DNA of 31,109 bases from a virus. Location: positions 1 to 31,109 of IMG/VR virus record IMGVR_UViG_3300049596_001374, one strand, 5' to 3'. Numbering within the stretch: the stretch's first letter is position 1; each line of letters opens with the position of its first letter. Of this stretch, positions 1-31,109 are shown in pieces. The notes below the pieces were generated by a model. The model searched no databases and had not been told where the DNA came from. It worked only from the letters and a program-made list of their open reading frames with translations. The position numbers were made by a program, and so were the translations under genes.

Positions 1-1
1 T

Positions 2-337
2 CTTACTTCTAAATTAGAAACTGTCCTAGTTTCTCCATCTATGATAAATGGTGTCGATTTAAAAGATGAACTTTCAAGATTTCAAGTTATTTTAAAAGTA
101 CCTTTTCCTAATTTAGTTAGTAATAAAATAAAGAGAAGACTTGAAACTCGTCCAGAATGGTATAATTGGAAGACCCTAGTTGATCTTCTTCAAGCATATG
201 GTAGATCAATAAGAAATGAAGAAGATTGGGCAGAGACGTATATCTTAGACGAATGCTTTGATCAAATACTTTTAAATAAATCAGTGCCTCAATACTTTTT
301 AGATGCATTAAAAATAAAAAAATTACCAACTAAGTAA
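2..337 (+). CDS. Rad3/DinG (XPD)-type DNA helicase, C-terminal fragment cut by window edge
   Basis: The reading frame is open from base 2, so the first visible ATG (41) is probably internal and the gene begins outside the window. The fragment carries the last part of a superfamily 2 helicase of the Rad3/XPD/DinG kind. It shows VLVSPSMINGVDLKDELSRF, which corresponds to motif V where specific DNA and ATP contacts are made, then KVPFPNL, and then QAYGRSIRNEEDWA, a motif VI with the Q..GR..R arginine finger. Such helicases use ATP to unwind DNA 5' to 3' in replication or repair. A 25-base gap separates it from the topoisomerase gene downstream, consistent with a shared early or middle replication operon. 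Family assignment is strong from these motifs; the exact phage role cannot be told without the N-terminal part. Confidence 0.82.
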   Translation, partial: LTSKLETVLVSPSMINGVDLKDELSRFQVILKVPFPNLVSNKIKRRLETRPEWYNWKTLVDLLQAYGRSIRNEEDWAETYILDECFDQILLNKSVPQYFLDALKIKKLPTK

Positions 338-362
338 TTAAAAATAAAAAAATTATTAATAA

Positions 363-2225
363 ATGGCAAAGAAGACACTTGAAGCACAATATCAAAAATT
401 AACGGATACTGAACATGTTTTATTAAGACCATCTATGTATATTGGCTCAGTTGCAATTCATAGTGGTGATCAATATTTATATGATGGTGAAAAAGTAACA
501 ATTCAAGAAGTTAACTATAATCCTGGATTTATTAAATTATTTGATGAAATAGTTTCAAATTCAGTTGATGAGCATCGACGTAATCCTAAATTAAATGAGA
601 TTAAGGTAACTATTAATTTAGATTCAAGCGAAATAAGTATTTGGGATAATGGTGGAATTCCAGTAGAAAAACATCCAGTACATAAAGAATGGATTCCTGA
701 AATGATTTTTTCAAATCTTAAATCGGGATCTAATTTTGATGATACTGAACAGCGTACTGTTGCTGGAACAAATGGAGTAGGCTCAACCTTAACGAATATC
801 TTTAGTAAAAAGTTTTCTATTTCTACTTGTGATGGTAAAAATAGATTTGATCAAGTATTTACTGATAATATGGGTAAACGAACTCAAGCAAAAGTTACAC
901 CAGCAAAAAGAGGATTTACCGAAATTACATTTACTCCAGATCTTGAAAGATTTAAAATGACTCATATTGATGAAATAACGTTTCAAATCTTATTTAAAAG
1001 ATGCCTTGACTTAGTTGCGTGTAATAATAAACTTACATTAAAGCTCACTAAAATAAAAAATAAAGAAAAGAGCGAGCATACTCTTCGATTTAAAAGTTTT
1101 GAAGAATATATTCAACTATATTCACAAGAATATTTCTTTGAAGAGACAAAGGATTGGAAAATAGGCTTTGCTAAGTCAGAAAATGGCTTTCAAAATGTAA
1201 GTTTTGTGAATTCTGTACATACGAAAGACGGTGGAACTCATGTCGACTATATTACATACCAATTAATTTCTCAATTAAGAGAAATGATTAAGAAAAAGCA
1301 TAGGGTTGATGTTAAGCCTAGTGATATTCGTAATCATTTATATGTATTTATTGATTCAACTGTTGTAAATTCATTCTTTAGCTCACAAACCAAAGAAAAG
1401 CTTATTACTGAAATAAAAGATTTTGGAACACGTCATGAAGTTACTGATAAACTTGCAAAATTAATCTTTAAATCTGAAATAATACAGTCCGTTTTAGATT
1501 GGGTTGAGAAAAAAGCACTTGCTCAAGAGAGAGCTGAACTTCGAAAACTAAATAAGGACTTAGATAAAACAAAAATACCTAAATTAATTGATGCTCAAAA
1601 GAAAGGTGACCGTGGAACTTGTATTTTAGGTATTTATGAAGGATTATCGGCAGTTTCAGCTGTTCGTAAATTTAGAGACACTCAAACGATTGGTGCATTT
1701 CCATTAAAGGGTAAATTTATTAATGTTAGTGAGATGAAAAGCTCTGAAATTATAAAAAATGATGAAGCTGTTCAATTAATGGCCTCACTTGGACTAAAAT
1801 TAGGCGAAGAACCTACTGGATTACGATATGGTCGCATCTATATCTATACTGATGCTGATCCAGATGGAAGTCATATTGCAGCAACCTTAATTAATTTCTT
1901 TAATCGCTTTTGGCCGGAGCTATTTGATCAAGGCCGAGTATATAAAGTGATGACTCCATTAGTTGTTGCTAAAAAAGGCAAAGAATCGTTAAATTTTTAT
2001 ACAAATGAGGAATTCGATAAGTGGTTAAAGAAAAATAGTGCTAAAAGTTGGGATGTTGAGTATAAAAAAGGACTTGGTGCCCTTGAGGACGCTGAATATG
2101 AAGAAATTATCAAAAATCCATACTTAGTTCAACTAAAAAATGATAAAGGGTATAAAGAATCATTAGAATCATGGTTCGGTAAGGATTCTCAACCGCGAAA
2201 GGATAGAATACTTGGAAATAATTAA
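363..2225 (+). CDS. 39: DNA topoisomerase II large subunit (gp39/gp60-type, unsplit)
   Basis: ATPase and TOPRIM subunit of the phage type II topoisomerase, which passes one DNA duplex through another during replication. The N-terminal GHKL ATPase is clear: FDEIVSNSVDEH at residues 60-71 holds the catalytic Glu and Mg-binding Asn, DNGG is at 95-98, and the ATP lid GTNGVGS is at 135-141. A transducer region follows. The TOPRIM domain has its acidic Glu at 426 (YEGLSA) and DADPDGSH at 497-504, the metal-binding triad. At 620 residues it equals a fused gp39+gp60; in T4 itself these are separate genes, and here no split or bypass element is seen. The partner subunit (2710-4074) lies two small genes downstream. 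The start is an ATG after an A-rich leader without a Shine-Dalgarno sequence. Confidence 0.95.
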   Translation: MAKKTLEAQYQKLTDTEHVLLRPSMYIGSVAIHSGDQYLYDGEKVTIQEVNYNPGFIKLFDEIVSNSVDEHRRNPKLNEIKVTINLDSSEISIWDNGGIPVEKHPVHKEWIPEMIFSNLKSGSNFDDTEQRTVAGTNGVGSTLTNIFSKKFSISTCDGKNRFDQVFTDNMGKRTQAKVTPAKRGFTEITFTPDLERFKMTHIDEITFQILFKRCLDLVACNNKLTLKLTKIKNKEKSEHTLRFKSFEEYIQLYSQEYFFEETKDWKIGFAKSENGFQNVSFVNSVHTKDGGTHVDYITYQLISQLREMIKKKHRVDVKPSDIRNHLYVFIDSTVVNSFFSSQTKEKLITEIKDFGTRHEVTDKLAKLIFKSEIIQSVLDWVEKKALAQERAELRKLNKDLDKTKIPKLIDAQKKGDRGTCILGIYEGLSAVSAVRKFRDTQTIGAFPLKGKFINVSEMKSSEIIKNDEAVQLMASLGLKLGEEPTGLRYGRIYIYTDADPDGSHIAATLINFFNRFWPELFDQGRVYKVMTPLVVAKKGKESLNFYTNEEFDKWLKKNSAKSWDVEYKKGLGALEDAEYEEIIKNPYLVQLKNDKGYKESLESWFGKDSQPRKDRILGNN

Positions 2226-2230
2226 TAAAT

Positions 2231-2341
2231 GTGAAATATAGCGATGATTTTAAAAGAAAGCCATTACATGTCGTCCTATGGGTAATATTAGTTACATCAA
2301 TGTTTACGATAATTAGGATTATTCATAAAACCTTAGACTAA
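2231..2341 (+). CDS. Small single-span membrane protein (36 aa, GTG start)
   Basis: A 36-residue frame begins with GTG five bases after the topoisomerase large-subunit stop. It has a charged N-terminus (KYSDDFKRKP), then one hydrophobic stretch (about residues 13-31, VVLWVILVTSMFTIIRII) and a short polar tail. The layout suggests an inner-membrane peptide with one span. Evidence is the tight spacing after the previous gene, the coherent membrane segment and the lack of any other gene in this 146-base gap. The non-ATG start and short length leave real doubt. Function is unknown; small membrane peptides are common among early phage genes. Confidence 0.4.
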   Translation: MKYSDDFKRKPLHVVLWVILVTSMFTIIRIIHKTLD

Positions 2342-2371
2342 CTCACTAGTAAAATTAATAAAGTTCTTTTT

Positions 2372-2728
2372 ATGACATTTGAAAAATTTAAACTAGTGAT
2401 TGACCAAATGGTTAATAATTCCAAAAAAATATCTACTACGTATGATAATGGTATAGATTTAATTGACTTTACCGATGGTTATCATACTATTATTCATCAC
2501 TTATTGGAAGAAATATTGCACCCAGACGGTTTATCATGGCTAGACTGGTTTCTATATGAAAAGGACTATATTCATGATGGTATTGGAAGATCTGATATTA
2601 GTGCATTTGACCGTGAATATAATCCATTAACTAATGAAAAGACTGAGGTCGAGATTATTAAAAATCTTGAAGAATTACATGAATATTTAACCCAAAACAA
2701 CTATTTTAAATGCGAAAGCCTGAAATAA
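2372..2728 (+). CDS. Conserved-looking hypothetical protein, 118 aa
   Basis: Acidic, mostly helical soluble protein with an aromatic-rich centre (HPDGLSWLDWFLYEKDYIHDG, residues about 50-70) and a C-terminal helix containing NLEELHEYL. No catalytic motif or signal peptide was recognised. Its last 19 bases overlap the start of the topoisomerase medium-subunit gene in another frame, so the two are almost certainly translated from one transcript and perhaps coupled. Small proteins of this pattern (long helix, WFLYEKD-like core, ELY/ELHEYL tail) appear to me to be widespread in phages without a known role; that is recollection, not a search result. It could be a topoisomerase accessory factor by position only. 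Confidence 0.72.
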   Translation: MTFEKFKLVIDQMVNNSKKISTTYDNGIDLIDFTDGYHTIIHHLLEEILHPDGLSWLDWFLYEKDYIHDGIGRSDISAFDREYNPLTNEKTEVEIIKNLEELHEYLTQNNYFKCESLK

Positions 2729-4074
2729 AAACAGTAACTGACTATTTAGATAATGACTATAAAGAATACGCAGTATATGTTGTAGAAGAGAGAGCAATAC
2801 CTTCAGTGATCGATGGATTTAAACCAACCCAACGTAAAGTAATTTTTGTTGCAAATAAAGTTTGGAGAAATGGTTCTGAGAAGCCAATGAAGATATTTCA
2901 ATTAGCTGGTAGAGTTGCAGCAGATGCTTTTTATCATCATGGAGATGGATCTCTTAATTCTGCGATTGTTGGAATGGCTCAAAAATTTAAAAACTCAATG
3001 CCAGTATTAGAAGATATTGGCCAGTTCGGTTCATTACGTTCTCCTGAAGCAGCGGCCCCTAGATATATTGCAACTAAACTGCACAAGAATTTTAGATTAT
3101 TATATAAGGATTTTGAATTACTTGAGTCTAGATATGAAGAAGGTAATGAAATTGAACCTAAATTCTTTCTTCCAATTATCCCTACTGTTCTTCTAAATGG
3201 TGGTAGTGGGATCGCAGTTGGATTCGCAACAAATATATTAAATCGTAATCCATTGCATCTTATAGAAGCTTGTTTAAAATCACTAGATGGAAAAGCATAT
3301 TCTGAGCCTTCTCCATGGAATAGAGAATTTGATGGGTCCTGTGATTTAGTAGATTCAGAAAAGTTTTCTTGGATCTTTGGTGGAAAATATGATGTTAAAA
3401 ATACAACAACTGTTTCTATTACAGAATTACCTCCATCTATTACATATGAAAAATTTGATCAACATCTAATTGATTTAGAAGATACTCGACGAATTGCAAG
3501 TTATGAAAATAACTGTAAATCAAATATTAATTATACTCTTAAGTTTAGGAGAGAAGATTTAAAAACGTTATCTGACTCAATTAAGCTAAAGAGATTATTA
3601 AAGATGGAAGAACGTCAAACTGAGAATTTTACAGTACTTGATGAATTTGGTCGATTGAAAATCTTTACTTCAGCTAGTGAAATAATTGAATATTTTGTAA
3701 AATTTAGGCTTACTTTCTATGATAAGCGTAAACAATATATTATTGATACTCTAACTCAAGAGTTATTAGTTTTATCAAATAAGGCTAGATTTATTAACGA
3801 TATTATTAATAATAAACTTAAAATTAATAATGTTCTTAAAAAAGAAATTGTTCTATATTTACAAACTGCTGATTTTGATGAAGTAAATGGATCATACCAA
3901 TATTTACTCTCTTTACCGATCTATACATTAACTAAGGAGACATATGAAGATTTACTTAGTACTGTTTTAACTAAAGAATTAGAATTAGAAGAAATTAAAA
4001 AGAGACTTCCAGTTTCAATGTATCGAGAAGATTTACAAGAATTAAAAAAAGCATTACAAAAAGAATATAACTAA
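2710..4074 (+). CDS. 52: DNA topoisomerase II medium subunit (gp52-type)
   Basis: DNA-cleaving subunit of the phage type II topoisomerase, homologous to GyrA/ParC. At 454 residues it is close to the known length of T4 gp52 (about 440). The N-terminal part has the classic GyrA-like signature, with IPSVIDGFKPTQRKVIF at about residues 30-46 and a winged-helix region with the catalytic tyrosine Y119 preceded by R118 (in AAPRYIAT). FLPIIPTVLLNGGSGIAVGF (about 153-172) is the hallmark tower-adjacent segment. A helical coiled-coil C-terminal arm ends the protein; there is no gyrase-type C-terminal wrapping domain, so ATP-dependent relaxation or decatenation rather than supercoiling is expected. The gene overlaps the preceding small ORF by 19 bases. 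Confidence 0.95.
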   Translation: MRKPEIKTVTDYLDNDYKEYAVYVVEERAIPSVIDGFKPTQRKVIFVANKVWRNGSEKPMKIFQLAGRVAADAFYHHGDGSLNSAIVGMAQKFKNSMPVLEDIGQFGSLRSPEAAAPRYIATKLHKNFRLLYKDFELLESRYEEGNEIEPKFFLPIIPTVLLNGGSGIAVGFATNILNRNPLHLIEACLKSLDGKAYSEPSPWNREFDGSCDLVDSEKFSWIFGGKYDVKNTTTVSITELPPSITYEKFDQHLIDLEDTRRIASYENNCKSNINYTLKFRREDLKTLSDSIKLKRLLKMEERQTENFTVLDEFGRLKIFTSASEIIEYFVKFRLTFYDKRKQYIIDTLTQELLVLSNKARFINDIINNKLKINNVLKKEIVLYLQTADFDEVNGSYQYLLSLPIYTLTKETYEDLLSTVLTKELELEEIKKRLPVSMYREDLQELKKALQKEYN

Positions 4075-4080
4075 AATATT

Positions 4081-4341
4081 ATGAAAAAATTATTTATTGC
4101 AATCAATCTTATTCTATTAGTTTCATGTACAGAAAATGCACGAGTAAAAAGCTTTGGCGGAACTGGCGATATCAATTTACCTACTGGACAAAAATTAGTA
4201 AATGTAACTTGGAAGGAAACTCAAATTTGGTACTTAACTCGTAAAATGAGAGCAGGCGAAACTGCAGAAACATACCAATTCCAAGAAGAGTCTTCATGGG
4301 GAGTAGTTGAAGGAACTTACAATATTATCGAATCAAAATAA
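4081..4341 (+). CDS. Small lipoprotein with lipobox
   Basis: 86-residue protein with a typical lipoprotein signal: MKK, a hydrophobic core, then LVSC with the lipid-bearing cysteine at residue 16. The mature part is about 70 residues, with beta-strand-like segments (LVNVTWKETQIWYLTRKM) and a GETAETYQFQEESSWG stretch. It probably sits on the periplasmic side of a host membrane. It begins seven bases after the topoisomerase subunit and 17 bases before an RlpA-like exported protein, so the two envelope proteins may act together, for example in lysis or superinfection exclusion; that role is inferred from context. The protein family was not recognised. Confidence 0.75.
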   Translation: MKKLFIAINLILLVSCTENARVKSFGGTGDINLPTGQKLVNVTWKETQIWYLTRKMRAGETAETYQFQEESSWGVVEGTYNIIESK

Positions 4342-4351
4342 ATAATAAAAA
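4339..4351 (+). promoter_or_regulatory. Candidate late promoter, TAAATAATAAAAA
   Basis: Exact copy of a 13-base element that recurs before several virion-type genes in this window. Its first base lies 20 bases before the ATG of the RlpA-like gene, and it overlaps the stop codon of the lipoprotein gene. It resembles the T4 late promoter TATAAATA in composition. Function is inferred from recurrence and position. Confidence 0.4.
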
Positions 4352-4358
4352 GAATATT

Positions 4359-4682
4359 ATGATATTACTTACACATTTAATACTATCCCTTTTCCTAACC
4401 TCTACTCCAACTAATCATATTTCTGGAGTAGCTACGTGGTATGATACTTCTCGCCATCCTAAAGTACACCGACACTATTCAACCGCTGCATATTGTGATT
4501 GGAAACACTTAAATAAAAAGTTTGTTGTGACTAATATTAAAAATGGAAAATCAGATACTGTTGTAATTACAGATAAACATCCAAATGGCCCTAATCATAT
4601 TGATTTAAGTAAATCTTCATTTGGTAAGCTTGCAAATCATGCACAAGGAAAAATAATAGTAAAAATTACCGAATTAAAATGA
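4359..4682 (+). CDS. RlpA-like double-psi beta-barrel exported protein
   Basis: 107 residues: an N-terminal hydrophobic signal segment (about 1-15) followed by one double-psi beta-barrel domain of the RlpA/expansin kind. The RlpA signature can be followed through SGVATWYD (22-29), TAAY (42-45), KNGKSDTVVITDKHP (61-75, Asp72) and HIDLSKSSF (80-88). RlpA enzymes are lytic transglycosylases acting on denuded peptidoglycan. The histidine usual in TAAH is a tyrosine here, so catalysis is uncertain and a glycan-binding, expansin-like role is possible. Placement after a lipoprotein suggests an envelope or lysis function. A candidate late promoter precedes it, and its stop overlaps the next ATG (ATGA). 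Confidence 0.72.
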   Translation: MILLTHLILSLFLTSTPTNHISGVATWYDTSRHPKVHRHYSTAAYCDWKHLNKKFVVTNIKNGKSDTVVITDKHPNGPNHIDLSKSSFGKLANHAQGKIIVKITELK

Positions 4683-4858
4683 ATCAAGATGTAGAAAAAG
4701 CTCTATTCCATTTAGAGATGGCAGATATTCATATATCTAAATATTTAGATAATGAAAATAAATTAGGTTTAATAACAACTATTCGTAATACTGCATATAA
4801 TATTAAACAATATTATAATGAAAATAAGACGATTTGTGAAACTAATAAAAATAAGTAG
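4679..4858 (+). CDS. Small helical protein, 59 aa
   Basis: Frame of 59 residues whose ATG overlaps the stop codon of the RlpA-like gene (ATGA), the usual sign of translational coupling. The product is charged and helical (DVEKALFHLEMADIHISKYL near the N-terminus), with Tyr- and Asn-rich segments and a Lys/Asn-rich tail. No signal peptide, membrane span or motif is present. It fills the gap between 4682 and the gene at 4883. Function is unknown. Confidence 0.6.
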   Translation: MNQDVEKALFHLEMADIHISKYLDNENKLGLITTIRNTAYNIKQYYNENKTICETNKNK

Positions 4859-4882
4859 TATAATAATAAAAACATAATCACT

Positions 4883-5311
4883 ATGACTATTGCACAAGCA
4901 TTAAAAGAAAAAAACAAAAAAGTTGCAACTCTTCAAAAGCTTTGGGAAAGAATTCAAAAATATAATTCTATTCAAGAAGGAGCTGAACGTCCATATAGTA
5001 CAACTGAGACATTTAGTCAAATTGGAGAAGTATCTGCAGAATTAATTCTATTAAAAACTAGAATTCATGCTGCCTCTGAATCAGTTAGGTCTGATATTTT
5101 TGCTCTTTCTGAGTTTAAGAATATTGCACAACGAATTAAAGGTATTGATTGTACTACTGGTACGTATACTGAAAGATTTTCAAGCACAATTGTCCAAAAA
5201 AATGCTGAATTAAATATTACTTGGCAGGACCGTGAACTTGCTTTAATTGAAGATAACATTGAAGCAATTCAAGAAAAACTAGATAAATTCAATCATACTA
5301 CTGAAATTTAA
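4883..5311 (+). CDS. Helical protein resembling DIP1984/septicolysin-like family
   Basis: 142 residues, almost entirely helical, with probable coiled coils at both ends. The N-terminal pattern (AL..K......L..L..RI..YNSIQEGAERP, then a helix with ELILLKTRIHAAS) resembles what I remember of the small DIP1984 family, in which a NA..QEGE.P turn separates two helices. That match is weak pattern recognition, not a search. No catalytic residues are evident. The leader is A/T-rich with a TATAATAATAAAAA stretch similar to the candidate late promoter. It is the last protein gene before the structured region at 5312-5514. Confidence 0.65.
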   Translation: MTIAQALKEKNKKVATLQKLWERIQKYNSIQEGAERPYSTTETFSQIGEVSAELILLKTRIHAASESVRSDIFALSEFKNIAQRIKGIDCTTGTYTERFSSTIVQKNAELNITWQDRELALIEDNIEAIQEKLDKFNHTTEI

Positions 5312-5514
5312 AATATGGGCGAGTTTAGTTAGAATTAGATCATTCATAGCTTTATCCAACCGTTAAAAAGTTGTACTAAGAACTGGAAAGTTGCTCGATA
5401 TTGATACTAGCCTTAAAATTCAAGATATAAAGGTTCTTTAAATAAAACTCTGTTTGTCAAAAGTCTGCAGCTATATTAATCTTTTTCTTCTAAGCGAGCC
5501 CGCCATGTTAAAAT
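5312..5514 (+). ncRNA. Candidate structured non-coding RNA ending at an intrinsic terminator
   Basis: This gap has no credible ORF. Its two ends, unusually GC-rich for this genome, can pair. GGGCGAGTTTAG (5317-5328) pairs with CTAAGCGAGCCC (5490-5501) through nine Watson-Crick pairs, one G-U and a symmetric tandem G-A/A-G mismatch, a motif known to be stable in RNA. Inside are smaller hairpins: CAAC/GTTG (5357-5360/5370-5373), AACT/AGTT closing a GGAA tetraloop (5381-5392), and TAAAG/CTTTA (5428-5440). A strong terminator follows directly. The alternative is a structured 3' untranslated region of the upstream operon. No known RNA class was recognised; tRNA and tmRNA elements (T-loop, CCA end) are absent. 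Confidence 0.45.
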
Positions 5515-5547
5515 AAAAAAGGATCTATAAATTATAGATCCTTTTTT
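5515..5547. terminator. Bidirectional intrinsic terminator
   Basis: Perfect hairpin with GGATCTATA (5521-5529) and TATAGATCC (5533-5541) around an AAT loop. It is flanked by six A's (5515-5520) and six T's (5542-5547), so each strand reads stem plus U-tract. It separates convergent transcription: the plus block ending in the candidate RNA and the minus block ending with the oxygenase gene, whose stop is three bases beyond. Confidence 0.9.
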
Positions 5548-5549
5548 AT

Positions 5550-6170
5550 TTATTTTTGAAAATACTTAGCTATTCGATTGCTTAGTCGAACTCTAGGATC
5601 GTCTATATCTCGTGATAATATTTGGTATGGTAACATGAAACCAAAACTAAGCACTATTCGTCTTGACTTAAATGGATTTGGCGTCCAGTGTTTATATAGG
5701 CTTGCCTCAAAGCAATACATATCAGACTTACTAATAGTTAGAGTATCGGAGTCAATGCAAAAATCATATGGTTCTGCAAGTACACTAATATTACACTTAT
5801 AGTTAATGTAGCCCTCTACTGCAGCATCATAATGTTTCTGTATCTTTCCTCCAGTAGACATATCAACTGCTTGTAAAAAACTATTGTCTACTGGTATATT
5901 TAGTTGGCCACTAATCTTGTCTCTAAGCGTGTAAATAAATTGAGGTACTTCATTCTGTACTACGCTAGATATTGACTGAAAATCAGTGATGTAATTAGTT
6001 AGTTTAGTATTTGAAAGATCAAACATTGCACTACCTCCATTTAGAGACTTTGATAATTTATCTAGGTGATAATTAGGTTTTCCTAGACTAAAATCTAGAG
6101 TGGCTACCCAGTCAACTATTTGAGTAGTCTCCTCTCTATCTATAAAATTTTTAAAATGAAGGTAACTCAT
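5550..6170 (-). CDS. 2-oxoglutarate/Fe(II)-dependent oxygenase (prolyl-hydroxylase-like)
   Basis: 206 residues with the double-stranded beta-helix signature of Fe(II)/2OG dioxygenases. The metal ligands are visible as HYD (H113, D115), and the distal histidine is H161 in LYKHWTPN. The 2OG-binding arginine is R170 or R171 in SRRIVLSFGF. A helical N-terminal half precedes the catalytic core. These enzymes hydroxylate proteins, nucleic-acid bases or small molecules; the substrate here is unknown. It is the last gene of the head-gene block, sharing a 4-base ATGA overlap with the upstream small gene and followed by a terminator. Placement after capsid genes allows modification of a virion or host protein; nucleobase modification is the alternative. 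The fold call is good, the substrate open. Confidence 0.78.
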   Translation of the reverse strand: MSYLHFKNFIDREETTQIVDWVATLDFSLGKPNYHLDKLSKSLNGGSAMFDLSNTKLTNYITDFQSISSVVQNEVPQFIYTLRDKISGQLNIPVDNSFLQAVDMSTGGKIQKHYDAAVEGYINYKCNISVLAEPYDFCIDSDTLTISKSDMYCFEASLYKHWTPNPFKSRRIVLSFGFMLPYQILSRDIDDPRVRLSNRIAKYFQK

Positions 6171-6499
6171 TTTCCCCAGTTAGATTTGATTCGTTTTAAT
6201 CCATGTTCTTCTAGGAACTCGCTCGGTAATCGATCCTCTTCAATAATAGTATACTGTTGAGAATCTAGCATGTTTTGATGCATCTTTTCGTTTACGTTAA
6301 TAAAGCAAAACCAATGAGTTGCTGGCAATTCTCCAGTTGAGGAAAGCGGTATTTTTAGGTGATCTAATGAAATATCATCACCCTTTTTCTTTTTTAATTC
6401 AAGTAACCCTTCAGTTAATTTGTATTTTGGCAAAACATTAGATGCTCTTTCACGAGCTTCATTAATGTTTACATCTTCACATAGTATACATAATCTCAT
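6167..6499 (-). CDS. Hypothetical protein, 110 aa
   Basis: Small alpha/beta protein starting MRLCILCEDVNINEAR, with a beta strand then a helix, and a central segment SSTGELPATHWFCFINVNE followed by helices ending KRIKSNWGK. Two N-terminal cysteines (CILC) form a CxxC pair without partner cysteines, so zinc binding is not supported. Its 3' end overlaps the oxygenase start by four bases, so the two are probably co-translated and may work together. I vaguely recall similar proteins in other large phages, all without assigned function. Confidence 0.7.
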   Translation of the reverse strand: MRLCILCEDVNINEARERASNVLPKYKLTEGLLELKKKKGDDISLDHLKIPLSSTGELPATHWFCFINVNEKMHQNMLDSQQYTIIEEDRLPSEFLEEHGLKRIKSNWGK

Positions 6500-6513
6500 A
6501 TAATTAAATTTTT

Positions 6514-7437
6514 TTAGAAACGAGTGATTGAAAGTATTGGAGCACCATCGGCTGATGCTATTTCTAAATCTTTAACTAACGTCAAATAGTAAGGCGCAAC
6601 TGCTCCGCCAGTTTCAGTGTCCATTTTAAATAGTCCAATACTATAGTTATTTTCAGAATCTAACCATCCTGCATCTACATATACTACACCTTTGTGTTCA
6701 ATTGCTCCAAATACAGTATCAATTGAAACAATATTTGGTTCACTTGGTGAGGGAACTAATATATTGCTATAGGTAAACGTACCTGTCTCAATATCAAATG
6801 GACCAGTAATAAAACCTGATGAAATATCATTTGCCGCAATCGCCCAAGTAGCTTCGTCATAGATGAATAAATTCCTAAGCGTATATCCTGCTTCCTCTGG
6901 ATCTACTTCTGAAACTTGAGTTGCAGTCGCAACGTTTGGTAAAAGTGGGTCTAACTCGATTCGAACAATACTGCTAACTGCTTTTTTAAAGAAGTTATCC
7001 AAGTAGATAAATTTTCCGTCCCCTTCATAATAGAGAGAAGAGGCACCTTTTACAGTATAATCTGAAATATTATTCTCAATAATTGTAAAGTTTCGTGTAG
7101 TGCGATCAATTCTTATAAAGTAAATTTCACCAGCAAAATCAACTATTGCATATAGAAATCCATCGTCTGTGTTCAAGGTGATTTGTGTAATCTCAGGAAA
7201 TGACTCATAATTAAACGACCAAACATTCTCGCCTCTGCTTAAGCTATATATAAGACCATCTTGACCTACTCCATATAAACCATTTAACTGATCTAGACTT
7301 CCACCAGCTACTCCAGCAACTGCACTTGATGATCTAGCATAAGCCATCATCGCTTGTTCAAATAGCTCACGCTCTTCAAATCTTTTTCTAGATTCTCTTT
7401 GTTCAGGAGTTTCATGTCCCCAATTAATATATGACAT
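6514..7437 (-). CDS. Probable beta-propeller-like virion protein
   Basis: 307 residues. A charged helical N-terminus (ETPEQRESRKRFEERELFEQ, about 9-28) and an Ala/Gly/Ser linker precede a long beta-rich region. That region has blade-like repeats: GLYGVGQDGLIYSLSRG, then GFLYAIVDFAGEIYFIRID, GKFIYLDNFFKKAVSSIVRI, LRNLFIYDEATWAIAA and KGVVYVDAGWLDSENNYSIG. This looks like a WD/Kelch-type propeller, though no named family was recognised. It lies between the Dps-like gene and small genes downstream of the major capsid gene, so a head-decorating or structural virion role is plausible. A host-surface-binding protein is the alternative. Confidence 0.65.
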   Translation of the reverse strand: MSYINWGHETPEQRESRKRFEERELFEQAMMAYARSSSAVAGVAGGSLDQLNGLYGVGQDGLIYSLSRGENVWSFNYESFPEITQITLNTDDGFLYAIVDFAGEIYFIRIDRTTRNFTIIENNISDYTVKGASSLYYEGDGKFIYLDNFFKKAVSSIVRIELDPLLPNVATATQVSEVDPEEAGYTLRNLFIYDEATWAIAANDISSGFITGPFDIETGTFTYSNILVPSPSEPNIVSIDTVFGAIEHKGVVYVDAGWLDSENNYSIGLFKMDTETGGAVAPYYLTLVKDLEIASADGAPILSITRF

Positions 7438-7447
7438 AGTATTTTAA

Positions 7448-7816
7448 TTATTTTAAAGTTAATAAATATTTAAGTTTATTAATAGCACTTAGCATCTCAT
7501 CTCTAAGATTTAATAGATCGCTATCTTGGTTACTATCTAGCTTATGGTTTAAAGATAATAAGAATTCAGTAATAGTCCCTAAGAATTCCTCTATATTAAC
7601 TTCTCCAATATTTCCTAATAAGATAGCATCATGTTCTCCTTCTAGTGCAACTCTTCCGTATTTACCCATGTATGTTTCCATAAATTCATCAGATAAGTCA
7701 CTTAGAGTATCGTATATTCCACCGTATGCAATATGTTTAGCATACGACTGAGTCTGCCAATGGAATACTTTAAATTGGGATTGTATTCCTAAAAATGTTG
7801 ACATTAAACTTGTCAT
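7448..7816 (-). CDS. Dps/ferritin-like helical protein
   Basis: 122 residues from the ATG at 7816, predicted to form a four-helix bundle. The first helix carries FLGIQSQFKVFHWQTQSYAKH, followed by GGIYDTLSDLSDEFMETYMG; the K..HWQT...H and D..DE...E spacing is that of Dps/ferritin-like proteins. It matches phage proteins I remember under DUF5856. An upstream in-frame TTG (7852) would add 12 residues, but it lies before the late-promoter-like element (7827-7839), so the ATG 23 bases downstream of that element is preferred. Dps proteins bind DNA and oxidise iron; whether this one does is unknown. Position just after the capsid gene terminator suggests late expression and possibly packaging with the DNA. 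Confidence 0.65.
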   Translation of the reverse strand: MTSLMSTFLGIQSQFKVFHWQTQSYAKHIAYGGIYDTLSDLSDEFMETYMGKYGRVALEGEHDAILLGNIGEVNIEEFLGTITEFLLSLNHKLDSNQDSDLLNLRDEMLSAINKLKYLLTLK

Positions 7817-7826
7817 AATTATAAGT

Positions 7827-7839
7827 TTTTTATTATTTA
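7827..7839 (-). promoter_or_regulatory. Candidate late promoter for Dps-like gene
   Basis: Exact minus-strand copy of TAAATAATAAAAA. Its upstream base is 23 bases before the preferred ATG at 7816, and it directly follows the gp23 terminator, so the genes downstream of the capsid gene can be transcribed independently. It argues against the upstream TTG start. Confidence 0.45.
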
Positions 7840-7850
7840 TCTCCCTAAAC

Positions 7851-7878
7851 AAAAAAGAGGACTCTTTCGAATCCTCTT
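7851..7878 (-). terminator. Intrinsic terminator after major capsid gene
   Basis: On the minus strand AAGAGGATTC pairs with GAGTCCTCTT (ten pairs, one G-U) around a GAAA tetraloop, followed by a run of six T's. It lies 18 bases past the gp23 stop and probably ends most capsid transcripts. Confidence 0.88.
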
Positions 7879-7896
7879 AATATATTTAATCAATTA

Positions 7897-9534
7897 TTAG
7901 ATTGATATTTGTGCAGTAGAACCTGTAAGAACTCCAATAGCTGCTGGATCAATTTCCATATTCAAGTATTGAGTTTCAGGGTGCCATCCTGCTTCAGTAA
8001 TCGCGTATCTTGATTTCATACCGATTTTTGGAGAGAATGTACCTTCAGAGATAGTCTGTAAAGACTCAGCCATGATGTATGGCATGAATTTTACTCCTGG
8101 CTCTTCGTCAGCTCCTTTACGACCAATAGCAAGTCTTGAATCTCCCCAAGATAAGTTAGGGTCAACATAAACTTGTACACCGTAAACTTTACCAGCTGGG
8201 TATAAGTTACCTGCAACACCAGTCATATCAGTTGGAACTTGTGCAATTGAGTAACCAGCAACGTCAGCTAATGCAGAAGCAATACGACCGTTAGTTACCA
8301 TGAAAGTACCAGCTCCGAAACGACCTCTGTGATAGATTAAGTTAGCAAGTTCAAGAACTTTAGTAACTAATCTTCTTTGTAATGTAGAAGTGTTATCAAA
8401 TCCACCAGAAGTTAAGTTAAGAGTAGTAATGTCTGCACCTTCAACTAATGCGATTTCAGCATTATGGTAATCAGCCATTTGGAATACTCTATCAACTAAT
8501 CTTTTGTTGATTGATTGAGCTAAATCATTAACTGCAACGTTCTCTAACATAGAGATAACGTCATAATTCCAAACTCTGTTTAAGTCTTGGATTTGCTCAA
8601 CTGTTGCAGAAATAGATACTTGATCAGTTTCAGCTTCAACAAATTTAGTGAACATTCTTAATCCCATTTGACGGAATTTAGAGTTTTCACCAGCTTCTCT
8701 TTTCATAGAGTTAACAACACCACCAGTAGTTGGTAAATAAGAACCAGACCAGTTGTCACCAGCGTAAGAATCATCAGAAGATGATGTGAAACCAGAAATA
8801 TGATTTTCTAAAGCAGAAACTAAAGAAACTCCATCAACATCTTTATTTGCAAGTTTACCACCGATCGTTACAGTAAATCCTGTATATTCAGCGTCAGCAG
8901 TAGTTGCACCACCTACAGAAGAATCATTAATAATTTTAATAATTACTGTACCGTCTACACGTGAATAACCAACGAATTCAGCTGTGAAATCACCAGAACC
9001 ACCAACAACTGCGTTACCAGATGCAAGATCTCCAACAAAGTTAGTTGATTTAAGACCTTCTAATTTTACCATATATGGATCAAATGCAGAACCGTCAGTT
9101 CTACCACCTGCATATAAGTAATCTAAGTAAGGTAAGAATCCTACTGGAGAATCCATAGGGATAACTGGAACTAAGTCAAAACCAATTGTTTTAGCAGCAA
9201 CTTGAATTGCAACTGGTAACAAAGATGGAAACTTATCTCCTGATCCTGAATCAGCACCACTAGTTTTAGCACCATTGAAGAATGGAGTTTGAGATCCTGT
9301 TGGAGCTACTGGGGTACCCATATAACTTCCTAAAGAACCTGGTGTTTGAAAAAATACACCTGGAGCAGTGTTTTCGAAAAGTGGTGTAGTATTATCAAAG
9401 ATTGCGTGGTTGTGAGCATACTCAGCTAACCATGGAGTCTTAGTAATATCAGCACCATGTCCTTCCAAAATTGGCTTCCATGTGTTTGTCAAGCGAGCAT
9501 CGCTTGAGCGTCTAAAAATTTTAGTACGTGCCAT
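7897..9534 (-). CDS. 23: Major capsid protein (gp23-type)
   Basis: 545 residues, close to the length of T4 gp23 (521). The T4-family core is plain: LLPVAIQVAAKTIGFDLVPV at about 105-124, then PMDSPVGFLPYLDYLYAGGR (126-145), and later the conserved C-terminal half with KIGMKSRYAITEAGWHPETQ. It has the HK97 fold in this family. T4 gp23 loses its N-terminal segment to the gp21 protease at (L/I)-x-E sites; candidates here are ILE/G after E24, LAE/Y after E38 and LFE/N after E54. The gene directly follows the protease-scaffold gene, as in T4, and ends at a strong terminator. Codon choice looks more GC-rich than neighbouring genes, as expected for a very highly expressed protein. Confidence 0.96.
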   Translation of the reverse strand: MARTKIFRRSSDARLTNTWKPILEGHGADITKTPWLAEYAHNHAIFDNTTPLFENTAPGVFFQTPGSLGSYMGTPVAPTGSQTPFFNGAKTSGADSGSGDKFPSLLPVAIQVAAKTIGFDLVPVIPMDSPVGFLPYLDYLYAGGRTDGSAFDPYMVKLEGLKSTNFVGDLASGNAVVGGSGDFTAEFVGYSRVDGTVIIKIINDSSVGGATTADAEYTGFTVTIGGKLANKDVDGVSLVSALENHISGFTSSSDDSYAGDNWSGSYLPTTGGVVNSMKREAGENSKFRQMGLRMFTKFVEAETDQVSISATVEQIQDLNRVWNYDVISMLENVAVNDLAQSINKRLVDRVFQMADYHNAEIALVEGADITTLNLTSGGFDNTSTLQRRLVTKVLELANLIYHRGRFGAGTFMVTNGRIASALADVAGYSIAQVPTDMTGVAGNLYPAGKVYGVQVYVDPNLSWGDSRLAIGRKGADEEPGVKFMPYIMAESLQTISEGTFSPKIGMKSRYAITEAGWHPETQYLNMEIDPAAIGVLTGSTAQISI

Positions 9535-9563
9535 TTGTTAAAATGATTTTTTTATTTTAATTA

Positions 9564-11534
9564 TTACAATCTAGAATTTGCGCCTCTTAGCATCATTTCT
9601 AGGTAATTTTGAGAGTATCCTCTCTGCATCTCAACAACCTGATTTACAGGTACTAGGCCTTCTGTACTTTGGCTTTCGTTGAGTTGCTTTTGTAATTTTG
9701 TATTATTCTTTTCGATTTCAATTCTTTCATTGATTCCTCTCATATCCATTTCGTCCCAAAACGCTTTAACTTGATATGGAGTGTTTACTGTATACAATTG
9801 AGCTTTTGCATGAATTTTAGCTTTTTCATTTTCATTCATCTCATTCCAAGTTGGTTTGTATTCAGCTGGCATAAATCTTAAGTAAGTTGGGATATTTTGT
9901 TCTTTATGGTTAACTACTGCTTCCATAATTCCAACAACATCCGCTTCATTAAACCATACTGCTCCGTTTAAAGCTTCAACAATTGCTTGTTTAGTATTCG
10001 ATTCTAATGCAAAGAAAGATTTTTTATTGTCTTCTCCAATAACCTTTAAGAAAGGATATTTGTTTTCAAGAACTGCTTTAGAAGATTTATCATTTACTTC
10101 AGTAATTACTTGGTCAACTTTGCTAATTAATGAATCGATTGAATTAGATTCGTCGATTTTACTTACTCCGTTCATAATATTTCTTTTATTTACTGTTGTT
10201 CCATCAGTTAAAGATTCTGCAATATACTCAGAGTAACCAATTGATTCGCTAAGTTTATTAGCAAGATATTGTGCGTAATCACGGTTTTGATTAACAGATT
10301 CAGCAAGATATTCTGAGAATTCAATTCCACGATTTGCGCCTTCAGCAACATATTCAGTATATTGAATATTTTTATCTAACTCCTCAGCTAAATAATTTTG
10401 ATATTTAATAGATCCGTTTACACTTTCTTTAATGTATTCAGTATAGTTAATCGTTTGATTTACTTTTTCTCCTAAATAATCTTGGTAATTAACTGATTGA
10501 TTTAATTTTTCTCCAAGGTAAGAAGAATAATCAATTGCGTTATTTGTAGTTTCTGCTACGTGTTCAGAATAACGAACTGATTCATTTAATTTGTTAGAAA
10601 GATAATCAGTGTAATTAATTACTCCCTCTAATGATTCTGCTAAATAGTTAACAAAATTAACCAATTCAGATTGATCAGTTCCGTTTTGAGCAGATTCAAG
10701 AATAGATTTGTGCCCTTTTAATTCTTTCTTAATTCCAGTAAATTGGGTTTTAAGAACTTCTGAGTACTTATCCATTTGTTCTTTTGTTACAAACTCGGCC
10801 ATTGTATTATTATTTTTTTGTTCTTGCAAAGTTCCTTGGAATTCTAATCCTGAACTATTTTCTAAATTATTTATCTTATAAACTTTAAAATTATCTGCAA
10901 AGTTTAAACTTTCTGAAATATCCATTAATCCAGCTTTGTGAATATATGAATTTTCTTTCATTGTATTATAACTTTCATTAATCATTGAGAAATCAGTTTT
11001 CAATGATTCACTAACTGTTTTACGTAAAACTGCTTCAGTAAATCCAGGTTCACCTACTAAATCATAAGTAAAAATTCTTTGTAATTTAACTGTTCCACTT
11101 TCACTAACTTGACCAGCTGCTCTACTTGAAGTAGATAACTGTACTCCTCCATCAAGCAATGCTTTTGCTAATTTACCGTGTGGTGTATTTTCAAGCAATC
11201 TAACTTTGATGTATACTTTATTTCCTCCATCATAAGTTAATCCTTCAATAATATGTGAAGCTTCACTTAATTTTGGTTCAAAGTGTTGTGGATGATCTAC
11301 TGTTCCTACTAATTGTCTTTTAGCTATCTTATCCTGTAAATAAGAAAGGTGAGGAAGATATTCAGATTTTTCGTAAACTCTTCGGTTGTTATTCATTTCA
11401 CCGAATACTGCACAGATTCCTTCAAGAACAGTTCCATTTGAAGAAGACTCCTTTACTTGAAGTTTTTCACCAACGTTCTCAACAATTAATAACCAATCAT
11501 TGTTATTAGTTTGTGCTAAATTTTGATTTGTCAA
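9564..11534 (-). CDS. 21: Prohead core protease fused to scaffold-like repeat region (gp21-gp22 type)
   Basis: 656 residues. Residues about 35-175 are a T4 gp21-type serine protease, with catalytic His81 in VDHPQHF, Ser137 in STSSRAAG and probably Asp158 in YDLVGEPG. A linker with several (I/L)-x-E sites leads to a helical part resembling a scaffold. Residues 292-445 are eleven tandem units of exactly 14 residues, typified by YLGEKLNQS and YLAES. In T4 the scaffold gp22 is a separate gene chopped up by gp21; here both seem to be in one frame. Met245 (10802) could start a separate scaffold product. The start is TTG at 11534: a stop lies closely upstream and no ATG occurs before residue 47, inside the protease fold. 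Confidence 0.88.
   Translation of the reverse strand: MTNQNLAQTNNNDWLLIVENVGEKLQVKESSSNGTVLEGICAVFGEMNNNRRVYEKSEYLPHLSYLQDKIAKRQLVGTVDHPQHFEPKLSEASHIIEGLTYDGGNKVYIKVRLLENTPHGKLAKALLDGGVQLSTSSRAAGQVSESGTVKLQRIFTYDLVGEPGFTEAVLRKTVSESLKTDFSMINESYNTMKENSYIHKAGLMDISESLNFADNFKVYKINNLENSSGLEFQGTLQEQKNNNTMAEFVTKEQMDKYSEVLKTQFTGIKKELKGHKSILESAQNGTDQSELVNFVNYLAESLEGVINYTDYLSNKLNESVRYSEHVAETTNNAIDYSSYLGEKLNQSVNYQDYLGEKVNQTINYTEYIKESVNGSIKYQNYLAEELDKNIQYTEYVAEGANRGIEFSEYLAESVNQNRDYAQYLANKLSESIGYSEYIAESLTDGTTVNKRNIMNGVSKIDESNSIDSLISKVDQVITEVNDKSSKAVLENKYPFLKVIGEDNKKSFFALESNTKQAIVEALNGAVWFNEADVVGIMEAVVNHKEQNIPTYLRFMPAEYKPTWNEMNENEKAKIHAKAQLYTVNTPYQVKAFWDEMDMRGINERIEIEKNNTKLQKQLNESQSTEGLVPVNQVVEMQRGYSQNYLEMMLRGANSRL
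10200..10661 (-). repeat. Eleven in-frame 14-residue repeats in scaffold region
   Basis: Encodes residues 292-445 of the protease-scaffold protein. Every unit is 42 bases, with no indel between units. The pattern is hydrophobic-x-Tyr-x-x-Tyr-(L/V/I)-(A/G)-Glu followed by five variable residues. Nine of eleven units have Glu at position 9; units 2 and 10 have Asn. Fourteen residues equal two heptads, fitting a coiled coil. The DNA has diverged, so this is an old protein repeat rather than a recent duplication. Confidence 0.88.
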
Positions 11535-11546
11535 AGCCCAAAATAT

Positions 11547-11559
11547 TTTTTATTATTTA
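11547..11559 (-). promoter_or_regulatory. Candidate late promoter for protease-scaffold gene
   Basis: Exact minus-strand TAAATAATAAAAA, 25 bases before the TTG start at 11534. It lies between the DnaJ stop and the head protease gene and would drive protease-scaffold and gp23 expression. Confidence 0.45.
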
Positions 11560-11580
11560 TTATGGCTTTATTAAAACTTT

Positions 11581-12579
11581 TTAAGATTTATTTTCGCAAT
11601 CCAATATTAGTGATTTTAATTTAATAGAATCATCTTTGTCTAGTGATTCAATATTAGGTAACATAACGTTAAACTTTACGAAATATTCACCTAATTTATT
11701 GGATTCATCAAGTAAGCCTTCATTAGGAATTGTGAACTTTAATCGACTTACTGATTGTGGTTGATTGAAATCAACTTCGTATTTTTTATTTACAATTGTC
11801 TCTACTTTTATTTTTTCACCACTAAATAATACTTTACTTAATGGTATTGGAATAATCTGAATAATTGAATTTCCTTCAATTTGAACATCATCAGGTATTT
11901 CTAATTCTAGTGTTACATGTAGATCTCCAATTAGTGGGACCTGTTCAATATCTCCCCATATATTTAATTGAGTAGTAACCTCTTCATTTCCTAATTTAGG
12001 TACTCTTGCAGAAACAGTATATGCTCCTCCATCTTTCTTAATAATAATATATTTCTTTCTTAAGTCAATTGTAATTGCAATATCCCGTTCCTCTACTTCA
12101 GTATCGTATGATAATAAACTACCGTTTTTTCCAGTATAAGTTATTTTTTGTCTACTGAAATTAAGTTCAATTTTTTTACCTAACATTGCATCAGATAAAG
12201 TTATCTTATCATTTAAATATATGTTTAGGTGATCTGTGCTTGGCGGTGGTGCATGTTGTCGACCTTGTGATTTTCTTGCATAGTCAGATGACCGTTTTCT
12301 AAAATCACCAGTTCCAAAGTTATTTACAAAATCTTCAAACCCAAATCCTCCAGTATTAGTCTTAGTTCTATTTGTAAATCTAGACGAGTCATACGTTTTT
12401 CGTTTTTCTTCATCACCAAGTATAGAATATGCATCAGAAACCTTTTTAAACATTTCTTCAGACTCTTTATTTCCTCCATTTTTATCTGGATGATGTTTTA
12501 TTGCAAGTTTACGATATGCTTTTTTTATTTGATCTGGGGTTGCTGTATTTTGGACTCCAAGTATTGAATAATGATCCAT
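11581..12579 (-). CDS. dnaJ: DnaJ/CbpA-type J-domain co-chaperone
   Basis: 332 residues. An N-terminal J domain (1-66) has the HPD motif at 30-32, which stimulates Hsp70 (DnaK) ATPase. A Gly/Phe-rich segment follows (77-92, [13 protein letters not shown]), then a beta-rich C-terminal substrate-binding region (about 120-325). The four CxxCxGxG zinc repeats of DnaJ proper are absent, so this is a type II protein like CbpA. It is the first minus-strand gene before the prohead protease and capsid genes, which suggests that it recruits host DnaK to help fold or assemble head proteins, in place of or beside the GroEL route used by T4. That role is inferred from position. Confidence 0.9.
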
Positions 12580-12644
12580 TCGTTAGGTATTTTTTATAAA
12601 CTTTATCTTCTTATATTGTATAATAAAAAAAGAAAAGGTTCTAT

Positions 12645-13406
12645 ATGAAAAATACTAAAATTATTGTAAATATTGATTGGCAACACGATAATGGGCTAGA
12701 TTCTCTACCTATTCTTACAAATATTGTTAAATCTCTTTCTGAAATAGGAATAACTCATATTTCATTGGATATAGAGAAGAGCTTAGGCTTTACTACTAAC
12801 ATTTGTGATGAATTTGATGACATATGTAGAGAAAATAATATTTCATGGATTCCAATTATTAAATCTGTGCGATCTCTTAACTTTACTAGGCCATACTATT
12901 CTAAATGGTTTGATGGAAAGTCTGGATACAACATAATTATACCTTCTTCACATAGTAGGGACCTTAGCTTACTTGATATTGCTCAAGAAAGTACTGATCA
13001 CTTAATTTTATATACTGGGCTATCTAATCAGGAGCAAATTGACACATCAATTGGAGCTTCAAATCCAGATCTTGTTTTTCATGAAGACTATGGAAATCCT
13101 TCTCTTGATTATCTTCCATATTTACAACATATTTCATCAGAATTTGAAAAAAAGTATATTATTGGCTTTGCTAGTGCTATCTCTAATCAATATGGACTAT
13201 TGATTGCGGCTTCAATACTTGGAGCAAAGGTTTTACAATATACTATTAAAGTAACTGAATTATCTGCTGAATATTATCTGAGGACTCCTGCTGAATTTAC
13301 ACAACTTTTACATTTAGTTAATGATCTAGAACAAGTAGATGATTCTAGAGGAGGATATGGTGCCCGAGAGCTATCAAAATTAGAAAAAGCTTATCTTAAA
13401 TCATGA
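12645..13406 (+). CDS. NeuB-family (sialic acid synthase-like) TIM-barrel protein lacking key residues
   Basis: 253 residues following the NeuB barrel in order. IIVNIDWQHDNGLDSLP (6-22) stands where NeuB has IAEIGxNHxGD. LILYTGLSNQEQI (120-132) matches the ILSTGMAT-EEI strand. IIGFASAISNQYGLLIAAS (172-190) matches IGYSDHT..., LGAKVLQYTIKV (192-203) matches LGA..IEKHFTL, and RTPAEFTQLLHLVNDLE closes the barrel. The metal-binding His of EKHFTL and the Asp-His of SDH are missing, about 80 residues of the usual barrel are absent, and there is no SAF domain. Synthase activity is therefore unlikely; a sugar-binding or structural role is possible. The gene starts a short divergent plus-strand pair, with an AAAAGG ribosome site before the ATG. 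Confidence 0.62.
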   Translation: MKNTKIIVNIDWQHDNGLDSLPILTNIVKSLSEIGITHISLDIEKSLGFTTNICDEFDDICRENNISWIPIIKSVRSLNFTRPYYSKWFDGKSGYNIIIPSSHSRDLSLLDIAQESTDHLILYTGLSNQEQIDTSIGASNPDLVFHEDYGNPSLDYLPYLQHISSEFEKKYIIGFASAISNQYGLLIAASILGAKVLQYTIKVTELSAEYYLRTPAEFTQLLHLVNDLEQVDDSRGGYGARELSKLEKAYLKS

Positions 13407-13690
13407 AAATAACTCCAAAAAAGATATTACAGTTTATTGAAGGTAATATTAAAATGTTAGGTGATACGTTCCATCTTCTTCCAGAACATGAAAAAGAACA
13501 AGTCATGTATAGACTTCAAATATGTAAAGATGAGTGTGTTCAACTAGGGTATTGCGTATATTGCGGATGCTCTATTCCAGGAAAACTCTATGTAAAAAAA
13601 TCATGTAACCACGGAGATCGATTTCCAAATATTATGCCTAAACCTGACTGGGAAGATTTTAAAAAATTAAATAATATTATACTGGAATAG
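13403..13690 (+). CDS. Cys-rich, probable zinc-binding small protein
   Basis: 95 residues. The first half is helical; the second has six cysteines (41, 45, 51, 54, 56, 68) including CVYCGC, then MPKPDWEDFKK. The spacing C-x2-C-G-C ... C with a following W..FK resembles small zinc-binding proteins of large phages that I recall without function. The start overlaps the stop of the NeuB-like gene (ATGA), so the two are a coupled pair. The 3' end overlaps the convergent minus-strand gene by 14 bases. Confidence 0.7.
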   Translation: MKITPKKILQFIEGNIKMLGDTFHLLPEHEKEQVMYRLQICKDECVQLGYCVYCGCSIPGKLYVKKSCNHGDRFPNIMPKPDWEDFKKLNNIILE

Positions 13691-14261
13691 TACTAAGTAA
13701 AGTATCTAATGTTTTAATTGTATCTCCTACAATTAAAACAGGTTGAGGTAATTCAAATAATATCATTGTTGCTGCTTTAATTAATTTTATTAAATTAGTA
13801 GCAAGCGCATTTAATATTGCTGATAATACACTCTTAGTTTGTGCAGCTATTGATAATGCATAAATCGGATTCGGCCCAACTGGTCCAATCGCAGGCGGAA
13901 GTGCAATTGCAGCAATGGCAGCTGCCACATCCTTAGGGATTTGCTTAACCTGTACCTTGATCTCTTTCCAAACAGATTTTATTTCATTAATTGCGTCATT
14001 CACCATTTTTTTAATGGCCTCTTTATACTTATCAATATACTCTTTAATCTTATCTTTAAGCATTTGTTTTGCTTCTTCCTTAGTTATTCTATCTCTATTT
14101 AGGAGCTCATCTATCTCTTTTTCAATTGCTTCCTTTTTAGCTTTAATTGCTTCTGCTTTTTCTACAATCTTTTCGATAATTTTATCTAAGTCTAATCCAG
14201 GTAACCCTGTTCCCATGTCTCCTAGGGCTGCCATTAATGCTATTTGCGGTTCTAATGCCAT
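13677..14261 (-). CDS. Helical, Ala/Lys-rich probable tail or baseplate protein
   Basis: 194 residues. After an Ala/Gly-rich N-terminus, residues about 25-100 form a long charged helix or coiled coil rich in Lys, Glu and Ile. An AAAIAAIALPPAIGPVGP segment follows, then a hydrophobic helical C-terminal part (about 135-190). The hydrophobic stretches could be membrane-seeking. It is the last gene of the baseplate operon, directly after the spike protein, so a tail-tip component or a protein injected with the DNA is plausible. No family was recognised. Its tail overlaps the opposite-strand Cys-rich gene by 14 bases. Confidence 0.65.
   Translation of the reverse strand: MALEPQIALMAALGDMGTGLPGLDLDKIIEKIVEKAEAIKAKKEAIEKEIDELLNRDRITKEEAKQMLKDKIKEYIDKYKEAIKKMVNDAINEIKSVWKEIKVQVKQIPKDVAAAIAAIALPPAIGPVGPNPIYALSIAAQTKSVLSAILNALATNLIKLIKAATMILFELPQPVLIVGDTIKTLDTLLSTIPV
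13711..13739. repeat. Perfect 12-bp inverted repeat
   Basis: GTTTTAATTGTA (13711-13722) and TACAATTAAAAC (13728-13739) are perfect complements around five bases. It lies 20 bases past the plus-strand Cys-rich gene stop and inside the 3' end of the minus-strand gene. Neither side has a T-run. It may halt or stabilise converging transcripts. Confidence 0.55.
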
Positions 14262-14276
14262 ATTAATTTAATTATT

Positions 14277-14951
14277 TTATTTGGTTTTTGATGTCATACT
14301 TAATTCAGAAGTAGTCATCAATGTTGCCGGCGGTCCGACTGGCCCAGTATGAGTATGCGCATTAAATAGAGCCATAAATGCTTCACCTTTTATTAGTGAT
14401 TGAGTTGCACCAGCACCTAATTCTATGTGAGGCGCATCAACAACAACCTTTCCAGTATCTTTACCATCTCCTACTTTAATTGTAATTAATTCATTTTTTA
14501 AATTAATCGATGCATCCTTTACTACTAGAGTTAAGCCTTTAGTTGCACTAAACCATACCTTTAATTCTTGATCTCCATCAAAAAGAACAAAATGACTTCC
14601 TTCATACTCAGTATTAAGTTCATCTTTTACATCTTGTGCCAATTCATGAATTGCAAAATATTCAGGCGAATATGAATTACCATTATCAAATTTAACCGCA
14701 ACAATACTTCCAACTTTAGGTATAGAAATAGAACCTGCTCTACCTTCTTTGCCAAAGACCATTCCTTTATTTTTAGGATATGCCCATGGTATATCTCCAG
14801 TAGGTATTTCATCATGTAATACAGCAACTCTTACCCTAGCTCTACCTTCTCGTCTAGGATCATTGATATCTTCAATTACACCTAAGAATTGCTTATCAAT
14901 TAAATCATTGATGTCTCTATTGGATATGTCGTGATTTCTATCTGGTGTCAT
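14277..14951 (-). CDS. 5: Baseplate central spike protein (gp5/gpV-type, no lysozyme domain)
   Basis: 224 residues. Residues about 20-102 form the OB-fold seen at the base of T4 gp5, VgrG and gpV spikes: FLGVIEDINDPRREGRARVRV, then IPWAYPKNKG and the strand pair SISIPKVGSIVAVKF. Residues 115-180 are short beta repeats that would form the needle-like beta-helix. HTHTGPVGPP near residue 199 is typical of the ends of such spikes. T4 gp5 carries a lysozyme domain between OB-fold and needle; there is none here, so cell-wall digestion must come from elsewhere. The gene lies next to the gp27-type hub, as expected for partners in the cell-puncturing device. Confidence 0.87.
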   Translation of the reverse strand: MTPDRNHDISNRDINDLIDKQFLGVIEDINDPRREGRARVRVAVLHDEIPTGDIPWAYPKNKGMVFGKEGRAGSISIPKVGSIVAVKFDNGNSYSPEYFAIHELAQDVKDELNTEYEGSHFVLFDGDQELKVWFSATKGLTLVVKDASINLKNELITIKVGDGKDTGKVVVDAPHIELGAGATQSLIKGEAFMALFNAHTHTGPVGPPATLMTTSELSMTSKTK

Positions 14952-14961
14952 ACTTTAAATA

Positions 14962-16047
14962 TTAATATATTTTACCTAAATATGGATATCTGGTTTCAGT
15001 AAATGCTGCATTTAATGCTGGATTAATAAGTCCGCCGATTGATTTTAATTTATCTGATCCTTTTTGTAATCCATTATTTATTCCTTCTCCAATTTTACCT
15101 GGTAAAAATGATGCTCCTTCTACCATATTTTGAGCTTTTGCTGCAGTATTCATTGCACTCCATGGGTTTCTTCTAGCTGTATTTGTCGATGAATCGCTTA
15201 ATTCTCCATCATCGTGGTATTTACTCTCTTCTTCAAAATAACCTACGTTAATTTTAAATTTACCTGAATTAGGCTCTTTTCTTGGCGAAACACCTAGTGA
15301 TTGTCCACCTACAAACGAGTCTGAAAAATCAAATTCGCACTGTCTACATTTAAATTTAATATATCCAAACTGATTCATTGGGCTTGCCAAGTCTAGACTT
15401 GGATCTAGTGTACCTAGAGCAGATGTTATTCCAGTTGCAACTCTATTTATAGATTGAGTATTAATTCCCATTGCACTTGTCATATTACCATATGAACCTT
15501 GAACCTCATATCGAATATTTCTAGCTTCAGCTATATAAATGTCTAGTGCAAACCATCTTAAATTATCTGGAACTCGCGTTCGCATACTCTGCTTATCATA
15601 AATTGATGTTCTATATAAATTAGCTAATTCAGTTATTCGTAAATCAATTGCCTCCAATGTATTAATCGTGATTACTGCACCCTTTGACTTATTTCCACCT
15701 TCCATATTAGTTGCACCTTTCCATAAAGTCTCAAGTCCAGTGATCTCTTGAAAATACCATGGTGCATTAAAAGTAAGATATTCTAAAATCGATTTAAATT
15801 TTACTAAATTTTGTTCTTTATCTTTATGCCCAATTGATCCTAAATAAGTTTGTGCGCTATACGTATTGTCCTTACCTCCTTTTTCAAAAAGAGGGCTTGC
15901 CCATAGTATATCCCTAACCGCTGAATTAGATCCTTCAAATCTAAAGTCTAGTGCAAAACTTAGATATGTTGGTTGATCATATCCATCCATAAGATAACCT
16001 TTTCTAAAAGAGTCAGTTTTTGCTCTTATTCCATAAAAATTATGCAT
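14962..16047 (-). CDS. Baseplate or tail structural protein
   Basis: 361 residues with beta-rich segments (YLSFALDFRFEG at about 28-39, RWFALDIYIAEARNIRYEV, FGYIKFKCRQCEFDFSDS, KFKINVGYFEEES) and a flexible helical C-terminal tail ending TRYPYLGKIY. The start overlaps the gp27-like gene end by eight bases, and the gp5-type spike follows 10 bases after its stop, so it belongs to the hub region. It could correspond to a tube-initiator protein (gp48/gp54 role in T4), but sequence similarity to those was not recognised; the assignment rests on context and beta-rich character. Confidence 0.7.
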   Translation of the reverse strand: MHNFYGIRAKTDSFRKGYLMDGYDQPTYLSFALDFRFEGSNSAVRDILWASPLFEKGGKDNTYSAQTYLGSIGHKDKEQNLVKFKSILEYLTFNAPWYFQEITGLETLWKGATNMEGGNKSKGAVITINTLEAIDLRITELANLYRTSIYDKQSMRTRVPDNLRWFALDIYIAEARNIRYEVQGSYGNMTSAMGINTQSINRVATGITSALGTLDPSLDLASPMNQFGYIKFKCRQCEFDFSDSFVGGQSLGVSPRKEPNSGKFKINVGYFEEESKYHDDGELSDSSTNTARRNPWSAMNTAAKAQNMVEGASFLPGKIGEGINNGLQKGSDKLKSIGGLINPALNAAFTETRYPYLGKIY

Positions 16048-17533
16048 TTGCCGTAAATGTTATTTTATTTGTTGCCCATTCTCTTCGTGCCAATACAAGT
16101 TCTGTCAAAAATTGATGGGGATCAGCTGGATCAAAAATATATTTTGCCTCCTTTACATAATACCATCCACTAAGTTGAGTATCAATAGATTCCTCATTAA
16201 TATTCTCACCGGTCGGATTTGCATTTGTTTGATTCTCTGAGTCAGTTTCTCTAGCAATTTTTTCAGCAATCGATTGTGTTAATACTACAGGTATTGTCAT
16301 TCCTCTAATTACTTGAAAATTTACTCCTTTTAATAGGACCTTTAATTTTATCTTATCTAATTCCTTTAAATTATGTGAATTAAATACCCTAGCTGCATTC
16401 CAATGCTCATGAGTATTTCCATAGTTAATATTCATCCATTTTTTATTTCCAATTTCATCAAGACCTTCATCTGATGGTATTAACATTGATGTGTCAGACG
16501 CTCCACTTGTATTATTCGGAGCAATAAAAAAACTTTTAAATTTTGAATTTGCACTCTCAAGATGATCATAATAATAAATCTTCTTCTTATATCCTTCATA
16601 TTTAAGAATAGATCCCTGTTCAGATATTAAGTTTGCTTCATAAATATAATTAGATTTACCTGCAGTATTTCTCTTATTTGTAAGTACATTTACTACTGTC
16701 ATGTCATCAAACGCTTCTCTAGTTGGACTATCTTTTTGGTCTTGAGTTAAGGCTGTGCCTAATGTTTCTGGAGCAGTCGAAAAAGTTAAATCTGATTCAA
16801 TAACCTTTAATTGTTCATCTACGTTTACCATAGTTAAAATCATCTCCTTACTAATAAATCCTGAAAAAAATGAATTATCATCCTGATATGCATAATTTAA
16901 TATTTCTTTAATAAAATTAGATGGACTAGTATTAATATTTACCCAAGTCATTGTATCAGCTGGGGTAAATTCATTTTGTGCATAGCCTAAACCTAATTCT
17001 CCGCATATCGTCTTTAATGCATCAGATGAAGTCATATTTGAATAACTCTTAGACACACTATTATATAGCCTAGGCACAAATAAGTCGGCTTTTATAATAT
17101 ACGTAATTCCAGTATTTATAGTTACTTTTGCTCCTCTATTTTGAGAAGATATTGATTTAATACTAGTTATCAAATAATCTGATCTAATTGGCTTAAGTTT
17201 AGGATTTGCCGAATTAATAAATAAACTAACTATTAAATTTCTCTTAGGGAAATAATTTCCAGCAAATTCTCCATTACCATCAGTAAACATTAATTCAAGC
17301 ACAGGAATAAACCCAGATTCATCTATAGTAAGTCTATCAATATTATTTATAGAGCGACCTTCTATTTTAACAAATGGGGCTGTTCGACCAGCAGTTTGTG
17401 AAAAATCTGGCAAATTTTTAGATCTTATTGAAAATTGTGGTGACTCACCGTCAGCTGAATTTTCAAAGTCGCCCAATTCAATTAATTTAATTGCTGGCTG
17501 AAAATGAGTTTTTATGATTTGACTAAATGCCAT
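16040..17533 (-). CDS. 27: Baseplate hub protein (gp27/gpD-like)
   Basis: 497 residues. The N-terminal half has tandem beta-barrel character (VKIEGRSINNIDRLTIDESGF; RNLIVSLFINS; SDYLITSIKS). A conserved centre follows: SDALKTICGELGLGYAQNEF, then MTWVNINTSPSNFIKEILNY and AYQDDNSFFSGFI. This succession of a short helical domain and the W.NIN.S...FI..I..YAY.DD..FF stretch is seen in hub proteins of the gp27/gpD/VgrG-N class. These form a trimeric ring joining the tail tube to the spike. The neighbouring gp5-type gene agrees. It follows the LysM-like gene by one base, and its end overlaps the next gene by eight bases. Confidence 0.78.
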   Translation of the reverse strand: MAFSQIIKTHFQPAIKLIELGDFENSADGESPQFSIRSKNLPDFSQTAGRTAPFVKIEGRSINNIDRLTIDESGFIPVLELMFTDGNGEFAGNYFPKRNLIVSLFINSANPKLKPIRSDYLITSIKSISSQNRGAKVTINTGITYIIKADLFVPRLYNSVSKSYSNMTSSDALKTICGELGLGYAQNEFTPADTMTWVNINTSPSNFIKEILNYAYQDDNSFFSGFISKEMILTMVNVDEQLKVIESDLTFSTAPETLGTALTQDQKDSPTREAFDDMTVVNVLTNKRNTAGKSNYIYEANLISEQGSILKYEGYKKKIYYYDHLESANSKFKSFFIAPNNTSGASDTSMLIPSDEGLDEIGNKKWMNINYGNTHEHWNAARVFNSHNLKELDKIKLKVLLKGVNFQVIRGMTIPVVLTQSIAEKIARETDSENQTNANPTGENINEESIDTQLSGWYYVKEAKYIFDPADPHQFLTELVLARREWATNKITFTANA

Positions 17534-17534
17534 A

Positions 17535-18119
17535 TTATAACATATTATTGTTTTTTAATTGCTCCTGTACTCTTGCCCTAGCTGCGGCTTGATTAATATT
17601 AGTTGCACTAGTTTGTGTCATATCGCCGCCTAAAATTACTTTTCCATTAACTATTTTTACATTTTTTGAACCAGATAAATTAACATTTGGTGGAACAACC
17701 TCTGATGTTTTTGTTCTAATTGAAGCAAGTCGATCAATATCTTTTGCAGATTTAGGTTTAATTAAAGCCCCTTCATTCTTTTTAGCAGGTTCAGTTCCTT
17801 TTTCTACAACTTCTCTTGGCGGTACTATAAATTTTTCTAGTGTGTTAGTTGATGGAGCTAATAGTATTTCACCAGAGTCTAATGAAAATGGATTAGATAT
17901 TCCATTAAATTTTAATAAAGTATCCCAATAATCTTGACTAGCATATAATTTTTCAGATACTAGATCAGGCCTCATTGTTTCATACTCATTAACTACCGTT
18001 GTCCCCATTGATGATGCGCTTACTCCAAAATTAAAAGTAGATTTTACTAAATCTACAATTGATTCACCTGTAAATAAAGTAAATAGTGTTTTTGCTCTTA
18101 ATAATTTGCTATATAACAT
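17535..18119 (-). CDS. 53: LysM-like baseplate protein (gp53-type candidate)
   Basis: 194 residues. Residues about 43-90 read as a LysM-like fold: NEYETMRPDLVSEKLYAS, then YWDTLLKFNGISNPFSL and GEILLAPS, i.e. the dsyesIa..lYG....Yw..l...N.i.np..l..G..l..P pattern. T4 gp53, a baseplate wedge protein, contains such a module, and LysM baseplate proteins occur in other contractile tails. The rest is Lys/Pro-rich and probably flexible. It sits one base before the hub gene and four bases after a large tail protein, firmly within the baseplate operon. Peptidoglycan binding is possible but structural use is more likely. Confidence 0.68.
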   Translation of the reverse strand: MLYSKLLRAKTLFTLFTGESIVDLVKSTFNFGVSASSMGTTVVNEYETMRPDLVSEKLYASQDYWDTLLKFNGISNPFSLDSGEILLAPSTNTLEKFIVPPREVVEKGTEPAKKNEGALIKPKSAKDIDRLASIRTKTSEVVPPNVNLSGSKNVKIVNGKVILGGDMTQTSATNINQAAARARVQEQLKNNNML

Positions 18120-18123
18120 ATTG

Positions 18124-20025
18124 TTAGTCTTTTGTTTGTAATTTAGTAAAGTAATCCTTTAAGATTGGAGATTTACCGAATCCTGTACCATATCTAGCAG
18201 CTACGCTTACTCCAAAATATGAAGCATAGTTACTAGCATCTACTGCTCCATCTGTCCCGTCTATTTCAACTTTAGATTTCATTAAATCATCTTTGAATGC
18301 TTTAAATTTTCCATCCTTATCTGCTTCTGAACCTGTGCTAGTTTTATGAGCAGACGCTAATCTAACACTATTATATTCTCCGAATGAATTCATTGCACTT
18401 GATGGAACTTGTAATGGGGTGTGATTTAAGTCTCCTCCACCATGATTAAACATTGACGCAATATCTTGTTTTGCTCTATGTCTTCCTGGTTCAAGTTCAA
18501 TTGTAAATCTAACACTTACTGGGAAATCATTAGCTCCTAACTCATCTGAAAATGTTAGTTTAGTTTTCTTTAAACATAGATTTCCAATTACTGCAATCGG
18601 ATCCATTGGATTACCTACCATTAAGTGCCATTCACCAACTGCTCTACCATCGAGTAGTGCTCTCATAACTAGCGGTTTTTGATGTAATGATGCCATTCTT
18701 GAAGCCAAAAACTTTTTAGCCACATCACTTTCTCCAATTGTTTTAGCAATCCCTTCTGCTGCAGTTGTCACATCTTCAGCATTTGCCATATCGTTACCTA
18801 AAGTATCCATAAATTTTTTAAACTCTGACCCTCCATCAGCTAGCATGTTACCTGCCATTGCTGAAATATCTTTAAGTGCTTGTGGATAATCACCTTTTTC
18901 CATAGCATCAGTATTAAATCCCGGTAAAAGTGCACCAGTCTGTTGGTAATATCTATATGATCCTCCCCAAAAATCAGCAGTATTTGATGTAAGCGATAAT
19001 ATATTACTAATTAAGTCAAGCATTGCAATCTTAGGGTTAATATTACCATACGATCTTAAATTATATTCAAAATTTAAAGTGATTGTGTGAGTAAAATCAT
19101 ATCCCTGATCTCTCATTTGAGTTGTGTTAATTACATTAACTGGTCCTCTAATCCTATTCCAGTATGCTCCAGACTCCCAATTTTTCTTAGTAAACTCTTG
19201 AATTGTTTTATCATATCCTGAAAAAGAATATGGATTACTTTCATCCATTTTTCCAAATGCTAATTTTAATGCTTGCTGTGCTTTTGGATTAGATACGCCG
19301 ACTGCCGCGATTAAATCTTCTATTCTTAATTCATTTCCAGTAACATCAGTTACGTTAGCAGGAGCAGGTTTCCACTTAAATCCATAAGTCATTCCTAAGA
19401 TATCAGATAAGCTATTTTGAGTACCTTCTCCAAACCATGTAATTGCTTGTGCAATTGGGACAAGTGGTAACTTTTCTTGGTGTATTTGTAAATTATCTTC
19501 AACTGGGATTGTATATCTTCGAAGAGTTAATAATCTATTATTTGGGATTTTTCCATACCATTTACACCATAGAAAATCATTTAATGCATATGGATATGGA
19601 TAAGTAGGCCCACTCTTAGCTTCTGCTTTTCTATTTGCCCAATCTATAATCGTTAAAGCAGAAGGATTTTGAATTTCCTCAAGTGCTTTATTTTCAAGTT
19701 TCTTAGCTTCATATTTTGCAACATTAATAAGTTTTGAACTATCATATTGCAGCCTATGTTTAGCGACATCGTAATCGCCAGTATTACCTGAAGTTACACC
19801 AGTTGCAAATTTTGAATACCTAAATATATTAAAGGGATTAAATATTGAATCTGCTCCTTTTAATGGGATTGCATTTCCTCCTATTCCATCAGTTAATCCA
19901 AGTGTTGATTCAGTAGCTAGATTTTTTTGTTCAGAAAGATCACGATCAGCTGTATTTTCAGCATCACTATTACCTAGTAGTTTATTTGCTGCATCACTAA
20001 GTGCCCCACCTCCTATTATTCCCAT
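18124..20025 (-). CDS. Large baseplate/tail structural protein
   Basis: 633 residues. The N-terminal 120 residues look flexible. A conserved-looking core follows with PYPYALNDFLWCKWYGKIPN, NRLLTLRRYTIPVEDNL, AITWFGEGTQNSLSDILG and, later, HTITLNFEYNLRSYGNINP. The C-terminal part (about 455-530) has RALLDGRAVGEWHLMVGNP and VSVRFTIELEPGRHRAKQDI, a beta-rich stretch reminiscent of tube or tube-initiator domains. It lies at the head of the hub/LysM/spike gene run and has its own late-promoter-like element, so it is almost surely a virion protein. No named family was recognised. Confidence 0.72.
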   Translation of the reverse strand: MGIIGGGALSDAANKLLGNSDAENTADRDLSEQKNLATESTLGLTDGIGGNAIPLKGADSIFNPFNIFRYSKFATGVTSGNTGDYDVAKHRLQYDSSKLINVAKYEAKKLENKALEEIQNPSALTIIDWANRKAEAKSGPTYPYPYALNDFLWCKWYGKIPNNRLLTLRRYTIPVEDNLQIHQEKLPLVPIAQAITWFGEGTQNSLSDILGMTYGFKWKPAPANVTDVTGNELRIEDLIAAVGVSNPKAQQALKLAFGKMDESNPYSFSGYDKTIQEFTKKNWESGAYWNRIRGPVNVINTTQMRDQGYDFTHTITLNFEYNLRSYGNINPKIAMLDLISNILSLTSNTADFWGGSYRYYQQTGALLPGFNTDAMEKGDYPQALKDISAMAGNMLADGGSEFKKFMDTLGNDMANAEDVTTAAEGIAKTIGESDVAKKFLASRMASLHQKPLVMRALLDGRAVGEWHLMVGNPMDPIAVIGNLCLKKTKLTFSDELGANDFPVSVRFTIELEPGRHRAKQDIASMFNHGGGDLNHTPLQVPSSAMNSFGEYNSVRLASAHKTSTGSEADKDGKFKAFKDDLMKSKVEIDGTDGAVDASNYASYFGVSVAARYGTGFGKSPILKDYFTKLQTKD

Positions 20026-20039
20026 AATCAGTTTAACTA

Positions 20040-20052
20040 TTTTTATTATTTA
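20040..20052 (-). promoter_or_regulatory. Candidate late promoter for baseplate run
   Basis: Exact minus-strand TAAATAATAAAAA, 27 bases before the ATG at 20025. It lies in the gap after the 646-residue protein gene and could drive the run of baseplate genes down to 13677. Confidence 0.45.
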
Positions 20053-20080
20053 TTAAAAAATAAAAAACAAATAAATTTGA

Positions 20081-22021
20081 TTAACCTTTCATAAAATCTT
20101 TAAAACTTGCAATTCTTGGAATAATTGACTTCTTTTTTGACTTCTTAGTCTTTTTTCCAGGGCCAGCTAATGAAAGGGTATCCATATTGGCATCAGGTAA
20201 AGTTGATGGTACTTGCATACTTACTCCAGGTGATATTCCGCCAGTTGCATCTTCATTTGTCTTTTTCTCAGCAGTTTTATAGAATTGAGGCTGGTCTTCT
20301 CCCTTTTCATATGGAGTTAATCCAACTGCATCTAATCTTGCTTTATTTGTTATCTTACTTACGCCTTTTTCAAAATCTCGACCTGCCTGTTTACTAACTG
20401 CATATACTCCACCTTTGATAATACTAAATATCCCATTAAAGATTGCTCTATTTTGATCAGCATTTCTTTTTGCTAGCTCTTGATTAATATTTACTGGAAT
20501 AGTTGATAATAAACCTACTGCTACTTGCCCTAATCCTTTTAGTAAGTTCTTTAAAGGACTTTCAGCGATTCGGTCAGATTCGCTAACTGCTAATCTTACT
20601 TTTTGATATAATGGTAACCTGAGTTCAGGTTTTAATTGAATTCCTTTGAAATTCTTCATATTAAAATCTTTCGATAAGTAATAATTTTTAATTTCTCTTT
20701 CTTTTTCTTGAGTAGTTGATTTTATTCTAGCTACCGCATTATCCATATCCTTTTTTGCTAATTCTCCATCTACTTCACTCTGTACATATTTTGTTATCCA
20801 ATTACTACTTATATGTAAATATGCAAGTTGATCTTCTTCAAGAGAACTTTCCTTTTCTCGAGGGCCGCTATTAAATTGAGCAATTCTTTCAGGCGAATTT
20901 AATACTTCCTTAATTGATGCATCTAGCCAAGCTCCATTATGAATACCTACTCTTTTCATTAATTTAAAATAGTCTCCTCCAAGTTGAGATATTTCTCCAT
21001 TTACTAAAGGTGGAAGTAGAGCAAGTCGAAGAGCTGCCATTAGCTTTTCTCGAATTCTATTCTTTTTACGTATACTTGGTCTCTCTTTAACTACTATTTT
21101 ATCTTCTTTTTGCTTTATTGTATTTTGATAAAATTTAGTATATCCAAGTATATCCATTAATGGTTTCCAATCTACTTGGATTTGTTCCATAGTCTTTTCA
21201 GTATTCGGCAAATTGGAAATAACTTCAGCATTATAATTTAGAGAATCAGCTATTTCTTTTCGAATAGTTTGTTCTATTCTTTGATAAATCTTAACTAGTT
21301 TCTTTTTATATCCTTCAGTAGTTGCGCTCTTAGCCTTTTCAGCAGCTTCTGGATTTAATTCAAGTAGATTCTTTAATTCACTCTTTTGAAGAATTTTATT
21401 TTCTCCAGCATCATCAATTACTTCAAATTCATTGCTTTGTACAGTATTGTCGATTCTACCTATTTTACCTATTCGATATTTAGTTGAATTCTCATCAGTT
21501 GAAGATACTAATTCAATTCCTTCACTTTTAAAATATGATAAGATATTTGAATCATTATCTAAATCAGGAATAGTTTCAGCGTATTTAAAAATAAGATATA
21601 GTTTATATAGTCTAGATTTAATATCTGCTTGCTTAATCGTAAGTATGGTAAACTTTTCAAAGTTACTTGAAGCATCTACTTTTTTCTTATCAGTAGCAAT
21701 ACTATTTAAATTCTTTTTGGATTTAGTAATATACTCACTTAACCAGTTTACTTTTCCTGGAGAAATTAAAGATAATAAAATTTTCTGTAATTCTGGATTA
21801 TCTTTTACTTTTTGTAAAGCAGATGTTTCAATACCTGATAAGATCTCTTCAATTGACCCAAATGAAGTAGTCCTAGCTATAAGATTAGATGGATCTCCTC
21901 CAATCCCACTACTAACTATATTTTGTAGGTTATTTAATTTTGAATCACTCTCTTCTTTTGATGATTCATTGATTGATAGTGAATTACCTAACCAACGTTT
22001 AAAATATGCTTCGAAACTCAT
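20081..22021 (-). CDS. Large helical virion-associated protein with N-terminal cleavage-like tag
   Basis: 646 residues, mostly helical and highly charged, with a Lys-rich C-terminus (KKTKKSKKK) ending ASFKDFMKG. Two weakly hydrophobic segments lie near 495-545 (LLKGLGQVAVGLLSTIPV; GIFSIIKGGVYAVS). The N-terminus, MSFEAYFKRW...LSINES, fits the head-targeting peptides of T4-type phages, where gp21 cuts after (L/I)-x-E; here I17-N18-E19 precedes S20. It could be an internal head protein or a tail protein. A variant of the late-promoter-like element lies 27 bases upstream. The plus-strand frame opposite its 5' part (21432-22025) is a shadow. Confidence 0.7.
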   Translation of the reverse strand: MSFEAYFKRWLGNSLSINESSKEESDSKLNNLQNIVSSGIGGDPSNLIARTTSFGSIEEILSGIETSALQKVKDNPELQKILLSLISPGKVNWLSEYITKSKKNLNSIATDKKKVDASSNFEKFTILTIKQADIKSRLYKLYLIFKYAETIPDLDNDSNILSYFKSEGIELVSSTDENSTKYRIGKIGRIDNTVQSNEFEVIDDAGENKILQKSELKNLLELNPEAAEKAKSATTEGYKKKLVKIYQRIEQTIRKEIADSLNYNAEVISNLPNTEKTMEQIQVDWKPLMDILGYTKFYQNTIKQKEDKIVVKERPSIRKKNRIREKLMAALRLALLPPLVNGEISQLGGDYFKLMKRVGIHNGAWLDASIKEVLNSPERIAQFNSGPREKESSLEEDQLAYLHISSNWITKYVQSEVDGELAKKDMDNAVARIKSTTQEKEREIKNYYLSKDFNMKNFKGIQLKPELRLPLYQKVRLAVSESDRIAESPLKNLLKGLGQVAVGLLSTIPVNINQELAKRNADQNRAIFNGIFSIIKGGVYAVSKQAGRDFEKGVSKITNKARLDAVGLTPYEKGEDQPQFYKTAEKKTNEDATGGISPGVSMQVPSTLPDANMDTLSLAGPGKKTKKSKKKSIIPRIASFKDFMKG

Positions 22022-22035
22022 ATGAGATTATTAGA

Positions 22036-22048
22036 TTTTAATTATTTA
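22036..22048 (-). promoter_or_regulatory. Variant candidate late promoter, TAAATAATTAAAA
   Basis: Minus-strand TAAATAATTAAAA, one position different in the A-run from the exact element, 27 bases before the ATG at 22021. It overlaps the end of the preceding small gene. Confidence 0.35.
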
Positions 22049-22233
22049 TCTCTCTTTTTGAATTGCTCATATGGAATTACCCACATATTTCGTTTTACCT
22101 CACCTTTCATGAAATCATATACTGACTTTTCACCCTTACTTTCTTCAGGATGTTGAAGAACTGCGTTCTCTAATTTTTCCTTACCTTTACGATAATTTTC
22201 AAAATTTTGCTGACTATCATTTTTCTTGGCCAC
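22042..22233 (-). CDS. Small charged protein, 63 aa (GTG start)
   Basis: Lys/Glu-rich, hydrophilic protein. The middle (QNFENYRKGKEKLENAVLQ) is helical; the end carries SVYDFMKGEVKRNMWVIPYE. The YDFMKG segment resembles the FKDFMKG end of the following large protein, a similarity too short to interpret. The start is GTG at 22233, nine bases after the zinc-ribbon gene stop; no in-frame ATG is available upstream of the conserved-looking part. Function is unknown. Confidence 0.55.
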   Translation of the reverse strand: MAKKNDSQQNFENYRKGKEKLENAVLQHPEESKGEKSVYDFMKGEVKRNMWVIPYEQFKKRDK

Positions 22234-22242
22234 AGTAGTTGA

Positions 22243-22410
22243 TTATTTTAAAGTATCTGATGGAGTATTATCATGTTTACAATCATGACATATATATAAA
22301 TCGTCACCTCCATCTGCAATTGGCCAATCATGTCCGCATTTATCGCATATAATGTCAGTATGAGTTACCTTCTCATATAAGTAGGTATCCTGTTTTAGAA
22401 TATACTTCAT
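22243..22410 (-). CDS. Small zinc-ribbon protein, 55 aa
   Basis: A 55-residue frame fills the gap between the phosphoesterase gene and the 63-residue gene. Two knuckles, CDKCGHDW (C22, C25) and CHDCKHD (C41, C44), are 16 residues apart, the classical layout of a zinc ribbon. The start is an ATG 20 bases after the phosphoesterase stop. Zinc ribbons of this size often bind nucleic acid or dock onto a larger protein; the phosphoesterase upstream is an obvious candidate partner. Function is inferred only. Confidence 0.7.
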   Translation of the reverse strand: MKYILKQDTYLYEKVTHTDIICDKCGHDWPIADGGDDLYICHDCKHDNTPSDTLK

Positions 22411-22430
22411 AAATACTTATTTTAAGTTAT

Positions 22431-23990
22431 TTATTTCAGAGTAGTATATTCACCATTTATAAAATTAATGTGCTGTGCTTTTGAGTCTTCATGGATAATT
22501 ACATGTGATTGTAACCACCCACTAGCACCAATATTGTATCCTACTCTTAATGTAGTTGATGTTCCTACTGCCAGTGCACCATCCTTTCTTCCAGGAGAGT
22601 GATAGTGGCCTACTACAATTTTACGATTTAATCTTCTAAATTGCTGTAGCGAACCTCTACTTCCATTTGAGCCAATATCTCCATGTTGACCTAATTCCCA
22701 TCCATTAACAATATAACTATCGCTTCTACCTAATGTTATAAAGTGCGGGTATTTATTATTTATTACCCATGGAATTATACCATCTGGTGCCTCTCCACTA
22801 AGTATAGCAGATGAAAATTGCATATACTCTAGAGAATTTTTAGGAGTTACTGTTTTTCTCCAATCAGTATTCTTTAACCATCGATCAATAAAATCATCGT
22901 GATTACTTCGAACAATAACCGTATTATAATCTTCAAATTCAGATAAACCTTTTAATAATTCATCAATTTCTTTTTTAAGAGAATTGGTTCCATCGATCTC
23001 CTTTTGATATTGTAAAAAAGGATCTTTCTCTTCATGATGACTAATTGATTTTCCATCAAATACATCATGTAAGATTACATGGTCTGGTCGAATATCTTTC
23101 ATCAATTCTAGAGTTTTATTAACTACTCTTTTATCATGGTGACCATAATGAAGATCTCCCCAAACAATTGCGGATACTTTATTAATTCGATCTACTCCAC
23201 CATCTTTTATTCTATAAAAAAGATCTGTAAAATTTCCATCATCCGTTGCAGTAACATTTCGCATAAAGAAGATCTCATTATTCTTGATTTCAACTATTGT
23301 GAATCCTAAAGTATGATGGAATTCTCCTTTTTTACCAGATTTAGAATCAGTATAATTTGTAACGGTGCACGCACCAGTAGTAACCATCATCTTAGGAGCA
23401 TTTCCTTCGAGTACAGGTATTGTTTCTAATTGTACTTTAGGCGATCCGAATATACATGAATTAATTCCACTTAATCCTTCTAAACCAGTCATTGGATTTA
23501 CAGCGGTTGACTGTATTTTTACATCTGACATAATTGAAACGTATTTATGAATATCGTGACGATTTGCATCCAAATATTCTAATATTTCATTTGCCCAAGA
23601 CTCTTCGTATTCTTGATTAGCTGACCATACACTTGTTGGATTTCTATATCTTCCTGCAATCACATGGATATCAGCATTAATAAAATCTGAGTATGCTTTT
23701 ATATTTTCTAAGAATGGTTTATGTACAGGTGTATTATTTTGTGCCCAAGTAACAATAAATCTTTTTGATTTTTTATTAAATTCTTTTTCTTGGGCTATCT
23801 TGAATTGAGGCGATTCCTCAATTACTTTACTAGTTAATCCTAGTTTAGTGATCCATTTTTCAATCGTTCTACTTGAACATTCAAATTTTTCAGCAAGTGA
23901 ACTTATTCGATTATCCCATGAAAGTTCTTTGTTATTATAAGTTTCACTAATGAATTGCTTATCGGTTTCCGTTAATTCGTTAAACCTCAT
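22431..23990 (-). CDS. HTH + metallophosphoesterase, phage T5 A1-like
   Basis: 519 residues. Residues about 25-52 form a helix-turn-helix (RISSLAEKFECSSRTIEKWI). A central region of unclear type follows, then a calcineurin-like metallophosphoesterase at 273-470. Its motifs are GDLHYGHH (278-285; D279, H281), HDVFDG (308-313), SNHDD (362-366, the GNHD-type motif), QHGDIG (435-440) and GHYHSPG (461-467). Architecture and motifs resemble the A1 protein of phage T5, a first-step-transfer protein needed for host DNA breakdown and take-over. In this window it sits between nucleic-acid enzymes and tail genes. Nuclease activity is a reasonable inference; DNA or protein phosphatase activity is the alternative. 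Confidence 0.82.
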   Translation of the reverse strand: MRFNELTETDKQFISETYNNKELSWDNRISSLAEKFECSSRTIEKWITKLGLTSKVIEESPQFKIAQEKEFNKKSKRFIVTWAQNNTPVHKPFLENIKAYSDFINADIHVIAGRYRNPTSVWSANQEYEESWANEILEYLDANRHDIHKYVSIMSDVKIQSTAVNPMTGLEGLSGINSCIFGSPKVQLETIPVLEGNAPKMMVTTGACTVTNYTDSKSGKKGEFHHTLGFTIVEIKNNEIFFMRNVTATDDGNFTDLFYRIKDGGVDRINKVSAIVWGDLHYGHHDKRVVNKTLELMKDIRPDHVILHDVFDGKSISHHEEKDPFLQYQKEIDGTNSLKKEIDELLKGLSEFEDYNTVIVRSNHDDFIDRWLKNTDWRKTVTPKNSLEYMQFSSAILSGEAPDGIIPWVINNKYPHFITLGRSDSYIVNGWELGQHGDIGSNGSRGSLQQFRRLNRKIVVGHYHSPGRKDGALAVGTSTTLRVGYNIGASGWLQSHVIIHEDSKAQHINFINGEYTTLK

Positions 23991-24035
23991 ATGTCTTAAA
24001 GTTTTGTATATTATATTGAATAAACATTTGAAGTT

Positions 24036-25913
24036 TTAAATAATATCTTCTTCTTCATTTTTAATTAAGTCAGACTCGATAATTCTAGCATCCATATGTG
24101 CTTCATTAAGTTGCATAATCTTTCCAAGTTCTTTTTGTAAATTAAAGAAATTTGATGATACTGACTGTGGAGTAGCTTTTTCGAAATCTTTATAATCTGA
24201 ATTTTTAATCATATCAATAAGTTCTTCAGATTTTGCAAAGCTTGGCAATTCAACTAATTTAAATTCTTTTGATATTCTTAATGGAATATCTCTCTTTTTA
24301 ATATAGTCAAGTTGTATTGCATAATCTTTAAGTCGGCGATCAGTTGTTCCCCATAAGATCGGTTCGTATTCTGGTCTTAGTACCTTAATAATTTCAGCAA
24401 GCTGCCCACTAGGGATGACCTTAGTATCTTCTATGACGTCTAAATATTCACTCTTTACTTTATTTAGCATAGTTACTGTAGTAGCCAATGAAAATGGTGA
24501 CTTTTTAGATTGTGAATCTCCTTTAACTGCAACAAAGATTGTTTTATGGCCATTCTTTTCTTTAAGAGACTTAGCTGCTTTAATGTGTCCCATTGATACT
24601 GGTTGAAATGTTCCAACTAGAATATTTACCTTTTTTGGTTCAACCGTTTCTTCTACTTTCTTAGCATGTTCAATTTCACTAAGCGGCATAAAATCTTTAG
24701 GTGATCCTATGAACTGACTAAAACTTGGAAATAATCCTTCGTATACAGCATCACCCATAATTAAATTTTTGATCTTTTGAACAATTAAATTCAATTGTGA
24801 TACTAATTCAGGTGTAAAGAATCCAGCACTAGATTTCTTTCTTACTTTTCTAAAGAAATTAAGTAAAATTTTGTATATTTCAACATGAGTATTGCTTTTT
24901 TGAATTGAGTTAACTACCTCTGGGTCTCTAACTAAATTCATATCTAAATCAAATTCAGGTCTTTTTAAATATTCAGGTATCTCTAATTCAAGTCCATCAT
25001 ATTTAGCTGAATACTCTTTTAGAAAATCTTTAAATATCTTATTAATTAGATCTATATATTTTTCATCAAATGTTCCAGTCTCATCAATCATATCTTTTAA
25101 TTGATCGATATCATACATTTCAAAATGATTCATTAGGTCAATTACAATTAACCATATATAATCTTGTGAATTATTAGTCTTTGGTTTATTTTCACCTATT
25201 TTTTGTTGAAATATCGGATCAACCATTTTAGCTAAGAATACTCCATCTTCTTCAGAATCTCCATAGAATCTAAAAATTATTGTATCTAATTCAGTTGCGC
25301 TAAACCCTTCTGCTTTTTCATCAGGGCAAAGTACAGAAATAATATATTTAGTAAATGAGGTAGTCTTAAATTTATCTTCAAGACTAGTTATATCTGAATA
25401 TACAAACTCAAGTATCTTACTCTTTTGTTCGTTATCTAGCTTTCCTTCAAAAAGAATAGGTGGTGCATCTACTTCTAAGAAATCTGCCCATCTAGTAAGC
25501 TCATCCTTTGTTTGTAGAGTTTCAACGACTTTTCCAGTATTGTCTAATCTGTGAATATAAGAAAGAATAAGACCATTTTTAGGTAAGTCAAGTCTTTTAA
25601 TTGATTTAGCATCACCTTTTGTAAAATATTCAAATCCAAAAAAGAAATTTGCAGGAATTCGCTGCTTCTTTTCATCTGATAAGTTATTAAAATGATCAAT
25701 TGCTAAATTATAGTATTTCATTAACACCTGATCAACATAAGTTATTTCACCAGATTTTTTAAAATATTTAAATTTATCATCACTAGATTTCTTTACTCCA
25801 AAGAAGGCTCCATCGATCTTTTCATTAATTATAACATAACTATTTAGTAGTCCATTCAAGAAAGACTCGCCCCTCTTTTCATAAACTTCTCTTAAATTGT
25901 TTATTCCTGCCAT
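24036..25913 (-). CDS. Ligase-like nucleotidyltransferase fused to NMNAT/cytidylyltransferase-like domain
   Basis: 625 residues with two nucleotidyl-transfer folds. Residues 25-240 carry ligase-type motifs: INEKIDGAFFGV (motif I, Lys32 as the expected AMP-accepting lysine), FFFGFEYF (motif III-like, E95), AEGF (motif IV-like, 201-204) and FLAKMVDPIF (motif V-like, K229). A helical linker of about 180 residues follows. Residues 428-600 form a Rossmann-type domain with ILVGTFQPVSMGHIKAAKSL, where HxGH reads S440-M-G-H443, and WGTTDRR (521-527). The end has QLNEA, a possible prohead-protease site. It may join or adenylylate RNA/DNA ends or make NAD-type cofactors. The ligase-like part resembles proteins of T4-type cyanophages that I recall as DUF6267. 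Sealing activity is unproven. Confidence 0.72.
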   Translation of the reverse strand: MAGINNLREVYEKRGESFLNGLLNSYVIINEKIDGAFFGVKKSSDDKFKYFKKSGEITYVDQVLMKYYNLAIDHFNNLSDEKKQRIPANFFFGFEYFTKGDAKSIKRLDLPKNGLILSYIHRLDNTGKVVETLQTKDELTRWADFLEVDAPPILFEGKLDNEQKSKILEFVYSDITSLEDKFKTTSFTKYIISVLCPDEKAEGFSATELDTIIFRFYGDSEEDGVFLAKMVDPIFQQKIGENKPKTNNSQDYIWLIVIDLMNHFEMYDIDQLKDMIDETGTFDEKYIDLINKIFKDFLKEYSAKYDGLELEIPEYLKRPEFDLDMNLVRDPEVVNSIQKSNTHVEIYKILLNFFRKVRKKSSAGFFTPELVSQLNLIVQKIKNLIMGDAVYEGLFPSFSQFIGSPKDFMPLSEIEHAKKVEETVEPKKVNILVGTFQPVSMGHIKAAKSLKEKNGHKTIFVAVKGDSQSKKSPFSLATTVTMLNKVKSEYLDVIEDTKVIPSGQLAEIIKVLRPEYEPILWGTTDRRLKDYAIQLDYIKKRDIPLRISKEFKLVELPSFAKSEELIDMIKNSDYKDFEKATPQSVSSNFFNLQKELGKIMQLNEAHMDARIIESDLIKNEEEDII

Positions 25914-25929
25914 TTTTATCTTTTTAGAT

Positions 25930-26493
25930 TTATCCTTCTATTGCTTTAGGTTCAGTTGATTCAGTAGATTGAGTAGGTTCAGATTTTTCAACAGACTCAA
26001 CCTCCTTAGCTTTAGCTTCTGGTGCATTCATTGCTTTTCTAATACTTGGAGCGTCGATGCTAATTGATATACTTCGTAAATTATCTGAATCTTCTGGATT
26101 TTCAGTAAAATATCCTATTACTTTCTTCAAATTTACATTATTTGCCTCTTCGCCAAATCCGCCAGCCGATTCTATTTTTTGTCTAAGAGTTGATGCTGCT
26201 TTCCAGCTTCCATTATAACTTATTGACCAACAATAGAATCTAACTTGTTCATTTTTACTATCGTAATAGTGTAAAATATCTTTGATTCGTTGGATTGCTC
26301 CATTTGCATCTCTATAAGTAGTTGCTCTACCTAAGTTATCTGAAGGTACTCCAAATCTTACTTGGTCAGAAAGAACTTCCATAAGTTCTTCGATTCTACT
26401 TATAATTTGATCCGCTTTATATCCTTTTAATGGATTAATGTCTTCTGACTCGTTGACAAACTGTGAATAGCTTAATGTATATTTGGATGTCAT
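25930..26493 (-). CDS. Hypothetical protein with N-terminal tag, 187 aa
   Basis: The N-terminus, TLSYSQFVNESED, has the short amphipathic aromatic pattern and V-N-E15/S16 junction expected of a head-targeting peptide cut by the prohead protease. A globular core follows (about 25-150), with a helical part DQIISRIEELMEVLSDQVRF and a beta part VRFYCWSISYNGSW. The C-terminal 40 residues are Ser/Glu/Lys/Pro-rich and flexible. It lies between the kinase and the ligase-like gene with its own late-promoter-like element, so it is probably made late and may be packaged. Function is unknown. Confidence 0.65.
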   Translation of the reverse strand: MTSKYTLSYSQFVNESEDINPLKGYKADQIISRIEELMEVLSDQVRFGVPSDNLGRATTYRDANGAIQRIKDILHYYDSKNEQVRFYCWSISYNGSWKAASTLRQKIESAGGFGEEANNVNLKKVIGYFTENPEDSDNLRSISISIDAPSIRKAMNAPEAKAKEVESVEKSEPTQSTESTEPKAIEG

Positions 26494-26503
26494 CCTAAAA
26501 TAT

Positions 26504-26516
26504 TTTTTATTATTTA
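26504..26516 (-). promoter_or_regulatory. Candidate late promoter for 187-aa gene
   Basis: Exact minus-strand TAAATAATAAAAA, 23 bases before the ATG at 26493 and directly abutting the stop codon of the kinase gene (26517). It could drive the 187-aa gene and the ligase-like fusion. Confidence 0.45.
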
Positions 26517-27125
26517 TTAAGAAATCATTGAGCTATTTATTAGATTGTTTAGCATTTGATTGAATTCTTCAATACTGTCATCATTAAATCTATTAGTCAT
26601 TCTCGTAAATTCATTATTTCGAGTAGAATCATTGATCTCATTTTTAAATTCTGAAAAGATTCTTTCAAATAATTCTTTCTCAGCATCTGCATTTTCGAAA
26701 TTACTAAAATAGTCTTTTTCACGTTTTACTATTTCAATCTTATCTGCACGATCAATATACACAACTTTACTATTTTGGTAAAGATCACTAGTTAAAATCT
26801 TTTGAAACTCGTTAAGTAGTCTAAACTGATCCATGCGTTCTCTGTAGATTGACCATACATATGCTGAAAAAATACATCTATCAAATATTAAAATTTGATC
26901 CTTTAATAAAGATTGATTTAACTCAAGGATAGTCATTACATTTGCAATACTAAAATAGTGTACTCCTGGACCAGTATCCTGATCTCTCATTCCAAGTTCA
27001 TCAATATATTTTGCAAATTGAAATTTATAATAGTGAACCTTTGGATTAGTATTTTGCTCAAGGAATTTCTCAATCAAATGAGTTTTTCCACTATGTCGAT
27101 GACCTTCTATAATAATTAATGGCAT
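26517..27125 (-). CDS. P-loop kinase (thymidylate kinase-like)
   Basis: 202 residues. It begins with a strand and Walker A, IIIEGHRHSGKTH (G8 to T15), then a FDRCIFSAYVW segment (D82, R83) in the place of the DR(Y/F)..S motif that binds the nucleotide acceptor in thymidylate and deoxynucleoside kinases. A helical lid region with REKDYF (residues about 144-149) follows. It most likely phosphorylates a nucleoside monophosphate. Because it is flanked by a HAD phosphatase-like protein (one base away) and a ligase-like protein, a polynucleotide 5'-kinase role is an alternative. The sequence alone does not settle the acceptor. Confidence 0.75.
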   Translation of the reverse strand: MPLIIIEGHRHSGKTHLIEKFLEQNTNPKVHYYKFQFAKYIDELGMRDQDTGPGVHYFSIANVMTILELNQSLLKDQILIFDRCIFSAYVWSIYRERMDQFRLLNEFQKILTSDLYQNSKVVYIDRADKIEIVKREKDYFSNFENADAEKELFERIFSEFKNEINDSTRNNEFTRMTNRFNDDSIEEFNQMLNNLINSSMIS

Positions 27126-27126
27126 A

Positions 27127-27693
27127 CTAAATTAATGTTATTCGTTTTTTATTACTTAATTGAATATCTCCTATCTTAAATACTCTTGCTTTATCAACAA
27201 TCCAATATTCTACATCAATATTATACACAAGACTATTAAAATATTGTTGATACTTAAATATTTGATCTATTGAATCTTCAAAAATTTTAATTTTATTAAT
27301 TGACTTAGGGTCATATACGAAAGTCAATAAGTATTCTACCACATCTGATTTATCACTGACTCTTCCTAAAAAATAAGTTTCATCAAACTTTACTCCTTTT
27401 CTTGATAGTAAATCAATTACTGTTTTCTTTAATTTATCAACCCTATGGGTAATTAGGACGTGTGCACAATCAAGATCAGCATTTGCTTCTTCCCATTCTC
27501 TAAATACTGGTTCAATTAATTGGATATTATTTAACTTATCACATAACGATAATGGATTATCATAAAATGAATATACATCATCAAAATGTACTCCAGGATT
27601 CTTATCCTCGATTAGATGTTTAGTAGTATAGCTTGGAACCCTTAATAAGGTCTCATCAAGATCAAAAATGTAAAGTTCTTTTATTTTTTGCAT
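27127..27693 (-). CDS. HAD-superfamily phosphatase-like protein (RNA-repair SAK type)
   Basis: 188 residues with all four HAD motifs: YIFDLDETLL (D11, D13, motif I), LITHR (T82, motif II), DKSD (K115, motif III) and IFEDS (E139, D140, motif IV). The cap is small and the arrangement, with FYDNPLSL after motif I, recalls the 'Swiss Army Knife RNA repair-like' HAD family. In T4 the polynucleotide kinase carries a HAD 3'-phosphatase beside its P-loop domain; here kinase and HAD are separate genes one base apart. Nucleotide or polynucleotide 3' phosphatase is the favoured role; a 5' nucleotidase is the alternative. It is the first gene of the long minus-strand block. Confidence 0.78.
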   Translation of the reverse strand: MQKIKELYIFDLDETLLRVPSYTTKHLIEDKNPGVHFDDVYSFYDNPLSLCDKLNNIQLIEPVFREWEEANADLDCAHVLITHRVDKLKKTVIDLLSRKGVKFDETYFLGRVSDKSDVVEYLLTFVYDPKSINKIKIFEDSIDQIFKYQQYFNSLVYNIDVEYWIVDKARVFKIGDIQLSNKKRITLI

Positions 27694-27711
27694 AACACTA
27701 TATTTTATTGA

Positions 27712-27724
27712 TAAATAATAAAAA
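27712..27724 (+). promoter_or_regulatory. Candidate late promoter for 163-aa gene
   Basis: Exact plus-strand TAAATAATAAAAA in the divergent gap between the HAD gene and the 163-aa gene, 28 bases before the ATG at 27740. An AAAGG ribosome-site sequence immediately precedes that ATG. Confidence 0.45.
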
Positions 27725-27739
27725 GTTTTACTCCAAAGG

Positions 27740-28231
27740 ATGTTAAAGTATATCAGATTGTACGAAGATTATAGCCACGATATTAAGACTCAAACTAGCG
27801 AAACTGGCCACACTTGGTCAGAAATCAGGGATGCAGTTCAGACTAGGATACCATTTACTGTAATTGTCTTTAAAAATAAAGATAGTTATACTGAAGCTCT
27901 GGATTCATTCTTTACTGAGTACGATTATATTAAACAAACTGCATTTTTAAGTCATGATGGAAAATTAATAGATTATCCATCAATTTTCATTATTCTTGAT
28001 GATGACATTAAGTTTAAAGATAAGATACCACAAATTTTTGAGAAATTTAAAATTAAGACCCTTATTCTAGGAAAACAGGGAGAAGAATATTCTGATTACT
28101 ACTTTGATGATGGTTCATCTTCAACTCTAGGTAATGAAGTAGTCTCTTCAAATGATATTACTGATATGCAAAATGATGAACATTTTAAGATAGGCTCAAC
28201 TTATTATAAATTCATTGATTTTTCTGACTAA
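27740..28231 (+). CDS. Hypothetical protein with N-terminal tag, 163 aa
   Basis: Acidic alpha/beta protein. The N-terminus MLKYIRLYEDYSHD is an aromatic amphipathic stretch with L-Y-E9/D10, similar to tags on virion-packaged proteins of T4-type phages. Alternating strands and helices follow: PFTVIVFKNKDSY, SIFIILDDDIKF, KTLILGKQGEEYSDYYFDDG. No catalytic motif was recognised. It opens the plus-strand block that continues with UvsY and UvsW and has its own candidate late promoter. Function is unknown. Confidence 0.68.
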   Translation: MLKYIRLYEDYSHDIKTQTSETGHTWSEIRDAVQTRIPFTVIVFKNKDSYTEALDSFFTEYDYIKQTAFLSHDGKLIDYPSIFIILDDDIKFKDKIPQIFEKFKIKTLILGKQGEEYSDYYFDDGSSSTLGNEVVSSNDITDMQNDEHFKIGSTYYKFIDFSD

Positions 28232-28279
28232 ACCTGCTCTTCATCTAAAGTATAAGTTTTTAGATAAAAATATTTTATT

Positions 28280-28714
28280 ATGAACGAAGAGACTAAAATT
28301 AAAATTACAAAGAAATTTCAAGACCGTCGTGCTGAAGTATCTAATGAGATTTATGAAAACATTGAAAAGCTTTCAAATCTCAAGACATTAAAGGACGCTC
28401 AAGTAAATATGTTATCCCTACGTCAACGTATATTAGAGGATAATCATACTCTATTTGAACATATTACGACTCTTCGTAAAAAATACAGAGATGATCGATC
28501 GCTTGAAATGGAGAATCTTTCTAGAAATTTACAAATTAGATATCAAGCAAATGAAAAAACAGTTGTTTTAGATGGCCGAACTTCAAATATTAGAGAATCG
28601 CTAGAGATTTTTGAAAATCAAGTTGCATTCTTTACTGAATCAATCAAAACAATTGATAATATTATTTTTGGAATAAAAACTAGAATTGATATTGAAAAAT
28701 CAATAGGCCTATAA
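28280..28714 (+). CDS. uvsY: UvsY-like recombination mediator
   Basis: 144 residues, close to T4 UvsY (137), and almost entirely helical. The shared features are a basic central region (TTLRKKYRDDRSLEMENLSRN, about 68-88), a Lys/Asp stretch (EKTVVLDGR) and a C-terminal helical bundle containing QVAFFTESIKTIDNIIFGIK. T4 UvsY loads the UvsX recombinase onto gp32-coated single strands. The UvsW helicase gene follows 15 bases downstream; uvsW and uvsY are neighbours in T4 too, which supports the call. Sequence identity is low by eye, so the assignment leans on length, helical pattern and context. Confidence 0.6.
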   Translation: MNEETKIKITKKFQDRRAEVSNEIYENIEKLSNLKTLKDAQVNMLSLRQRILEDNHTLFEHITTLRKKYRDDRSLEMENLSRNLQIRYQANEKTVVLDGRTSNIRESLEIFENQVAFFTESIKTIDNIIFGIKTRIDIEKSIGL

Positions 28715-28729
28715 AAAAATGGAAGCCAT

Positions 28730-30304
28730 GTGCTAAAATTTAAAGTAACTGACGATAAAAAATTTATTAAACTCATAGATTTTACTCTAAACTATGAAAA
28801 AAAGAGTCTCACTAAGTTTTTTAAACGTAAATCTAGACAAGCTGCATTTAACGTTTTAGTTGATCGTGGAGTATGGGATGGTAATGATTCATTTATTACA
28901 AAGGATGGAAATATTGCAGTTGGCCTTTGGAAAGAGCTATATAATTTTTCAGAACATTCAGGCTATGATATTGAAATAGATGGTGCTGAGTCATTTGTAA
29001 ATAATTCATTAGGTAGAGAAAAATACTTAAAATATGTTGAATTATTATTAGATGGAATTGTTGATGAACGCGGACTTCCAATAATACCTCGAGATTATCA
29101 AATAGAAGGTGCATTTAGAGCAGTTAAATATAAATTTTGTACCCAAGAGCTTGCAACTTCTGCTGGTAAGACCCTAATCTTCTTTATCTATAATTCATTC
29201 CTAAGAGATGGTGGAAAAATTACTAAAGAGAAAAAATCTTTAATTATTGTTCCAAATATCTCATTAGTTGGACAAACTGCTGAAAAATTTGAAATGTATG
29301 CTCAACCAGGTAAAGAATGGAGTGTATGTACAATTGGCGGCAAAGATAAATTTACTCAAGAAAAATTTGATAATGCAGAAATAGTAATTTCTACTTACCA
29401 AAGTTTAATGAACCTTCCAGTTGAGATATTTAGGGCTTTTTCAATTGTTCAAGTGGATGAAGTACACAAATCTAAAGGCAATACTATTCGAGAAATTCTT
29501 CTCTCTTGTGTAAATTGGGAATATCGTCTTGGATTATCAGGTACCGTTAAATTAGATGAACAATATTCTGATTTCTTTAAAGTTCAAGAAAATGTTGGTC
29601 CATTAGTAATGGTATTATCAGCAAAGCACTTAATTGATAATGGATATTCTCCAAATATTAAAATAAAAATCGTTGGTCTTAAATACGATGAACAGGATCC
29701 TAAAATACAAAAATATTGGTATCTAAAGGAAAATGGTAAATCAATGTATAATAATGCAAAGGATTTTGGTCGTGATATGTTATCAATTGAGAAAGGAATA
29801 ATCTTTGAAAGTACTGAACGGCTTGATTTTATTAGTGACTTAACTAGAAAATTTGGAAAAAATGCACTGATCCTTTTTTCAGATGTTAAGAATGGATATG
29901 GTAAACTGATTCAATCAAAACTATTAGAATGGAATCCAAATACTTTTTATATTGATGGAGAGGTTGATTCAAAAGATAGGGATAGATTTAAAGATGTTCT
30001 TGAAGCACAAAATGATGTAATAATTGTTGCTAGTTTTGGAACATTTGCTACAGGATTAGATACTAAAAATCTACATCATATTATCTTAGCTGAATCAATT
30101 AAAGCTGAAGTAACTCTACGACAAGCGATTGGTAGAGGTATGCGTAAACTTGCTGAAAAAACAAAAGTACTTGTTTGGGATCTTGTTGATCAACTTGACG
30201 GGTATTCAATTAGGCATGCCAAAATTAGAAAAGGTATTTATAAAGAACAAAAATTTGAAATTTCTGAAAATACTATCGATCTAACAAAAAAGAGACCCTT
30301 ATAG
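28730..30304 (+). CDS. uvsW: UvsW-type DNA/RNA helicase
   Basis: 524 residues, near T4 UvsW (502). An N-terminal substrate-binding domain (about 1-110) precedes superfamily 2 motifs: RDYQ (121-124), Walker A ATSAGKT (142-148), the motif II box DEVH (243-246), motif III LSGT (269-272) and motif VI QAIGRGMR (465-472). UvsW reverses replication forks, promotes branch migration and removes R-loops, switching origin-dependent to recombination-dependent replication. The start is GTG at 28730; a TAA lies six codons upstream in frame and no ATG is available. The five-codon frame MEAMC from 28719 overlaps this start and might couple translation. Confidence 0.93.
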   Translation: MLKFKVTDDKKFIKLIDFTLNYEKKSLTKFFKRKSRQAAFNVLVDRGVWDGNDSFITKDGNIAVGLWKELYNFSEHSGYDIEIDGAESFVNNSLGREKYLKYVELLLDGIVDERGLPIIPRDYQIEGAFRAVKYKFCTQELATSAGKTLIFFIYNSFLRDGGKITKEKKSLIIVPNISLVGQTAEKFEMYAQPGKEWSVCTIGGKDKFTQEKFDNAEIVISTYQSLMNLPVEIFRAFSIVQVDEVHKSKGNTIREILLSCVNWEYRLGLSGTVKLDEQYSDFFKVQENVGPLVMVLSAKHLIDNGYSPNIKIKIVGLKYDEQDPKIQKYWYLKENGKSMYNNAKDFGRDMLSIEKGIIFESTERLDFISDLTRKFGKNALILFSDVKNGYGKLIQSKLLEWNPNTFYIDGEVDSKDRDRFKDVLEAQNDVIIVASFGTFATGLDTKNLHHIILAESIKAEVTLRQAIGRGMRKLAEKTKVLVWDLVDQLDGYSIRHAKIRKGIYKEQKFEISENTIDLTKKRPL

Positions 30305-30311
30305 GTCCCTT
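30286..30311 (-). terminator. Intrinsic terminator for minus-strand membrane-protein gene
   Basis: On the minus strand AAGGGACC pairs with GGTCTCTT (eight pairs, one G-U) around TATAAG, followed by T's. It lies 14 bases past the membrane-protein stop, within the 3' end of uvsW. On the plus strand the stem has an A-C mismatch and no T-run, so it should act mainly on minus-strand transcripts. Confidence 0.7.
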
Positions 30312-30324
30312 AAATATATCTAAC

Positions 30325-30693
30325 TTACTTTATTGGTTCCCAATCACTAGGAAGAGAATATAATTGTCGATAGTATGTCTTTTCATAATCATACATTTCA
30401 GACCAAGTTAAAGGTTTAATTTCTAAATAACTAATAAAAAGCGTATTTGCACAAAATCCAATTAAAAATGGTACATAATCAAAGGGATTATCCACCGCAA
30501 ATAAAATAGCAGACGATGAAAATAAACCAATCATTATATATGCCATAATATCTATCTTAGATAAAAATAGATTTTTAGATTTTCTATTTATTGGTCGATA
30601 TAGATCTACAATTTCTCTTCTAACTTTTTTAAATATTTTTGAATATTCCTTATTTAGTTTTTCCTCTTTCGTTTTTCTCTTTATAAAAATCAT
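30325..30693 (-). CDS. Two-span membrane protein, 122 aa
   Basis: A basic N-terminal helix (FIKRKTKEEKLNKEYSKIFK) is followed by two hydrophobic segments, about residues 50-66 (MAYIMIGLFSSSAILFA) and 72-90 (YVPFLIGFCANTLFISYL), with an acidic loop between, then a polar C-terminal tail rich in Tyr. By the positive-inside rule both ends are cytoplasmic. No family was recognised. It lies 14 bases downstream of the edge-cut gene and is followed by its own terminator. A role in host membrane modification or superinfection exclusion is possible but unsupported. Confidence 0.68.
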   Translation of the reverse strand: MIFIKRKTKEEKLNKEYSKIFKKVRREIVDLYRPINRKSKNLFLSKIDIMAYIMIGLFSSSAILFAVDNPFDYVPFLIGFCANTLFISYLEIKPLTWSEMYDYEKTYYRQLYSLPSDWEPIK

Positions 30694-30707
30694 GATCTTT
30701 TTATTTT

Positions 30708-31109
30708 TTATACTCTAATTAATTTGAAAGGAACAAGCAATGGATTAATGTCTTCTCCTTTTATTAATGCTGGCAGATAGTCCTTAACTATGTCTACTGA
30801 TTTTATAGTAGACTTTGTTAAATATTCATTTTTTCCAGATGTAGTCTTTCCTCCAGTATAATATGTAATTTTAACACTGTTTCCAGAAATAGGATCAATT
30901 GATTTAATATTGAACGGTTTTCCCATTACATATATTTGATAATTATATGGTTTTCCATATGCTGTAACTGTTAGAATACTATTTAGAGGTCTCCCATTCT
31001 TTATATACTGCACGTTTTTCTTAATATTTAATTTGTTCTTGCTAGATATACTAGCAAATTTAAGATTGTCAGAGTCAGTATCTAAATCAATTGAAACATT
31101 TTCAATAAT
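30708..31109 (-). CDS. Unidentified protein, C-terminal part, cut by window edge
   Basis: The frame is open to the last base of the window, so the GTG at 31013 is probably internal and the true start lies beyond 31109. The visible 133 residues are beta-rich, with Gly/Tyr-rich strands (ILTVTAYGKPYNYQIYVMGK, VKITYYTGGKTT), then a helix VDIVKDYLPALIKG and an ending NPLLVPFKLIRV. No motif was recognised. The style suits a virion protein or a small beta-barrel domain; nothing more can be said. Confidence 0.6.
   Translation of the reverse strand: MIENVSIDLDTDSDNLKFASISSKNKLNIKKNVQYIKNGRPLNSILTVTAYGKPYNYQIYVMGKPFNIKSIDPISGNSVKITYYTGGKTTSGKNEYLTKSTIKSVDIVKDYLPALIKGEDINPLLVPFKLIRV

Follow-up and report, generated by a model that had tools for sequence, protein, structure and literature searches.

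The Locus and Its Relatives

The window, which is the whole stretch of viral DNA analysed here (31,109 nucleotides), contains at 9564-11534 a single open reading frame that lies on the minus strand, a strand assignment that corrects the earlier description. From a candidate TTG start at 11534, this frame encodes 656 amino acids, in which a prohead protease is fused to a putative scaffold. The fused gene is followed by the gene for a major capsid protein of the gp23 type (7897..9534, minus strand; Pfam Gp23, E = 5.4e-34), and no open reading frame of the window encodes a separate scaffold between the protease and capsid genes, the place that gene 22 occupies in T4. A gene for a DnaJ-type co-chaperone lies directly upstream of the fused gene (11581-12579, minus strand). 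On the plus strand, the subunits of a T4-type type II topoisomerase are encoded by two genes (363-2225 and 2710-4074) with an open reading frame of 118 amino acids between them.

The closest named relatives are "uncultured phage" genomes of 462-735 kb (LR756500-LR756504 and LR745206), and to our knowledge, no member of the clade has been cultured. For comparison, more than 180 IMG/VR loci were gathered. Fusion and repeats occur together in all 138 distinct complete genes of the repeat type, those of the 462-735 kb huge phages among them, and the runs of units are mostly gapless. Genes for ribosomal protein bS21 are present in seven of 14 related records (G001, G003-G007, and G013) and none was found in the window fragment; these genes fit the published description of bS21-encoding Bacteroidetes phages (PMC9723584).

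The Protease Domain

The N-terminal part of the protein is, by its sequence, a member of the S77 (T4 gp21-type) protease family. Residues 32-146 match Pfam Peptidase_S77 (PF03420) above the cut-off (E = 1.4e-8), and residues 3-403 match the head maturation proteases of PHROG 207 (E = 1.7e-32). The protease also matches PDB 5jbl by profile (E = 2.8e-6), and the same structure is the top Foldseek match of the protease model (E = 1.7e-8), with herpesvirus proteases next. Pfam, profile and Foldseek place the S77 domain at residues 36-172 (11019..11429, minus strand). Together with the periodicity described below, the Pfam and PHROG matches bear out the sequence-only reading, in which a gp21-type protease continues in frame into an array of eleven 14-residue repeats with no gaps. 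The fusion as such is not new, since PHROG 207 already spans it and a UniProt protein of 83% identity is labelled "Peptidase U9, T4 prohead protease". In the open-access literature (subscription papers being outside the scope of the search), no paper was found that describes huge phages with a fused protease and scaffold or with scaffold repeats of 14 residues.

Of the two catalytic residues named earlier, H81 and S137, the histidine stands and the serine probably needs revision. H81 (11292-11294, minus strand), the counterpart of T4 H85, is invariant in 78 aligned relatives. S136 and S137 are both invariant as well and correspond to T4 S140 and S141. PDB 5jbl carries Ala at both T4 H85 and T4 S140, and because this S140 is the first serine of the "SSR" motif, the probable nucleophile is S136 (11127-11129, minus strand) rather than S137.

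The Repeat Array

Eleven 14-residue units make up residues 293-446 (10197..10658, minus strand), starting at residues 293, 307, and so on to 433, with no gaps between them. Within residues 285-450, identity at a lag of 14 is 0.30, whereas the other lags below 24 give 0.006-0.13. The array was absent from the Tandem Repeats Finder output for the DNA, indicating that it is a repeat at the level of the protein. Nine units carry a hydrophobic-x-Glu triplet, with Glu exactly where it had been read before (300, 328, 342, 356, 370, 384, 398, 412, and 440); the other two have Asn at 314 and 426 and an L-x-E four residues later, at 318 and 430, and with these included, every unit in the window has one [LIV]xE. 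The [LI]xE triplet occurs nine times in residues 285-450 against 2.75 expected from composition, a count that none of 2000 shuffles reached. A specificity of the phiKZ type, [SAG]xE, was also considered and was rejected, as this motif is enriched nowhere in the protein.

The regularity extends to the relatives. Spacing from unit to unit is 14 in 1481 of 1495 cases and 21, 28, 35 or 42 in the remaining 14, and all spacings are multiples of seven, as expected of a heptad coil. A search for relatives that keep the repeats without conserving hydrophobic-x-Glu showed instead that the motif is kept: Glu occupies position 8 in 94% of units, and none of the other 13 positions carries as much information, a result that also holds when positions 6-8 are ignored during unit detection. 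Where the position-8 site is missing, a site tends to appear four residues on. [LIVM]xE is found at position 12 in 42 of 99 units that lack the position-8 site, versus 32 of the 1534 units in which that site is present; among distinct units, E12 is present in 43% of those without E8 and 4% of those with it (P = 7e-21), recreating L-x-E. This replacement, which recurs across several clades and unit positions, includes the exceptions of the window (E318 and E430). Of the 74 distinct units without E8, 42 are also without E12.

In T4, the protease gp21 cleaves on the C-terminal side of L/I-x-E and thereby digests the scaffold gp22 (PMC9026906, PMC9958956), and scaffolds of the T4 type are broken down at many L/I-x-E sites (PMC9026906). 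In T4 gp22, there are 16 [LI]xE triplets versus 5.8 expected. The proposal that the array is a ladder of cuts was strengthened by the comparison: the Glu is kept, lost sites reappear four residues on, and the capsid protein has the same motif. Because the conservation of Glu and the E12 replacement are joined by sites of the processing type elsewhere in the protein and by a matching capsid site (see below), self-cleavage along the array appears well supported but unproven.

Alternatively, one Glu per unit may be a structural or charge feature, involved in salt bridges, solubility or a capsid-binding motif (YxxYLAE), with the scaffold leaving the head whole or being cut only at E208 and E462. 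We consider this rather unlikely, though several observations agree with it. Glu is also frequent at unit position 4 (63%), and two cuts, at E208 and E462, could be enough to release and trim the scaffold. Furthermore, E9, which makes no L-x-E, rises in units without E8 (18% versus 2%), indicating that part of the Glu shift may be charge compensation. Position 8, however, sits 180 degrees from the hydrophobic face of the coil and is the most exposed and yet the most conserved of the unit, whereas conservation is lowest at position 1, which is equivalent to it in the heptad. Moreover, Asp does not substitute for the lost Glu; the loss is compensated mainly by E12, which restores L-x-E, and the breakdown of T4-type scaffolds at many such sites (PMC9026906) also speaks for a ladder of cuts.

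Predicted Processing Sites outside the Array

When all glutamates of the protein are considered, [LIVM]xE is present in more than 70% of the 78 relatives only at E19 (1.00), E208 (0.96), the nine ladder sites (0.71-0.95), E462 (0.89), and E568 (0.72), the figures for E208 and E462 being weighted. The near-invariant sites outside the ladder fall where processing would be expected, namely at the N-terminus, at the junction and just past the repeats. E19 (LIVE/N, the slash marking the predicted cut; 11478..11480, minus strand), where the motif is found in 100% of the relatives, is the likely counterpart of the N-terminal autocleavage site of T4 gp21, LIE9 (PMC9026906, PMC9958956). E208 (ISE/S; 10911..10913, minus strand) is the predicted release site between protease and scaffold, and E462 (IDE/S; 10149..10151, minus strand) directly follows the repeats. 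Two linker sites, E187 and E208, had been proposed previously; E208 is near-invariant, whereas E187 is absent in most relatives.

A corresponding site is present in the capsid protein, for which analysis of N-terminal sites predicts a propeptide cut at LFE54/N (9373-9375, minus strand). All 115 parsed capsid proteins have [LIVM]xE at the N-terminal boundary, 86 of them at one conserved place; the other 29 have Asp at the usual Glu, and all 29 carry a second site just downstream. WLAE38 was rejected as the capsid cut site, since relatives read WLVD, WLTK or WLST there, without the Glu.

Probable Coiled Coil, C-Terminal Domain and Repeat Number

That the repeats form a coiled coil is consistent with the 14-residue spacing (1481/1495) and with an AlphaFold prediction in which the repeat region is all-helical, although the confidence of this model is low (pLDDT about 35-48). 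Past the coil lies a helical C-terminal domain (residues 462-612; 9699..10151, minus strand; pLDDT mostly 70-80) that is common to the fusion proteins of PTm1 (hhalign 97%) and Lak-A1 (hhalign 94%), and is probably the part that binds the shell. Foldseek returned no significant match of the scaffold model in the PDB, and the scaffold part has no detectable sequence homology to T4 gp22 (hhalign probability <1%) or to PAU gp152, a Vibrio phage coil protein, gp67 or gp68. Its position between protease and capsid, its helicity and its richness in L-x-E suggest that it works like gp22; its status as a homologue of gp22 is unsupported.

The repeats had also been taken for a ruler, and a repeat number that sets the size of the head is a notion we now find improbable. 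Tandem repeats usually vary in number. The unit run is 11 in most G1 and all G1b genes, 8-15 in clade G2, 5-9 in G3, and 11-13 in G4; it is near-constant within clades (11 units in 23 of 27 G1 genes, 12 units in 50 of 58 G4 genes), which is notable and gives the ruler partial support. Genomes of 635-735 kb, however, have 11-13 units, G2 contigs no longer than 349 kb have 13-15, and repeats of this kind are absent from the Lak phages, at 540 kb. No trend of repeat count with genome size was found, though most of these sizes are lower bounds, the contigs being mostly incomplete.

A Probable Internal Start Signal

The conservation of synonymous codons peaks at about residues 207-229 in three clades, where the DNA of the window clade reads TATAAGATAAATAAT. 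A late-promoter-like element, ATAAATAA (10867..10874, minus strand), lies within the codons of ...YKINN..., 64 nt before an internal ATG (10800..10802, minus strand) that encodes Met245, the proposed start of a free scaffold of 412 amino acids. An internal Met is found in 137 of the 138 complete genes (133 by regular expression, 4 by inspection). Two internal methionines are well conserved, Met245 (Met in 94% of the 78 aligned relatives, though the linker is variable) and M555 (0.90), which belongs to the conserved C-terminal domain.

The same ATAAATAA is present upstream of the whole gene (11553..11560, minus strand) as a late-promoter-like motif that is enriched upstream of genes of the clade. 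In the window, copies of ATAAATAA(T) at 26517, 22049, 20053, and 11560 on the minus strand and at 4338 and 27711 on the plus strand stand about 18-30 nt before several gene starts, and the motif is probably the late promoter of the window clade. Among 8-mers upstream of genes, the strongest enrichment is that of TAAATAAT/ATAAATAA in clades G1 and G1b and that of GATATATA in clades G2 and G3, with intergenic counts of 36 versus 4.8 expected for TAAATAAT in G1 and 48 versus 1.9 for GATATATA in G2; they are placed mostly 10-40 nt before gene starts. The upstream motif specific to each clade recurs within the coding region of the fusion, at a distance of 37-84 nt upstream of the near-invariant Met, and does so exactly once in 24 of 24 G1 genes. 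Compared with the expectation from synonymous shuffles, the motif is kept in 13 of 13 G1 clusters (1.4 expected), 4 of 4 in G1b (0.5), 11 of 15 in G2 (0.6), and 3 of 4 in G3 (0.7), clusters below 80% identity being counted as independent in the P values. By this comparison, the motif is conserved beyond coding need in G1, G1b and G2, and weakly so in G3.

The huge-phage clade G4 differs. At the corresponding place it has a conserved internal element, TTTAGGATATATGAAATG, that is unlike the G4 upstream motif TTTAATATATA[CG], leaving the claim of an internal promoter unsupported by sequence in this clade. GATATAT was rejected as a G4 promoter motif; its P value of 1e-17 was discarded because the motif had been picked after seeing the internal site and is not clearly enriched upstream (17 versus 11.8), where longer forms are absent. 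In L024-L026 and the G4 loci, strongly conserved synonymous codons, AACTTTAGGATATATGAAATG, occur some 540-630 nt from the beginning of the open frame and are likewise unlike the clade upstream motif. Between the genes of the G4 loci (L114-L193), where the TTTAATATATA[CG] motif is found, TTAATATATA occurs 93 times upstream and essentially never in coding sequence, and AAAAATCCACC is another sequence enriched between genes.

A conserved DNA element followed by a near-invariant Met suggests a nested, separately expressed scaffold: a probable internal scaffold gene, overlooked in the earlier reading, whose start signal in most branches probably makes extra scaffold without protease. It is conceivable that only the full-length fusion is made, each scaffold chain then carrying its own protease, and that the element and Met245 are relics or have another role, for instance in mRNA structure. 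PTm1 is fused and lacks an internal Met close to the junction, indicating that such an arrangement works somewhere, and the poor fit of the G4 element to the G4 promoter motif points the same way. Nevertheless, we hold this to be unlikely in view of the conservation of Met245 inside a variable linker, the retention of the motif in G1 and G2 far above expectation, and the case of L076, in which an insertion shifts the internal ATAAATAA and yet the motif is retained. In T4, the late-promoter sequence TATAAATA spans the stop of gp21, just before gene 22. The nested gene may, consequently, have a simple history, in which the stop of gene 21 was lost and the promoter and start of gene 22 were kept.

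Comparison with Known Systems

The window gene shares with T4 gp21/gp22 an S77 protease in which His and Ser are conserved, the order protease-scaffold-capsid, the L/I-x-E motif (here a predicted cleavage site), an N-terminal L-x-E site, a scaffold rich in L-x-E, and a late-promoter or late-promoter-like sequence shortly ahead of the scaffold start, which in the window gene is a proposed one. It differs in that protease and scaffold are two genes in T4, and gp22 has its L-x-E sites irregularly spaced rather than in 14-residue units and no detectable sequence similarity to the scaffold part.

A nested protease/scaffold arrangement is otherwise best known from herpesviruses, and by analogy, UL26/UL26.5 would be the closest parallel in gene plan. 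There, a protease of related fold is fused to a scaffold with a release site between them, an in-frame inner start codon follows shortly after the release site, and a promoter lies within the coding region, as described in PMC4498786 and its references 5 and 6. The herpesvirus enzyme, in contrast, is an S21 protease with a Ser-His-His triad, and there is a single M-site near the C-terminus of the scaffold rather than one site per repeat, and no 14-mer array.

In the lambda C/Nu3 pair, the scaffold is encoded in frame within the protease gene. Lambda C belongs to another protease family, has no repeat ladder and relies on an internal translation start, whereas an internal late promoter is proposed for the window gene. 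PTm1 (Tenacibaculum), the Lak phages and SP-15 (Bacillus) likewise combine an S77 protease with a long scaffold-like region, and PTm1 and Lak also have the C-terminal domain in common with the window gene. Their middle parts differ from it, consisting of 16-18-residue LSEG repeats in PTm1, of acidic low-complexity sequence in Lak, whose protease also resembles that of the window gene, and of a long coil in SP-15. In the protease gene of Prevotella phage Lak-B5 (L028, about 5926-7700), TAG codons interrupt the frame, and at several of these places Lak-A1 has Gln; no recoding is needed to keep the Lak-A1 gene open, and the pattern fits TAG recoding in Lak-B5.

A Model for Assembly and Clearance

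The best explanation, and one that we regard as probable, is that a T4-type prohead protease (gp21, S77) has been joined in frame to a head scaffold, that free scaffold is also made from Met245, and that clearance of the scaffold takes one cut in each unit. The sequences themselves show the joined gene, the repeats, the conservation and replacement of sites, and the internal element with its Met, whereas cleavage, promoter activity, translation from Met245, assembly of the coil and contact with the shell are inferences. The full-length protein would be built into the prohead core, bringing the protease inside, and the scaffold alone would probably be made from the internal late promoter, so that scaffold can exceed protease. 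The scaffold would form a long coiled coil, each 14-residue unit being two heptads, with the C-terminal domain at the end of the coil probably contacting the shell. After assembly, the protease would activate by a cut after E19, free itself by a cut after E208, trim the capsid protein after E54, and make one cut in each scaffold unit, after (L/I/V)-x-E, yielding peptides of roughly 14 residues that could leave the head before DNA packaging. There is perhaps an even chance that the fuller idea holds as well, namely that this is a herpesvirus-like nested gene of the T4 lineage with an internal late promoter, in which a single repeat serves both assembly length and disassembly, with one cut per two heptads.

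The model bears on how phages with genomes of up to 735 kb, most of them uncultured, build and clear very large heads. The repeat array leads to specific, testable predictions of the bonds that are cut, the lengths of the peptides and the protease-to-scaffold ratio, and a regular scaffold with one cut per unit would be a simple model for relating scaffold length to capsid size. Should the internal promoter prove real, a nested protease/scaffold plan like that of the herpesviruses would be present in most branches of this T4-type lineage, which would bear on whether this plan is of ancient origin or arose more than once.
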